Assembly (NCBI GenBank): GCA_022511065.1
Contig: JAFLSG010000002.1
Coordinates: 1-64,000 of the forward strand
Source: Prevotella sp.
Lineage (GTDB): Bacteria; Bacteroidota; Bacteroidia; Bacteroidales; Bacteroidaceae
Reading direction: 5' to 3'
Length of the DNA: 64,000 nucleotides
In this document: positions 1 to 64,000 of the stretch, piece after piece
How the letters are laid out: each line of letters opens with the position of its first letter
Numbering within the stretch: the first letter of the stretch is position 1
Program-made: the position numbers and the translations under genes
Notes under the pieces: generated by a model
Database searches by the model: none
What the model was told of the DNA's origin: nothing
What the model saw: the letters and a program-made list of their open reading frames with translations, nothing else

Positions 1-286
1 AGAGGTGTCGCCTCGACGCACCCGCACTCTCCAACGAGGCGTAGAAGATGCCCAGGCCGTCGAGCTTCACGGGCTTCGACTCGAGCGTCAGCTCACGGAT
101 GCAGGAGGTCATCTCCGTCAGCACGCCGTAGATCGTACCCACCGAGTAGGGGCAGTTGTGCTCCGACATGTGCTGCGCCAGTTCGCGGAGGCTCATCGGC
201 TTGTCATTATCTACTCGCCCGTACCACTTGCCGAATGCGGGGCTATACTGATTGTTGTTCTGCGTCAAATAAATTCGTAATGCCAT
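1..286 (-). CDS. HU-like DNA-binding protein, 3' end beyond window (partial)
   Basis: Minus strand reads MALRIYLTQNNNQYSPAFGKWYGRVDNDKPMSLRELAQHMSEHNCPYSVGTIYGVLTEMTSCIRELTLESKPVKLDGLGIFYASLESAGA..., matching the Bacteroidetes HU-like family and resembling the ORFs at 34817 and 35328. A TATCTTTG -7 box lies upstream on the minus strand. Confidence 0.8.
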   Translation of the reverse strand, partial: MALRIYLTQNNNQYSPAFGKWYGRVDNDKPMSLRELAQHMSEHNCPYSVGTIYGVLTEMTSCIRELTLESKPVKLDGLGIFYASLESAGASRRHL

Positions 287-560
287 GTTTCTTTTTCCTT
301 TCTTTGTTTTTGAGGGTTAAACTTTTTTGATTTGTTTTGTGATCACGCTGCAAAGATACAACGAAAACCGCCGCTTTGCAAATCCGACCCCTCATGCAGC
401 GTTAAAATCTGTTAAGGATGTGTAAACCCATCTGTTTCAGCCACAAACCGACACCTTCCCATCCTTACCCTCCCCACGCGCATAAAAAGGCATATTATTG
501 CAGTAAAAATACATTTTATTCTAATAACCACCCTGAAAGAGACTTATGAAAATGTCACAT

Positions 561-728
561 TGCTACATGCTACATTGCTACATTAAGGAGGTTCAGCATG
601 TCCGCATCCTATAGATTATAATAATATATTATACATAATATATTATTATAATATTATATTATTTACAATCCGAAACCAACTACTCTGCACAATGGAAGTG
701 CCTTAATGTAGCAATGTAGCATGTAGCA
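561..728. repeat. 28-bp perfect inverted repeat (561-588 / 701-728) enclosing a 17-bp AT-only palindrome (615-631 / 636-652)
   Basis: Left arm tgctacatgctacattgctacattaagg; right arm ccttaatgtagcaatgtagcatgtagca is its exact reverse complement. The inner palindrome has a taca loop. Confidence 0.9.
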
Positions 729-804
729 TTGTAGCAACGACGCCATATAATAATGTTACCTATTACCTGTGGATTTCCAGCGAACTGGCCAATAATAAGG
801 CGGT

Positions 805-1755
805 TCACACAACCTTACTTTTGGCAAAATAGCGCACCTGATTACAGGTCTTTCCGCTATACCACTCTAAATTGTTTGATATCAACAGTTCCTCTTTGGT
901 TACGAGGTGTGTAGTTTGCATCGGTATAGCCATGTATGCCAGTCCATATTCTTCAGCCCAGTCGCGTATTTCTTGCGTATCATCATATGTAAGCAGGAAC
1001 TGCCCACGCATTTTGGTGGCAAGCTCGAAAATACGCCGATGATCGACTTCAAAATGGTTATAGAGCCTTCGGCCAGCAACGGTGTATGGAGGGTCTATGA
1101 AAAAGAATGCGTTTTCATCGTCAAGACTCTGCTCCATGATGTCGAAGGCATCTCCGTGGACAAAAGATATCCTATCCGCCATTTTGTTAATCTCGCGAAT
1201 ACGCTTTACCAATGTGGCTGGATACCATCGGGAGGATAAGCCATGTCCTTTCTCTCCCGTCTTTATTGTGCCAGATCCCTTTGCCAATATTCCTCCGTGG
1301 TTTGTACGATTGCGTACAATCGTTGCAAAAGCACGTTCTTTGACACCATCTTCGGCATGGGAGATGGCATTACTTATGTCCTCTGCCGTCACATTAAACT
1401 TCGAAATCTGTTCTGCAAGCCACTGACAATTCTCGTCGAGTATGGTCTGCCATACCGCAGCCACATCATCATCCAGTTCTACCATCATGACCCTCTCGAA
1501 ATAGTGTTCAGCAGCAGCGGTCAGACTGATGATACCGCCACCCGCAAAGGGTTCTATCAAGCAGGTTCCCGCCCACGCTTTCGCAAACCACTTGCGGGCA
1601 GTAGGTACCAGCCATGTCTTTCCACCCGGATAGCGAAATGGGCTGCGCTTAGGAACAGAAGCGACATTGACGACTTGGCGCTTTGTAGCCACTGCGTTAA
1701 TTTCCTCTGGAGGGAACAGACTTAACTGCTGTTCTTGTAATCTCTGTAGTCTCAT
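805..1755 (-). CDS. D12-class N6-adenine DNA methyltransferase
   Basis: FRYPGGKTWLVP, LIEPFAGGGIISL (SAM-binding) and FFFIDPPYTVAGRRLY (DPPY catalytic motif); overlaps the adjacent NotI-like gene by 4 nt. Confidence 0.9.
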   Translation of the reverse strand: MRLQRLQEQQLSLFPPEEINAVATKRQVVNVASVPKRSPFRYPGGKTWLVPTARKWFAKAWAGTCLIEPFAGGGIISLTAAAEHYFERVMMVELDDDVAAVWQTILDENCQWLAEQISKFNVTAEDISNAISHAEDGVKERAFATIVRNRTNHGGILAKGSGTIKTGEKGHGLSSRWYPATLVKRIREINKMADRISFVHGDAFDIMEQSLDDENAFFFIDPPYTVAGRRLYNHFEVDHRRIFELATKMRGQFLLTYDDTQEIRDWAEEYGLAYMAIPMQTTHLVTKEELLISNNLEWYSGKTCNQVRYFAKSKVV

Positions 1756-2618
1756 AGCAATTCGTAAGCAGAATGAACACAGGGGTCGTTACTAATGCGT
1801 TCATCAAGTTTCCCTTGCAAAAGCGAAACAAAATCAGCAATCTGTCCCGGTTGCGTGTAAATGACCTTTTGCAATGCAGCCTGAAATTCAGTATAGATAG
1901 TATCAACCAAGACAAGATGGTTCTGCCCGTCGCGCTCATCATATTTCAAATCATAGAGGAACCATGCAATGTCTGCCTTTTCCTTGATGGTTTGCGGAAG
2001 CATGGGCAACGTATCGAAAAAGCTTTTCTGAATGACCACGCACTGCTTCTTATTCCAAGCCTTGAAGATTCCACCCTTATAGAGCATCTGGGGGATCAGC
2101 CTTTTTCTTGACGAGGACAAATAGTCAGGATGGGGAAAGTTTTTGCCATTCCAGTCAAAGTCTATAGACGGGTTCTTCATAAATTCCAGAAAAGGATTAC
2201 GAAGATTGCCGCTGATATATACGCCCTGGACTTCAATTGAAGCAAAATCAGTTATACGCCCTTCCTGGTCGTAACTGACTATTACGTAATCAACATTTCC
2301 TGCCGACTGGCCGTTTGCATCCACAAGCTTTATTTCCGGCAACGAAGTCCACTTAGTTCCTTTTGGCCATACAAAAGAGGCCGCGTTGCGCAATATCTTC
2401 CAGTCTTCACGGAAACGCGAAGGACACGTGATTACTTTGCAATCACCATGATTCACACTACACACTCCCAGCGGATCATCTGCCTTGTCTTTAGTACAGT
2501 TAGGAAATCTGTTGTGAAAAGGGCAGAGCCTGTTTTCACGGTAATATTTAGCTTTTTCCGATTCGTTTGAAACAGGAAACCCAAAAACTTCGGCAATAGG
2601 ATTATTTCTCGGCATCAT
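1752..2618 (-). CDS. NotI-family type II restriction endonuclease
   Basis: N-terminal NPIAEVFGFP...LCPFHNRFPNCTKDKADDPLGVCSVNHGDCKVITCPSRFRE (Cys-rich metal site) and GNVDYVIVSYD...ASIEVQGVYISG nuclease core typical of the NotI family; operon with a DNA methylase. Confidence 0.85.
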   Translation of the reverse strand: MMPRNNPIAEVFGFPVSNESEKAKYYRENRLCPFHNRFPNCTKDKADDPLGVCSVNHGDCKVITCPSRFREDWKILRNAASFVWPKGTKWTSLPEIKLVDANGQSAGNVDYVIVSYDQEGRITDFASIEVQGVYISGNLRNPFLEFMKNPSIDFDWNGKNFPHPDYLSSSRKRLIPQMLYKGGIFKAWNKKQCVVIQKSFFDTLPMLPQTIKEKADIAWFLYDLKYDERDGQNHLVLVDTIYTEFQAALQKVIYTQPGQIADFVSLLQGKLDERISNDPCVHSAYELL

Positions 2619-2732
2619 TGACCTTATTTATAATTAGTGGTGCAAAAATACAAAAAAAACCTCTTTTCCTACCAAAAGGAATGGGATTTTTTGTACCTTT
2701 GGACGCTGAAAATAAAAAATCCATACTAAACA

Positions 2733-3725
2733 ATGACTATATTCGCGATTTACAAGTACGTCTTCACATTAGCCGATGAGGGCGACCTCTTTGTGGAGGG
2801 AACGACGGAGAGGCTATTGGACAAGGCGCAGGAGATTTTCGACGGCATGATAACGGGCGACAAGCCCTTCCCGGTCAGCCTGCCGAAGCGGGACAACACC
2901 GCGACGAGACTCGACAACGAGGTGGTGTGCAAGCGCGGCAGGGTGAGCCTGCTGATGATATGCAACGAGAAGTCGAAGAAAATCATGGAGAAGAAGGATG
3001 AGCAGGAGATAACGTATCACCCGGGCTGCTACGTGGTCATAGACAACCGGGAGGGCGTGGCGAACGTGGCCATTGAGCGCCCGCCCGCGTTCGACGGCAA
3101 TCCTGACCGGGTGTGCCGCCTGTTGGAGAAGGCCATCAACGATAAGTTCGTCATGGAGCATATCAATCTGAAAGTGGAGCTCAGGAGCAAGGTGCGCGAG
3201 ACCACGCTCTGGCAAATGGTGGATAACCAGACGACCAACTATCGCGACAAAGTCACCAAGGTATCATTCTCGTTTCCCAACCCGAAGAAGGTGGCGGGCA
3301 TAGATGCCGACGGCAAGATGAAGGGCAAGCTGAAGGTGCTGTCGGCGATAGCCAACGCCCTGAACGCGGCGAAGGGAACATTCCATGTGGAAGCGAACAA
3401 GAACGATGCCCTGCGGTTGGAGCGCACGCAGGAGGACTTGGCACAGATGGTGCACCTCTGCTCGCGCAACGCGTATGACATTGCCGTGCATTTCAAACAC
3501 TACGGCCTCTATCGGTTTGGCGCGGACGAGAAGGCGCTGAGCCTGTTGGACGACGAGATTATCAAGGACTTCTGCAACGGTCATCTGGCGATGCTGAAAG
3601 ACGGGAGCCAAGGGTTTGGGCTGGAGGAGTGGCTCGACGAGGTAAGACACACGACGGAAAAGGACTTTAAGGATGCGACACCGGCTAAGAAGACACGAAA
3701 AAGAAGAAATAAGGAGGCGGTATAA
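2733..3725 (+). CDS. hypothetical protein (330 aa)
   Basis: Long ORF with an upstream TACCTTTG -7-like box; no family recognised by eye. Confidence 0.75.
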   Translation: MTIFAIYKYVFTLADEGDLFVEGTTERLLDKAQEIFDGMITGDKPFPVSLPKRDNTATRLDNEVVCKRGRVSLLMICNEKSKKIMEKKDEQEITYHPGCYVVIDNREGVANVAIERPPAFDGNPDRVCRLLEKAINDKFVMEHINLKVELRSKVRETTLWQMVDNQTTNYRDKVTKVSFSFPNPKKVAGIDADGKMKGKLKVLSAIANALNAAKGTFHVEANKNDALRLERTQEDLAQMVHLCSRNAYDIAVHFKHYGLYRFGADEKALSLLDDEIIKDFCNGHLAMLKDGSQGFGLEEWLDEVRHTTEKDFKDATPAKKTRKRRNKEAV

Positions 3726-4530
3726 GGACAACGCCATCTACAAGGCATTTGCCGCTCCCTGCAAGAAATACGAGGCGCAGGCAACGGGGTTCAGACTCTC
3801 GCCCGAGGAATTGTTCTGGGAGTGCATGGCGGTGCTTGATGACATCAAGGAGGCCTCGGAGGATGCCCGTTTCGCGTTGCAGGAGTTCTGGAGCGGGCGG
3901 GTGGTTGATTACGGCGAGTTGAACGGTGGCGTTGAGCGCGAGCGCATCGAAGAGGCGGCAAGCATGGTAACGCTAAGCGTCGTGTTGTGTCTTAGTACGC
4001 TTGACCTTTCGACATACAACACGCTGAGCATGGTGCTTGCCGGGCAACTGAACTGGGACTCGCCGGCGATGGTGGAAATGCGTGAGCACCTGACGTCGAA
4101 CATCTATCGCTTGGGCGAGGACGTGTTCAGTAGCGCCGTCGAGGCGTATATGGATAGCGACGAATATGTGTCGGACGACATCGAAGAATTGTTGGATGAG
4201 TTGCCCCTGACGCAGGTTGAAGTGGCTGACGATGACGAACAACCCGCGAAATCCGCCGACCAGCTGACCGTGCGCCAGTTGATTATCCTCTTTGAGCAGC
4301 TGCTCAACGTGTCGCTCGACTCCTCTTTCACCAATATATCGGCTTTGGCGACGCTCATCGAGAAGGTGTCTGGCTACAAGGCTTCCAGCATCAGGACCAC
4401 TATCAACGACCTCGCCCGGCGGGGCTACGACTCCGCCCCGGTGAGGAGCGACATCGAGCGGCTGGCAACGCTGGTGAAGAAGGTAAAACCGCAACTATCC
4501 GAACAATTAAGAAATAGCGTAAAGGAGTGA
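3673..4530 (+). CDS. hypothetical protein with RteC-like C-terminal segment
   Basis: 285-aa ORF overlapping the previous one; C-terminus LIILFEQLLNVSLDSSFTNISALATLIEKVSGYKASSIRTTINDL resembles the C-terminal domain of RteC and related Bacteroidetes proteins. The start is uncertain. Confidence 0.65.
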   Translation: MRHRLRRHEKEEIRRRYKDNAIYKAFAAPCKKYEAQATGFRLSPEELFWECMAVLDDIKEASEDARFALQEFWSGRVVDYGELNGGVERERIEEAASMVTLSVVLCLSTLDLSTYNTLSMVLAGQLNWDSPAMVEMREHLTSNIYRLGEDVFSSAVEAYMDSDEYVSDDIEELLDELPLTQVEVADDDEQPAKSADQLTVRQLIILFEQLLNVSLDSSFTNISALATLIEKVSGYKASSIRTTINDLARRGYDSAPVRSDIERLATLVKKVKPQLSEQLRNSVKE

Positions 4531-4581
4531 TTTTTTGTAGTGGGGTGTAGTCACTACACACCCCCTGCACCCCCTATACTT

Positions 4582-4618
4582 TTGCCCACGGATTCCCACG
4601 AAGGGGGTCCGTGGGCAA
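4582..4618. repeat. 11-bp perfect inverted repeat (ttgcccacgga / tccgtgggcaa)
   Basis: 4582-4592 pairs with 4608-4618 in the intergenic region between 4530 and 4667. Confidence 0.85.
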
Positions 4619-4666
4619 CTCTTGTATTACCCGCTTGGTTTCACAATTTTAAAAAAGTAAGGCAAT

Positions 4667-4984
4667 ATGGAAATTAGATTGCAACTTTCAGACAAAGTCT
4701 ATCAGCAACTGGTAGCAAGTGGCAAACGCATTCAAGGCTCGTTAGGGTTGGTCAGCCCGACGGAGGGAAACTTTAATGCACATGTGCGGCACGCCGTGCC
4801 GGATGACGACGACATGACGCACAAGATGGCGCACGGGCGCATCCGCATCTCCAACCGCCGCACGTCGGTGCGCCTGTGGTTCGACCACGAGCAGGAGCTT
4901 ATCGACGTGCCGATGGCCATCGAGCGCGAGGGACGCGAGGCGAGCGGGTTCGCCTATCAGATTGAGATGATTAACGCTATCTAA
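4667..4984 (+). CDS. hypothetical protein (105 aa)
   Basis: ORF immediately upstream of the BT4734/DUF3987 gene, with co-directional close spacing. Confidence 0.65.
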   Translation: MEIRLQLSDKVYQQLVASGKRIQGSLGLVSPTEGNFNAHVRHAVPDDDDMTHKMAHGRIRISNRRTSVRLWFDHEQELIDVPMAIEREGREASGFAYQIEMINAI

Positions 4985-4997
4985 GGAGGGGGTGACT

Positions 4998-7337
4998 ATG
5001 GCATTCGGAATAGCATTGTCAGTAAAGAGCAGGGTACGGGAGTGTACCCCTGCCCTTCTCAGCATGGCACTCGACTCGGGGCAGACGGGGCGCGTATGCG
5101 CGGAGATTGAGGACGCATTAGAGAGCGTGAGGCGGGGCGAGATGTCGCGCGAGGACTTCGAGACGTTCAAGGGTGAGCGGAAGCGTCAGTTAGCGATTCT
5201 CACGCCTCACGCCACGTTCCCGAGTGGCAGGAGGCGGAACGAGGAGGCGGTGCCGTCGGGACTGAGCATGTACGACATCGACCACATCAGCGACCCGCGC
5301 GGATATTTCGCATCGATGGTTGCCGACAGGGTGTCGGAGCTGGGCATCGTCTTCGCGCACATCACGCCGTCCACGGAGGGCTTGCGGTTAGTGTTCGTCG
5401 TGCCCGACGGTATGTCGCTCGAGGAGGCGCAACGGTGGATGAGCGGCCAGTTGGGCGATGACCACTACGACGATTGCGTGAAGGACTGGGCGCGGTGCTC
5501 GTTTGTCGTGCCGAGGGACTACGTGCTCTATCTTGACGAGGAGGAGCTGTTTGCGGAGCGGGGGATTGATGTTTCAGTAGTCAAGAAGTTAGAAGAAGAC
5601 TCTTCGGTAGCATCCTCCGCAAATGTTACCGCAGATGCCACCGACGAAAGTAATGGCTTAACTACTCCTAACTACTCTAACTCCTTAACTTCTAACGGAA
5701 AGCCCAAGGCTTTCAAAAACCTCCCCTACGCCGAAATCATCGCGGAGTATTGGCGGAGGACTGGCGGCGAGCCTACTGAGGGGGAGCGCAACAAGCGGCT
5801 ACACCAGTTGGCGGCCAACCTCCGCGCCATCTGCGACAACTCGGAGGAGTGGCTTTTGGAGGTGATGCCCAGCTACGGCCTCTCGGCGCAGGAGATGCGC
5901 TCCATCGTCCACTCCGCCTGCAAGGAGCCCACCAAGGGGTCGCGCATCATCGACCAGATAGTCAAGGCGTTGGAGCAGGGAAGGCCCTCGGACGAGATAG
6001 AAAATGATGAGGAAAGCCCGGAGGATAGCGCGGGCATGAGCATGCGTCTTGGGGCATTGCCCGTCGGATTGAGAGAGTCGTTGGCTGGTGTGCCGGCGGC
6101 GATGCGGATGCCCGTGCTTTGTGCGGTGCTCCCGATAGCGGCGGCATACGCTGACCAGGTGGAGGTGGACTATTGTGACGGCAATAGGCAACGACTGGGG
6201 CTGATGTCGATTATCCGCGGCGACCAGGCATCGGGCAAGAGTGTTTGCAAAAATGCGGTGGATGTATGGAAGCGGCAACTTGAAGAGGAGGACGCGCTTG
6301 CGCGCAAACGTGAGGAGGAATGGAAGGAGCGGAAAAAGGCGAGAAAGGCGAATGAGAAAGCACCCGACGACCCGAAGGTGCTCATCCGCATGGTGCCCGT
6401 TACGGTGAGTTGTTCCACTTTGCTGAAGCGATTCAAGAATGCCAATGGGCATACGCTCTACTCGTTTGGGGAGGAGTTAGACACGCTTCGCAAGACGAAT
6501 GGTGCGGGCTCTTGGTCGTCAAAATACGACATATACCGCCTTTCGTTTGACAACGGCGAGTGGGGGCAGGACTATAACTCTGACGCGGCGGAATCAGGCG
6601 TCGTGAAGGTGGCGTATAACTGGACGTTGCTCGGCACGAACGGCGCGCTTCGCAAGTGCTTCAAGGCAGACAACATCGAAAACGGACTATCGTCAAGAAT
6701 CCTTGTGGCGGAGATGCCTGATTCGAGTTTCGCCAAGATGCCCCGGTTCGGGCGCAGGTCGGTGAATGACGAGGCGCGCATACAGGAGGCGGTGTCGAGG
6801 CTCAGAAGTTGTAGCGGATTTGTAGATACCCCTCGGTTGCGTAAGGCCGTTGAGGAATGGGTGGAGCAGAAGCGTGTGGAGGCGGCGAAGGACATCGACC
6901 ATGTGAAGGACACGTACCGAAAACGTGCGGCGGTGATTGGATTCCGTTGTGGGGTCATCTTCCATTTACTCACGGGGAAAGAACGCGAGACGAAGCAATG
7001 CCTCGATTTTGCGCTGATGATGGCAGACTATTGTTTGGAGCAACAAATCAGCACATTTGGTGAGGCATTATTGAATCAGTATGTGGATGCGAGCAATGAA
7101 TGCCGTCGCTATGGGGCAAATCACTCGGTGTTCGACCAACTTCCACCCATATTCACGATAGGCGATTTGCGCGCTTTGAAGCACGGGTATTGTGGCGAAT
7201 CGGCTCTGCGCACAATCATTACCCGATGGCGACGCGACGGATGGATTGAAAAGACCGACGCAAGACACTGGCAGAAGAAATCAGCGGAGGAATCACCCGG
7301 AATGTCACATTGCCACAATGCTACATTGCTACATTAA
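4998..7337 (+). CDS. BT4734/BF3469-type (VirE N-terminal, primase-like) plus DUF3987 (helicase-like) protein
   Basis: N-terminal region GLSMYDIDHISDPRGYF...GIVFAHITPSTEGLRLVFVVP...DWARCSFVVPRDYVLYLDEEELF; central MSIIRGDQASGKSVC Walker A; low-complexity linker between them. The family is recognised from its recurring Bacteroidetes architecture. Confidence 0.85.
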   Translation: MAFGIALSVKSRVRECTPALLSMALDSGQTGRVCAEIEDALESVRRGEMSREDFETFKGERKRQLAILTPHATFPSGRRRNEEAVPSGLSMYDIDHISDPRGYFASMVADRVSELGIVFAHITPSTEGLRLVFVVPDGMSLEEAQRWMSGQLGDDHYDDCVKDWARCSFVVPRDYVLYLDEEELFAERGIDVSVVKKLEEDSSVASSANVTADATDESNGLTTPNYSNSLTSNGKPKAFKNLPYAEIIAEYWRRTGGEPTEGERNKRLHQLAANLRAICDNSEEWLLEVMPSYGLSAQEMRSIVHSACKEPTKGSRIIDQIVKALEQGRPSDEIENDEESPEDSAGMSMRLGALPVGLRESLAGVPAAMRMPVLCAVLPIAAAYADQVEVDYCDGNRQRLGLMSIIRGDQASGKSVCKNAVDVWKRQLEEEDALARKREEEWKERKKARKANEKAPDDPKVLIRMVPVTVSCSTLLKRFKNANGHTLYSFGEELDTLRKTNGAGSWSSKYDIYRLSFDNGEWGQDYNSDAAESGVVKVAYNWTLLGTNGALRKCFKADNIENGLSSRILVAEMPDSSFAKMPRFGRRSVNDEARIQEAVSRLRSCSGFVDTPRLRKAVEEWVEQKRVEAAKDIDHVKDTYRKRAAVIGFRCGVIFHLLTGKERETKQCLDFALMMADYCLEQQISTFGEALLNQYVDASNECRRYGANHSVFDQLPPIFTIGDLRALKHGYCGESALRTIITRWRRDGWIEKTDARHWQKKSAEESPGMSHCHNATLLH

Positions 7338-7339
7338 GG
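7301..7339 (+). repeat. Imperfect direct copy of the 551-588 motif
   Basis: aatgtcacattgccacaatgctacattgctacattaagg versus aatgtcacattgctacatgctacattgctacattaagg at 551-588; overlaps the 3' end of the DUF3987 CDS. Confidence 0.9.
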
Positions 7340-7359
7340 TCGTTTTAACATTGAAGAAT

Positions 7360-7845
7360 ATGGAATTACTTTTGAAAAGAATAGCGAAGAAAAAAGATTA
7401 CACCATCGGGCGGCTCTATAAGATAGAGCGGGTGGATGATGAGTATTTGGCGGGCACGAGCAAGGAGTATCTTTGCGACACGCTTGAGCCGCCGGTGGTG
7501 GAGATGAAGTCGAGGAGGCTGACGATGAAGAAGGTGTTGGGCAGTCATCTAAATAAGGTAAGGGCACTAAAGCCGTTTGCGATACCCGAAGGGCGGTATG
7601 CGTTGGTCATCAATAAGAGTCCGAAGTTCAAGGCGTGGCTGCCGTTGCTGCTGAACGTGCCGCTGTTTGAGGGCATCCGCATCCATGCGGGAAATACCAT
7701 GAAGGACACGGCGGGCTGCATCCTCGTGGGGCGTAACCGTGAGGTGGGTCAGGTGCTTGACTCGCGGGCGTGGACGCGGCGCATCGTCAAGATGCTGACG
7801 GAGGCGTGGGAGAAAGACCGCGCGCACTGGATCACGATTGAGTGA
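7360..7845 (+). CDS. DUF5675 family protein
   Basis: MELLLKRIAKKKDYTIGRLY...LCDTLEPP...AIPEGRYALVINKSPKFK...LPLLLNVPLFEGIRIHAGNTMKDTAGCILVGRN matches the DUF5675 pattern. The ORF-track start at 7192 is out of frame with the upstream CDS, and 7360 is the likely ATG. Confidence 0.8.
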   Translation: MELLLKRIAKKKDYTIGRLYKIERVDDEYLAGTSKEYLCDTLEPPVVEMKSRRLTMKKVLGSHLNKVRALKPFAIPEGRYALVINKSPKFKAWLPLLLNVPLFEGIRIHAGNTMKDTAGCILVGRNREVGQVLDSRAWTRRIVKMLTEAWEKDRAHWITIE

Positions 7846-7856
7846 ATAGAACGTAA

Positions 7857-7886
7857 TAAGCGCAACCCCGAACGGGATTGCGCTTA
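7857..7886. terminator. Probable bidirectional terminator hairpin
   Basis: taagcgcaa ccccgaacggga ttgcgctta stem between convergent DUF5675 and tRNA-Arg. Confidence 0.55.
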
Positions 7887-7902
7887 CTTCCATAATTTGT
7901 TG

Positions 7903-7976
7903 TGATCCGGTTGGGATTCGAACCCAAGACCTACTGCTTAGAAGGCAGTTGCTCTATCCAGCTGAGCTACCAGACC
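7903..7976 (-). tRNA. tRNA-Arg (anticodon TCT)
   Basis: Minus strand GGTCTGGTAGCTCAGCTGGATAGAGCAACTGCCTTCTAAGCAGTAGGTCTTGGGTTCGAATCCCAACCGGATCA folds as a cloverleaf; anticodon loop CTTCTAA; CCA not encoded. Confidence 0.95.
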
Positions 7977-8021
7977 CCAATCGGCTGCAAAGGTAAGCAT
8001 TATTTTAGACACAACCAAATT

Positions 8022-8855
8022 TCAGACTTGAAATCTGATGTAACTTCGGTCATCGAAGGAGTTGTAGCCTTTCAGAAATGCCTTTGTTGCCTTGAATTCC
8101 CCGATATTCAGCGGATCATTACGGCGCTGTTCCTCCAAACGGGCCTCGCTCTCTGCAAGTGTCGGTTCAAGGAAGGGGTAGCCGTCGGTGGCAAATACGA
8201 TTTCCCAAGGTTGGAAGTCGAGGGCATAGACAGGGACATACTGCTCGGGAATGCGGAAGCCGTCGATGACGGAATAGAACACATTCTGGTCTTCCATATA
8301 CTTGAGGAGTGGGGGAATGACCACCGCACGGGCGGGGTCGCTCTCCAGTTGCTGTTCTTCGGTAATACCTTCTGCAAGCAGTTCGCGGACGCGGGCGGCA
8401 CGAAGCTCGGCGAGCTGCTGCTCGTGAGGCTTCGGATTTTCATAGAACTTACCATTCACGAGGCATTGACAGTCGCCAATCATCCATATCTCACGCTGCA
8501 CCCGACTATAGATAATCGCAGAAGCGGTCAGCCGCTCCTCTGGGTGTTCCTTTAGTCGCTGAATCCTGCTCTGCGGGGTAAGGGAGGGAAAGATGGGCCA
8601 CTGATAGTGCCGATGGATATAGGCGGTGATGCCCTTGCAGAAGTCATGGCAGCTGGTCGTGGCGGGCATCTGACGGATATAGCGGCTGATGAGCTGCATG
8701 GCATAGTGCCCGTTGCTCTGCCAAGGGCAGTGGCGACGGTTGGTCTTGGAGGTGCTGCCGTCAATGACGGCGATGAAATTATTTGTTACGACGATTCCGT
8801 CCTCGCTTTTCTTTGCGGGATTCTTGGGGACGATGGCTTGTTCGATGATTTTCAT
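8022..8855 (-). CDS. PP2C-like phosphatase-domain hypothetical protein
   Basis: MKIIEQAIVPKNPAKKSEDGIVVTNNFIAVIDGSTSK...IWMIGDCQCL...IVFATDGYPFLEP resembles a PP2C-like motif order. The internal Met is the likely start. Confidence 0.6.
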   Translation of the reverse strand: MKIIEQAIVPKNPAKKSEDGIVVTNNFIAVIDGSTSKTNRRHCPWQSNGHYAMQLISRYIRQMPATTSCHDFCKGITAYIHRHYQWPIFPSLTPQSRIQRLKEHPEERLTASAIIYSRVQREIWMIGDCQCLVNGKFYENPKPHEQQLAELRAARVRELLAEGITEEQQLESDPARAVVIPPLLKYMEDQNVFYSVIDGFRIPEQYVPVYALDFQPWEIVFATDGYPFLEPTLAESEARLEEQRRNDPLNIGEFKATKAFLKGYNSFDDRSYIRFQV

Positions 8856-10680
8856 TGCTGTTGCCGTAAAGTTTAGATATGAGGTCTGTACGACCGATGC
8901 GACGGAGGCTTTGCTCAATGCCTCGCCGCTCCTCGGGCTTGTACCAAAAGAAATACTGTCGTTGGGCAAGCTTCTCCTTCTGGCTCTTGGCGCTGAATAC
9001 CGCTTCGAGTGTATATGGGTCGTAACCTGTGTACCACGTCTCAGTAGCGTTTGTCATGGGCGTGGGCGTGAAGTCTTGCACTTGTTCCAAATGGAAATCC
9101 AACTGCTTGGTGATGACGGCAAGCTCCGCCATGTCTTCCTCACGGCAGCCGGGATGGGAACTGATGAAGTAGGGGATAATCTGCTCGCGGAGATTTTCCT
9201 CGCGGTTGATGCGGTCGAACAGGCGCTTGAACTCATGGAACTGCTGGAAGGAAGGCTTGCGCATGAAATGAAGCACACGGTCGCTGGTATGCTCGGGAGC
9301 CACTTTCAGCCGCCCACTGACATGGTGGCAGATAAGTTCGCGGGCATATTGGCGAGCGGATTGATTGGTTTTCTCGTCCTTGCTGCGGTGCAATAGCAAG
9401 TCATAGCGTACGCCACTGCCGATGAAACTCTTCTTAATACCGGGCAGGGCATCAACGGCGTGGTAGATGTCGAGCAGCCGACTGTGGTCGGTGTCAAGGT
9501 TAGGACATATCTGTGGGTGGATGCAACTCGGTCGGTTGCACTTTTCGCAAGCCTTCAAGTTCCTGCCCGCCATACCGTACATATTCGCAGAAGGGCCTCC
9601 AAGGTCGGACAGATATCCCTTGAAATCAGGCATCTCGGTCACCTTCCTCACCTCTTTTAATATACTCTCCTTGGAGCGGCAGGAGATGAATTTACCTTGA
9701 TGGGCAGAGATTGTGCAGAAGGCGCACCCTCCGAAGCAGCCCCGATGGATATTGACCGAGTGCTTAATCATATCGTAGGCAGGGATGCGCTTGCCTTTGT
9801 ATTTGGGGTGGGGCTGCCGGGTGTAAGGCAAATCGAATGAGGCATCCATCTCCTCCGTGGTCATCGGAGGGTAGGGGGGATTGACCACGGCAACCTTTCC
9901 ACTCACCTCTTGCAGGATGCGCTGAGCGTGCATCTTATTGGATTCTTCCTCGATATGCCGGAAATTCTCCGCCTGTGCCCGCTTGTCGCGCAGACATTCC
10001 TCGTGGCTGTGGAGCAATATGTCATTGTCGCTGATTCCTCCTGGGATGTCCTGTCTTCGGGAGAGATAGACCGTCTGGGGAATGTCGCGGATGCTGCCGA
10101 TAGGTTGTCCCTCCTCAAGCTGACGGGCAAGCTGCACGATAGGCTTCTCACCCATGCCGTATATCAGCAGGTCTGCACCGCTGTCGCAAAGGATGCACTT
10201 GCGCAGTTCGTCTTGCCAATAGTCATAATGGGTGAGTCGGCGCAGCGATGCCTCAATGCCGCCGAGGATGACGGGCACATCGGGGAAAAGCTGTTTGAGT
10301 ATCTTGGAATAGACGATGGTAGGATATTCCGGCCGCATATCGTGCCGTCCGTCAGGGCTGTATGCGTCTTCGGAACGCAACCGGCGGTTGGCAGTATATT
10401 TATTGACCATGGAATCCATGCAGCCTGGCGCGATGCCAAAGAACAGACGGGGGCGACCAAGTTTCTTGAAATCACGGAAATCGCCATGCCAGTCGGGCTG
10501 CGGAACAATCGCCACCCGATAGCCCGCCGCTTCGAGTGTCCGCCCGATGACGGCTGCACCAAACGACGGATGATCCACGTATGCGTCACCCGAAAACAGG
10601 ATGACATCAACCTCCGTCCATCCCCGGAGGTCGAGTTCTTTTTTCGTTGTCGGCAGAAAATCCGTGAGTCTGTATTCCAT
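8779..10680 (-). CDS. YgiQ family radical SAM protein
   Basis: MEYRLTDFLPTTKKELDLRGWTEVDVILFSGDAYVDHPSFGAAVIGR...; HRGCFGGCAFCTISAHQGKFI radical SAM CxxxCxxC. Confidence 0.95.
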   Translation of the reverse strand: MEYRLTDFLPTTKKELDLRGWTEVDVILFSGDAYVDHPSFGAAVIGRTLEAAGYRVAIVPQPDWHGDFRDFKKLGRPRLFFGIAPGCMDSMVNKYTANRRLRSEDAYSPDGRHDMRPEYPTIVYSKILKQLFPDVPVILGGIEASLRRLTHYDYWQDELRKCILCDSGADLLIYGMGEKPIVQLARQLEEGQPIGSIRDIPQTVYLSRRQDIPGGISDNDILLHSHEECLRDKRAQAENFRHIEEESNKMHAQRILQEVSGKVAVVNPPYPPMTTEEMDASFDLPYTRQPHPKYKGKRIPAYDMIKHSVNIHRGCFGGCAFCTISAHQGKFISCRSKESILKEVRKVTEMPDFKGYLSDLGGPSANMYGMAGRNLKACEKCNRPSCIHPQICPNLDTDHSRLLDIYHAVDALPGIKKSFIGSGVRYDLLLHRSKDEKTNQSARQYARELICHHVSGRLKVAPEHTSDRVLHFMRKPSFQQFHEFKRLFDRINREENLREQIIPYFISSHPGCREEDMAELAVITKQLDFHLEQVQDFTPTPMTNATETWYTGYDPYTLEAVFSAKSQKEKLAQRQYFFWYKPEERRGIEQSLRRIGRTDLISKLYGNSNENHRTSHRPQESRKEKRGRNRRNK

Positions 10681-10683
10681 TGC

Positions 10684-11028
10684 TTAGTGGAAAGGTGTTC
10701 CCTGGAAGGCGCGGGTGGTCATACCGAGATTCCCGTTGCCCGCATTCTTCCAGTTGATATAGAGAATCACAAGCTGCTGCAGGCCGAATGCCTTCATGTT
10801 GGGATGGTAAATCACGTCGAGACAAAGGTCGAGCAGAGCCTTGTCCTTACCCGCATCACCTTCAAGTAATGAGCGGACATTCAGCTTCAGTTTGTCGAGT
10901 ACCTGCTCATCCACATAGCCTGTGGAGTCAATCAAGTCGCGGAACAGCTGATACTTCTCGATGGTGGCGAGGTGTTCTTCGGACACTTCCATGTTTCTTG
11001 TGCCGGATGAATTGGTCTGAATCTTCAT
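10684..11028 (-). CDS. hypothetical protein (likely start 10992 or 11028)
   Basis: 114-aa ORF just upstream of ygiQ-like, co-directional. Confidence 0.6.
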   Translation of the reverse strand: MKIQTNSSGTRNMEVSEEHLATIEKYQLFRDLIDSTGYVDEQVLDKLKLNVRSLLEGDAGKDKALLDLCLDVIYHPNMKAFGLQQLVILYINWKNAGNGNLGMTTRAFQGTPFH

Positions 11029-11054
11029 TTTGTTTGTAGGTTTTTAGTGAATAT

Positions 11055-13997
11055 TTATAACGATTGTAATAGGAATCGCAGAATGCCGTGCATCAGTGTG
11101 TGGCGCTTGGTCTCAGACTTGATGCACTCAAACGGGAAGCCGAGCGTCATCGCCTTGTAGTCCGTTCCGTCGTAGGCAACGCAGGCACTATAGTCATCAC
11201 CGTACATCATGGCGGAATAAGCGGGAGCCACGGGCTGCAGGATATCGGGATGAGTGGCAGCATAGTGGGTCTCGTTCAGCAGACGGTAGAACTCGAAGGT
11301 AGTGCCGAGTCCTCTGATGGTTTCGCTATTGAGGCTGTCGGCATCCGTTCCCTGATAGTCGCACTTGAGCACACTCTCCAGAAACCTGCGGTCTGAGGGC
11401 ATGTTCATATCTGCCCCCACGTAAGAACCGCTAACGAGTAGCGCACCTCCCTTAGAGGTAAAGAGTCGCAGATGTTCCCGCAACATGGGAGAGAACGCCT
11501 GATATTTGCGGAGCGAATAGCCGTCGTTTTTCTCTAATCCGAGAATCAAATCCACCATATTATATTGTGTGGGTCGCACTTCGTTGGTCTCCAAAGCCTC
11601 GGAAGAACAACTGACGATGCTGTATCGCTGAACAGAAGCAATGGCCTCCGCGTGTGTGCGTATATAGTTAAAGTCATTACCTGCAATGAACTGCCCCATC
11701 AGAGAGTCGTTTGTATAGCCGAGTCCCGACGGACTTTCCCTGCCCATCGTCGCTTTGTTGAAGCAAGTCTGATAACCGAGCCAGCCTGCAGTCCTGCCGT
11801 ATGTAACGCCGGGATCGGTCTCAAGGTCAAATCCTTGTTCGGCTGCGTTATCTCGAACATGGGGAGAGGCAAGGCGATGGAAACCATTTACGATAAGCAC
11901 CGTCTTCTGCGCTTCAGGGATATAACAAGTGGAAACAACCTCAGTGGGGAAACTTTCGCCACCCTCATTAACCGCTGACACGCGAAAAGAATAGAGTTCT
12001 CCCGGCTCTATCTTTAGGACTGCGCTTGTTTCATTGCCTTTGATATAGCGTCCGTTGTCGAAGCCCCCTTTCCCGATGGCAGTATAAATGATATAGCCGG
12101 TAGGTCGTGCTGATGCTTCATCCGGGTCTTTTACTTCCGCCCAACTGATTTTTGCCTCCCCATCATCCGTCAGTTCCACACGCAAACGGTTTGGTGTCAG
12201 CGGACTGACGGTATAGGTTGTGTTGTGCATACGGCTGACATATCGAAGCAGAACCTTGTAAATACTACGCGCCAGATTGAAGCGGAAGTTGGGGTCTTGG
12301 CCTTTGCGCATATCGGCAAAGTTCTGGTGCGACATCGTTTCAAGGATAGCACTCGGCACTTCAGGCACTCGGCTCTCCGAATAGTTGCGGTCGAATAGCT
12401 CTCGCATCTGCCAGTCACCATACAACCGTCGCATATCATTAGATACGGATACGAGCAGTTCATCTGCAAGGTCGCGTGAAGCAAGGCGTGAGCGACCTGT
12501 GCTTAAGATGCTGTCATTCAGATAGCTTGTGCAGATAGCAAGTGTACCCGTGTGGCTCTTCCCATCGCGTGTGTAGCCTGCATCACTGTGTATGGCGAGC
12601 GAAAGTTCCATCGGTACACCTCTGCCAGTCGTGTCGGGCATGTAGCAAGAACCACCTGCCAATAGGTTCATCATGTAGCTGCGGGCATTGATGTCATCGC
12701 CATAGTCGTCCTCACCGTTCTTTGTGCTATAGACGGAATAGGGCATTCCCGCCCACTGCGCATAGTAGCGTGCGCCCTCCATGCAACGGGGTAAGCCGCT
12801 GACCTCCCTGCCGCGTGCGATGTTTCCCATGCCACCGCCGAAGCGCACGGCATCTGCCGTGACCACCCCGTCGTGGTTTTCACTGCGGTTGCTCAACACC
12901 ACGCGATTTCGCTCGCTGCTTCCTTCGTCGAAATCGAAAGTACCGAGATACACCCAAGTAGAGCCACCCATTTGCTGATTGACCCGAAACTCCGTGGGAA
13001 CACCCTGATGCCAGACGGTGTAGTGAGCATCGTCAATGCTTCCCGCTACGGTCTGATAACTGACATAGACGGCATATTTGCCCGCTTCGGGAATGGTGGG
13101 CTGATAGGATATAAGACTTTGATGACGGTTGTTTTCCACGGTTTTGGCTTGTCGTGCCGTGCCCGCCAAAAAGGGATTCTCACCATCTGTGTAATATCCG
13201 TCATGGAAAGCAAAGCCTGCCGAGTCAGTCTGCTGCCAGGCATGACTGCCATTGGTCTCTTGATAGCGCGCGGAAACGGATGAAGGCGTATCGTTATCCA
13301 CGATGATTTCATGCCGCTGCCAGTCACGTTCACGTGGCGTGAAAACAATGGCTCCCGCCTTTTCAAGCATAGGAATCAGATATGGAACGACGATGGTCTG
13401 CGTGAAAAGGTCTTCGCGCGTTCCGAACAATGGGGGGCGCTGCCATTTCCATACGCTGTCGCGGATGTGGAAATAACGCCCGTGGCTTGCCCAAAGCGTG
13501 AGGTGGCGGTTCTGCAAACCATTGGTAATCCGATAGGGCAGGGAAGCATTGCTCACCCACGGCTTGCCTTTATAGTCGATTTCTCCCCATACTCTGTCAG
13601 GGTTTGGCGTTTGTCTCAGTCGGATAGGCACAAGGTCTCTGATGTCCCATCCGCCCGTCTTGACCGTCAGTTGACATTCCCTGCACGTGTCGGGGAGCAA
13701 ATTCAAGACACTTTGGTAGATGTCTTCTGCCGACTGCGGAGTGAACAACTGTTCCCCAAAGTGTGTGTCAGCACAGACGGTGATAGTCTGCAAAGTGTCA
13801 TTTATCTCTAAATTTTGTAGTCTGGAGGCTGTCCGTATGCGCTGTCCTGCGGGGCGATAGCCATTGAAGTAGCGGTCTAATCGGTTCTTTATTTCCCTTT
13901 GAGGGTCTGCGGGTTTCGCCGGTCTCCTCACGGGTTGATGGGCATTGGCAGACAACAACAGGCATAAAGCCATGCAGATGGTAATGATGCTTCTCAT
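11055..13997 (-). CDS. Secreted protein with amidase-like region, golvesin C-terminal-like domain and FN3-like segment (xanthan-lyase-type annotation)
   Basis: Signal peptide; AGKYAVYVSYQTVAGSIDDAHYTVWHQG...TWVYLGTFDFDEGSSERNRVVLSN (golvesin-like); SLAIHSDAGYTRDGKSHTGTLAICTS amidase-like core. Confidence 0.75.
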   Translation of the reverse strand: MRSIITICMALCLLLSANAHQPVRRPAKPADPQREIKNRLDRYFNGYRPAGQRIRTASRLQNLEINDTLQTITVCADTHFGEQLFTPQSAEDIYQSVLNLLPDTCRECQLTVKTGGWDIRDLVPIRLRQTPNPDRVWGEIDYKGKPWVSNASLPYRITNGLQNRHLTLWASHGRYFHIRDSVWKWQRPPLFGTREDLFTQTIVVPYLIPMLEKAGAIVFTPRERDWQRHEIIVDNDTPSSVSARYQETNGSHAWQQTDSAGFAFHDGYYTDGENPFLAGTARQAKTVENNRHQSLISYQPTIPEAGKYAVYVSYQTVAGSIDDAHYTVWHQGVPTEFRVNQQMGGSTWVYLGTFDFDEGSSERNRVVLSNRSENHDGVVTADAVRFGGGMGNIARGREVSGLPRCMEGARYYAQWAGMPYSVYSTKNGEDDYGDDINARSYMMNLLAGGSCYMPDTTGRGVPMELSLAIHSDAGYTRDGKSHTGTLAICTSYLNDSILSTGRSRLASRDLADELLVSVSNDMRRLYGDWQMRELFDRNYSESRVPEVPSAILETMSHQNFADMRKGQDPNFRFNLARSIYKVLLRYVSRMHNTTYTVSPLTPNRLRVELTDDGEAKISWAEVKDPDEASARPTGYIIYTAIGKGGFDNGRYIKGNETSAVLKIEPGELYSFRVSAVNEGGESFPTEVVSTCYIPEAQKTVLIVNGFHRLASPHVRDNAAEQGFDLETDPGVTYGRTAGWLGYQTCFNKATMGRESPSGLGYTNDSLMGQFIAGNDFNYIRTHAEAIASVQRYSIVSCSSEALETNEVRPTQYNMVDLILGLEKNDGYSLRKYQAFSPMLREHLRLFTSKGGALLVSGSYVGADMNMPSDRRFLESVLKCDYQGTDADSLNSETIRGLGTTFEFYRLLNETHYAATHPDILQPVAPAYSAMMYGDDYSACVAYDGTDYKAMTLGFPFECIKSETKRHTLMHGILRFLLQSL

Positions 13998-13998
13998 G

Positions 13999-14553
13999 TT
14001 ACAGCTCCCCGATTGTGAACTTTTCGGGCTTCTTGCCTTTGAAATCCTTGAAATATAACTTGATTTCCCGCATATCCTTGTCTATATCCCCTGAAGGAAC
14101 AACGGCTTTCGTGCATTGAATTAGTTTTCGTTCATAGTCAAGACCATAAAGCAGAATGGGGAGATTCGCCTTCAAAGCAATGTAGTAAAAACCTTTTTTC
14201 CACTCTGGATTCTTGGAACGTGTCCCTTCGGGCGTGATGCACAGGCAAAATGTCTTGGCTGACTTTGCTACTTCCGCCAAGCTGTCGGTGAGGCTGTTGT
14301 GTTTCTGCCGATGCACGGTGATTCCCCCCATCTTCCTGAAAATGGTACCTAACGGCCAGAAGAACCACTCTTTCTTCATCAGGAAGTTGCATCGCATTCC
14401 CTTTGCACCAATGTATAACTGACCGATGAAGAAATCCCAGTTGCTCGTGTGAGGAGCCAGACAGATGATGAATTTCCCGGGGTGCGCCTCAGTCACTTCG
14501 GCTGTCCACCCCATGCATTTGTATAGCAGCCAGTTGCAGAACTTTTTCCACAT
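13999..14553 (-). CDS. 1-acyl-sn-glycerol-3-phosphate acyltransferase (PlsC-like)
   Basis: APHTSNWDFFIG (HxxxxD motif), MGGITVHR, CITPEGTRSK. Confidence 0.85.
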   Translation of the reverse strand: MWKKFCNWLLYKCMGWTAEVTEAHPGKFIICLAPHTSNWDFFIGQLYIGAKGMRCNFLMKKEWFFWPLGTIFRKMGGITVHRQKHNSLTDSLAEVAKSAKTFCLCITPEGTRSKNPEWKKGFYYIALKANLPILLYGLDYERKLIQCTKAVVPSGDIDKDMREIKLYFKDFKGKKPEKFTIGEL

Positions 14554-14559
14554 GGTGCC

Positions 14560-14826
14560 TCAAGAATTGATTTGGTCTAAGACTTCACTCACCTGTGCGC
14601 AGTATTTCTCGCGCAAATCCTTGTAGTAGGCGCGCGGAGACATACCAGGTTCGGGGTGAGATACACGGCGGACATGCTCGTCGCCCATCTTTACGATGGA
14701 GGAAAGCAGTGCCTTGGCAGTCTCGCGATTACTTTCGGGGCCGTAGAGTGAAACCGCCACACATTCAGCAAAAAGGGCTTCGCAAATCATGTTGATGCTT
14801 TTTTTCAATGCTCTTTTGTTTGCCAT
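14560..14826 (-). CDS. hypothetical protein (88 aa)
   Basis: MANKRALKKSINMICEALFAECVAVSLYG...; ATG at 14826 preferred over the longer ORF. Confidence 0.75.
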   Translation of the reverse strand: MANKRALKKSINMICEALFAECVAVSLYGPESNRETAKALLSSIVKMGDEHVRRVSHPEPGMSPRAYYKDLREKYCAQVSEVLDQINS

Positions 14827-15025
14827 AAAATTTTCAGTTTTAATGGTAATTGCTATTTTGACTGAACAAAGATAATAAAAAAACTGGGACTGCAACCTTT
14901 TCACCTTCAAAAAAAATATTAAAAAGGCGATTTTGACCGCTTTTCTTTCGTAATTTTAAGGAAAAAGCGTAATTTTGCGGTCAATTTGATAAAGAATCAT
15001 TCATTTTACAAACATTCAATAGATT

Positions 15026-16663
15026 ATGGAAAAAAGCGCATTGCAGATTGCGAGAGCCGCCTATCAGCCAAAGCTGCCGAAGGCTCTTCAGGGTGCAGTA
15101 AAAGTAAAGGAAGGCCAGCCTACGCAGAGCGTGGGTGACCAGGAGGAAATCAAGAAGTTGTTCCCCAACACTTACGGAATGCCCATCGTGGAGTTTGAAC
15201 CTGCCACGGAAGCAAACACGAAGAAGATGAACGTGGGTATCATCCTTTCCGGCGGTCAGGCCCCCGGCGGACATAATGTCATCACCGGTCTGTTCGACCA
15301 GATTAAGAAACTCAACCCGGAGAACCGTCTGTTCGGTTTCATCCTCGGCCCTGGCGGTCTGGTGGATCATAACTATATGGAACTGACTGCCGATATTATC
15401 GACGAGTACCGCAACACGGGCGGCTTCGACATGATTGGTTCTGGCCGTACAAAGCTTGAGAAAGTTGAGCAGTTTGAAAAGGGTCTTGAGATTATCCGTG
15501 AGTTGGATATCAAGGCTATCGTGATTATCGGTGGTGATGATTCTAACACCAACGCTTGTGTACTTGCAGAGTATTATGCTGCCAAGAATTATGGCGTACA
15601 GGTGATTGGCTGCCCCAAGACCATTGACGGTGACCTGAAGAACGACCAGATTGAGACCAGTTTCGGTTTCGATACGGCTTGCAAGACCTATTCCGAGTTG
15701 ATTGGAAACATTGAGCGCGACTGTAACTCTGCCCGCAAATACTGGCATTTTATTAAAGTGATGGGTCGCTCTGCATCTCACATCGCATTGGAGTGCGCCT
15801 TGCAGACACAACCGAACATCTGCCTTGTGTCAGAGGAAGTAGAAGCCAAGGAGCAAAGTCTCGACGAGGTTGTGGAGTACATTGCAAGTGCAGTAGCTGT
15901 TCGTGCCGCTGAGGGTAACAACTATGGAACGGTTATCATCCCCGAGGGACTGATTGAGTTCATCCCTGCCATCAAGAAGCTTATCGCACAGTTGAACGAC
16001 GTGCTTGCCACGCCGGAGGCTCAGAATCTCAGCCGCGACGAGCAGATTGCCTTCGTGAAGAGCCATATCTCCAAAGAGAATCTTGCCGTGTTTGAGTCAC
16101 TTCCCGAGAGTGTTGCCGCACAGCTTGCCCTCGACCGCGACCCGCATGGAAACGTGCAGGTGTCTCTCATCGAGACGGAGAAGCTGCTTTCGTCGATGGT
16201 TGCCGTAAAGCTTGATGCTTGGAAGAAGGAGGGCAAGTTTGCGGGTAAGTTCTCCGCACAGCACCACTTCTTTGGTTATGAGGGTCGTTGCGCCGCTCCT
16301 TCTAACTTCGATGCAGACTACTGCTATGCCCTCGGTACGAGTGCAGCACAGTTGATTGCCAATGGCAAGACGGGTTACATGGCCATCGTGAAGAACACGA
16401 CGGCTCCCGCAGAGCAGTGGATTGCCGGTGGTGTGCCCATCACGATGATGATGAACATGGAGCGTCGTAACGGTGAGATGAAGCCCGTTATCCGCAAGGC
16501 ACTCGTAGAACTCGATGGCAAACCGTTCAAGGCGTTTGCTGCTCAGCGCGAGAGATGGGCCAAGGAGACTGCCTACGTTTATCCGGGTCCGATTCAGTAT
16601 TGGGGTCCGACCGAGGTGTGCGACCAGCCCACCCGCACGTTGGCACTCGAACAAAGCAAGTAA
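15026..16663 (+). CDS. pfp: diphosphate--fructose-6-phosphate 1-phosphotransferase (PPi-PFK)
   Basis: [58 protein letters not shown] motifs; 545 aa; TAATTTTG -7 box upstream. Confidence 0.95.
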
Positions 16664-16684
16664 CACAAATGCATAGAGGCACGG

Positions 16685-17620
16685 ATGAACGCATTTCTGC
16701 GCATCCGTGCCCTTTTCAATATGTCGCAGAAGAAGAGAGTAGTTCGCCGGAAAGGTGTTGGCACGACCCGCACTTATCATGGGCCTGGTCAGCGGAAGCG
16801 CCCTAATTTCATCATCCGTCTTCTCCAGAAAGTTCCCTCATGGGGCTGGTGGATTGGTGGCGGGTGCATCGTACTCGGCTACATCTGGTTCTTCTATTAT
16901 TTCTTCGTTGGGCCTTTCGGTTTCCGTTGGCGTGCGCTGTACGGCGAGATCAACTATCCCGAAGGCTACGAGATTCACGGTATTGATATTTCCCACCATC
17001 AGGGACGCGTCAATTGGGGCGACCTGAAAGACAAGGGAAGCATCAACAAGTGCCCCATCAGTTTTGTCATGATCAAGGCGACTGAGGGAGCTACGCAGAC
17101 CGATGAGAACTTCCACGACAACTTTTTCCAGGCTCGGGAGTACGGCTTTACCCGCGGTGCCTACCACTTTTATAGTGTGCATACGCCCGCCAATGAACAG
17201 GCGCGCCACTTCATAGAGACCGTCCGTTTGGAGAACGGCGACCTGCCGCCCGTGCTCGATGTGGAGCATAAGCCCAAGCAGCAGACCGACGAGCAGTTCA
17301 AGAATTCCCTTCTTCAGTGGCTTGACATCGTGGAGAAGCATTACCAGGTGAAGCCTATCATCTATACCTATCATAAGTTTAAGATGCGCTACCTCAATGA
17401 TTCCATCTTCGATCAATACCCCTATTGGATTGCGCACTACTATGTGGATTCCGTGGAGTACAAGGGACGCTGGAAGTTCTGGCAGCACACGGATGCAGGT
17501 CGCTTGCCGGGCATCAAGGGCAATGTGGATTTCAATATCTACAATGGTTCTTACTATGACCTCCGTCAGATGACCATCGGCTCGCAGGAGACTATCGGGG
17601 AGAAGGCGTATAGTCAGTGA
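16685..17620 (+). CDS. glycoside hydrolase family 25 (lysozyme-like) membrane-anchored protein
   Basis: EIHGIDISHHQGRVNWGDLK...FVMIKATEGATQTDENFHDNFFQAREYGFTRGAYHFY...LPPVLDVE; N-terminal TM. Start may be 16721. Confidence 0.9.
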   Translation: MNAFLRIRALFNMSQKKRVVRRKGVGTTRTYHGPGQRKRPNFIIRLLQKVPSWGWWIGGGCIVLGYIWFFYYFFVGPFGFRWRALYGEINYPEGYEIHGIDISHHQGRVNWGDLKDKGSINKCPISFVMIKATEGATQTDENFHDNFFQAREYGFTRGAYHFYSVHTPANEQARHFIETVRLENGDLPPVLDVEHKPKQQTDEQFKNSLLQWLDIVEKHYQVKPIIYTYHKFKMRYLNDSIFDQYPYWIAHYYVDSVEYKGRWKFWQHTDAGRLPGIKGNVDFNIYNGSYYDLRQMTIGSQETIGEKAYSQ

Positions 17621-17702
17621 GCAGACCTCCTTATCCTGTTTATGTGTACTTAACTATCTGTCATTTGCATGTACTTAACTATTTATTAAAACTTAAAACG
17701 AT

Positions 17703-20700
17703 ATGAACAGAAAACTATTTCTCTCCATGCTGCTGCTTGTGTCGGCAGTTGTGGCAAATGCCGAAGAGGCGCGACTGCTGCGCTTCCCGGCGACCAACGG
17801 AAATGAAGTGGTGTTCACCTATGCCGGTGATCTCTACACGGTTCCCATCAAGGGCGGCGAGGCCAAGCGCCTTACCTCGCATGTAGGTTATGAGATGTTC
17901 GCCCGCTATTCTCCTGACGGCAAGAGCATTGCCTTTACGGGTGAGTATGATGGCAACCGCGAAGTGTATGTCATTCCGGCTGCGGGTGGCGAGCCACGGC
18001 GACTGACTTACACCTCTACCAACTCGCGCGATGACTTGGGCGACCGCATGGGGCCCAACAATATGGTGATGACTTGGACGAATGACGGCAAGCAGGTGCT
18101 CTACCGCAACCGTATCAGCGACGGCTTTGCCGGTCAGCTCTGGACGGTTTCCGCTGAGGGTGGCATGCCCGACAAGCTGCCATTGCCCGAGGGTGGATGG
18201 GCAAGTTATTCTCCCGACGGCAAGCAGATGGCTTACAACCGTGTGATGCGTGAGTTCCGCACGTGGAAATACTATCGTGGCGGTATGGCAGATGACATCT
18301 GGATTTACGACCCGCAGCAGGGGGAAATCAAGAACATCACGAACAATGTGGCACAGGATATCATGCCTATGTGGATTGGTGATGAGATTTTCTATATCTC
18401 CGACCGCGACATGATTATGAACATTTTCGTGTATAATGTCAAGACCGGGCAGACGGAGAAGGTGACCAACTACACGGACTACGACGTGAAATTCCCGAGT
18501 TCAAACGGGCAGTTGATTGTCTATGAGAATGCCGGTTACCTTTATAAGTTAGACCCCAAGACGCGCCAGACGGAGAAAATCAGCGTTACGCTGACCTCTG
18601 ACAATATCTATGGCCGCCCCGAACAGCGCAATGTCTCCGACCGCATCTCGTCGGTAAGTCTTACGAATGACGGTCAGCGGTTGGCCATCACCGCCCGTGG
18701 CGAGGTGTTCGACGTGCCGGCATCCACAGGTGTAGTGAAGAATATCACCCGCACACCGGGCGCTAACGAGCGTGGTGCCGTATGGAGTCCCGATGCCAAA
18801 TATATTGCCTACATCAGCGACCGCACGGGTGAGACGGAGGTTTATCTTCAGCCGGCTGACGGCGGGGAGGCTATCCAACTCACCAAGAACAACGACACTT
18901 ACATCCGCTCGCTCTCTTGGACACCCGACAGCAAGCAGGTGTTCTACACCGACCGCAAGAACCGTGTCGTGGCTGTGGATGTTGCAACGAAGAGCAAGCG
19001 CACGGTATTGGAGAATCCCGAATCGGAGTTCCGTGGCTTGGAGTTCTCTCCCGACAGCAAGTGGATGACCTACACAAAGCCCGCTGCCAACGACATGAGC
19101 GTGGTCTATGTGTGCAATCTTGAGAACGGCAAGGAATATCCCGTGACCGAGAAGTGGTATAACTCCTCATCGCCGGTGTTCAGTGCCGACGGCAAATATC
19201 TTATCTTCACCTCCGAGCGCGACCTGAATCCGACTTACAGTCGCGTGGAATGGAACTTCGCTTACACGGATATGAGTGCCGTCTATATGGCGATGCTGAC
19301 TGCCGACACGCCGTCACCGCTGCTGCCAAAGGATGACAAGGCGGGCGAAAAGGGCGGAGACAAGCCCAAGGGAGAGAAGGCATCGGCAGATAAAACCGAG
19401 GCTGTAAGCGTGCAGATAGACCCGGAGGGCATCTTTGGTCGCATCATCAAACTGCCCATTCGCCCAGGCCGCTACTTCGGATTCTATTCTGATGGCAAGA
19501 AACTCTACTATTCTGGTATGGGCAGTACCCGCGTGTTTGATTTCGCCACGCAAGAGGATAAGACCGTATTGGAAGGTGGTCGCGTGACCTATCGCAGCGG
19601 TGCGAAGAAGGCATTGGTCAATCAGCGTGGCAAGATGTATGTGGTAAACTTCCCTGCCGATCGCGTGACACTCGACAAAGCAGTAGATACCGACAACTTG
19701 GTGGCAACGGTGGATTTCACCGAGGAGTGGCCGCAAATCTATGATGAAGTGTGGCGTGCTTTCCGCGATGGCTACTATCTTGAGAATATGCACGGCCGCG
19801 ATTGGAAGGCGTTGAAGGAAAAGTATGCCGTGCTTTTGCCTTACGCCAAGACCCGCCTCGACCTGAACTATATCATCGGTGAGCTTATCGGTGAGTTGGC
19901 AAGTGGTCACGCCTATGTCAATACCGGCGAGAAGCCCGAGGCTCCGCGCATCCCGATGGGACTGCTGGGTGCTGAGGTAAGCCGTGATAAGAGTGGATAT
20001 TACCGTATCGACAAGATTCTGGAGGGCGCTCCGTACAGCCAGACACTGCGCTCACCGCTCACGGAACCGGGCATCGGTGTGCAGGAAGGTGACTATATTA
20101 CAGCCATCGACGGCATCTCTACCCAGACGGTTCAGAACATCTATGAACTGCTTGTCGGCAAGGCTGACGTGCTGACAGAGCTGACGATAAACAACAAAGC
20201 GGCTGCCGGCGGTCGTCAGGTGGTTATCAAACCAATTGACAACGAATATCCGCTCTACCACTATGCGTGGGTGCAGAACAACATCCGCAAGGTGGAAGAG
20301 GCAACCAACGGTCGCGTGGGTTACATCTACGTTCCCGATATGGGTGTTGAGGGTCTGAACGAGTTCGCTCGCTACTACTATCCGCAGCTCGACAAGGAGG
20401 CGCTGATTATCGACGACCGTGCCAATGGCGGCGGCAACGTATCGCCCATGATTATTGAGCGACTGCTGCGCAAGCCTTATCGTATGACGATGAGGCGCAC
20501 CTCTACGCGCACAAGTCCTATACCTGAAGGTACGCAGATTGGCCCGAAGGTGCTGTTGATTAACAAGTATTCGGCTTCCGACGGCGACCTCTTCCCGTGG
20601 AGCTTCAAGGCCAACAAGTTGGGTAAAGTCATCGGTACGCGCACTTGGGGCGGTATCGTGGGCATCAGTGGTTCGCTGCCTTACATGGACGGTACGGATG

Positions 20701-20939
20701 TACGCGTGCCTTTCTTCACGAACTATTCCTATGAGACTGGAGAGTGGATTGTGGAGAATCACGGTGTGGATCCCGACATTCTGATTGACAATGACCCAAT
20801 CAAGGAGTATGCCGGTGAGGATCAGCAGCTCAACAAAGCCATCGAAGTGGCGCTTGAAGAGCTGAAGACCCGTCAGGCTCCCCCGAAGGTTCCCGCTCCG
20901 CGCACCTTCAAAGATCTCGGTCTTCCGCAGTTGCCGTAA
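17703..20939 (+). CDS. S41 family / tricorn-like protease
   Basis: N-terminal WD/TolB-like beta-propeller repeats ([34 protein letters not shown]), PDZ region, C-terminal S41 core ([20 protein letters not shown] ... [17 protein letters not shown]). Confidence 0.93.
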   Translation: [1078 protein letters not shown]

Positions 20940-20958
20940 CTGCTTAACACACAAGGCA

Positions 20959-21000
20959 AAGCCGCACAACCCTGATGATTGTGCGGCTTCTTTATTTTTT
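20959..21000 (+). terminator. Rho-independent terminator
   Basis: aagccgcacaa cctgatga ttgtgcggctt stem followed by ctttatttttt. Confidence 0.9.
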
Positions 21001-21017
21001 AGTAGGTTGAATCCGTT

Positions 21018-21078
21018 TCGTTTGGAGGCTGAATTCATGCCGTTTGGAGGCTCCAAACGATGCGTTTGCAGCCTCCAA
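21018..21078. repeat. Dispersed gtttggaggct / agcctccaaac repeat, copy A
   Basis: Contains ctccaaacgatgcgtttgcagcctccaa (21051-21078), identical over 28 bp to 55994-56021, plus extra cgtttggaggct units. Confidence 0.9.
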
Positions 21079-21079
21079 T

Positions 21080-21934
21080 TCAAATACCAAATATTAGACA
21101 TACCCAATCATTCTCCTGTTGCTGCCCTTTGAGATGTAAGCCGAGGGATTCAGCTTTGCTGACGAGCATGGGGCTGTCGGCGGTGTAAAAACCACTTAAA
21201 ATAAGGGTTGCACCAGAAGCCATGCGGGCGCGGAAGGCAGGGAGGTCGTTCAATAGAATGTTACGATTGATGTTCGCAAGTACGATATCGAATGTTTCGG
21301 TAATCTCGTTGGTAAGCAGGGAGGCATCGCCTAAAAGGGAAGTGAAACGGTCATCCACGCAGTTGATGATGGCATTATGGCGGGCATTGTCTGCTGACCA
21401 CTCATCGATGTCGTAACCCGTAGCGGCGGCAGCACCGAACTTGAGGGCGCAGATGGAGAGGATACCCGTGCCCGTGCCACAGTCAAGGATACGCTTGCCG
21501 GTGAGATTGAGGTCGAGTAGGGCGGCGCAGACCATTCGCGTGGTCTCGTGCGTACCCGTGCCGAAGGCGAGACGGGCGTCTATCTCGATGGAGATACCCT
21601 TGTAATCCGCAGGGATGGGATGCCGCCCATCGTGGATGATGAGGCGGTCGGCGACGGTGATAGGCTCGAAACCCTCTTGTTCCCACTGCTCATTCCAGTC
21701 GCGGTCTTCCGCCTCGCGCACTTCATAGCTGATGGAAACATCTTCGATGGGGAAATCGGCGAGTGCCTCGCGGAGCGCATCGTCAGCAAATAGTTGCTGC
21801 TGAACATAACCTTTGAGTCCCATTTCCGTCTCCTCAAAAGTGTCGAAACCCGCTTCTCCGGCGAGGGCAGCCACAAGGTCGGCAGCATCCTCGGAGTAGG
21901 GGGCAATGGAGAATTCTACCTCGTAATATTTCAT
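21080..21934 (-). CDS. prmA: ribosomal protein L11 methyltransferase
   Basis: MKYYEVEFSI...LAFGTGTHETTRMVCAALLDLNLTGKRILDCGTGTGILSICALKFGAAAATGYDIDEW...DIVLANINRNIL. Confidence 0.95.
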   Translation of the reverse strand: MKYYEVEFSIAPYSEDAADLVAALAGEAGFDTFEETEMGLKGYVQQQLFADDALREALADFPIEDVSISYEVREAEDRDWNEQWEQEGFEPITVADRLIIHDGRHPIPADYKGISIEIDARLAFGTGTHETTRMVCAALLDLNLTGKRILDCGTGTGILSICALKFGAAAATGYDIDEWSADNARHNAIINCVDDRFTSLLGDASLLTNEITETFDIVLANINRNILLNDLPAFRARMASGATLILSGFYTADSPMLVSKAESLGLHLKGQQQENDWVCLIFGI

Positions 21935-22063
21935 AAGGATGTTAAATTTGGAGGCAAAATTACAAAAAATAGGGAAAAACCTATCGGGGTTTAGGGTTTT
22001 TCCCTAAATTTGCAGTAAAATTGGCTGTATTTTTGCAGCGTGAATCATTAAATACATGAGAAG

Positions 22064-22999
22064 ATGAAAAGACTGTTCTTAATCTCAATGCTTATCGGAA
22101 TGCTGCCGATGACCATCATGGCGCAGGATGATGACCTTTACTTCGTGCCGAAAAAGAAGGCGGCGGGAGGTGTGAAAGACAACTATGGTATGCCTGCCGA
22201 GACTTACTATGCGGGGAGCGACAGAAGCATCGACGACTATAACCGCAGGGGAAGTTCGTATGAAATCATCGCCGGCGACTCTGCCCAGAGCGACATCATC
22301 GACTTCAGCAGCGTGCAGGGTGTCTATCCCGACGCGCAGCAGGGTGGCGACTATGAACTGACGAGGCAGATGAGCCGCTTCGACGATTACGACATTTCCA
22401 CCAACGAAGCCTTCTGGGCGGGCTACCGTGCAGGGCGCGACGACTGGGGTTGGCACTCACCTTGGTATTATAATCGCTATGGATGGTATGGCGGTTGGTA
22501 CGACCCGTGGTATTGGGACAGCTGGCATTACGGTTGGTATGACCCTTGGTATTACGGCTATGCAGGTTGGTACGGCGGTTGGTACTCCCCTTGGCGCTAT
22601 GGCTACTATGGTTGGGGCTATCCCTATTACTGGGGCGGCTACTATGCTTGGGGATGGAATGGCATCGGAAGCGGGCGCGGCCACATCTATGCCCGCAACG
22701 GCAACACGGGAACCATCAATCGCAACGGCTCGACGCACGGGCGCTTCTCTGGCTATCGCGGCAACACGGCGGCTGACAACAACGGGCGCTCAAGCAGCCT
22801 GCGTAACCGCACGGTGACCAACCACAGCACCTATAATAATAGTGGTAACACGAACCGCAGCAACAGCGGAAACTTCGGTGGCAACCGCAGTTCGTCGGTT
22901 GGCTCGTTCGGCGGGAGCAGCGGAGCCCGTGGCGGTGGTAGCTTCGGCGGTGGCGGAGGCGGTCGCTCAGGTGGCGGCGGCTTAGGTGGCAGACGGTGA
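22064..22999 (+). CDS. secreted Trp/Tyr/Gly-rich low-complexity protein
   Basis: Signal peptide; GWYGGWYDPWYWDSWHYGWYDPWYYGYAGWYGGWYSPWRYGYYGWGYPYYWGGYYAWGW tract and Gly/Ser/Asn-rich C-terminus. Confidence 0.85.
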   Translation: MKRLFLISMLIGMLPMTIMAQDDDLYFVPKKKAAGGVKDNYGMPAETYYAGSDRSIDDYNRRGSSYEIIAGDSAQSDIIDFSSVQGVYPDAQQGGDYELTRQMSRFDDYDISTNEAFWAGYRAGRDDWGWHSPWYYNRYGWYGGWYDPWYWDSWHYGWYDPWYYGYAGWYGGWYSPWRYGYYGWGYPYYWGGYYAWGWNGIGSGRGHIYARNGNTGTINRNGSTHGRFSGYRGNTAADNNGRSSSLRNRTVTNHSTYNNSGNTNRSNSGNFGGNRSSSVGSFGGSSGARGGGSFGGGGGGRSGGGGLGGRR

Positions 23000-23058
23000 G
23001 CGTAAGCAGCCATGTTAGCAGAATAAGATTACTGGTTAGCAACATAAAATTACTGATT

Positions 23059-24675
23059 ATGATGAGAAGATTATACATGGCAGCGCTTGCCGTGGCAATA
23101 GGACTGCCGGCAGCTGCACAGGATACTTATGAGAGTGCCCGCTTACTGGGCAATGACCTGAACGGAACAGCCCGCTACGTTGGTATGGGCGGCGCGATGG
23201 ATGCGCTTGGTGCAGACCTATCGACCATCGGCAGCAACCCTGCGGGCATCGGACTCTTCCGCCACTCCACGGCGAGTTTCTCCTTTGGCGTGGTGTCGCA
23301 GCAGGATGCGAAGCGTTTCGACGGGCTTGGCAAGACGAACATGAGCTTCGACCAGTTGGGTTTCGTCTATTCGTCGCGCATCAGCCGCACCTCGTTTGTG
23401 AACTTCAGCTTCAACTATCACAAGAGTCGTAACTTCGACCAGATACTCTCGGCGGCGAACTCAATGAGCAATGTGTCGTCGATGGGACTGAGCTATCACA
23501 AGGCGACTTTAGGCTCTTCGCGCAAGGGTGGCTATGACCTCGGACTGAACAAGCAGGATGAGTGGGTAGGCTTTGAGGATGCCAACTCCGACAGGCGTGC
23601 ATTGACTTTCAGTCAGGTGGACTACTTGAATGCCAACGTTTTGCTGGAAGATCCCAACGACGGTAACCTTTACTACACCAATGCCGATGCCTATGAGTTC
23701 GATCGCGCTACCCGCGGCTGGATCAGCAACTACGACTTCAACATCAGCGGAAATGCAAACGACCGCTTCTATTGGGGTATCACTCTGGGGCTGCACGACG
23801 TGAACTATAAAGGTTACAGTGAATATGCCGAAGGGCTTGCCTTCTCCAATGGCTCTGATGCGGGCATCGTGGCTTACGGCGATGAGCGCAAGATTGACGG
23901 AACGGGTATTGACCTGACGGCGGGAATCATCGTGCGCCCGGTGGAGGACTCTCCTTTCCGCTTCGGACTTTCAGTGAAGACTCCGACGTGGTATGATCTC
24001 ACGACAACGAACTATACAGAGGTGGCCAACGAGAGTGCCGTAGGTTCTTACGACTGGGGAAAGAGCGCCGAGAGTTATGATTTCAAGTTCTACACGCCGT
24101 GGAAGTTTGGCGTGAGCCTCGGACACACCTTTGGCACGCAGGTTGCGCTTGGTTTGGGCTACGAGTATTCGGACTATGGTGCCAGTCAGAACCGCATCAA
24201 TGACGGCTATGACTATTACGGCAACGAGAGTTCATATACCGACGAGGTGATGAAAGCCAATACGGAGCAGGTGCTGAAGGGCGTATCTACCCTCAAGGCG
24301 GGTATCGAGCTGAAGCCCGTTCCTGAGTTCGCTGTGCGTCTCGGTTACAACTATGTGACGGCTGCCTACGATGAAAATGGTGTGCGCGATATGACACTCG
24401 ACTCTCCCGGTGTGATGTATGCTTCCACGACCGACTACACGAACTGGAAGGATACCCATCGCATCACCTGCGGACTCGGTTACAAAGTCGGTGGTTTTAA
24501 TATCGACTTGGCATATCAGTATAGCGCCACAAACGGTGATTTCCACCCGATACAGTATTATGAAACGCCTGTATCAATGGATGCTTGGCACGGAGGTCGT
24601 AGCAACGGAGACGGCACGGTGAGTGTGAGCAATAAGCGCCATCAGTTGCTGCTGACGCTGGGTTATACTTTCTAA
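23059..24675 (+). CDS. outer-membrane beta-barrel protein (OmpP1/FadL / hemin-receptor-like)
   Basis: MMRRLYMAALAVAIGLPAAAQ...ARYVGMGGAMDALGADLSTIGSNPAGIGLFRHS; C-terminal aromatic LLTLGYTF. Internal ATG preferred. Confidence 0.85.
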   Translation: MMRRLYMAALAVAIGLPAAAQDTYESARLLGNDLNGTARYVGMGGAMDALGADLSTIGSNPAGIGLFRHSTASFSFGVVSQQDAKRFDGLGKTNMSFDQLGFVYSSRISRTSFVNFSFNYHKSRNFDQILSAANSMSNVSSMGLSYHKATLGSSRKGGYDLGLNKQDEWVGFEDANSDRRALTFSQVDYLNANVLLEDPNDGNLYYTNADAYEFDRATRGWISNYDFNISGNANDRFYWGITLGLHDVNYKGYSEYAEGLAFSNGSDAGIVAYGDERKIDGTGIDLTAGIIVRPVEDSPFRFGLSVKTPTWYDLTTTNYTEVANESAVGSYDWGKSAESYDFKFYTPWKFGVSLGHTFGTQVALGLGYEYSDYGASQNRINDGYDYYGNESSYTDEVMKANTEQVLKGVSTLKAGIELKPVPEFAVRLGYNYVTAAYDENGVRDMTLDSPGVMYASTTDYTNWKDTHRITCGLGYKVGGFNIDLAYQYSATNGDFHPIQYYETPVSMDAWHGGRSNGDGTVSVSNKRHQLLLTLGYTF

Positions 24676-24681
24676 GGAAAA

Positions 24682-26301
24682 ATGAAAAGATTATTATTAG
24701 GTGACGAAGCAATAGCCCAAGGGGCGATTGATGCAGGCTTGAGTGGGGTGTATGCATACCCGGGTACTCCCTCTACGGAGATTACGGAATACATTCAGGA
24801 TTCCCCTCTTGCCAAGGAAAGAAAGATACATAGCCGATGGTCCACGAATGAGAAGACGGCAATGGAGGCTGCGCTTGGTATGTCGTTTATGGGCAAACGG
24901 GCAATGGTGTGCATGAAGCATGTAGGACTGAACGTCTGCGCAGACCCATTCGTGAACTCGGCAATGACGGGCGTGAATGGTGGTCTGGTGGTATTAGTAG
25001 CCGACGACCCCTTCATGCATTCCAGTCAGAACGAGCAGGACTCGCGCTTTTATGCGAAGTTCGCCATGATTCCGATATTGGAACCAAGTTCTCAGCAGGA
25101 GGCATACGACATGATGCAGGAAGCATTTGACATGTCGGAACAGCTTTGTCTGCCGATACTGATGCGTGTCACAACCCGTATGGCTCACTCTCGTGCAGTA
25201 GTGGAAGTAAAGGATGAGGCACGGTCACAAAATGAGTTGAATTATAACGCCTTACCAAGCAACTGGGTCTTACTGCCTGCTCCTGCACGCAAGCGCAACA
25301 TCATTGTAACGGGGCAGCAGCCTTTGTTGGAGCAAATGGCGGTAGATAGCAAGTATAACCAATACGTGGATGCGGACAATCATAGGTTAGGAATTATTGC
25401 AAGTGGCATCGCCTATAACTATCTGATGGAGTGCTACCCGGATGGTTGTCCGTTCCCGGTGCTGAAGATTAGTCAGTATCCTATCCCAAAGAAACTGATT
25501 CGGCGAATGACAGACGATTGTGAGTTCGTACTGATTGCTGAAGAAGGACAACCGTTCATAGAAGATCAGGTGCGTGGCGTAATGCCTGGAAATGCAGTTA
25601 TCCAAGGTCGTTTGACGGGTGAACTGCCCCGTACAGGTGAGTTGAATCCCGATTTACTGAAAAAGGCACTTGGTATAGAACGCGGGGAAGGCTATGCAGC
25701 CTGTGAGAATGTAGTGCCTCGTCCACCGGCACTTTGCCAAGGTTGCGGGCATCGTGATGTGTATGTTGCATTGAACGAGGTGCTGCGTGACTATCCCAAT
25801 GCGCGTGTCTTTGGAGATATTGGTTGCTATACGTTGGGCTTCCTACCGCCCTACAAGGCAATTCATGCTTGTGTGGATATGGGCGCTTCCATAACGATGG
25901 CAAAGGGAGCAGCTGATGCAGGTCAGTGGCCTGCTGTTGCCATTATTGGAGATTCCACGTTCACACACTCAGGAATGACGGGATTATTGGATGCCGTGAA
26001 TGAACAGGCAGACATAACCGTCATTATCAGTGACAACCTGACAACAGCCATGACGGGTGGTCAAGACTCTGCAGGCACGAATAAGTTTGAGGCAATCTGC
26101 CGTGGGCTTGGTGTGGCTGATGAACACTTGAAGGTCGTGAATCCCATCCCGAAGAATATTCCGGAAATCATGCAGACGCTTCGTGATGAGATCAACTATC
26201 ATGGTGTGAGTGTGATTATTCCGCGCCGTGAGTGTATGCAGACGTTATGCAAACATCTGAAACAGAAGAAAGTAAAGGAGCAAAAGGAAGCGAAACAATG
26301 A
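24682..26301 (+). CDS. iorA: indolepyruvate ferredoxin oxidoreductase alpha subunit
   Basis: LLLGDEAIAQGAIDAGLSGVYAYPGTPSTEITEYI; PRPPALCQGCGHRDVYVAL; ADITVIISDNLTTAMTGGQ. Confidence 0.95.
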   Translation: MKRLLLGDEAIAQGAIDAGLSGVYAYPGTPSTEITEYIQDSPLAKERKIHSRWSTNEKTAMEAALGMSFMGKRAMVCMKHVGLNVCADPFVNSAMTGVNGGLVVLVADDPFMHSSQNEQDSRFYAKFAMIPILEPSSQQEAYDMMQEAFDMSEQLCLPILMRVTTRMAHSRAVVEVKDEARSQNELNYNALPSNWVLLPAPARKRNIIVTGQQPLLEQMAVDSKYNQYVDADNHRLGIIASGIAYNYLMECYPDGCPFPVLKISQYPIPKKLIRRMTDDCEFVLIAEEGQPFIEDQVRGVMPGNAVIQGRLTGELPRTGELNPDLLKKALGIERGEGYAACENVVPRPPALCQGCGHRDVYVALNEVLRDYPNARVFGDIGCYTLGFLPPYKAIHACVDMGASITMAKGAADAGQWPAVAIIGDSTFTHSGMTGLLDAVNEQADITVIISDNLTTAMTGGQDSAGTNKFEAICRGLGVADEHLKVVNPIPKNIPEIMQTLRDEINYHGVSVIIPRRECMQTLCKHLKQKKVKEQKEAKQ

Positions 26302-26870
26302 AGACGGACATTATATTGTGTGGAGTTGGCGGACAGGGTATCCTCTCCATTGCGACTGTTATCGGAGAGGCTGCCATGAAGGAAAATCTCTATATCAAGC
26401 AGGCTGAGGTGCATGGAATGTCACAGCGTGGAGGCGATGTGCATTCAAATCTGCGCATTTCAAGTAACCCTATCTGTAGTGATCTGATTCCATTAGGTAA
26501 GGCGGATGTGATAATTTCGATGGAGCCGATGGAGGCATTGCGTTACTTGCCCTATCTTTCAAAAGACGGATGGCTTATCACTTCCAGTACCCCTTTTGTG
26601 AACATCCCCAACTATCCAGACATTGAATTGATTCAGGCGGATTTGCAAAGTGTGAAGAATGTAATCGTGCTTGATATACTGCAGACGGCTAAGGAGAATG
26701 GAGTGCATCGCTCCGCCAACATGATATTATTAGGTGCTGCCCAAAAAGCCATAGGAATTGAATATAGTAAGTTAGAGGAGGCAATCCGACGCATATTTAG
26801 CAGGAAAGGCGAGGCGGTAGTGGAGGCTAATATCAAAGCTCTCGCGATAGGGAAAGGAGCCCAGAAATAA
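26298..26870 (+). CDS. iorB: indolepyruvate ferredoxin oxidoreductase beta subunit
   Basis: MKTDIILCGVGGQGILSIATVIGEAAMKENLYIKQAEVHGMSQRGGDVHSNLRIS; start overlaps iorA stop. Confidence 0.95.
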   Translation: MKTDIILCGVGGQGILSIATVIGEAAMKENLYIKQAEVHGMSQRGGDVHSNLRISSNPICSDLIPLGKADVIISMEPMEALRYLPYLSKDGWLITSSTPFVNIPNYPDIELIQADLQSVKNVIVLDILQTAKENGVHRSANMILLGAAQKAIGIEYSKLEEAIRRIFSRKGEAVVEANIKALAIGKGAQK

Positions 26871-26871
26871 T

Positions 26872-28194
26872 ATGGGCGCAAAGATGGATACTCCAATCAG
26901 GAAGGAAATTGTGGACGGGCTCATCCAAGAGTTCGGTATTCAAGACTTTGCGAAAGCGACAATCCGTGAGGTGCAACTTGTGGCTTCTGTTTCGGAAAAG
27001 AAATCAGGAGTGGAATTCATCAAGATGGAGATGGGGATTCCTGGTCTGCCTGCTGCTCAAGTAGGTGTTGATGCACAGATTAAGGCATTGCAGAATGGTA
27101 TCGCGCATTCTTATCCCAATGTTCAAGGAACGCCAGAGCTGAAAGAGGCGGCTTCGCAATTCGTGAAGGCTTTTGTTGGCGTGGATATAAGTCCTGAGGG
27201 GTGTGTGCCTGTCAGTGGATCGATGCAAGGTACGTTTGCTGCATTTCTTACCTGTTCCCAATGTGACCCGAAAAAGGACACCGTCTTGTTTATCGACCCA
27301 GGATTTCCCGTTCAGAAAATGCAGTTGCAGGTGATGGGCATAAAGTATGCGACATTTGACGTATATGATTTTCGCGGTGAAAAACTAAAGGATAAACTGG
27401 AAAGCTATTTGAAGCAAGGCAATATTTGTGCAATCATCTATTCCAATCCGAATAATCCCTCATGGATTTGTTTGCGTGAGGAAGAATTGAAGATTATCGG
27501 CGAATTGGCAACTGAATATGATGCCGTCGTGATGGAGGACCTTGCCTATTTTGCGATGGATTTCAGAAAAGACTTGTCCGTTCCTTATGAACCACCTTAT
27601 CAAGCTACCGTTGCTCGTTATACGGACAATTACCTGTTGCTAATCAGCGGGTCGAAGGCTTTCAGCTATGCGGGGGAACGAATTGGGGTAACTTGCATCG
27701 GTGATGCGTTATTCCGTCGTAAATACGAAGCATTGGCAAATCGGTATGAGGGCTTGGCGTTTGGGCCTGTATTTTCTACCCGCATGTTGTATGCGTTGTC
27801 ATCAGGAACAAGCCACAGTGCGCAGTTTGCTATGGCTGCAATGCTGAAGGCTGCTGTTGATAGGACTTATGATTTCCGTAAGGAAGTCAGTGCGTATGGT
27901 AAGCGGGCTAAGAGGTTAAAGGAGATCTTCTCCCGGCATAACTTCTATATCGTGTATGATAAAGATCTTGATGAACCAATTGCCGATGGTTTTTATTTTA
28001 CCATTGGTTATCCGGGTATGAGCAGCGGGCAATTGGCCCATGAACTTATGTATTATGGTGTTTCTGCCATTTGTCTTGTTACATGTGGAAGCCATCAAGA
28101 AGGGCTTCGGGTTTGTACATCATTCATTGAAGAGCATCAATATGACTTGTTGGAGGAACGGATGAAAATATTTGAAGCAAATAACCCTCAGTAA
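26872..28194 (+). CDS. class I/II pyridoxal-phosphate aminotransferase
   Basis: EMGIPGLPAAQVGVDAQIKALQNGIAHSYPNVQGTPELKEAASQFV; SGSKAFSYAGERIG PLP-Lys region; adjacent to iorAB. Confidence 0.9.
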   Translation: MGAKMDTPIRKEIVDGLIQEFGIQDFAKATIREVQLVASVSEKKSGVEFIKMEMGIPGLPAAQVGVDAQIKALQNGIAHSYPNVQGTPELKEAASQFVKAFVGVDISPEGCVPVSGSMQGTFAAFLTCSQCDPKKDTVLFIDPGFPVQKMQLQVMGIKYATFDVYDFRGEKLKDKLESYLKQGNICAIIYSNPNNPSWICLREEELKIIGELATEYDAVVMEDLAYFAMDFRKDLSVPYEPPYQATVARYTDNYLLLISGSKAFSYAGERIGVTCIGDALFRRKYEALANRYEGLAFGPVFSTRMLYALSSGTSHSAQFAMAAMLKAAVDRTYDFRKEVSAYGKRAKRLKEIFSRHNFYIVYDKDLDEPIADGFYFTIGYPGMSSGQLAHELMYYGVSAICLVTCGSHQEGLRVCTSFIEEHQYDLLEERMKIFEANNPQ

Positions 28195-28221
28195 TACCAT
28201 AAGAAACTTCCCCCTTCCTCG

Positions 28222-28368
28222 TCATGCCCCCGGCGTAGGCGGACATCGTTCCTCTTTTGCGCTGTCCGTCACTTCTTCCTGTGCATTAGCAGTGTCCGCT
28301 TGCTGATGACATGAACAGATTGTTACCACCAAACTCATGAAAATGGTACAAAACCCATGCTTACCCAT
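28222..28368 (-). CDS. small putative lipoprotein (48 aa)
   Basis: MGKHGFCTIFMSLVVTICSCHQQADTANAQEEVTDSAKEERCPPTPGA: hydrophobic stretch followed by lipobox-like Cys. Confidence 0.5.
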   Translation of the reverse strand: MGKHGFCTIFMSLVVTICSCHQQADTANAQEEVTDSAKEERCPPTPGA

Positions 28369-28441
28369 TGCTCTTTTTAACACCGAATTGTAAATGATAA
28401 AATTCATTTTGTCATTGCTCTTCAATAGAATTGCTTTACCG

Positions 28442-29017
28442 CTATTGGCAACAGTTGCAATGGCTTTGTGGATAGGTAAGACCAGAGGTGAGGAGTTCAA
28501 GTTGAAATCCCTCTTTGTACAATGTTGTTGCCAACCGCTCCCTCACAGCCATTTCAAAACTGTCCCTTTTGGAGATTATCTCCTCGGAAGTCAGTTTATT
28601 AATCTCGCTTCTGAACGTGTCTTTTACATACTCAAACACGATTCCGCCGATGACATCATACAGTGTTTCCTTCCTATACTTTCTAAAGATGGGAGCAGAT
28701 TGTCCCTCAATAATCTTCAGCGAGACACGGGCTTCAACGGTAAACGGCAATCCGTCTTTTGCAGGGATTTCAAATGCAGGGTAGTCCACGGTCTGCACAA
28801 ACGTGGGATATTCATAGACTGCTTGTGTAAGCGGATTAAACCATGTGACCCTGACCCAAGGAACAACTATTGACACATCATTGTATCCCTTATCAGAGCC
28901 ATAGAGATAAACCAAGATACCTTCATGTCCCGCCGTAATTCTTTTGCACGAACAGAATCCTAAACTTATTAATAACATTACCAATGTAATGGTAATCATT
29001 ATAAAATACTTTTTCAT
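28442..29017 (-). CDS. SPFH/Band-7-like lipoprotein, C-terminally short
   Basis: MKKYFIMITITLVMLLISLGFCSCKRITAGHEGILVYLYG...FTVEARVSLKIIEGQSAPIFRKYRKE...FRSEINKLTSEEIISKRDSFEMAVRERLATTLYKEGFQLELLTSGLTYPQ; the usual helical tail is missing. Confidence 0.7.
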   Translation of the reverse strand: MKKYFIMITITLVMLLISLGFCSCKRITAGHEGILVYLYGSDKGYNDVSIVVPWVRVTWFNPLTQAVYEYPTFVQTVDYPAFEIPAKDGLPFTVEARVSLKIIEGQSAPIFRKYRKETLYDVIGGIVFEYVKDTFRSEINKLTSEEIISKRDSFEMAVRERLATTLYKEGFQLELLTSGLTYPQSHCNCCQ

Positions 29018-29047
29018 AGGCTTTGGTTCATGCTCTTATCCTTTTTA

Positions 29048-30211
29048 TTATTCAATCTCTAGCCCAAATGTTTTTATCAAATTGTTTAGGACACAATTGT
29101 TTTTTAATTCTGCCATAATTTGCTCTTTGCTTTGTGGTTGGTCAGATGAAAAATGTACCATTGATTTATATTCATCTGGTAAGCATTCGGCAATAGTCAT
29201 GCGAAACATATTCCAACATTGAGAGTCGTCATACAGTTCTGCTTCATAAATATTTCGAATGACTTTTTTCTGTACCAAATCATCCCACACCGCATAATCT
29301 ATTAGTTCTTCAGCTAATCCTAACCTTCCCATGCACCAAAGAATTCGAGTCACCACATCGAAGTGTTTTGTAGATAAGTTGTCGTCCTTTGAATAGTACC
29401 ATGGTAATTGATTGACAGACGGGGCATCTTCCAATAGCAACCGTCCGTCAATTTTCTTTATGGGACTTGTTTGTTGGTAGTTAATATATCTCACAATTTG
29501 CTCATATAATATCTGGGTAGCCATTCCTTTTTCGCATTGACTGTTTGACAGCGCCAAAATAAATAGATATTCCACATCAGCACTTTCATCAAATAAAGAT
29601 GAAAATTTGCTTTTATCTATATGGAATAAAGGGTGATGTATTAGCTTGATACAAAGATGTGTGTAATTACTTTCTGAATCCAAGAATTTTAGATTTTCAT
29701 ACACATATTCCATTGGAAAATGCTTAATGATTACTAACTGGCAATCTTTTTCGTGATACAATTCCCATAGATATTTTACATCTTCATGAAAATATTTATC
29801 CCAATGCTTTCGTAAATACCAAAATGTTCTAATCCTATCACCTCTGCAACCATATAGGAATGCTTTCAGAATCTGTTTTTGAACATTATAAGGCTGTGTT
29901 TCAAACCTTTTCTTCAATTCTTTCCGAGCATAGATGACACGACCACTTTTTCTATTCGTGTATAGTCGCAATAGTGCAGAAATCGATTCCGTTTTGTGAG
30001 GGAGATATTTCTTTAGAGCTTTATCTATTTCCTTACGTAAATCATTCTCTATTTTCCATTTTGAGCTTCCTTGTTTAAGTTCTTTGTTCAATAACTTTAG
30101 TTCATCTTCATTCAAAGTATGCACCAAAGCCCTTAAAACACTTCTCTCACTAAAATACCTCTGAACTGATGGTTTCCAATAGTTTGAAAGTATGTATTCC
30201 AATGCACGCAT
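29048..30211 (-). CDS. hypothetical helical protein (387 aa)
   Basis: Long ORF in the AT-rich operon; no recognised family. Confidence 0.8.
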   Translation of the reverse strand: MRALEYILSNYWKPSVQRYFSERSVLRALVHTLNEDELKLLNKELKQGSSKWKIENDLRKEIDKALKKYLPHKTESISALLRLYTNRKSGRVIYARKELKKRFETQPYNVQKQILKAFLYGCRGDRIRTFWYLRKHWDKYFHEDVKYLWELYHEKDCQLVIIKHFPMEYVYENLKFLDSESNYTHLCIKLIHHPLFHIDKSKFSSLFDESADVEYLFILALSNSQCEKGMATQILYEQIVRYINYQQTSPIKKIDGRLLLEDAPSVNQLPWYYSKDDNLSTKHFDVVTRILWCMGRLGLAEELIDYAVWDDLVQKKVIRNIYEAELYDDSQCWNMFRMTIAECLPDEYKSMVHFSSDQPQSKEQIMAELKNNCVLNNLIKTFGLEIE

Positions 30212-30239
30212 GTGTTTCCTTGTTATTGGTTACTTATTT

Positions 30240-31160
30240 TTAATTCGAATTAACAATCTCGTCTTCTATTATCAAATCAAACGCATCAATAAGAGAATCT
30301 ATCTTACCCCCACTTGATTTCCTAATCTCATCCTGTGTTTTTTCTGTATTGTTTCTTAAATACAGATGTTTCTTTGGCAACAAGTATTTTCGTTTCTTAT
30401 TCCCACCTTTTTGTTTCAGGATCTCAACTCCTATGGTATCATGCAAATCTTGTCCTCGCTCATCACAACAAATATCAAATTGTTCGTAGTTGGTTAGACC
30501 GATAACAACATCTTCCCCACGAACATCATTTTGAAACAAATCACATAATGCAGGCTTTACTCTGTCTATCCCTTCACGCCAAGACCATGTGCAAGAGGTT
30601 GCAACCATAGGAATATTTAATTTCATGACAAGACTTTTCCATGATGTTAATATGACCTCATGCTTTTCAGAATACACAGGAACGATTTCATCAATAAAGA
30701 GTATTTGAATACCATTTGATGTAATCAACTCTTTAAGTCTATTTAGGAAATTCCCATCCCGACTTTCTATATTGACAACGTATAAGGGTGCTTCTTTCAA
30801 CAATTTAAAGTAATCTTTAATTGCATTCTGATATTCCTTCTTATCTAAAAGTGTATTGATATTATTAGTTTCTATTCCACAATAATATGCTGCCATACAC
30901 GAGAGAAAAATCCTTTTTGACATATTGCTTAAAACAAGTAGTGTCGGGATATGCAAATTAACTGCAATATGATTTATCTGCGAGATAACAAATGCAGACT
31001 TTCCACTATTCTCTGCTCCGCATATTGTTGTCATTGACCCCGGGTAATATCCGCCAATTGCCTTATCTAAAAACTGAAATCCTGTAGAAATTGGTTCTGC
31101 TTTTAGCCTAACAGCTCCTTTTATTACATCACTAATATGTTCCATTGCAGATTTCATCAA
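30240..31160 (-). CDS. orphan DnaB C-terminal / RadA-like P-loop ATPase
   Basis: ISTGFQFLDKAIGGYYPGSMTTICGAENSGKSAFVISQI (Walker A), GIQILFIDEIVPVY (Walker B); no DnaB N-terminal domain. Confidence 0.75.
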   Translation of the reverse strand: MMKSAMEHISDVIKGAVRLKAEPISTGFQFLDKAIGGYYPGSMTTICGAENSGKSAFVISQINHIAVNLHIPTLLVLSNMSKRIFLSCMAAYYCGIETNNINTLLDKKEYQNAIKDYFKLLKEAPLYVVNIESRDGNFLNRLKELITSNGIQILFIDEIVPVYSEKHEVILTSWKSLVMKLNIPMVATSCTWSWREGIDRVKPALCDLFQNDVRGEDVVIGLTNYEQFDICCDERGQDLHDTIGVEILKQKGGNKKRKYLLPKKHLYLRNNTEKTQDEIRKSSGGKIDSLIDAFDLIIEDEIVNSN

Positions 31161-31197
31161 AAGGTTTCTTGTTCATCATTTGTATTACACAACTTCT

Positions 31198-31587
31198 TTA
31201 TGGGCGCAGTTTATCCTTAATATCAAGAGATAAAAGGTGGCTTACATCGTTGTAGGCTTGATTGCCTTCCATAATGCCATCGATATATACTTGCTGCCGT
31301 TCTGATAATTGGTTTGTCTCTTTCACAATTTTAGATGTAGCAATCATGATTGCTTCATTAAGAGTTATCCGCCCCAACATTTGATAATCGGGAATGGAAA
31401 TCTTTGCATACAAGGACCAATTCCATTTTTCAAGAGAATCTGCAACCCCAAATTTATAAATCCAAGCAGCTTTATATAGACAATCTATGTCATAATTCAA
31501 TTGATAAAGACGTAAATTGTCTAATATCTCCTTCAATGACTTCGCCAATCGATTAAAGGCAAAACCAGCTTTTAATACTCGTAACAT
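31198..31587 (-). CDS. hypothetical protein (129 aa)
   Basis: ORF spaced 37 bp from the ATPase gene, same strand. Confidence 0.7.
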   Translation of the reverse strand: MLRVLKAGFAFNRLAKSLKEILDNLRLYQLNYDIDCLYKAAWIYKFGVADSLEKWNWSLYAKISIPDYQMLGRITLNEAIMIATSKIVKETNQLSERQQVYIDGIMEGNQAYNDVSHLLSLDIKDKLRP

Positions 31588-31588
31588 A

Positions 31589-31990
31589 TTATTGGTATCT
31601 TTCCATTAATGATTGCATCTTTTTATTTATATCATCATTCATTTTCATGAGCATGTGCTCTTGATTCATTGATTCTGGAAACTGCCATTCCATATTTATG
31701 TTACCCAACAAAGGATTGTTACTTACTTTCATTTGGATAGTAACCGTCCCAAAAGTAGCTTGTATATTAAATATCTGTGAGCCGGCAACGCCAGAAATGC
31801 CAACGGAAACGAAAGTATTAGTTTCTTGAAATATTTTATTTCTTGGGTCTGCTGCTAAGAGTGAATCAACAAGAACCTTGTATTTCTTACGCACACCTCC
31901 TTCTGATTTCATTTTGTCAGACTGTTGCATGCTGTCAAATAGGAATTTGCCAACAATCAAAATGATGACAAGAATTATAAATGTAACCAT
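31589..31990 (-). CDS. single-TM N-terminally anchored hypothetical protein
   Basis: MVTFIILVIILIVGKFLFDSMQQSDK...; 1-bp spacing to the next gene. Confidence 0.7.
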   Translation of the reverse strand: MVTFIILVIILIVGKFLFDSMQQSDKMKSEGGVRKKYKVLVDSLLAADPRNKIFQETNTFVSVGISGVAGSQIFNIQATFGTVTIQMKVSNNPLLGNINMEWQFPESMNQEHMLMKMNDDINKKMQSLMERYQ

Positions 31991-31992
31991 CT

Positions 31993-32358
31993 TTAGTTTA
32001 CTTTCCCTATTTCATAAATAATATGATTTGGCATCTCGTCTCGCTTAAAGTGCCACTCTTTCACTACGGAAGAATAGCGCACGAATGCAATTGCTACACC
32101 ATCGCTGAAATTGCTAATGGCATAGTATTCGTTTCCGTCTTTTAAGCCTATCTTAATCATATCCGCCCGTTCGAATAGTATTTGATAATTTGGCTTGTTC
32201 TCAACAAATGTAATAACATCTTGATAATGCTCTCTTAAAAAGTTGGCACGTCCAGGGGTGGATAGTGCTTTCTTTTCATGTTCATCTATTTTATTAAAGA
32301 TAAAGTTCTTAATACAAAGAAGTATAATGGCTGCAATAATTAATATAATCCAATTCAT
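31993..32358 (-). CDS. single-TM N-terminally anchored hypothetical protein
   Basis: MNWIILIIAAIILLCIKNFIFNKIDEHEKK...; 2-bp spacing to the next gene. Confidence 0.7.
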   Translation of the reverse strand: MNWIILIIAAIILLCIKNFIFNKIDEHEKKALSTPGRANFLREHYQDVITFVENKPNYQILFERADMIKIGLKDGNEYYAISNFSDGVAIAFVRYSSVVKEWHFKRDEMPNHIIYEIGKVN

Positions 32359-32384
32359 AATAGTGACTCTTCTATATATAGTTT

Positions 32385-32813
32385 TTAAAACAAATTCTTA
32401 ACGAGATACCAGGGAAAGAGCAATAATGCTATAATGCACCCACTGGATGAATGTCTCCTCATTCCACCACGAGTGTTTACACAATTCTGACAAATCTGAA
32501 AATGATAATCAGGGTCATAACCACTGGTAAATCTTCCAGGATTCCCATAAATAGAAGCACCGCACATCGGACATCTACCATTGTTCAATAAACCGAGTTT
32601 TTTAAGATACGATATTGCACAACTGTCTTCTATTGTTCCTAAAACAAATAATTTAGGCTCATTTCCAGCTGAATACTGACCTGTTTTTGTCCATCGGCCT
32701 ACTTCTTTATTAAATTCTTTGGCCTTAAAGCCCCCATCATTTAATTCTTTAGCCATGACTTCATTCCATTGTTGCCATGACATCTTTCCAATTTCTTCTG
32801 TTGTGTACTTCAT
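32385..32813 (-). CDS. Zn-ribbon-containing hypothetical protein with C-terminal hydrophobic segment
   Basis: CPMCGASIYGNPGRFTSGYDPDYHFQICQNC paired CxxC motifs; C-terminal IIALLLFPWYLVKNLF. Confidence 0.75.
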   Translation of the reverse strand: MKYTTEEIGKMSWQQWNEVMAKELNDGGFKAKEFNKEVGRWTKTGQYSAGNEPKLFVLGTIEDSCAISYLKKLGLLNNGRCPMCGASIYGNPGRFTSGYDPDYHFQICQNCVNTRGGMRRHSSSGCIIALLLFPWYLVKNLF

Positions 32814-32852
32814 ACTAATACTAATTTAAAATGTAATTTTTAGAAAGTTCTA

Positions 32853-33518
32853 TTAGTACCCCATAACCTTATCAACGATTTCATTAGAAAAACTTATTCT
32901 TAAGATATTGGGAGTATCGTCGTTCATTGCATTAAAAGTCCAATTCTTGCCGTTATTGGATGATACAGCCAACGTAAGATCTGGTGTAGTGTGAAGTTGG
33001 AGATTATCATTGACCATATTGGAAACAATCTCAAAGACATAAAAAATATTTTCTCCATACGTTACTTTTCTGATAAGTCGGCTAACCACAATGTTTATTT
33101 CTATGCCGTGATTTTCAAAGCGTTTTACTTGCTCAATTGCATGCATGGAAAACTCCTCAAACAGTTTACGCATAACTCCATCATTACTTTCGCCGGGATA
33201 ATATTCCTTGAAATACTTTGCTGCATCTGGGTATTGATAGTGAATGGCATTGTCTATGTCACCCCGTAAAAGAGCCAGATTATACGACCGAAACTGACTG
33301 AGCATGTTCTCTTCTTCTTTGTTATGTCCCTTACATTCCATAACTTTCCCCAAAGTAAAACCATCAGGAATCTTTTTGTCAGTTATGCACTCAATGACCT
33401 GTATAGAGTCGTTGAACTCCTCTACCATTACATCTGACTTCGTGTTTGCATTCCCACATCCAATGAGAAAAGGGAAGAGAATCGCCCAAATAAAGGCAAA
33501 GCATTTTACTGTTTTCAT
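32853..33518 (-). CDS. putative lipoprotein
   Basis: MKTVKCFAFIWAILFPFLIGCGNANTK signal II peptide; internal ATG preferred over the ORF start at 33545. Confidence 0.75.
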   Translation of the reverse strand: MKTVKCFAFIWAILFPFLIGCGNANTKSDVMVEEFNDSIQVIECITDKKIPDGFTLGKVMECKGHNKEEENMLSQFRSYNLALLRGDIDNAIHYQYPDAAKYFKEYYPGESNDGVMRKLFEEFSMHAIEQVKRFENHGIEINIVVSRLIRKVTYGENIFYVFEIVSNMVNDNLQLHTTPDLTLAVSSNNGKNWTFNAMNDDTPNILRISFSNEIVDKVMGY

Positions 33519-33589
33519 ATTCTGTTGGTTATTACTTCGCTTCATTTTAATGGTGAGTAAGCACCAACTTATACAAAGAAAGCGCAGAC

Positions 33590-33757
33590 CCTAATCCATA
33601 CTCCTCTCAGGCCTTGCACTGCCTCATACATCCTATGGAAGGAACCTACGCTGTTGCGTATGCTCCACGGATGTATGAAATGCTCTTAATTCTTTTTCGA
33701 GGTGCAAGTTCGAGAGGAATCTGAGCAAATAAAATGTTTGTGCCCTATGAAAGGAAC
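33590..33757 (-). ncRNA. Highly structured RNA (6S-like long hairpin with central bubble, or long structured 5' leader)
   Basis: Nested stems cctctc/gagagg (33603-08/33712-17), cttgcac/gtgcaag (33613-19/33702-08), catacatcc/ggatgtatg (33625-33/33669-77), tacgc/gcgta (33647-51/33656-60); minus-strand promoter TTTG-N19-TAATTTTG directly upstream. Confidence 0.6.
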
Positions 33758-33763
33758 ACGATG

Positions 33764-33794
33764 CAAAATTACGAAAAAATATTGTATCACCAAA
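33764..33794 (-). promoter_or_regulatory. Bacteroidetes-type promoter TTTG-N19-TAATTTTG
   Basis: Minus strand: TTTG (33794-33791), 19-nt spacer, TAATTTTG (33771-33764). Confidence 0.8.
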
Positions 33795-33853
33795 TTTTCA
33801 TCAATTTTTTCATGTCGTGGTATTAACTTTTTATGGGGGCTATGTCATTTTAA

Positions 33854-33995
33854 GTTTGACTTGCTATTATATTCTGCGTGACCTACAGTCATTTTTCGTC
33901 CGACTTGCAGTCATATTTCAGTGAAAAATGATAGCAAGTCAAACAAAAAATAGCTTAAAGTCAAATGAAAAATGGCTGCAAGTCAAAGAGAAAAT
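33854..33995. repeat. Cluster of inverted/direct gacttgcagtcatttttc-like repeats
   Basis: gtttgacttgctat (33854-67) is the exact reverse complement of atagcaagtcaaac (33931-44); further degenerate copies include gacttgcagtcat, atggctgcaagtcaaa and cagtcatttttc. Confidence 0.85.
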
Positions 33996-34000
33996 GACCC

Positions 34001-34025
34001 TATGCGCGTGCGTATGTGCGCGTGT
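34001..34025. other. 25-nt perfectly alternating purine/pyrimidine tract (Z-DNA-prone)
   Basis: tatgcgcgtgcgtatgtgcgcgtgt. Confidence 0.85.
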
Positions 34026-34251
34026 TCATTTATTATTTATATGCAGAGGCAAGGAAATATGTCCATGAGCCGTCAATGGAATGGGGGAGTTAAGGATTTG
34101 AATTAGAAACCCTAAGGATTTGACTTATGCTATTGCAGGGGTGATTTTTTCTTTGTACCTTTGTATCACCAAAGATAAATTTTGGTTTATATATTTTTTA
34201 GACTTAATAACTTTAGGTGTGCTATGCCCGCCTTTATTACTAAATTAAACT

Positions 34252-34788
34252 ATGATACACAATGGTAAAAAAACGATGAGATTAAAGGACATCGTCAGGT
34301 ATGACGATGTGGAGACGGGACGGTTGGAGCTGATTGTCGGGAGTGTGACTCACTGTTGGAAGGTGGTGTGGCTTTCCAACTTGCGCTGCAACATTCGTGG
34401 CAGGAGCTGCCTTCCGTATGGAGAATTGCCACTCTCCATCCGTTCCAACGAGCAGTGGATTGACTGCCCGATGCTTCGCTTCAACAGCCGAATCTGTATG
34501 TGGCTTATTCCTTTGAATACTTCAAAGTGGACGGATTTCGGCTTGGATATGTATTTGTGTGACGATGGCGATGAGCTTGCCCCGCTTTCCACGGAGGAGT
34601 ATAAGCAGTTCGTGGAGTGTGTGCGCAGCAATCGCGTCACAGGTATTTCAGTCGAGCCTTTCCGCCAGACGGTTTCAAGCGACTACTTGAATCACGAAGG
34701 CGGGGAAAGTTTCGATGCAGAACTCTCAATGAATCTTCAGTCATTGAAGAAAATGATTAAGAAAATGATTGAGGAGGAGTCTATTTAA
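34252..34788 (+). CDS. hypothetical protein (178 aa; start may be 34276)
   Basis: ORF upstream of two HU-like genes. Confidence 0.65.
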   Translation: MIHNGKKTMRLKDIVRYDDVETGRLELIVGSVTHCWKVVWLSNLRCNIRGRSCLPYGELPLSIRSNEQWIDCPMLRFNSRICMWLIPLNTSKWTDFGLDMYLCDDGDELAPLSTEEYKQFVECVRSNRVTGISVEPFRQTVSSDYLNHEGGESFDAELSMNLQSLKKMIKKMIEEESI

Positions 34789-34816
34789 TATTGGTATTTT
34801 TTAATCACTTAAAATT

Positions 34817-35299
34817 ATGTCTAAAATTACAATTAATGTTATGCAGAACAATAACCAGTATTCTTCTGCATACAAAAAGTTTTATGGAAGAGTTCAGCAT
34901 GGCGAGACGATTAGTTCGAAGACACTATGCGCCCATGCAGCGAAGGACTCGGGTATAGAGGAGTCTTCAATCTCCTTGGTGTTTGATGCTTTCCTAAAGC
35001 AGTTTGAGGAGCAGCTTTGCGGAGGTCACCCCATCAAAGTGGACAATCTCGGGACATTCAAAGTTGGCATCCATTCCAGTGGCATCGGAGTAAACGACGT
35101 GAAGAAATCGCACCCAGAGTTTGACCCAGAGAAGGATGATATACAAAAGTATGTGTCCGCCAAACAAGTGAAGAGTGCACACCTGCTCTTCACGCCCTGC
35201 GAGGAGATTAAGGAGCTGCTTCGTGCGGTGAAGTTTGAGACCGACAAGTCGCATTGGGAGCAAGCAACAAAGGATGAAGAAGAGGAGGATATACCATGA
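34817..35299 (+). CDS. HU-like DNA-binding protein
   Basis: SSAYKKFYGRVQHGETISSKTLCAHAAKDSGIEESSISLVFDAFLKQFEEQLCGGHPIKVDNLGTFKVGIHSSG. Confidence 0.85.
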   Translation: MSKITINVMQNNNQYSSAYKKFYGRVQHGETISSKTLCAHAAKDSGIEESSISLVFDAFLKQFEEQLCGGHPIKVDNLGTFKVGIHSSGIGVNDVKKSHPEFDPEKDDIQKYVSAKQVKSAHLLFTPCEEIKELLRAVKFETDKSHWEQATKDEEEEDIP

Positions 35300-35327
35300 A
35301 TGTTAATTTATTAAATAATAAAAAAGT

Positions 35328-35741
35328 ATGGATAGTAGAATTCGTGTAACCCCGTGGCAGAATCAGAATGATTTTACCACAGCATTCGGGAAGTGGTTTG
35401 TAAAGGTGCTCTACGACAAACCCTTCGACATGACGGAGTTGGTAGCCCATATCGCAAAGGATTCGGGCGTGGAGAGAGGCATGGTGACAGCTTGCCTACA
35501 AGCCATCATCAAGCAGATTGGGGAGTTGCTGTGCAACGGGCATCCCATCCGCGTGCCCCATCTCGGATTACTGAAGTTGGGCGTGGCGTCTGCCGGTGCG
35601 CAGACTTTGGAGGAGTTCAATGCAAGGATTCACATCAAGAACCTCTATGTAAACCTTGTTCCGGACAAGGAAATCAAGAAGGCGATTGCGAATGTGAACT
35701 TTGTGAAGTACATTCCGAAGAGGAGGATACGCATAGAGTGA
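35328..35741 (+). CDS. HU-like DNA-binding protein
   Basis: TTAFGKWFVKVLYDKPFDMTELVAHIAKDSGVERGMVTACLQAIIKQIGELLCNGHPIRVPHLGLLKLGVASAG. Confidence 0.85.
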   Translation: MDSRIRVTPWQNQNDFTTAFGKWFVKVLYDKPFDMTELVAHIAKDSGVERGMVTACLQAIIKQIGELLCNGHPIRVPHLGLLKLGVASAGAQTLEEFNARIHIKNLYVNLVPDKEIKKAIANVNFVKYIPKRRIRIE

Positions 35742-35756
35742 TGATCACTGCATTCA

Positions 35757-35786
35757 AAAAGAGGGGAGTTTTCACTCCCCTCTTTT
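35757..35786. terminator. Bidirectional terminator between convergent genes
   Basis: aaaagaggggag ttttca ctcccctctttt, 12-bp perfect stem with A/T flanks. Confidence 0.9.
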
Positions 35787-35803
35787 CTTTCTGTTCGGTA
35801 GAT

Positions 35804-36301
35804 TTATTTCTTGTTCTTCTGCTTTTTATTCTTCTTTGCTTTCTTGTCGTTCCTGGTAGCCTTCGGCTTTTCTACCTCTCCACCGCCCATGTTCACAGCC
35901 TTGAAACGGAAGTCGGCATCGGTGAGATTACGGACATCGTACTTACCGGCATTCTTCACCGTATATTGGCGCTTCATCTTCAGGTATTTCTTTTCCACAT
36001 CCTGGCGCTTCAAGGAACTGATAACTACGCAGGTGCGATGCGGCTGGTCAAGCTTTTGAGAGAAATAGTCGCGCAGCTGATACGAATAGTTGCTTCGTCC
36101 GAGTAAGAAACCGTTCTTGGGATCTACCCATACGCTGTCCATCTCCTGAATACCTGTGAAATAAACCGTAGAGTCATTGAACGACGCGGCAAAGCCGAAT
36201 ATGTACGCCTTGGGCGCTAACAGGGACTTTGCAGATACAGATTGGCTGGCGGCACAAGCCGCCAGCGCAATCGCGAGTGTAATGTTTCTGATAAACTTCA
36301 T
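35804..36301 (-). CDS. secreted hypothetical protein with Lys-rich C-terminus
   Basis: MKFIRNITLAIALAACAASQSVSAK signal peptide; ends KKAKKNKKQKNKK. Confidence 0.8.
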   Translation of the reverse strand: MKFIRNITLAIALAACAASQSVSAKSLLAPKAYIFGFAASFNDSTVYFTGIQEMDSVWVDPKNGFLLGRSNYSYQLRDYFSQKLDQPHRTCVVISSLKRQDVEKKYLKMKRQYTVKNAGKYDVRNLTDADFRFKAVNMGGGEVEKPKATRNDKKAKKNKKQKNKK

Positions 36302-36318
36302 TATTCCGAAATGTTTGA

Positions 36319-37815
36319 TTAGTCATTCTCCAAAGGAACGGCGAAATAGCCCTTCTTGCCGGTGGGATAGATTCCCTGAATGTAGAGCACAGGCTCCTTA
36401 CTGGTAGAGGCTTCTTTCACGACGGACTGCAAGTCTTCAATGGACTTGATGATTTGGTCGTTGGCTTTCTGGATGATGAAGCCCTTGGGGATGCCGGCAT
36501 CCTTCAGTTTACCACCGTTAATCTTGAGCACCTCAAGACCGTAGCCGATGTTCAGCTGTTCTTTCTGTGCATCGGTGATGGCACGGAAGTTGGCACCGAG
36601 TACATCGAGGTCTGCATTCTTGACAACCTTTGTGTTGCCCTGCTCGTTCTTCAGCGTAGCCGAAACGGTGTGGCTCTTCTTGTTGCGCAGGTAAGTGATG
36701 CTTACTTTATCACCGGGGCGCTTCTTGGCAAGGATTCCTTGCAGCTCACCGAACTTGGTAACCTTTTGGCCGTCCACGGCGGTAATCACGTCACCCTCTT
36801 TCAAGCCGGCAGCCTCTGCGGCACCATCCTCTATGACCTTTGCCACATAGATGCCCTCCATCGTGCCGAGGTCAATCTCCTTATCTTTCTCCTTCTCGGC
36901 ATCCACATAGTTCTTCACATCAGTACCTTGAATGCCGATGATGGCACGCTGTACGTTACCATACTGCTTCAGATCATCAACCACCTTATTCATAATGGTG
37001 GTGGGGATAGCGAAGCCATAGCCGATGTTAGTGCCCGTCTGCGAGTAGAGCATCGCATTGATACCTACCAATTCGCCGCGGGTATTGACCAATGCACCGC
37101 CGGAGTTGCCTTGGTTGATGGCTGCGTCGGTCTGGATGAATGACTCTACACCGTTAGCACCAAGTGTGCGGGCTTTGGCGGAGATGATGCCAGCCGTCAC
37201 GGTGTTGTTCAGTCCGAGGGGATTACCCACAGCGAGCACCCATTCGCCGACCTTCACATCATCGCTGTTGGCAATGGTGATGGCAGGCAGATTCTTGCCG
37301 TCAATCTTAATCAGCGCAAGGTCGGTTGTCTTGTCCGTTCCGATGATGCGTGCAGAATACTCCTTGTTGTCTGTCAGGCTGACAGTCAGCTCGTCAGCAC
37401 CATCCACCACGTGGTTGTTTGTCACGATGTAGCCATCGGCGGAGATAATCACGCCCGAGCCTGCCGCAGCACGCTTCGGAGTCTGCACCTGGCGCTGACG
37501 CTTACCATTGTTACCCTGTCCGCGTCCGAAGAAACCACCGAATGGGTCGCTGAAAAACTCCTCAAACGGGTCAGAATACTCAATCGTCTGCACTTTGGAG
37601 TTCTGCACGGATTTGATATAGACCACTGAAGGCAGAGATTTCTCGGCTGCGTAAGTCAGATCAACGGGCTGTCCTGCGGGGGCGGAAGTCGTCACTACGG
37701 GGGTAGGAGTGGGAGCCGCATTGGTCTTGTTGAATGCCACTACGGAGAGTGTCAAGGCAACTGCGCACACGGCGGGAGTTGCCACGTTTACAATCTTTTT
37801 CATATTCTCAGTCAT
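36319..37815 (-). CDS. Do/HtrA-family periplasmic serine protease
   Basis: AGSGVIISADGYIVTNNHVVDGADE, TDLALIKID, NQGNSGGALVN (catalytic Ser), PDZ segments. Confidence 0.95.
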   Translation of the reverse strand: MTENMKKIVNVATPAVCAVALTLSVVAFNKTNAAPTPTPVVTTSAPAGQPVDLTYAAEKSLPSVVYIKSVQNSKVQTIEYSDPFEEFFSDPFGGFFGRGQGNNGKRQRQVQTPKRAAAGSGVIISADGYIVTNNHVVDGADELTVSLTDNKEYSARIIGTDKTTDLALIKIDGKNLPAITIANSDDVKVGEWVLAVGNPLGLNNTVTAGIISAKARTLGANGVESFIQTDAAINQGNSGGALVNTRGELVGINAMLYSQTGTNIGYGFAIPTTIMNKVVDDLKQYGNVQRAIIGIQGTDVKNYVDAEKEKDKEIDLGTMEGIYVAKVIEDGAAEAAGLKEGDVITAVDGQKVTKFGELQGILAKKRPGDKVSITYLRNKKSHTVSATLKNEQGNTKVVKNADLDVLGANFRAITDAQKEQLNIGYGLEVLKINGGKLKDAGIPKGFIIQKANDQIIKSIEDLQSVVKEASTSKEPVLYIQGIYPTGKKGYFAVPLEND

Positions 37816-38089
37816 TTTGTTATAGTTTATGTTCAACTTATGCAACTTGTCTGTTGCGTTAACTCACTCGAGTTTTCTTGTGCAAATATAAGGGCAATTT
37901 CTCGGATACTGACAAATTGTCGTGAATATTTGTCCCAATTTAACAATTTCGGCAACACGCTTAACGGCTCTTTGCGATTGGCACTTAAAATCTTAAAATG
38001 CTGACAAATTTAACATTTCCCTCTGTCACACGGATATTTTCACGCCTTGTTTCTTCATTCTTGATTTTTCTGCTTACCTTTGCATCCAC

Positions 38090-38457
38090 GAAAGCATCTG
38101 CCACGGTCTGTCGCTGGTGTCTTTACGGCACGAGAGGAAAGTCCGGGCAGCACAGGGCGCTCCACTTCCGAAAGTAGAAGCTATTGGTGACAGTAGGTGA
38201 GGGCAGAAGAGAACGACCGCCCGCAAGGGCAAGGGTGAGAAGGTGGTGTAAGAGACCACCAGCCAATGGGTGATCATTGGGCTGTGCCTGCTGGAGGCTG
38301 CAAGTCCGCATATACCATCGTCTGAGGGTTGCCCGTCCGAGTAAACGATGGAGGGTAGGACGCTTGAGCCGCAGGGTGACCTGCGGTGTAGATAAATGAC
38401 AGACACCACATCATTGTGGTACAGAACCCGGCTTACAGGGGCAGTGCTTTCTTTTTT
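38090..38457 (+). ncRNA. rnpB: RNase P RNA (bacterial class A)
   Basis: Conserved GAGGAAAGTCCGGGC and ACAGAACCCGGCTTACAGG; P1 pairing aaagca.ctgcc / ggcag.tgcttt; upstream TACCTTTG -7 box; trailing T-tract. Confidence 0.95.
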
Positions 38458-38487
38458 AGAATACGAATCCCAAACAAATAAAAGCGT

Positions 38488-38823
38488 ATGATTATCGACT
38501 ACGACAAAATCCAGAAAGAGGAAATCATGAACTTCAGGGGTGGTGAAGGTCTGCTGACCACTCAGAACTTCATAGACGGAAAGTGCAAGATTATGATGAG
38601 CCGTCTTGCCCCGGGGGCTTCAAGCGGCTATCACAAGCATGAGGGTAACTGCGAGATTGTGTATATCTTCTCCGGCAAGGGGCATTTTACATACGATGAC
38701 GGACGTGAAGATATTCAGGCAGGTTCCGTTCATTACTGCCCGATGGGGCACTCGCATTCCATGCACAACGACTCTGCTGACGAAGATCTCGTCTATTTTG
38801 CCATTGTGCCGGAGCATCATTAA
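38488..38823 (+). CDS. cupin domain protein
   Basis: SGYHKHEGNCEIVYIFSGKGHFTYDDGREDIQAGSVHYCPMGHSHSMHN. Confidence 0.9.
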   Translation: MIIDYDKIQKEEIMNFRGGEGLLTTQNFIDGKCKIMMSRLAPGASSGYHKHEGNCEIVYIFSGKGHFTYDDGREDIQAGSVHYCPMGHSHSMHNDSADEDLVYFAIVPEHH

Positions 38824-38868
38824 GAAATGCCCCGGCACAATGTAAGGATGCTACGTTGAGGGAAGAAA

Positions 38869-40173
38869 TCAACCGAGCAAGAAGCGCTTGAAGTCAGCAA
38901 AGTCCTTTGACATTGCCACGCTTTGCTTCTTGCCTTTCATGAATGCGGCCAATCGGTCAGGAATCTGCACATCGATGCCAAGTATTTCATCTACCTTTTC
39001 CTTGAACTTTGCAGGGTGGGCAGTCTCGCAGAATACACCAATCTCTCCTTCTTGCAAGCCATCAACCAGTGCCTGATATCCGCAGGCTCCATGCGGGTCG
39101 AGTATGTAGTTCGTTTCCTTGTAGCACTGCTTCATCGTTGCCTTGATTTGCTCGTCGCTGTAAGTGGCTCCGCTGATTAAGGCGGAAATCCGCTCATGAC
39201 TTTTACCATAGAGGTCATAGATGCGGGCAAAGTTGCTCGGGTCGCCTACATCCATCGCGTTGGCAAGTGTCTGCTTCGAGGGTTTGGGTTCGTATATCCC
39301 TGTTTTGAGATAGTTATAGAAGATGTCATTTGCGTTATTAGCGGCGATGAAGCGCTTCACGGGCAGTCCCATCTGATGACCGAACAAGGCTGCGCAGATG
39401 TTTCCGAAGTTTCCGCTTGGCACGCATACAACGAGTTGTTGGCTGTCGCCCAAATTCTCTTTAAGCCGTGCGTAGGCATTGAAATAGTAGAATGCCTGCG
39501 GCAGGAATCTCGCCACGTTGATGCTGTTGGCAGAGGTGAGTTTCATGTGCTGATTGAGTTCAGCATCCATGAACGCATTCTTCACCAACGCCTGGCAGTC
39601 GTCAAACACGCCATCCACCTCAATCGCCGTGATGTTCTGCCCAAGGGTCGTGAACTGACACTCCTGAATCGGACTGACCTTTCCCTTCGGATAGAGTACG
39701 TACACATGAATACCTTCCACGCCGAGGAAACCATTGGCAACGGCTGAACCCGTGTCGCCACTTGTTGCCACCAATACGTTCACCTGCTCATTCTTACCCT
39801 CCTGACGGATGAAATACTGGAGTAGCCGCGCCATGAAACGCGCACCTACATCCTTGAACGCAAGGGTAGGGCCGTGAAAGAGTTCCAGGGTGTAGATATT
39901 ATCCTTCACGTTCACGACAGGACAATCGAATGACAAAGTGTCATAGACGATCTGCCTGAGTGCATCTGCCTCCACATCTTCTCCAAAGAAAGCATCCGCC
40001 ACGGTGTAGGCAATTTCCTGAAAAGTCTTTTTCTCGATGGTGTCAAAGAATTCTTTGGGCAGAGGCTTGATGCGCTCTGGCATATAGAGTCCTCTGTCTT
40101 CTGCCAACCCCTTTACTACTGTCTTGTGCAAATCGGCTATCGGGGCTTGTTGGTTGGTGCTATAGTATTTCAT
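38869..40173 (-). CDS. thrC: threonine synthase
   Basis: MKYYSTNQQAPIADLHKTVVKGLAEDRGLYMPERI...FHGPTLAFKDVGARFMARLL...VATSGDTGSAVANGF. Confidence 0.95.
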   Translation of the reverse strand: MKYYSTNQQAPIADLHKTVVKGLAEDRGLYMPERIKPLPKEFFDTIEKKTFQEIAYTVADAFFGEDVEADALRQIVYDTLSFDCPVVNVKDNIYTLELFHGPTLAFKDVGARFMARLLQYFIRQEGKNEQVNVLVATSGDTGSAVANGFLGVEGIHVYVLYPKGKVSPIQECQFTTLGQNITAIEVDGVFDDCQALVKNAFMDAELNQHMKLTSANSINVARFLPQAFYYFNAYARLKENLGDSQQLVVCVPSGNFGNICAALFGHQMGLPVKRFIAANNANDIFYNYLKTGIYEPKPSKQTLANAMDVGDPSNFARIYDLYGKSHERISALISGATYSDEQIKATMKQCYKETNYILDPHGACGYQALVDGLQEGEIGVFCETAHPAKFKEKVDEILGIDVQIPDRLAAFMKGKKQSVAMSKDFADFKRFLLG

Positions 40174-40175
40174 TG

Positions 40176-41411
40176 TTATGCTATTTTCATTAGTTCTTTT
40201 ATGAATTCATCCAAGTGAAGCAATCCGTAACCACCTTTGGCACAGCTTGCCTCATCGTATTGCTGCACGTTGTCGGGCTTGATATTCCTATGCCAAATGA
40301 GGAATGGCACGGGCTGCCCTACGTGGATTCTCATTTCCACGGGTGTCAGATGGTCGGGAAGTACGGCGATGCAAACAGGCTCATCCCATGCCGACACCTC
40401 TTTATATATAGGGGCAATCAGCCGTTGATCGAGATATTCGATAGTCTTCACCTTCAGTTCCACATCACCATCATGCCCCGCCTCGTCGCTTGCTTCTACA
40501 TGCACGAACACGAAATCATCCTTCCGCAAGGCATCAATGGCTGCCCGTGCCTTACCTTCATAGTTGGTGTCGGCAAGTCCCGTAGCCCCTTCTACCTCAA
40601 TGGCTTTCAACCCAGCATAATGCCCGATACCACGAATCAAATCAACGGCGGAGATTACTGCGCCTGATTTTATCTGCGGATATTGCGCCATCAAGGTTTC
40701 CATCGAAGGCCGATACCCGCCACTCCAGGGCCAGATAGAGTTTGCTTGCCGCTCACCTCGTTGGGCTTTGGCAATGTTGTATGGATGCTTGGCAAGTAAT
40801 TCCTGTGAGCGGAGTATGAGTGTGTTCAGCAAGTCTGCCGTCTCTTGCGGAGAGAGTTCTGAATCCTTTGGCGCATTCTTCATCGGCTTCACCAATAACG
40901 GTTTCCACTCTTCATTGGGATGGTCATGGGGTGGGGCACACTCGATATGCTTCGAGCCACCCTTGATAATCAGCAGATGACGGTACTGGATGCCCGTGAT
41001 GAACTTCACGCGCTCATTGCCAAGATGCTCATTGAGGTATTGGATGAGTCCTCTCGCATCTTCCGTCTCCAGGTTTCCACCGTTGTGCGTGATAATCTTC
41101 CCATCCTCTAACGTGATGAGATTGCATCGGATGGCGAGGTCGTCATCCGCCATCTCATAGCCGATGGAAGCCGCTTCCAAGGGGCCTCGTCCCTCATATA
41201 CCTTATTCAAATCATATCCGAGAATGGCTGTATTCGCCACTTCCGAACCTGGGGGGAATCCTTCGGGCACAGTCACTAACATGCCTGTCCGTCCTTCCCT
41301 TGCCAACTGATCCATCATGGGCTTCTCTGCACACTGTAATGGAGTCTTGCCGCCTAACCTCTCTACGGGCAGGTCTGCCATTCCGTCGCCTAAAATAATG
41401 ATGTGCTTCAT
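40176..41411 (-). CDS. cofactor-independent phosphoglycerate mutase-like protein (ApgM family), in the thr operon
   Basis: MKHIIILGDGMADLPVERLGGKTPLQCAEKPMMDQLAREGRTGMLVTVPEG...; between thrC and thrA. Confidence 0.9.
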   Translation of the reverse strand: MKHIIILGDGMADLPVERLGGKTPLQCAEKPMMDQLAREGRTGMLVTVPEGFPPGSEVANTAILGYDLNKVYEGRGPLEAASIGYEMADDDLAIRCNLITLEDGKIITHNGGNLETEDARGLIQYLNEHLGNERVKFITGIQYRHLLIIKGGSKHIECAPPHDHPNEEWKPLLVKPMKNAPKDSELSPQETADLLNTLILRSQELLAKHPYNIAKAQRGERQANSIWPWSGGYRPSMETLMAQYPQIKSGAVISAVDLIRGIGHYAGLKAIEVEGATGLADTNYEGKARAAIDALRKDDFVFVHVEASDEAGHDGDVELKVKTIEYLDQRLIAPIYKEVSAWDEPVCIAVLPDHLTPVEMRIHVGQPVPFLIWHRNIKPDNVQQYDEASCAKGGYGLLHLDEFIKELMKIA

Positions 41412-41413
41412 AA

Positions 41414-43849
41414 TCAGATGTTAGCGATGGACATGATGTTAGCAAACACACCCGCAGCCGTCACCGAGGCACCTGCCCCGTAACCTTGAATCTGCATCGG
41501 GTATTCCTTATAGCGCTCGGTGGTCAGCAGCACGATGTTGTTAGAACCTTCAAGCGTATAGAATGGATGCGAGCGGCTTACTTCCTTGAGCGACACGCTC
41601 GTCTTTCCACCTTCCATCGTGGCAACGAAGCGCCACCGCTTGCCTTCTGCTTCTAATTGCTTGCGGCGTTCCTCAAAGCCAGCATCGAGTGCGGGTAGCT
41701 TCTTCCAGAAGTCCTCCACGCTCCCCTTGAAATATTCGTCAGGCACAAAAAGATGTTTTTCCACATCCGGCAAATCTATCTGATAACCCGCCTCGCGCGT
41801 CAGTATCACTAACTTACGAATCACATCCGTACCGCTCAAGTCGATACGCGGGTCTGGCTCTGAATAACCCTGCTCCTTTGCACGGTGCACGGTTTCTGAG
41901 AATGGTGTGTCGGCGGTAATCTCGTTGAAGATGAAGTTGAGCGTGCCGGATAGCACCGCCTCAATCTTCAGTATCTTGTCACCCGAGTTGCGCAGGTCGT
42001 TGATGGTGCCGATAATCGGCAGCCCCGCACCCACGTTGGTCTCATAGCGGAACCACACGCCGCGATCTCTTGCGGTGCGCTTCAGGCGTGCATAGTTATC
42101 GTAGTCGCTTGATGCGGCTATCTTATTGGCTGCCACCACCGATATATTGTGTTCGAGGAATGTCTGATAGAGTGCTGCCACTTCCTTGCTTGCGGTGCAA
42201 TCCACGAATACCGAGTTGAAAATATTCATGCCAATCACCTCGTCGCGCAGCCGCTCACAATTGCTTGGCTCCGACTGCTTTAGCAACTCCCGATAGTTCT
42301 CAAGGTCAATCCCGTCGCGGCTATAGATGCCCGCCTTCGAACTGGCGATGCCCACCACGTTCAGCTTCAGTCCGCTGCGTTGCATCAGCTCGTTATATTG
42401 CGAGCGAATCTGCTCTATCAGTCTGCCGCCCACGGTGCCTACGCCGCAAATGAATAGGTTGAGCACCTTGTATTCCGAGAGGAAAAATGAGTCATGCAGC
42501 ACGTTGAGCGATTTGCGCAGGAATCTGCCATCCACGACGAATGAGATATTCGTCTCCGAGGCTCCCTGTGCGCAGGCAATTACCGAGATACCTGAGCGGC
42601 CAAGCGTACCAAACAACTTTCCGGCGATACCCGGCGTGTGCTTCATGTTTTCGCCCACGATGGCTATCGTTGCAAGCCCACTCTCGGCATGCATGGGAAA
42701 CATGGCTCCCGTCTCTATCTCCTTGGCAAACTCGGCATTCAGCACGTTCACGGCTGCCTGCGCATCCTCATCCCGCACACCGATACTGGTGGAGTTCTCC
42801 GAAGATGCCTGCGACACCATGAACACACTCACGCCGTTCTCTGCCAGACAGGAGAAGATGCGGCGGTTCACGCCGATGACACCCACCATCGAGAGGCCTG
42901 TCACCGTGATGAGCGTCGTGCCTTTGATGCTCGAAATGCCCTTGATGGGCTTTCGGTCGTCCTCTATCTTAGCCTTGATGAGCGTACCCGGATGCTCGGG
43001 GTTGAAGGTGTTCTTCACCTTGATGGGTATGTTCTTCACGCAGACGGGGTAGATAGTCGGCGGGTAGATGACCTTCGCACCAAAGTTGCAAAGCTCCATC
43101 GCCTCCACGTATGAGAGTTGGTTGATGGTGTAGGCAGTCTTGATGACGCGAGGGTCGGCGGTCATGAATCCATCCACATCCGTCCATATCTCCAGCACCT
43201 CCGCATCGAGTGCTGCCGCGATGATGGCAGCCGTATAGTCAGAGCCGCCACGCCCGAGGTTCGTAGTCTCTCCCGTGTCTTTGTCTCTTGATATAAATCC
43301 AGGAACCACAGCCACTTGCGGCATCTCCTTGAATGCCTCCTTTACCAGCTGGTTCGTAGGTTCTGTTGCCAAGACCCGCTTGCTGCCTTTCTGTTCCGTC
43401 TTGATGAAATCGCGTGCGTTCATCCGCTTACCGCCCTTGACGAGAGCCGCCACGATGTTCGACGAGAGCCGCTCGCCATAGCTCACGATGGCATCCTGCG
43501 TCTTCTCACTCAGGTCATGGATGAGATACACACCGAAGTAGATGCTCTTCAACTGTTCGAAGAGTGCATCCACCTTATTGACTAAGTCCACGCGCTTTTG
43601 AGGGTCGGTGATGATGGTGTCTATCATCTGATGATGCCGCGCCACCATCTGGTCAAACTCTTCCCGATAGCGTTCGTCACCTTTGAGTGCCATCTGGGAA
43701 GTGGCAATCAACTTGTCCGTGATGCCGCCCAGCGCACTTACCACTACTACGACAGGTTGCGTCCGAGCCTCTGCCTCCACGATTTTCTTCAAGCTGAGAA
43801 TGCTTTTTACGGAACCTACGGACGTTCCGCCGAATTTTAATACCTTCAT
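41414..43849 (-). CDS. thrA: bifunctional aspartate kinase / homoserine dehydrogenase I
   Basis: MKVLKFGGTSVGSVKSI...GRGGSDYTAAIIAAAL; homoserine dehydrogenase domain VDCTASKEVAALY...GTLNFIFNE. Start 43849 preferred. Confidence 0.95.
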   Translation of the reverse strand: MKVLKFGGTSVGSVKSILSLKKIVEAEARTQPVVVVVSALGGITDKLIATSQMALKGDERYREEFDQMVARHHQMIDTIITDPQKRVDLVNKVDALFEQLKSIYFGVYLIHDLSEKTQDAIVSYGERLSSNIVAALVKGGKRMNARDFIKTEQKGSKRVLATEPTNQLVKEAFKEMPQVAVVPGFISRDKDTGETTNLGRGGSDYTAAIIAAALDAEVLEIWTDVDGFMTADPRVIKTAYTINQLSYVEAMELCNFGAKVIYPPTIYPVCVKNIPIKVKNTFNPEHPGTLIKAKIEDDRKPIKGISSIKGTTLITVTGLSMVGVIGVNRRIFSCLAENGVSVFMVSQASSENSTSIGVRDEDAQAAVNVLNAEFAKEIETGAMFPMHAESGLATIAIVGENMKHTPGIAGKLFGTLGRSGISVIACAQGASETNISFVVDGRFLRKSLNVLHDSFFLSEYKVLNLFICGVGTVGGRLIEQIRSQYNELMQRSGLKLNVVGIASSKAGIYSRDGIDLENYRELLKQSEPSNCERLRDEVIGMNIFNSVFVDCTASKEVAALYQTFLEHNISVVAANKIAASSDYDNYARLKRTARDRGVWFRYETNVGAGLPIIGTINDLRNSGDKILKIEAVLSGTLNFIFNEITADTPFSETVHRAKEQGYSEPDPRIDLSGTDVIRKLVILTREAGYQIDLPDVEKHLFVPDEYFKGSVEDFWKKLPALDAGFEERRKQLEAEGKRWRFVATMEGGKTSVSLKEVSRSHPFYTLEGSNNIVLLTTERYKEYPMQIQGYGAGASVTAAGVFANIMSIANI

Positions 43850-43991
43850 ATTCCTATGCAATTTATCTTGCCCACGGTACCCCTTCACAAACGGGGCTTC
43901 CTCCATTGGCGGTGCAAAGGTACGATTTTCTTTTGAATTACCAAATCCGACAGGCATTAAAAAGAAAATAAGCATATTTTAATATTTTCCC

Positions 43992-44022
43992 TTGGCGTAT
44001 TCACTTTTTTTTATTATTTTTG
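43992..44022 (+). promoter_or_regulatory. Bacteroidetes-type promoter (TTGG-N19-TATTTTTG) upstream of susC
   Basis: ttgg 43992-95, 19-nt spacer, tatttttg 44015-22. Confidence 0.7.
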
Positions 44023-44117
44023 TGGCGGCTACTAAAACAATGAATGGCAATTACGCCAACGCAAGGTATCTTTCAACAACTAAAAACCAATTATAAATAT
44101 TATTAAACAACTTAAGT

Positions 44118-47100
44118 ATGGACAAATTTTTTAGGAAAAGATCTTATCTCTTTGGGCTATTGGCACTGCTGTGTCTGTTGCCCAGTGTGGCTTTCTCCCA
44201 GAATATCCGGGTGGAAGGTCAGGTGAAAGATGAGACAGGTGAGCCTATGATTGGTGTCTCCGTGGTAGTGGTAGGCAGCGGTACGGGTGTGATCACCGAT
44301 CTCGACGGCAATTACGTGTTGCCATCCGTTGCGCAAGGAGCGACGCTGGAGTTCTCTTACATCGGGTACATCACCCAGCGGCAGAGAGCCAGCCGTCAGA
44401 TGACCGTCACGCTGAAGCCCGACCTTCAGAGCCTTGAAGAGGTGGTGGTTATTGCCTACGGTCAGCAGAAGAAAGTGACCATCACGGGTGCCGTTTCCGC
44501 TATGGGCGGCGACGAGTTGCTGAAAGCCCCTGTTGCCAACGTGGGTAACGCCCTGCAGGGTAAGTTGCCCGGCATCTCGGTGGTGCAGCCCTCTGGTATG
44601 CCTGGCGGCGACGAGCCGGTTATCCGTGTGCGTGGTACGGGTTCGTTGAATAGTGCAGAGCCGTTGGTGCTTGTCGATGGTGTTGAGCGTCCTTTCGGCC
44701 AGCTTGACCCCAATGAGATTGAGGACATCTCCATCCTGAAAGATGCCTCTGCCACGGCGGTGTTCGGTGTGCGAGGCGCTAATGGTGTCATCCTCGTCAC
44801 AACCAAGCGCGGTACGCCGGGCAAGGCTTCCGTGACCGTCTCTGCAAGCACTGCCGTTCAGCAGATCTCCAAGTTCGTGGACTTTGCCGATTCCTATACT
44901 TACGGCAAGATGTGGAACTACACGGCAATTACCGATGCACTGCCCATGAGCCAGTGGCCCGGCACTACCGCCATTAGCGACTATACGCCTTACGCCGGCA
45001 CGGGTATCCGCTTCTCGCAGGAGGTGATGGAGCATTTCCGCACGGGTGATATGCCCGTCACGTTCCCCAACACCGACTGGATTAAGTATATGATGAACGA
45101 TGCCGCCTGGCAGGAGCAGGTGAACGTGAATGTGAATGGCGGTACGGAGCGCGTAAGATACTTCGTCTCTGCGGGTTTCCTCAATCAGAACTCGCTCTTC
45201 AAGACATTCTCGAAGAATGACGATGAGACTTTCAAGTACAACCGCTTCAACTATCGTGCCAACCTTGACATCAACGTCTCCAAGTACAGCCAGCTCTCAC
45301 TCACGCTGGGTGGTCGCGTACAGAACCGCACCACGATGGGTGGCGGTGAGGGCTTTATCTTCCGCTATCTGCAGGGTGCCACTCCCTACGCCGGTATCGG
45401 TGTTGATGACCAGGGTCGCCATATTGTTTCCGATACGAACCTCGTAGGTCCTTACGACCGCGATGCCCTTTCAAACTACTATGACCTGGGTTACGTGAAC
45501 GAGAGCACTAACGTGCTGAACCTCGACCTCCAGTACAAGCTCGACCTGAGTTTCATCACGCCGGGGCTGGACTTCAAGGTGAAGGGCTCTTATAACACAG
45601 ATTATACGGCGCAGAAGAACCGCCAGAATGGATTTGGTACGGGTGTCACCTACGTGGCAACGATTGTGGACGGGCAGGAGGTGCTTCGCAAGGAGAACAT
45701 TACCTGGCCACTTCCCTACGGCGAGAGCAGATGGGGAAACCGCAACTGGTATGCCGAGGCAAGCTTCAACTACGCTCGTAAGTTCGGCAAGCACAACGTG
45801 GGTGCGCTGCTTCTCTACAACCAGAGCAAGACCTATTATCCGTGGGATTCAGACAACAGTCTGTATATCTCGATTCCGAAGGGTTATGTAGGTCTTGTAG
45901 GGCGTGCAACCTACGACTATGACACCCGCTATATGATTGACTTCAACATTGGCTACAACGGTTCTGAGAACTTTGCCGAGGGTAAGCGCTACGGTGTGTT
46001 CCCTTCATTCTCAGTAGGTTGGATTCCCTCAAGCGAAAAGTTCTGGGAGCCCATCAAACCCGTTATCGGCTACCTGAAGCTCCGTGGTTCGTGGGGTAAG
46101 GTAGGTAACGACAACACCAATGGTGCCCGCTTCCTCTATCTGCCGGGTGCATGGCAGTTCTATCCTGGCTCGATGACGTGGAATCCGCAGGATCGAGGCA
46201 CCAACTTCGGTACGAATGGTAACTGGCTGCAGGCTGTGAAGGAGCTGACCGCTGGTAACCCGAATGTAACATGGGAGACGGCTTCCAAGATCAATGTCGG
46301 TGTGGATGCCGCTTTCATCAATGACCGTCTGACGGTGAATCTCGATCTCTTCTGGGAAGACCGTAAGGACATTCTGGTGTCTAACGGCTCTCTGCTGCCC
46401 GCCGTGACCAGCCTGCCTGCAAGCTATGTTAATGAGGGTCGCGTAAAGAATCACGGTTATGAACTGACCATGAAATGGGCTGACAAAATCGGTGACTTCA
46501 GATACAGCATCAGTCCCAGCATCGCTTTTGCTCGAAACAAGGTGATTGAGATGCTTGAAGTACCGCCCATGTATGACTATCTGAGCCGTACTGGCTTGTC
46601 GGTAGGACAACGTTTCGGTTACGACCTCTTCGAGTTCTATCAGGAGGGCACAGAGCAGCGCTATAGGGAGAAATATGGTGTGGATATGCCCGACCAGCTG
46701 ATTGACCTGAAGTATGGTGATGCCATCTATGTGGATTTGAATGGCGACGGCATCATCGACCAGAACGACCAGAAGCCGCTTGGCTATACGGACAACCCCG
46801 AAATAACCTGGTCTGTCAATGCCAACGTGAACTGGAAAGGATTTGACTTCTCGATGCTTTGGGTAGGTGCTAACAACACGAGCCGTCAGCTGAACGGTTA
46901 CTTCCGCGATCAGTTCGGTTCTACGAATACTTCGGCACTGGCACAATGGGTTGCCGATAACTCTTGGACGGAGGACAACAGGGATGCTATCCTGCCTCGT
47001 ATATCATTCACCAACCGCGTTCACAACAACCGTGATTCGCGGGCGTGGATCATCGACTCTAAGTATGTGCGACTGAAGAACCTTGAGTTAGGCTATACGT

Positions 47101-47282
47101 TCAACAAGCCCAAGTGGCTGCCGCTGCTCAACTATGTGAGAGTCTATGCTTCTGGTCAGAACCTGCTGACATTCGCAGACTTCAAGGGAAATGACCCCGA
47201 GGCTCCTGGCTCTGGATTAGACTATGGTGTACGTTACCCGATGACACGCGTGTATAACTTTGGTCTGCAAGTGAACTTCTGA
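44118..47282 (+). CDS. SusC/RagA family TonB-linked outer membrane protein
   Basis: CarboxypepD_reg-like VEGQVKDETGEPMIGVSVVVVGSGTGVITDLDGNYVL, TonB plug DEPVIRVRGTGSLNSAEPLVLVDGVER, C-terminal LQVNF. Confidence 0.95.
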   Translation: MDKFFRKRSYLFGLLALLCLLPSVAFSQNIRVEGQVKDETGEPMIGVSVVVVGSGTGVITDLDGNYVLPSVAQGATLEFSYIGYITQRQRASRQMTVTLKPDLQSLEEVVVIAYGQQKKVTITGAVSAMGGDELLKAPVANVGNALQGKLPGISVVQPSGMPGGDEPVIRVRGTGSLNSAEPLVLVDGVERPFGQLDPNEIEDISILKDASATAVFGVRGANGVILVTTKRGTPGKASVTVSASTAVQQISKFVDFADSYTYGKMWNYTAITDALPMSQWPGTTAISDYTPYAGTGIRFSQEVMEHFRTGDMPVTFPNTDWIKYMMNDAAWQEQVNVNVNGGTERVRYFVSAGFLNQNSLFKTFSKNDDETFKYNRFNYRANLDINVSKYSQLSLTLGGRVQNRTTMGGGEGFIFRYLQGATPYAGIGVDDQGRHIVSDTNLVGPYDRDALSNYYDLGYVNESTNVLNLDLQYKLDLSFITPGLDFKVKGSYNTDYTAQKNRQNGFGTGVTYVATIVDGQEVLRKENITWPLPYGESRWGNRNWYAEASFNYARKFGKHNVGALLLYNQSKTYYPWDSDNSLYISIPKGYVGLVGRATYDYDTRYMIDFNIGYNGSENFAEGKRYGVFPSFSVGWIPSSEKFWEPIKPVIGYLKLRGSWGKVGNDNTNGARFLYLPGAWQFYPGSMTWNPQDRGTNFGTNGNWLQAVKELTAGNPNVTWETASKINVGVDAAFINDRLTVNLDLFWEDRKDILVSNGSLLPAVTSLPASYVNEGRVKNHGYELTMKWADKIGDFRYSISPSIAFARNKVIEMLEVPPMYDYLSRTGLSVGQRFGYDLFEFYQEGTEQRYREKYGVDMPDQLIDLKYGDAIYVDLNGDGIIDQNDQKPLGYTDNPEITWSVNANVNWKGFDFSMLWVGANNTSRQLNGYFRDQFGSTNTSALAQWVADNSWTEDNRDAILPRISFTNRVHNNRDSRAWIIDSKYVRLKNLELGYTFNKPKWLPLLNYVRVYASGQNLLTFADFKGNDPEAPGSGLDYGVRYPMTRVYNFGLQVNF

Positions 47283-47303
47283 TGGATTGTAATTATTGAA
47301 GAA

Positions 47304-49340
47304 TTGAAGATTATGAAAAAGTTATTTGGTTACATATTGGCTTTGGGGATGACAACCGGCATCTTCACTGCTTGCGTTGATGAAATCAATGTAGGTAATG
47401 GCTTCCTGGAGAAGGCACCTGGTGTGGATGTGAATATCGACACGGTATTCTCCAAGGCGGAATATACCCGCAACTTCCTTTGGAGTGCATACGGACAGCT
47501 CTATTGCACCTACACTTCAGGAAACATGATGAATGGTGCGCCCATTGATGTGCTTTCCGATTCCTATCACTGTTATGTAGGGTGGGGTGGTCCCAAGCAG
47601 AGCTACTACACAGGTGGCTTGACTGAGGATGCCCAGGATACGGAGAACAGCAACTATCAAGGTAAGTTCTCTTATTCTACCAAGAACCCGTCATCTTCAG
47701 CCGACGGTCGCGTATCTATCTATGAGACCGTACGTAAATGCTGGCAGATTATTGAGAATATTGACCGGGTGCCCGACATGAGCGACGATGAGAAGAGTCG
47801 TCTGCGTGGTGAGGCATATACAATCATGGCAAGCCGCTACTACGATGCATTCCGTAATTTCGGTGGCCTGTGCCTCGTTAAGAAGGCATACGCCGTGGGA
47901 GAGGGTTTCACGGAAGGTCGTTCCACGGCTTGGCAGACCGTTGAGTTCATCGACTCTCTGATACAGTGTGCCATCAGTGAACCTGGTTATATCTGGAGCA
48001 TTCCCAATGCTGACATTGGCCAGTGGTCAGGTCGCTTAACACGTGCATCTGCCCGCGCCTTGCGTGCCAAGGTCTGGATGTTTGCTGCATCGCCTCTGTT
48101 CAACAACTCCTCACCCTATATGGAGTATTCTGCTGACAAGACGACTGAGTTCACCAACATTGAGCATGTGTGGTTTGGTCGTGAGGATCCCACGCTTTGG
48201 ACTCGCTGCTTGCAGTATTGCAATGACTTCTTTGATGAGAATGCTGCCAATGGCAACTATTATCAGCTCGTACAGCCCGAGACACAGGATGAGGGCGGCT
48301 ATCGTATGGCTTACCGCCGTGCCTACCGCTATCGTAACAATGAGTCACGCCACGAGAAGATTTTCGATGCGCATCCCACGCAGTATCTGAGCGATGGCTC
48401 TGTGGATGGCAACAAGCAGCAGAACTGGGGATGGGGCTGGCAAGGCTTCGCTTTGGACTGCTATCGTCAGGGTGGTTCTGTTCCCACCAATGAGCTGATG
48501 GAGTGCTTCGGTATGCAGGACGGTCGTAATTTCCCGTATATGGATCTCTACGGCCCAGGCAAGAATCCTAATGGCATCGACATCTATGCTGATCGTGACC
48601 CGCGCTTGTATGAGACGATGGTAGTACCCCGTCCGTCCTTCCCCTCTGCAGTGGTTGGTGATTACAATGGCTTTACCTATATAGATACATGGTATAATGG
48701 TGCTATGAGAACCGCCCCTGATCAGTTTGGTGCTCAAGGAAACGACGATGTGGCATCAGGCTACAGGAAGTTCAAGTGGATGCTCGACTATGACAGCAAC
48801 AAGATGAATGATGAGTTTATCGGTGTTGCCTACATCCGTTTAGCAGAGATGTATCTGATACGTGCCGAGGCTCGTGCCGAGACGGGTGATTTCCAAGGTG
48901 CTCTCGATGATATTCACGTGGTTCGAAGCCGTGTGGGATTGGGTCGTCTTGAGACGATGAACCCAAGTCTGAATCTCACCTCCAATAAGGCAAACCTGAT
49001 TGATGAGATTCTTCGTGAGCGCAACTGTGAGATTGGTGCAGAGTGTGGCGATCGTCTCTATGACATGGTTCGCCGTATGCGTCAAGATCTCTTCACCAAG
49101 CCGCTTCATGAGATTGTAATCTACCGTTTGGATGAGAATGGCAATCGTATGACCGAGGGCGACACGAACTGGGATCCCAGTACACCGTGGCCCAAGTTTG
49201 AATACGAGAAGCCCCAGATTGTAAATGGTGCTCGCCGCTGGTGGGATCCCGGCTACTGGACGAACAAGTGGTATCTTGACCCTGTTTCTCGTATCGAGAT
49301 TCAGAAGGGGTACGGACTTACACAGAATCCCGGGTGGTAA
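47304..49340 (+). CDS. SusD/RagB family nutrient-binding lipoprotein
   Basis: Signal/lipobox GIFTACVDEINVG; YIRLAEMYLIRAEARAETGDFQGALDDIHVVRSRVGL...IDEILRERNCEIGAECGDRLYDMVR; ends LTQNPGW. Confidence 0.95.
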   Translation: MKIMKKLFGYILALGMTTGIFTACVDEINVGNGFLEKAPGVDVNIDTVFSKAEYTRNFLWSAYGQLYCTYTSGNMMNGAPIDVLSDSYHCYVGWGGPKQSYYTGGLTEDAQDTENSNYQGKFSYSTKNPSSSADGRVSIYETVRKCWQIIENIDRVPDMSDDEKSRLRGEAYTIMASRYYDAFRNFGGLCLVKKAYAVGEGFTEGRSTAWQTVEFIDSLIQCAISEPGYIWSIPNADIGQWSGRLTRASARALRAKVWMFAASPLFNNSSPYMEYSADKTTEFTNIEHVWFGREDPTLWTRCLQYCNDFFDENAANGNYYQLVQPETQDEGGYRMAYRRAYRYRNNESRHEKIFDAHPTQYLSDGSVDGNKQQNWGWGWQGFALDCYRQGGSVPTNELMECFGMQDGRNFPYMDLYGPGKNPNGIDIYADRDPRLYETMVVPRPSFPSAVVGDYNGFTYIDTWYNGAMRTAPDQFGAQGNDDVASGYRKFKWMLDYDSNKMNDEFIGVAYIRLAEMYLIRAEARAETGDFQGALDDIHVVRSRVGLGRLETMNPSLNLTSNKANLIDEILRERNCEIGAECGDRLYDMVRRMRQDLFTKPLHEIVIYRLDENGNRMTEGDTNWDPSTPWPKFEYEKPQIVNGARRWWDPGYWTNKWYLDPVSRIEIQKGYGLTQNPGW

Positions 49341-49378
49341 TTTCTAATTAAGGATTAAAAGTTAAGAATTAAGAGATT

Positions 49379-52165
49379 ATGAAAATAAGAAACATATTGA
49401 TATATACCTTGGCGGGACTCTGTAGCGCCCCAATGGCGGTGAGTGCCCAGGTGACGCTGGACGATAAGGCGTCGCAAAAGGTAGATCTGGGCTTTGGTGT
49501 TGAGCAGTCGGAATTGCTTACTACTGCGGCAACGACAACCATTACCGCAGAAGAACTTCGCCGTACATCGGCCGTCAGTCTGGCGGATGCCCTGTACGGA
49601 AAGCTCCTTGGTTTGAATGCCTATCAGAACACTGGCTTTAAAGGCGAGGAAGGCCGTGGTGCATCATTTAACATCCGTGGTGTCCAGACCACTGGCGAAA
49701 AAGACATCCTGATTCTTGTCGATGGCGTGGAGCGTCCTATTGATCGTCTCACAGTAGAGGAGGTGGAGAGTGTCACCGTCCTGAAAGATGCTGCAGCCGT
49801 GGCTCTCTACGGTCATGAGGCTATCAATGGCGTACTGCTGGTGAAGACTAAGCACGGCAACAAAGACGGCAAGTATCACTTCAAGGTGGGTGTGTCGCAC
49901 AAGATACAGTTTGACCCTCAGTCGGCTGATATGGTTAGTGCCTACGATTATGCCAACGCCCTGAATCAGGCACGCCGTAACGACGGTGCCGCGGCAGCCT
50001 ATACGGATGCTGAGTTGCAGAAGTTCAGGGACGGCAGTGATCCGCTTGTCTATCCTAACATCAATTGGAAGGATGAGGTGTTCAAGAATACGGCGCATGA
50101 GTCGAATGCATATCTCTCGTTCTTTGGCGGCACGGAGAAGGTGCAGTATTATACCCAACTTGACTATACGGATGCCCGTGGACTCTACAAGAACCCTGAC
50201 CAGGGCGACTGGAATTCGCAGCTGAAGTATTCGAAGGCAAACATCCGTACCAACGTTGATTTCGAGGTGAGCAAGACCACGAGAGTAAGCGCCAACATTC
50301 TCGGTATTCTGATGGAGACGAATGGCGTGCCCAATGTGAACTCAAACGATGCCTGGTGGCATCTGTATAAAGTGCCCGCTTTGGCTTTCCCTGTTAAGAC
50401 GGCTGGTGGTGTATGGGGTGGTAACCAGACTTATGGTGATTTCAACCTCTTGGCTAAGTCGCAGGGTTCTGGCTTCATGAAGACTCATCAGCGCCAGATA
50501 TGGGCAAACATGACATTGGAGCAAGACCTTGATATCATCACGGAAGGCCTGAAATTCTATGTAGGTGCTTCCTACGACAACTCTTCCAACACTATTGAGA
50601 CACGCTCGAAGGGCTATCAGTACGGTTGGAACTGGTATGATGCCGACGGTATCATGCAGGAGACGGTGATGGGTACGGTGGAGGATAAGCTGATCTTCAG
50701 CAGATGGGTGGACTCCCAATGGCGCATCGCGACCTTCAATGCAGGTTTTAAATACGGTACGCAACTGAAGAATGGCGACAACATTGCCGCCAATGCCAAC
50801 TACAATATGAAGAGTGAGATTCGTGACGGACGGAGCAACACTTGGTATCGCGCCAACTGGCAACTCGCCCTTCATTACGACCACGCCAACAAGTTGATGG
50901 CTGATGTAGTGCTGGCAGCTAATGGTTCAAACCGCAGCTATCCTGCCAAGTGGGCATTCTCCCCGACATTGGGTCTGGGTTACATTTATGCCAATAATCC
51001 TGAAAGCACTTTCCTCAATTACGGAAAGATTCGCCTCTCGGGTGGTATTCAGCATACTGACTACGTGCCGCAGGCTGGTCTCTGGCTTGCTGCTTGGAAT
51101 AACTCCCATGGTCAGTTCTGGTATGGCAACAACTTTTCAAGTTCGTGGGGTGCATTCCTTACTCAGTTCCCCACCGATGACTTTGCACAGGAAACTGCTT
51201 ACAAGGCAAACATCGGTACCGACCTGAGAATTGCCAATGCACTTGATGTGACGCTCGATGTGTTCTATCAGCAGCGTCGCAACATCTTGGTAAGCGCCGC
51301 TTCACTCAATTCTGCAGTTGTCGGCATCCAGTCTTCTTATGATGACAAAGGTCGCGTGGCAAGCTACGGTGTGGAATTAGGTCTGCGTTACGCCAAGACT
51401 TTCGAGAACGGACTGAACCTGAATGCCGGTGCTTCGTTCTCGACAGTGAAAAGCGAAATCTTGGAATGGATTGAAGCCCCTGCTTATCCCAACCTCTCTG
51501 TTGTCGGCGGTCCTGCTGATGCAGAGCGTGGACTCATTGCCCTTGGCTTCTTCAAGGATCAGGCAGATATCGACAACAGTCCTATCCAGCAGTTCGGACA
51601 AGTGAAGGTGGGCGACATCAAGTATAAGGATGTCAATGGCGATGGTGTCATCAATGAGAATGACTATGTGGCACAGGACTATGGCAATGCCTTCCCTTCT
51701 GTGAACTATGCCTTCACGCTTGGAGCAGAGTATAAGGGCTTTGGTATCAATGCCACCCTGCAAGGGGCTGCCCACCAGGTGAAGAACCTGAGTTATGTTG
51801 ATGGTGTATGGGGCGCGCTTTCCAACAACCGCAACCTCTCTCAGGAATACTACGACAACTGCTTCGACATCGCAGGTGACAGGGCACTCTATCCGCGCCT
51901 CTCAACCGAGGATGTGGCTAACAATGCCCAGCCCTCCACCATCTGGTATCGCAACGTAAGTTGGCTGAAACTGCGCGACTGCGAAGTCTATTACAAGTTG
52001 CCCGCAAAGGTCATCGAGCCTATGAAGGTGACGGGTGTCAGGGTATTCGTACAGGGTCAGAATCTCCTCTCCTTCGACAATATCGATGCGATGGATGCCG
52101 AGAATCTCAACACGGGCTATCCCGTAATGAAAAGTGTGAATGTTGGTTTCTCAGTACAGTTCTGA
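49379..52165 (+). CDS. SusC/RagA family protein lacking the N-terminal CarboxypepD_reg-like domain
   Basis: Goes directly from signal peptide to plug (AEELRRTSAVSLADALYGKLLGLNAYQN... FNIRGVQTTGEKDILILVDGVERPID). Confidence 0.93.
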   Translation: MKIRNILIYTLAGLCSAPMAVSAQVTLDDKASQKVDLGFGVEQSELLTTAATTTITAEELRRTSAVSLADALYGKLLGLNAYQNTGFKGEEGRGASFNIRGVQTTGEKDILILVDGVERPIDRLTVEEVESVTVLKDAAAVALYGHEAINGVLLVKTKHGNKDGKYHFKVGVSHKIQFDPQSADMVSAYDYANALNQARRNDGAAAAYTDAELQKFRDGSDPLVYPNINWKDEVFKNTAHESNAYLSFFGGTEKVQYYTQLDYTDARGLYKNPDQGDWNSQLKYSKANIRTNVDFEVSKTTRVSANILGILMETNGVPNVNSNDAWWHLYKVPALAFPVKTAGGVWGGNQTYGDFNLLAKSQGSGFMKTHQRQIWANMTLEQDLDIITEGLKFYVGASYDNSSNTIETRSKGYQYGWNWYDADGIMQETVMGTVEDKLIFSRWVDSQWRIATFNAGFKYGTQLKNGDNIAANANYNMKSEIRDGRSNTWYRANWQLALHYDHANKLMADVVLAANGSNRSYPAKWAFSPTLGLGYIYANNPESTFLNYGKIRLSGGIQHTDYVPQAGLWLAAWNNSHGQFWYGNNFSSSWGAFLTQFPTDDFAQETAYKANIGTDLRIANALDVTLDVFYQQRRNILVSAASLNSAVVGIQSSYDDKGRVASYGVELGLRYAKTFENGLNLNAGASFSTVKSEILEWIEAPAYPNLSVVGGPADAERGLIALGFFKDQADIDNSPIQQFGQVKVGDIKYKDVNGDGVINENDYVAQDYGNAFPSVNYAFTLGAEYKGFGINATLQGAAHQVKNLSYVDGVWGALSNNRNLSQEYYDNCFDIAGDRALYPRLSTEDVANNAQPSTIWYRNVSWLKLRDCEVYYKLPAKVIEPMKVTGVRVFVQGQNLLSFDNIDAMDAENLNTGYPVMKSVNVGFSVQF

Positions 52166-52189
52166 ACAATGCATAATTCATAATATATA

Positions 52190-53890
52190 ATGCGTAACAA
52201 TATGATTACTAATAAATATAACAAGGTAGCGGTAGGATTATCCGCAGTCCTCTTCCTCTTGTCCTCTTGTGCCAATCTTGACTACACGGAGGAGACGAGC
52301 CGCGATGAGAAGTGGACCTACGATTATTTCGGCGATGGCATCAAGAATCTGGTGTTCGACGTCTATGCACAGGTATATAATAATGAGTTTGTTTCTAACA
52401 GTGCCTACTTCCTCGCAGGTGCAACCGACGAGGCTCAGTATGCACTCGAGACGGGAGCAGTCAATAACTATGTGAATGGCGGATGGAGTCCTGCCAATCC
52501 TTATTCCAATACCTGGACGAAGTCATATACGGCCATTGCTGATGTGAACATGTATTTGGAGAAGATTGACGAGACGGATATCTCCGACTGGCAGTACAAC
52601 AGTGACTACAACAACTGGATTGCCCAGATGGAGTTGTTCCCCTATGAGTTGCGCTTCCTTAGGGCATACTTCTATTTCGAGTTGTTCAAGACCTATGGCG
52701 ACGTGCCTCTCGTGACGACCACGCTCACCAATGGTCAGGCCAACAACATCAAACGCACCCCTGCGGATGACATTGTGAAGTTCATCGTCGATGAGTGCGA
52801 TGCCGTTGCGCCTTATCTTCCGATTACCTACGGTACGGAGATTGGTGCTGAGATTGGTCGCGTTACGCGCATAGCCGCCTTTGCGCTCAAGGCTCGCACG
52901 TTACTCTATGCCGCTTCTCCGCTTCACAACCCGAGTGGCGACAAGACGAAATGGGTGAAGGCTGCCGAGGCTTGTAAGTACATCCTTGACAATGCTGCTA
53001 CCTGGGGACTGAAACTCAGTGCATACAACTCCTTGTGGGGACACGATGCGTTCTTCAATGCAGAGCTGATCTTTGGTCTCGGTCGTGGTGAGGACAACTC
53101 GTTTGAGATGGCAAACTATCCCATTGGCGTGGAGAATGGTTCTTCGGGTAATTGCCCCACGCAGAGCCTGATAGACCAGTATGAATATCAGGACAACGGT
53201 GAGACCTTCGGCCATCGTTATCCCGGCAACATCGATCTGACTGCTGTCGATCCCTACGAGGGACTTGATCCCCGCTTTGCTCTCACGGTGGTAAAGAACG
53301 GCGATGAGTGGCCCACCAACGGTGCCCAGAAGAAAGCCATCGAGACATTCACCGGCGGATTCAATGCCGCACCCAAGTATGGTGCCACCCCCACGAGTTA
53401 CTATCTTAGGAAATTCGTGGATGGCTCGTGCGTTACGACGGCGGACAATCAGACCCGTCGTCGTCACACCTGGATATTGTTCCGCTTGGGTGAGTTCTAT
53501 CTCGACTATGCCGAGGCTGTATATAATGCCACTGGCAGTGCAAACGATGCTACTTATGGTATGACTGCCAACGAGGCCGTCAATGTGCTGCGCGACCGTG
53601 CTGACATTCAGATGCCACCGTTTACGGAAGATGGTGCGGCATGGGTAGAGCGCTATGAGCGCGAGCGCCTTGTGGAACTGGCTTTCGAGAACCATCGTTT
53701 CTGGGATGTGCGCCGCTGGCAGAAGGGTGCCCAGTATTTCAAGACGATTCAGGTGGCTACCATCAACAGCAGCCTGATGCTCACACGCTCTACGGTTACC
53801 CGCCAGTGGGATGACAAGTTCAACCTGTATCCCATTCCGCAGACGGAATTGAAGAAGAATCCGAATCTTACGCAAAACCCTGGATGGTAA
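52190..53890 (+). CDS. SusD/RagB family lipoprotein
   Basis: LLSSCANLDYTEE lipobox; FRLGEFYLDYAEAVYNATG...RYERERLVELAFENHRFWDVRRW; ends LTQNPGW. Confidence 0.95.
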   Translation: MRNNMITNKYNKVAVGLSAVLFLLSSCANLDYTEETSRDEKWTYDYFGDGIKNLVFDVYAQVYNNEFVSNSAYFLAGATDEAQYALETGAVNNYVNGGWSPANPYSNTWTKSYTAIADVNMYLEKIDETDISDWQYNSDYNNWIAQMELFPYELRFLRAYFYFELFKTYGDVPLVTTTLTNGQANNIKRTPADDIVKFIVDECDAVAPYLPITYGTEIGAEIGRVTRIAAFALKARTLLYAASPLHNPSGDKTKWVKAAEACKYILDNAATWGLKLSAYNSLWGHDAFFNAELIFGLGRGEDNSFEMANYPIGVENGSSGNCPTQSLIDQYEYQDNGETFGHRYPGNIDLTAVDPYEGLDPRFALTVVKNGDEWPTNGAQKKAIETFTGGFNAAPKYGATPTSYYLRKFVDGSCVTTADNQTRRRHTWILFRLGEFYLDYAEAVYNATGSANDATYGMTANEAVNVLRDRADIQMPPFTEDGAAWVERYERERLVELAFENHRFWDVRRWQKGAQYFKTIQVATINSSLMLTRSTVTRQWDDKFNLYPIPQTELKKNPNLTQNPGW

Positions 53891-53916
53891 ATAATCAAGT
53901 TAAAAACTGAAGAATT

Positions 53917-55374
53917 ATGAAGCATATAATCAATTATTTAGGCGCGCTGCTTGCCGTGGTTCTCATCAGTGCCACTTTCACGGCGTGCTCTGACGATGAC
54001 GACAATGGTTCGGCTAACGTCGGACTTGCCATCAAGGTGTTCTCTCCGACGAAGGTAGTCACCAACCAACCGATGACCATCAATGGTTCCGGTTTCACGG
54101 ATGTTACTGAGATAGAGTTCCCCGGTGGCACGAAGGTGACCAACTTCGAGATTGTCAGTGACGATATGATCAGAGTCAATGCTCCGTCGGGGATTGCCTC
54201 AGAGGGTGGTAAGATTGTCGTGCGCACCGCTAACGATGAGGCGGAGTCTCGTCTGCCACTGACCGTTGGTCGCACCAAGGTAACAGGATTCTCCTTGCAG
54301 CCTGGCGAGACAGCCAAGGGAGGCGACCTCATTACTGTGTTCGGCTCTGACTTGGAGTTCATCAATAGTGTAGAGTTGCTTGATGCTGAGGGCGCTCCGC
54401 TGTTGATAGACCACAAGGACTTCTATCGTAAAGGCACGAGCAACCTCATCTTCCGTGTCCCCGCAAAGGATATCTACGAGGGCACTTTCGTGGGAATGCT
54501 CCACACTTACGATGCACAGAATATCCCGATGCCAGAACTGGCTTACGAACCCGCTTCTGATGGGCACTTGGAGATCGTGAAGACCACCATCTGGAAGAAC
54601 GACGGTTCGCTTGGCGAGATCAGTTGGAGTGGTGATTATCGCTTCGCTCCCGAGAGCAATTCCACGGGCGAGGAGTGCTACACCGTTCCGCAGGATGTAT
54701 GGGAGAAGATGAAGTCCGAGACATTCTATGTGACCGTCAAGGGTGCAAATCCTCAGATTCGCGTCACCTCTGGCTGGTGGAGCACCACCTGGACTGGCGA
54801 CGATATCTTCCCGGGCAATGAGTTGCTTACTGACAATGGCGACGGCACCTTCACGCTCGCTGTCACCCTCGCAGGTGATCCGCTGTTGGATGTATTAGAC
54901 CAGCAGCATCTGCTCTTCACGGGTGGTGGCTACTCCGTTGAGGAAATCTATTTTGCCGAGGAAGTCTGGGTTGGCAATCAGGAAGAAGTGAAGACCACCG
55001 TTTGGCAGAATGACGGTTCGCTCGGCGAGATCAGTTGGAGCGGTGACTACCGCTTCGCTCCTGAGAGCAATTCCACGGGTGAGGAGTGCTACACCGTTCC
55101 GCAGGATGTATGGGAGAAGTTGAAGACCCAGACATTCTATGTAGTCGTGAAGGGCGCAAGTCCCCAGATTCGCGTCACCTCTGGCTGGTGGAGTACCACC
55201 TGGACGGGCGATGACATCTTCCCGGGCAATGAGTTGCTTGCCGACAATGGCGACGGCACCTTCACGCTCACCGTCAATCTCGGGGGCGACCCGCTGTTGG
55301 ATGTGCTTGATGCCCAGCATCTGCTCTTCACGGGTGGCGGATATTCCGTTGAGGAAATCTATTTCCTCGAATAA
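53917..55374 (+). CDS. IPT/TIG-domain surface lipoprotein (putative glycan-binding) with tandem C-terminal repeat
   Basis: TFTACSDDDDNG lipobox; IKVFSPTKVVTNQPMTINGSGFTDVTEIEF IPT/TIG; two copies of a ~130-aa domain. Confidence 0.9.
   Translation: MKHIINYLGALLAVVLISATFTACSDDDDNGSANVGLAIKVFSPTKVVTNQPMTINGSGFTDVTEIEFPGGTKVTNFEIVSDDMIRVNAPSGIASEGGKIVVRTANDEAESRLPLTVGRTKVTGFSLQPGETAKGGDLITVFGSDLEFINSVELLDAEGAPLLIDHKDFYRKGTSNLIFRVPAKDIYEGTFVGMLHTYDAQNIPMPELAYEPASDGHLEIVKTTIWKNDGSLGEISWSGDYRFAPESNSTGEECYTVPQDVWEKMKSETFYVTVKGANPQIRVTSGWWSTTWTGDDIFPGNELLTDNGDGTFTLAVTLAGDPLLDVLDQQHLLFTGGGYSVEEIYFAEEVWVGNQEEVKTTVWQNDGSLGEISWSGDYRFAPESNSTGEECYTVPQDVWEKLKTQTFYVVVKGASPQIRVTSGWWSTTWTGDDIFPGNELLADNGDGTFTLTVNLGGDPLLDVLDAQHLLFTGGGYSVEEIYFLE
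54577..55371 (+). repeat. In-frame tandem duplication, 411-bp period
   Basis: gtgaagaccaccatctggaagaacgacggttcgcttggcgagatcagttggag... at 54577 recurs at 54988 with few substitutions. Confidence 0.92.
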
Positions 55375-55426
55375 AACCTTTTGAAGAGCCCATAGCCGTT
55401 TAAGGCTATTGAACACCATTAACTTT

Positions 55427-55469
55427 CCCCCATTTTATTCTTTACATTGAATAGAATGGGGGATTTTTG
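55427..55469 (+). terminator. Terminator hairpin
   Basis: cccccattttattc tttacatt gaatagaatggggg followed by atttttg. Confidence 0.85.
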
Positions 55470-55481
55470 TATGCTGAATAA

Positions 55482-55838
55482 TGTAAAAGAAAAAACACCT
55501 CTCACCACACCGACGATCAGCGACGCATGGAACTGCTCAACGCCCCCTTCCGGCTTGAGAGCGACGAGGAGCAGCTTATCCGCACCCGTCTGAGACCGCC
55601 CTGCAAGGGTGACCCCGTGAAACTGATGAACGCGGCCACCATCTGCCAACTGCTCAACGGCGGTCACATCGGTCATCCGCTCTCCTCTCGCAAGGTGGCT
55701 GCGGCGATGCGCAAGCTCGGCTTCCCCGACTGTCACACGCGTCGGGGCACGTTCTTCCGTGTGTTCGAGATACCCTATGGCAGCATACAATCCGCATTGG
55801 CGGCAGAGGTCTCCGAGGAGGAAAGTGTGACGGAGTGA
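55482..55838 (+). pseudogene. Remnant of the C-terminus of a VirE/DUF3874-type replication protein
   Basis: Open frame from a stop at ~55479: ...NTSHHTDDQRRMELLNAPFRLESDEEQLIRTRLRPPCKGDPVKLMNAATICQLLN...SSRKVAAAMRKLGFPDCHTRRGTFFRVFEIP. It looks like only the C-terminal part of the family; no N-terminal region lies upstream, where the PUL terminator sits. Confidence 0.55.
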
Positions 55839-55946
55839 CGGAAGATATACGGACTTTTATATAATATGTATTAATCTCCTACTTTAATACACTTATATAA
55901 GAAAGTTGGTTTTCTTCCGTCACTCCGTCACACTCAAGGAGAGAGG

Positions 55947-56021
55947 AGGCTGTATTCAGAATGAAAGGAGCCTCCAAACGGGTTGAAAACAGCCTCCAAA
56001 CGATGCGTTTGCAGCCTCCAA
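55947..56021. repeat. Dispersed agcctccaaac repeat, copy B
   Basis: Several gcctccaaacg units; 28 bp (55994-56021) identical to 21051-21078. Confidence 0.9.
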
Positions 56022-56114
56022 ACGAAATGCTTGATTTTGCAGGGAGAATCCTCAATAGCAAGCAGTAAACCGATAATCATAACCGACAAACGAATAAACG
56101 AAAACAGAAAACGA

Positions 56115-56324
56115 ATGAAAGCAATGACAAGACAACAGCTCGCAGCCTGTGCAGGCGTAAGCACAAGGACGCTACGCCAATGGTTGCGCCCCTATCGGCA
56201 ACAGCTTCGCGCGATGGGTATGCCCGACGGCAAACAAACACTTCCGCCCAATATCGTGGAGTGGATAGCCCGCCGCTTCTGCATTGACATTGATTCGCAC
56301 ACTTTGCGGACTGGGCAAGGTTGA
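56115..56324 (+). CDS. small HTH protein (DUF4248-like)
   Basis: MKAMTRQQLAACAGVSTRTLRQWLRPYRQQLRAMGMPDGKQTLPPNIVEWIARRFCIDID: HTH-like; internal ATG chosen because the longer ORF reads through repeat B. Confidence 0.6.
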   Translation: MKAMTRQQLAACAGVSTRTLRQWLRPYRQQLRAMGMPDGKQTLPPNIVEWIARRFCIDIDSHTLRTGQG

Positions 56325-56350
56325 AAAATGCCAATCCTATTGTGGTATTG

Positions 56351-56390
56351 ACAGAAAGAAGGGCACTAAAAATAGTGCCCTTCTTTCTGT
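56351..56390. terminator. Very strong hairpin terminator (18-bp perfect stem, 4-nt loop)
   Basis: acagaaagaagggcacta aaaa tagtgcccttctttctgt between convergent ORFs. Confidence 0.85.
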
Positions 56391-56409
56391 ATGGTTGGTT
56401 TAATAATGA

Positions 56410-57018
56410 TTACAATTTCTCAAATTCTTTCTTGTGTATGCACAATAAGTTCTCGATGTCGATAGATTCCATATTAGGAAAAGCATCATCGAAAACACTC
56501 TTTTTTACCCGGAAGGATATTCGAGAGGGCAAGAGGATTGCTTTTTTGTCGCGTAATACTTTGGCTCCGTCTTTAGCTCCGCATTGCAGATAGACATAGT
56601 CTTTAGGAGCTATTCCAATACAATGCCCAATACGCTTAGCGATGTCATAACGGAATAACTGACCGCTTGCAATCTGTTTTATTTCATCGTACAACTCTTC
56701 AAAGTTGTTATAGTGCTTCTTGAAGATTTTCTTTTCCACTAGTTGTTTGGCGACCTTTTCCCGAATAGATTTCTTTATACGCCACTGGTGTGGGTTGGGA
56801 CATTTGGGTTTCACCAAATCATCAATAGGGAACTCATCCCCACAACATTTAACTGCACAGATTTTTCCACAGCATTTCCTCATAAGAGTATGCCCACAGA
56901 CAAGACCTTTTACATCATTAACAGAGTATGTTTTAAGCTCTTGCTCTTGATATATCTGACCTCCTTTTTTATATCGCTCACGAATTTCTTCCAATGCGAC
57001 TCTGATGTTTTCTTCCAT
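56410..57018 (-). CDS. Cys-rich hypothetical protein (202 aa)
   Basis: VCGHTLMRKCCGKICAVKCCGDEF...KPKCPN cysteine cluster. Confidence 0.7.
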   Translation of the reverse strand: MEENIRVALEEIRERYKKGGQIYQEQELKTYSVNDVKGLVCGHTLMRKCCGKICAVKCCGDEFPIDDLVKPKCPNPHQWRIKKSIREKVAKQLVEKKIFKKHYNNFEELYDEIKQIASGQLFRYDIAKRIGHCIGIAPKDYVYLQCGAKDGAKVLRDKKAILLPSRISFRVKKSVFDDAFPNMESIDIENLLCIHKKEFEKL

Positions 57019-57118
57019 TATTTCGATAAATTTAGTGAATTATATACCTGTTGGTTGTAGCCCCTTATTATTTATAATACAGAAATTTGCAAGATGTTCA
57101 AATTCTTGCAGATTATTT

Positions 57119-57502
57119 TTATAACGTAAAGTGAGGGGGAGTTTTATAATGATAATAAAACCACGGATTATTTAAAATCTCTAATTGTTTATCATTTATC
57201 AAATTTCTCTGTCTAACAACTGCAAGTGGATTTGATGTGTCAAAATAGGAAATACCATCTATTTGCATCATACCACCACTTACGATGAATGATAATATAA
57301 CATTCATTTTGGGTATTATATTAATAGAATGATTGTTTATATAATCAGAAACCACCCATATTCTTGATGGATTTTGAGTATCATTTTTTCTATTAGTTGT
57401 ATCATTTTTCTTAAAACCATCAAAGACATATGCCACTGACTCACCTGAGCAAAACTCTTTAATTCTATCCTCGACTTCTTGGGTAATATACAATACGTCC
57501 AT
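57119..57502 (-). CDS. hypothetical protein (127 aa)
   Basis: ORF co-directional with the 202-aa gene in an AT-rich stretch. Confidence 0.6.
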   Translation of the reverse strand: MDVLYITQEVEDRIKEFCSGESVAYVFDGFKKNDTTNRKNDTQNPSRIWVVSDYINNHSINIIPKMNVILSFIVSGGMMQIDGISYFDTSNPLAVVRQRNLINDKQLEILNNPWFYYHYKTPPHFTL

Positions 57503-57585
57503 AATCTGATCGTTTTAAATTTGCGTACAAAGATACATCTTTTTTTTAATAAAAATGACTATTTATATAAAAAATGTGTTTGCAT

Positions 57586-57807
57586 ATGAATAAAATAGAT
57601 ATGATTGTAAATGAGTCAATCAAAAAGGTGTTAAATGAGGCAGACATACTTCCAAACAATGGTATGGTTAGGAATCGATTTGTAAATCAGTGGAGAATGA
57701 TATACAACCTGTTAGCCAATATTAAAGGATCAATGGATGCCACTAACCGAGACAATGGAGGGCGTATCACAAAGCAACACGTGGATAATATATCAATATG
57801 TCATTAA
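57586..57807 (+). CDS. small hypothetical protein with N-terminal IVNESIKKVLNEA motif
   Basis: MNKIDMIVNESIKKVLNEADILPNN...; carries the short amphipathic motif recurrent in Bacteroidetes and their phages. Confidence 0.55.
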   Translation: MNKIDMIVNESIKKVLNEADILPNNGMVRNRFVNQWRMIYNLLANIKGSMDATNRDNGGRITKQHVDNISICH

Positions 57808-57842
57808 ATAATATTTTAGGAAAATAATGCATAAATAATAAA

Positions 57843-57919
57843 GTTATACGATTAACGAATCTGGCCTCCACAGGATTGTGAGAAAATCCGTGGAAAGTAT
57901 CTTAATAAGATTAGCATAA
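57843..57919 (+). pseudogene. Frameshifted fossil of a VIRLTEsdLHRIVkeSVkrIL-type motif peptide
   Basis: Frame a: GTT ATA CGA TTA ACG = VIRLT; frame b from 57857: GAA TCT GGC CTC CAC AGG ATT GTG AGA AAA TCC GTG GAA AGT ATC TTA = ESGLHRIVRKSVESIL; one base missing joins them. No in-frame start. Confidence 0.6.
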
Positions 57920-57956
57920 AAAAATGAGCAACCAAATCAATGGTCGCTCATTTTTT
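57918..57956 (+). terminator. Rho-independent terminator
   Basis: aaaatgagcaacc aaatcaat ggtcgctcatttttt. Confidence 0.85.
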
Positions 57957-58029
57957 GCATAAATATTCATTTTGGTTGTTTGCTGCCAACAGGTATATAA
58001 TTCCCTAAGTTTATCGTAAAATGTTTATA

Positions 58030-59793
58030 TTAGTTTCCCCAATATCTCACACTGGACACTCTGCCATTCGTTACCCATACCGAATAAAGGAGAGCACTGT
58101 CAGAATAAGTTCTGCCAAAGTTTTTCCATCCCCATCCTCTGATACGATACAGTTTCGAATAGCCACTTTCTATCAATTCTGTTCTAAAGACAGCCAACAG
58201 CAATTCTTCTGGCATTCCTATGATGGGCTTACCTTCAAGGGCGGCATCCACATATTTCTTGCCATACTTATTACAAACCGCATTATACTCTGCTGTCAAT
58301 TCGGCTTCTTGGCGCTTCTTTTGCGCAGCAAGTTCCATTTCGCTTTTCCCGTTTTGATATTGAACTCTTGTTCCATCGGCTTTAATAAGTGTACCATAAT
58401 GTATCTTTAGTTCACGGGATTGAAGATCCCTCATTGGGAAACCATTGATAGAACCGATGATACTACCGTCTTCCCCAAGGAGATCACCTGCAAATTTATC
58501 ACCGTTTGGCCATGTCAATACTTTTGTAAGATTTCTATTTATTGTTTTAACGGTTAATATTCCGCCACTTCTGTGAATTGTGCCCGACGCAATGTAGTAA
58601 CTGCCATTCTTGTTCGTATTTATAAGATGAAGATTGTCACCGTTTGCATATTTTAGGTAAAGGCTGTCCTTGTCATAGGTTGCTTCAACGATAGTGTCAC
58701 TTTCAAGAGCACTATAAGGTACGCCATCAACGATTTGCTTATAGGAATAAAGCTCCCCATCACCACTAACAGTATATAATCTATCCCCAACTAAATAACC
58801 TCTTATTGAAAAAATATCATTTGGCAGCACCCTGCTTTTCAGGCCTGGGTCAAACCTTACATACTCTACTGGCTCTTTTTGATTAGGAAAATATAATAAG
58901 TCACCCGTTACTAAATCCAAAGATATATTTCTAAGTTTCTCATTCCTATACTCGAGGCGTGAATTTGATCTTCTTACAAGAGTAGCTCCATTGAACAATT
59001 CTGCCTTTGCCACCCCATCCTCTTTTTTTAGCACAAGCCCATTGTCCAATGTTATACGCCAATCGCCTATAGATTTACCATCTGATATATAACCACTTTG
59101 ACTGCACATGAAAGTAGCAAAGTCTCCGTTATCATATCGCAATGTCGCTACACCTTCTAAATAGTAATCACATTTATAGCCATTGAATTTTTTCGTATTA
59201 AGTAGAGTATATCCCTCTGCCTCTGGAGTTTTCAGCTTAATCTCTTCCTCTTCTTGGGGAATTGGGGTGTCTTTGATAATTTTTATTGGATCATATAATG
59301 TTGCGCTCTTACTTGCAGCCTGTGCATTCGTTGCAGAAGAGGACGATGCTTGAATTGCTCCCGGATTCTCTACGAAAAATTGTATATTTGTGAAGCAACA
59401 CTCCGAGCTGCCGGGTAATTTGAGATATGCTGGTTTGGGAAGGGTATATACGCGCCAACCGTCTTCTGCTTCCTCCATATCAACAAACTCCGTCTTTTTA
59501 GTACCTATGCTACCTCCCCAAGTCTTTACGCTGAGCTTCTTTGCGCTAATGTCACAGGCACCTTCACTATAGCTACCTCTCATATCAAATACGAGTGTAA
59601 TCTGGGTGAACAATCCCGATGTCTTTCCGCCGTTATTCTTCAACTTGATTTTGGTTATTGCCGCATCCGTTGGGAATCCCTGCTTATTTTCCACCCAACC
59701 TTGTGCCAAAGCAGGCATCACACACCATTGCAGTAGAACTGCAATCATCAAAACACCGAAATGTCTTGGAAAACTGAATAAATGTTTCATCAT
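58030..59793 (-). CDS. secreted protein with MORN-like repeats (587 aa)
   Basis: Signal peptide ending ALAQG; repeated YEGVATLRYDNGDF / LTWPNGDKFAGD / GTLIKADGTRVQYQNGK segments. Confidence 0.7.
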   Translation of the reverse strand: MMKHLFSFPRHFGVLMIAVLLQWCVMPALAQGWVENKQGFPTDAAITKIKLKNNGGKTSGLFTQITLVFDMRGSYSEGACDISAKKLSVKTWGGSIGTKKTEFVDMEEAEDGWRVYTLPKPAYLKLPGSSECCFTNIQFFVENPGAIQASSSSATNAQAASKSATLYDPIKIIKDTPIPQEEEEIKLKTPEAEGYTLLNTKKFNGYKCDYYLEGVATLRYDNGDFATFMCSQSGYISDGKSIGDWRITLDNGLVLKKEDGVAKAELFNGATLVRRSNSRLEYRNEKLRNISLDLVTGDLLYFPNQKEPVEYVRFDPGLKSRVLPNDIFSIRGYLVGDRLYTVSGDGELYSYKQIVDGVPYSALESDTIVEATYDKDSLYLKYANGDNLHLINTNKNGSYYIASGTIHRSGGILTVKTINRNLTKVLTWPNGDKFAGDLLGEDGSIIGSINGFPMRDLQSRELKIHYGTLIKADGTRVQYQNGKSEMELAAQKKRQEAELTAEYNAVCNKYGKKYVDAALEGKPIIGMPEELLLAVFRTELIESGYSKLYRIRGWGWKNFGRTYSDSALLYSVWVTNGRVSSVRYWGN

Positions 59794-59846
59794 TGTTTTT
59801 ATATTAAGAGTTAATAATGTAATATTTCCTTCTATTTGTTATTTCT

Positions 59847-60956
59847 TTATTCATGCTTCTTGATAAACTCAATATTGTATTTCTCTATATCAGACATATT
59901 CTTATATACCGCAGCAGCATCGCTGTTTGCGGGGGTGTACCATGAATATTTAGAGAAATAGTCTGTCAGGTCGTTTCTCTTAAACTTATATCCATATTTT
60001 GCATAAATCATGTTTCGCATGATTTCCAAATCTTTTTTCGATACACCCTCCAAGTCTGCCTCTGTGAGTTTTTTGTCAGAAAGAGAGTTGTTGTAGCTTT
60101 GCTCCTCTTCCCCGGAGCTTGTCCATTCTTTGAATCCATTATATTCATTTCCAGAAAAGGAGCCATATCTGGAAAGCATCGCAGCCTGTGACATGTTCTT
60201 GAAATGGAACTGAACAACCCAGGTCAAATTGCGTTGAGAAGCATAATAATACAGTTCGTCTTTCCAAATGGTGAACACGTGGGTTTCGTCTGGTGCTAAA
60301 TCAACACCCTTTTGAACCGAAGTTCCCTTGCGCTCCCCTGTGTCTGTTACGCCAAAAATGAACTCTACGGAATACTCATCGCCTTTGACCATGCTTCTTC
60401 CGTTGTTTGTGACAGGTTGGTCAATCTGTACCGTAGAGTAATTGCGCCAACTATACATTCCGTCATGCGAGTGCAAATTGCCATTAGCAGACTCCGGGCA
60501 ACATCTTCCAAGATACGTGATGTACTCGCTGTCATCGCGGAATAATTGTCCTTTTGTGATATCCGATAATTGGTTTACTGGTGTTCCAGTCTTTGCTGCC
60601 AGTTCATAAGAAGCAGAGTCAAGCTGCAGCACGTTATAGGAGTCGGTAATTGTTGCCGCTCCTTCCTCTGACAGTTTCACGACAAGTTTTCTTTTGGCAT
60701 CTAAGTTTGCCACATATATGCCGTCGTTATCAGCTTCGACCTTAATATCTACCTCGGCAACTTCTTTAATCGGCAGTAAGTTTGTGTAAGTCCGGGCATC
60801 GGGGTACAACTCATACATTGTCACCTTGTCGTTGTTGGCGAGAGCCTGTAAGAACTCTTGGGCAGCATCAGCAACTTTACTTTTGTTTGCATCACACGAA
60901 ACCAATGCCATGCAAATGCACAGACAATAAATTCTGCTAATTGTTTTCATAATCAA
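59847..60956 (-). CDS. YARHG-domain lipoprotein
   Basis: CLCICMALVSCDANKSK lipobox; C-terminal KLTEADLEGVSKKDLEIMRNMIYAKYGYKFKRNDLTDYFSKYSWYTP. Confidence 0.85.
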   Translation of the reverse strand: MIMKTISRIYCLCICMALVSCDANKSKVADAAQEFLQALANNDKVTMYELYPDARTYTNLLPIKEVAEVDIKVEADNDGIYVANLDAKRKLVVKLSEEGAATITDSYNVLQLDSASYELAAKTGTPVNQLSDITKGQLFRDDSEYITYLGRCCPESANGNLHSHDGMYSWRNYSTVQIDQPVTNNGRSMVKGDEYSVEFIFGVTDTGERKGTSVQKGVDLAPDETHVFTIWKDELYYYASQRNLTWVVQFHFKNMSQAAMLSRYGSFSGNEYNGFKEWTSSGEEEQSYNNSLSDKKLTEADLEGVSKKDLEIMRNMIYAKYGYKFKRNDLTDYFSKYSWYTPANSDAAAVYKNMSDIEKYNIEFIKKHE

Positions 60957-61020
60957 ATCATGTTACATTAATAAGTTGGTTTTTAATTGTTCCTTCATTC
61001 TATTTTGTAAGGGACAAAGA

Positions 61021-61260
61021 GTGTGAGCCTTCTTGACATTCTCAGTCTGAAGGTCCTGGAATACCCGTACAAGTAAGAATGAAATCAGCTCACACCTGCA
61101 GGTATATATGTGAGCCGACTCCATTACGGAATGGGCTGTATATATGCTACTGCAGGAGGAACGGCTTTCAAACTTTTCACCCTTGTACTTTGAATTTTCC
61201 AGGTTCTCAGACGGGTCAAAGCTGAACAGCTTTCCTCGATGTCGTGGTTTTTTATGAAAC
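61021..61260 (-). ncRNA. Long structured RNA / 5' leader with mutually exclusive stems
   Basis: Stems gtctga/tcagac (61045-50/61207-12), cctggaa/ttccagg (61055-61/61197-203), gtacaag/cttgtac (61067-73/61182-88), cctgcag/ctgcagg (61095-101/61150-56), ccatt/aatgg; 5' hairpin cgtggttt/aaaccacg (61243-50/61257-64); upstream minus-strand TATCTTTG (61275-61268). Confidence 0.55.
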
Positions 61261-61390
61261 CACGGCACAAAGATAAACCATTTTTCTAAAATCCGTTCCA
61301 TTGTGAGCTGATTTTTTCTTTCAGGCGCAAAAATAATTCCTTTTTATAGAATCGGCTTGTTCCATTTTAGTCCATTTTGAAAATAATTTG

Positions 61391-61398
61391 TATCTTTG
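61391..61398 (+). promoter_or_regulatory. -7 box TATCTTTG 8 nt before the kinase ATG
   Basis: tatctttg at 61391-98; ATG at 61407. Confidence 0.6.
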
Positions 61399-61406
61399 CC
61401 GTCAAG

Positions 61407-62708
61407 ATGACAGCCAACTACGACAGTTCTGCCTCCGGCTATGTGACGGAGGACTTCGAGGGAATCACCCGGACATTTACCGATATGGAGATACTACACA
61501 CATCGGAGGTGAACATCGTGGCGAAAGGAAAGCGCTACGGTCGTTGGTGGCTGCTGAAAGGTCTTCGGCAAGAGGTGGCGGGCGATGCCGGTTACAAGCA
61601 ACGGCTACGCAAGGAACTGGAAATCCTGATGCAGCTACAGCATCCGAACATCGTGAGTGCGGTGGGCATGGAGCCTGTCGATGGCTTGGGGGAGTGCATC
61701 GTGATGGAGTTCGTGGATGGCACGACGCTGAAGGAATGGCTGCGCGGCACTACGACGCGACGGCAGAGGAGAAAGGTGGCGTGGGAACTGACGGAGGCTG
61801 TGGGCTATGCGCACGCAAAAGGCATCGTGCATCGCGACTTGAAACCAAGCAACATACTGATAACGGTGAATGGCGAGAATGTGAAGCTGCTGGACTTTGG
61901 ACTGGCAGATGCAGACAGCTATGCCATTCTGAAACAGCCTGCCGGCACACTCCGCTATATCTCGCCCGAACAAGCGCAGACGGCGGTTGCGGATGTACGT
62001 AACGATATCTATAGTCTTGGTGTCGTACTGGGTGAGATGAGGTTAGGCTATGGGCGCATCGTGAAGAAATGCCTGTTGCCATTGGAAAAGCGGTATCGCA
62101 ACGTGGCGGAACTGCAAGGGGCGATGCGGGCGCAAGACAGATGGCGGGTTCGGATGGCTGTTGCTGCCGTCGCACTATGTGTGATTCTGTTGGCGGGGCT
62201 TGTCGGCATACAAACCATGCGACTGCGTGACTTTGCATCGCAAGCGACGGAAAACCGTACAGAGCAGGAGCGGCTGAATGCTACCGTCACCTTATTGACC
62301 GACAGCCTCGACCGCATGTCTGCACTCCATCATCAACTGGCGAATGACCAGGAACAGCTGAAAGATGAACAAGAGCAGCAATTATTGAAAAGGCTGCGGG
62401 TGGAAGAGGCCGTCAGCAAGGGCAAGGCGGAAATAGACCGAGTCATCAAAGACTTGGGATTGAAGCAACACTTTGACACACTTTCAAACTTTGTATATCT
62501 GGATGATGAATTGCTGACGGATTTGACGGATGCGTATGAGATTAGTAAGGCATTTGTTGAGCGGATTGAACCGGATTATACAGAGCGTGAGCTTTCGGAA
62601 ATCAGCAACCGGCTCACCGATTATTATAGTAAGTGTGCGAAATACTATCTCAATCGTTACAACCAAATGAAAGCAGAGTATGACAGAAAAATTATGCAGA
62701 GAGATTGA
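61407..62708 (+). CDS. membrane-anchored Ser/Thr protein kinase
   Basis: GYAHAKGIVHRDLKPSNILI, VKLLDFGLAD, RYISPEQAQ, DIYSLGVVLGEM; TM segment MAVAAVALCVILLAGLVGI; coiled-coil extracytoplasmic region. Confidence 0.93.
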   Translation: MTANYDSSASGYVTEDFEGITRTFTDMEILHTSEVNIVAKGKRYGRWWLLKGLRQEVAGDAGYKQRLRKELEILMQLQHPNIVSAVGMEPVDGLGECIVMEFVDGTTLKEWLRGTTTRRQRRKVAWELTEAVGYAHAKGIVHRDLKPSNILITVNGENVKLLDFGLADADSYAILKQPAGTLRYISPEQAQTAVADVRNDIYSLGVVLGEMRLGYGRIVKKCLLPLEKRYRNVAELQGAMRAQDRWRVRMAVAAVALCVILLAGLVGIQTMRLRDFASQATENRTEQERLNATVTLLTDSLDRMSALHHQLANDQEQLKDEQEQQLLKRLRVEEAVSKGKAEIDRVIKDLGLKQHFDTLSNFVYLDDELLTDLTDAYEISKAFVERIEPDYTERELSEISNRLTDYYSKCAKYYLNRYNQMKAEYDRKIMQRD

Positions 62709-63237
62709 GGAGGCCCTGTGCCGGAAGATAAAAACACCCAAGGATTTCGAGTATCTGCGTGAGCGAATCTTCGCCCGCCGTCACTTGTTGGTGAGTGCCA
62801 CCACGCTGAAACGGGTGTGGGGCTATCTTGACGATGGTGTGCAGCCGCGCATGGCCACGCTTGACATTCTGGCGCAGTTTCTCGGTTATCGGGACTATGA
62901 GGAGTATAGCCGTAGCGGGCAGACATCGGAAGAGGAATTGCCGAGCAACCCAATGATGGGCAGGAGGTTGAGCGTTGGAGAGGAACTGAGCCGTGGCGAC
63001 CGCCTGCGCCTGACTTGGCTGCCTGACAGGGTGTGCGATGTGGAATATTTAGGCGATTTGAATTTCCGCGTGATTGCCTCTGAAAACACCCGTCTGCGCA
63101 AAGATAACACATTCCAATGCAGCCTTATCGTGGAGGGAGAGCCTTTGTTTCTCGACAATCTGCGACAAGATGACCGCCCGCCCGTTGCCTATGTCTGTGG
63201 AAAGCGCACGGGAGTGGCGTTTGAAAATCTAATATAG
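62680..63237 (+). CDS. hypothetical regulator-like protein, overlaps the kinase gene by 29 nt
   Basis: MTEKLCREIEEALCRKIKTPKDFEYLRERIFARRHLLVSATTLKRVWGYLDDGVQPRMATLDILAQFLGY: HTH-like N-terminus. Confidence 0.75.
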   Translation: MTEKLCREIEEALCRKIKTPKDFEYLRERIFARRHLLVSATTLKRVWGYLDDGVQPRMATLDILAQFLGYRDYEEYSRSGQTSEEELPSNPMMGRRLSVGEELSRGDRLRLTWLPDRVCDVEYLGDLNFRVIASENTRLRKDNTFQCSLIVEGEPLFLDNLRQDDRPPVAYVCGKRTGVAFENLI

Positions 63238-63264
63238 GTGAGTGGGTTGCCTCTCTAATGTTGC

Positions 63265-63319
63265 TTATTCCTCTCGGTTTTATCAAAAAGTGCCTAATTA
63301 TTCCTCTCGGTTTTATCAA
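63265..63319. repeat. Two 22-bp direct repeats ttattcctctcggttttatcaa, 33-bp period
   Basis: 63265-63286 and 63298-63319 identical. Confidence 0.92.
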
Positions 63320-63335
63320 GTTTTACTAAAATTTC

Positions 63336-63366
63336 TTGCTATTTTCAAAACAAATCCTTAATTTTG
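63336..63366 (+). promoter_or_regulatory. Promoter TTGC-N19-TAATTTTG
   Basis: ttgc 63336-39; taattttg 63359-66; 19-nt spacer. Confidence 0.65.
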
Positions 63367-63399
63367 CAGCCATATTCTTACATAAAGAATGAATGGCTT

Positions 63400-64000
63400 A
63401 TGTATATAGAAAGAGCGATTGACACGCTGCTTTTGGAATGGAAAAACAGCAGTAGCCTGAAGCCGCTATTGCTCCGTGGCGCACGCCAGGTCGGGAAGTC
63501 ACGGGCTGTGCAGCATTTGGGTGAGGCTTTCGACTATTTTATTGAAGTCAATTTTGAGAAACGGCCGGAGGTGAAAGATATGTTTGAGAAAGTTCATGAT
63601 GTCCATGAACTTGCCAACAATCTGGGCATGCTGTATAATAAGCCTGTAGAGGCAGGTAAGACACTGCTTTTCCTTGATGAAATCCAGAGTTCTCCCGATG
63701 CCATCAAGAGCCTTTGGGCTTTCAAAGAAGACTATCCAGACCTGCATGTTGTCGCAGCAGGTTCATTGTTAGAGTTTACGCTGAAAGAAATACCATCGTT
63801 TGGTGTCGGTAGAATACGTTCTTTGTTTGTCTATCCATTCTCTTTCGATGAGTTTCTTATGGCAGAAGGCAAATCGTCGTGGATCAAAGCCAAGCAGACG
63901 GCAGATGGCGATAACCCACTGCCCGTGGCTCTTCACGACGACTTGGTGCAGCATTACCGCACCTTCCTGATGGTGGGCGGTATGCCCGCAAGCGTTGCCG
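63400..64000 (+). CDS. AAA-family ATPase (DUF4143-type), 3' truncated by window
   Basis: MYIERAIDTLLLEWKNSSSLKPLLLRGARQVGKSRAVQHLGEAFDYFIEVNFE...LLFLDEIQSSPDAIKSLWAFKEDYPDLHVVAAGSLLEF...; open to window end, not in the ORF track. Confidence 0.85.
   Translation, partial: MYIERAIDTLLLEWKNSSSLKPLLLRGARQVGKSRAVQHLGEAFDYFIEVNFEKRPEVKDMFEKVHDVHELANNLGMLYNKPVEAGKTLLFLDEIQSSPDAIKSLWAFKEDYPDLHVVAAGSLLEFTLKEIPSFGVGRIRSLFVYPFSFDEFLMAEGKSSWIKAKQTADGDNPLPVALHDDLVQHYRTFLMVGGMPASVA

Follow-up and report, generated by a model that had tools for sequence, protein, structure and literature searches.

The strongest novelty of the analyzed locus is a leader RNA of 190 nt (33576–33766, minus strand), which is very likely a genuine structured RNA absent from Rfam and represents a candidate new cis-regulatory class. 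It precedes an AT-rich operon in the window, i.e., the complete stretch of 64,000 nucleotides of Prevotella sp. DNA that was analyzed and that is part of a 2.65-Mb assembly.

Upstream of gene A, the first gene of the operon, an exact match to the Bacteroidetes-type promoter motif TTTG-N19-TAATTTTG was found (33764–33794, minus strand). Nine exact matches to this motif were identified in the window, compared to 1.1 expected by chance, and this one is the only such match in the operon region. The sequence TAnnTTTG forms the 5′ end of the homologous leaders in 46 of 51 cases, and the first ~3 nt of the leader overlap the promoter box. The promoter and the structured leader (33576–33794) had been overlooked in the original prediction, as had the insertion setting of the block.

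The region of about 240 nt downstream of the promoter folds with a z-score of −5.2 compared to shuffled sequences. The helices of the leader, given in A11 columns, are P2 (10–17/52–58), P3 (89–96/248–255), P5 (100–104/235–239), P6 (105–108/226–229), P7 (162–167/217–222) and P8 (183–187/196–200), and the further pairings are a pseudoknot TGCTC:GAGCA and a helix CCATA:TATGG. Helix 1 (TTGCA:TGCGC) was doubted as an RNA helix, because the promoter box makes up its 5′ strand. Using a MAFFT alignment of 18 sequences and RNAalifold, compensatory changes were detected in 25 of 39 pairs. For 51 members, 97.2% of all cells were found to be paired (26–57% in slid controls), with both-side changes in 31 of the 39 pairs and 471 double-change cells compared to 131 in shuffles; this larger alignment was fitted to a covariance model and is biased towards structure, whereas the 18-sequence alignment is free of this bias. 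The extra helices, which were counted apart, were paired in 95.9%.

In an alternative helix of 8 bp, GCGYAGRY:GTCTGCGC, the 3′ arm of P8 is used again, with a conserved U-rich tract behind this helix. The helix was paired in 97%, with both-side changes in five of eight pairs. This covariation is modest because the helix is highly conserved, the both-side changes mostly being found in 1 to 5 sequences per pair. The window copy can form the helix as a terminator-like hairpin of −26.8 kcal/mol ending in UUUCUU. The terminator-like helix and the U-tract together are the basis for proposing an attenuator, although the helix could instead be a pseudoknot within the same fold.

The search of Rfam 15 with the window leader resulted in nothing above any curated threshold, only in weak chance matches with a best E-value of 1.4. 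In the loci of 15 other leader members, only a TPP riboswitch, which is unrelated, and a miRNA match due to chance were detected, both of them outside the element. A known riboswitch was excluded by this comparison with Rfam 15. The leader may overlap an unnamed candidate among the 16,482 models of putative structured RNAs that Fremin and Bhatt (2021; PMC8040213) report for human microbiomes.

Relatives of the leader were found by BLAST in 53 other genomes out of 200 searched (54 including the genome of the window), some of these matches being short and covering the promoter alone. The covariance model, for which 15 candidates per genome were scored, resulted in at least 107 matches in at least 50 of 166 family genomes and at least 11 of 30 genera, and at least five copies are present in the genome of the window itself. 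An ATG ORF was located 25–130 nt downstream of 40 out of 51 copies in the first set and 39–110 nt downstream of 18 out of 20 held-out copies. One held-out copy (L229) is the very copy that was listed in the first set as L197, without such an ORF, resulting in 70 distinct copies, 58 of which are followed by an ATG ORF within 25–130 nt. The spacing between leader and ATG was mostly 60–90 nt.

The ORFs behind the leader are enriched for exported-like proteins, as defined by a simple hydrophobicity rule. Such proteins are encoded by 47 of the 58 ORFs (33 of 40 in the first set, P = 5e-11; 14 of 18 behind held-out copies, P = 5e-5), compared to 162 of 544 (30%) in the background; picking a signal-peptide-like start among alternatives inflates the count somewhat, and the background was likewise allowed up to three starts.

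Taken together, the leader is probably cis-regulatory and possibly a terminator switch, and we infer that it controls transcription in cis, either as an attenuator or in the manner of a riboswitch. Transcription would begin just past the promoter and produce the structured leader first. In one state, P3, P5, P7 and P8 would form and RNA polymerase would read through. The second state would have GTCTGCGC paired with the 3′ arm of P8 in a GC-rich helix followed by UUUCUU, and transcription would stop before gene A. A wider reading, which we put forward tentatively and slightly short of an even balance, is a new switch-type class in Prevotella and related genera that sets the expression of many exported proteins and lipoproteins in each cell by transcription attenuation, including the inserted operon, and responds to a common cue and not to the metabolite of a pathway. 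Target genes without a common pathway are unusual for a metabolite riboswitch.

The own promoter of the leader, its several copies per genome and its terminator-like 3′ end would also suit a free small RNA that ends at the U-tract and acts in trans, the ORF being expressed by read-through. This is unlikely, as the fixed strand, the narrow ATG spacing and the enrichment of exported proteins favor action in cis, and the copies precede unrelated genes. Less probable still is a mobile DNA element, such as a repeat or recombination site, which spreads promoters and whose hairpins serve DNA mobility. The multi-copy, sequence-divergent leader near fast-turnover genes would fit this explanation, and the folding of single-stranded DNA would equally yield compensatory changes. 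Nevertheless, no recombinase was recognized beside those copies whose neighbors were listed, no matches to the leader were found in the plasmid or phage collections, and the conserved U-tract and start-codon spacing suit an RNA function.

Downstream of the leader, the eight minus-strand ORFs that had been proposed between 33518 and 28442 were all recovered, with gaps from A to H of 39, 26, 2, 1, 37, 28 and 30 bp. The GC content is 33–36% (29000–33500), compared to 44–56% across most of the flanking sequence, in line with the lower GC that had been noted. With one promoter and tight spacing, the eight AT-rich genes form a real operon and probably one transcription unit. A ninth small lipoprotein gene had been added to the block; the ORF is present (ORF I, 28222–28368, minus strand, 48 aa, lipoprotein-like), but its membership is doubtful with a gap of 73 bp from H and no family match. 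The absence of phage genes near the block was confirmed, and none was found within it. Consistent with the claim of an undescribed system, no described system was matched in Pfam, NCBIfam, PHROGs and PADLOC, and the nine proteins gave no match to anti-phage system models at E ≤ 0.1 (PADLOC 2.0). What found no support is a conserved eight-gene system; only B-C-D-E keep their order elsewhere. The envelope-stress or defense function that had been suggested is putative, its basis being the genomic company of the genes.

Gene A (32853–33518, minus strand) encodes a lipoprotein of 221 aa with a lipobox-like LIGC. The start at 33518 was preferred over 33545, since it lies 57 nt from the leader end, near the family mode. 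No family match was found in Pfam, NCBIfam, PHROGs and PADLOC, and no homologue at E ≤ 1e-3 in 200 sampled Prevotella genomes.

Gene B (32385–32813, minus strand, 142 aa) combines a C-terminal hydrophobic anchor with the Zn-ribbon that had been proposed; CxxC...CxxC is conserved in an alignment of seq­uences of seven proteins, but the ribbon is below every Pfam threshold, so that of the three folds originally named only the ATPase and SPFH pass Pfam. Of 200 other Prevotella genomes, six carry homologues of B, two of these being at 74–75% identity.

Gene C (31993–32358, minus strand, 121 aa) consists of an N-terminal TM segment and a small domain, with homologues in the loci L054, L055 and L060. 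Gene D (31589–31990, minus strand, 133 aa) consists of an N-terminal TM helix and a five-strand alpha/beta domain (AF2 pLDDT 82.7); the model, in which the helix spans 28 residues, agrees with its description as a TM protein and has no significant fold match in the PDB. Homologues of D were found in L055, L057, L058 and L060. According to the comparison with hhalign (probability 46%, E 2e-4), C probably represents a diverged paralogue of D. Gene E (31198–31587, minus strand, 129 aa) is predicted to be soluble, and its homologues were found only downstream of C-D, in L055 and L060; a relationship to G was ruled out by comparison.

Gene H (28442–29017, minus strand) encodes a lipoprotein of 191 aa whose predicted SPFH fold was borne out by Band_7 in Pfam (E 2.4e-15; 57.5 bits compared to the curated cut-off of 23.6) and by PHROG 200 lipoprotein (1e-27). 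It is shorter than most of its relatives, whose open frames have about 270–324 aa. These relatives are present in 14 of 250 family genomes, and no genes of the pool described below were found next to them at four loci examined.

The 306-aa product of gene F (30240–31160, minus strand) is a DnaB C-terminal-domain ATPase. The original prediction of a "DnaB/RadA-like" ATPase can be narrowed to DnaB (Pfam DnaB_C, E 2.4e-14) rather than RadA. In the alignment with full-length Prevotella DnaB, F retains the Walker A motif GxENxGK[ST], the N-domain is absent, the Glu of the SLEMS motif (the catalytic Glu of DnaB) is replaced, and the KHR/KxR Arg finger has become KxK. Because the catalytic Glu, the Arg finger and the N-domain are gone, F is probably an ATP-binding non-helicase, and an assembly or sensor role of this ATP-binding protein is suggested. 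F proteins form a single clade (SH-aLRT 99) with long branches, separate from the sampled DnaB and other orphan DnaB-like proteins.

Orthologues of F are present in about ten other Prevotella loci without B-E or other operon genes. The closest (L061; 78% protein and 83% DNA identity) has only the F gene in common with the window and is flanked by a NERD-UvrD gene and an AbiEi-like/AbiEii-like pair. All named relatives carrying F are uncultured Prevotella or Prevotellaceae, many of them from ruminants. A plasmid gene was rejected as an explanation of F, as the records listed gave only DnaB-level matches.

Gene G (29048–30211, minus strand, 387 aa) was modeled as an alpha-solenoid (AF2 pLDDT 77.7, core mostly above 90), without a PDB match at E < 0.2. 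Its core (73–245) is common to a Prevotella family including short 'MTDYEY' proteins of 140–190 aa (hhalign 91%), with about 25 full-length and at least 16 short copies in 200 genomes. One G homologue was found in viral contigs (IMG/VR), none for gene B, and none for G in the phage collection. A phage origin of the block was rejected, given this single homologue and no phage gene inside.

The insertion of ~7.6 kb (28195–35803) comprises the operon A-I, a gene for a 178-aa protein and two genes with assigned HU-HIG domains. It is bordered by an aminotransferase gene (26872) and a gene for an exported protein of 165 aa (35804), and is missing from all six related Prevotella compared. Both flanking genes are adjacent in four of these (L149, L150, L152 and L161), with gaps of 10–55 bp and an exported protein of 140–179 aa matching that at 35804. 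In the other two (L155 and L158), the corresponding region contains three other small genes and the operon is absent. The rpoD-like gene adjoining the site in relatives was not found at the site in the window, so the event was more than a simple two-state insertion. These data show or strongly imply that the block is a single-promoter operon on an insertion put together from several mobile pieces.

The operon A-H is a mosaic. The order B-C-D-E is kept in L055, C-D-E in L060 and B-D in L057 and L058, and the complete operon was not found elsewhere in samples of 200 Prevotella genomes. Judged from these comparisons, the operon joins a conserved B-C-D-E module to a DnaB-derived F family and an alpha-solenoid G family and was built from a gene pool present in rumen Prevotella. 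F, G and B/D are met again in a shared pool of loci, in which genes for ADP-ribosylglycohydrolase, DarT and DUF6939 (NADAR-related) abound and which also includes genes for PIF1, a second DnaB clade, A1S_2505/DUF1810, TerB-like and MotB-like proteins and the YhcG nuclease. G-family genes lie within 6 kb of B/D at 3 of 8 loci (P about 3e-8) and within 6 kb of F at 2 of 12 loci (P about 5e-5), both above chance, and general island clustering may be the sole cause. None of the ADP-ribose genes of the pool is inside the window operon. Among the pool loci searched, the leader was found only at the window copy and not beside other F, G or B-D copies; a role as hallmark of the F/G pool was therefore rejected, and the leader carries no information on the protein function.

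The explanation favored here, which we regard as evenly balanced between right and wrong, is an inserted mosaic operon with a cis-acting switch leader, an inner-membrane-linked protein assembly and a role in conflict. B, C and D would provide the anchors and A and H the lipoproteins, and G would be a helical scaffold. F would bind ATP and form a ring or sensor with the RecA fold, but would not act as a helicase. The least certain step is the phage or plasmid conflict role, which is suggested by the common gene pool and is rather doubtful. Much the same holds for a dedicated defense system against phages or plasmids, with F and G as sensors of invading DNA and the membrane proteins B-D as effectors. 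DarT, NADAR, the YhcG nuclease and ADP-ribosylglycohydrolase in the gene pool, the neighbors of F in L061 and the recent insertion would fit defense, but there is no PADLOC match, the operon contains no nuclease, ADP-ribosyltransferase, pore or NADase domain, and only the single G homologue was found in viral contigs. A neutral, decaying set of horizontally gained genes without joint function is an improbable reading. It agrees with the short H, with A being seen only here, with the unique complete gene order and with the low GC content, but none of the eight ORFs is disrupted, they follow a single conserved promoter-leader at close spacing, and the B-C-D-E order is held elsewhere at 21–74% identity.

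Prevotella is dominant in the rumen and in many human guts, and to our knowledge few cis-regulatory RNAs of this genus have been described so far. With multiple copies, eleven genera, strong covariation and a terminator-like helix, the leader class points to a directly testable surface-protein regulon. The operon illustrates how DnaB C-domains have been co-opted beyond replication and reshuffled together with genes for solenoid and membrane proteins.

In comparison with known systems, F is significantly related to the DnaB helicase (PF03796) and has the Walker A motif, overall fold and C-domain length in common with it, but differs in the N-domain, SLEMS Glu and Arg finger (KxR to KxK) and in the Walker B of its family, which is usually DE/DD and not DY. 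H matches the SPFH/Band_7 lipoproteins (PHROG 200) across most of its length, but stops at 191 aa. The F and G families recur in the Prevotella islands with DarT, NADAR, ADP-ribosylglycohydrolase or A1S_2505 and the second DnaB, whereas the window operon is without ADP-ribose genes and has B-E, A and H in addition. The leader resembles terminator-platform riboswitches and attenuators (e.g., TPP, RF00059) in its 5′ position, its complex conserved fold with a pseudoknot and its putative alternative helix before a U-tract. It differs from them in having no match in Rfam 15 and in its targets, which have export in common rather than a metabolic pathway.

A gene of the family of the 306-aa ATPase with a DnaB C-terminal domain (F) and a gene of the family of the 387-aa alpha-solenoid protein (G) appear to share an insertion site at an FtsZ-like gene, since each lies directly upstream of such a gene in one of two loci (L043:152-2435 and L052:8977-11296).

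An island with a variable subset of genes recurs in Prevotella (L051, L062, L131 and L114; also L048, L108, L110, L113 and L115). It draws on genes for 182-aa, 168-aa and 192-aa proteins, a PIF1 helicase, A1S_2505/DUF1810, a short MTDYEY protein, DnaB, WYL, a G-family protein and an ADP-ribosylglycohydrolase. The second DnaB of L051, L062, L114 and L131 forms a separate subclade (SH-aLRT 98).

Further orphan DnaB-like proteins of about 290-360 aa were found in L107, L111, L122, L123, L124 and L125. Their Walker A motif is changed (GKEE, GIEE, GRLS), and these proteins are probably inactive DnaB descendants. MTDYEY genes are located close to the orphan DnaB-like genes of L107 and L108.

In many leader RNAs, an extra inverted pair, GTTAGTGCT...AGTATTAAC, is present between the U-tract and the ATG (e.g., 33520-33575 in the window), which is possibly one additional regulatory hairpin.

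The IMG/VR contig end L163 carries genes for a G homologue, an A1S_2505 protein and endolysin-like, ADP-ribosylglycohydrolase-like and PP2C-like proteins; it represents either a phage with genes of the Prevotella F/G pool or a host fragment. Within the pool, DUF6939 (NADAR-related), YhcG nuclease, DarT, PP2C-like, A1S_2505/DUF1810 and short F homologue genes stand in one row (L045:3799-9788). NADAR-related, A1S_2505 and G-family genes also adjoin a gene for a MotB/OmpA-like membrane protein with two large neighbor genes (L048:9087-13110), a trio which may resemble the Zorya-type membrane pair.
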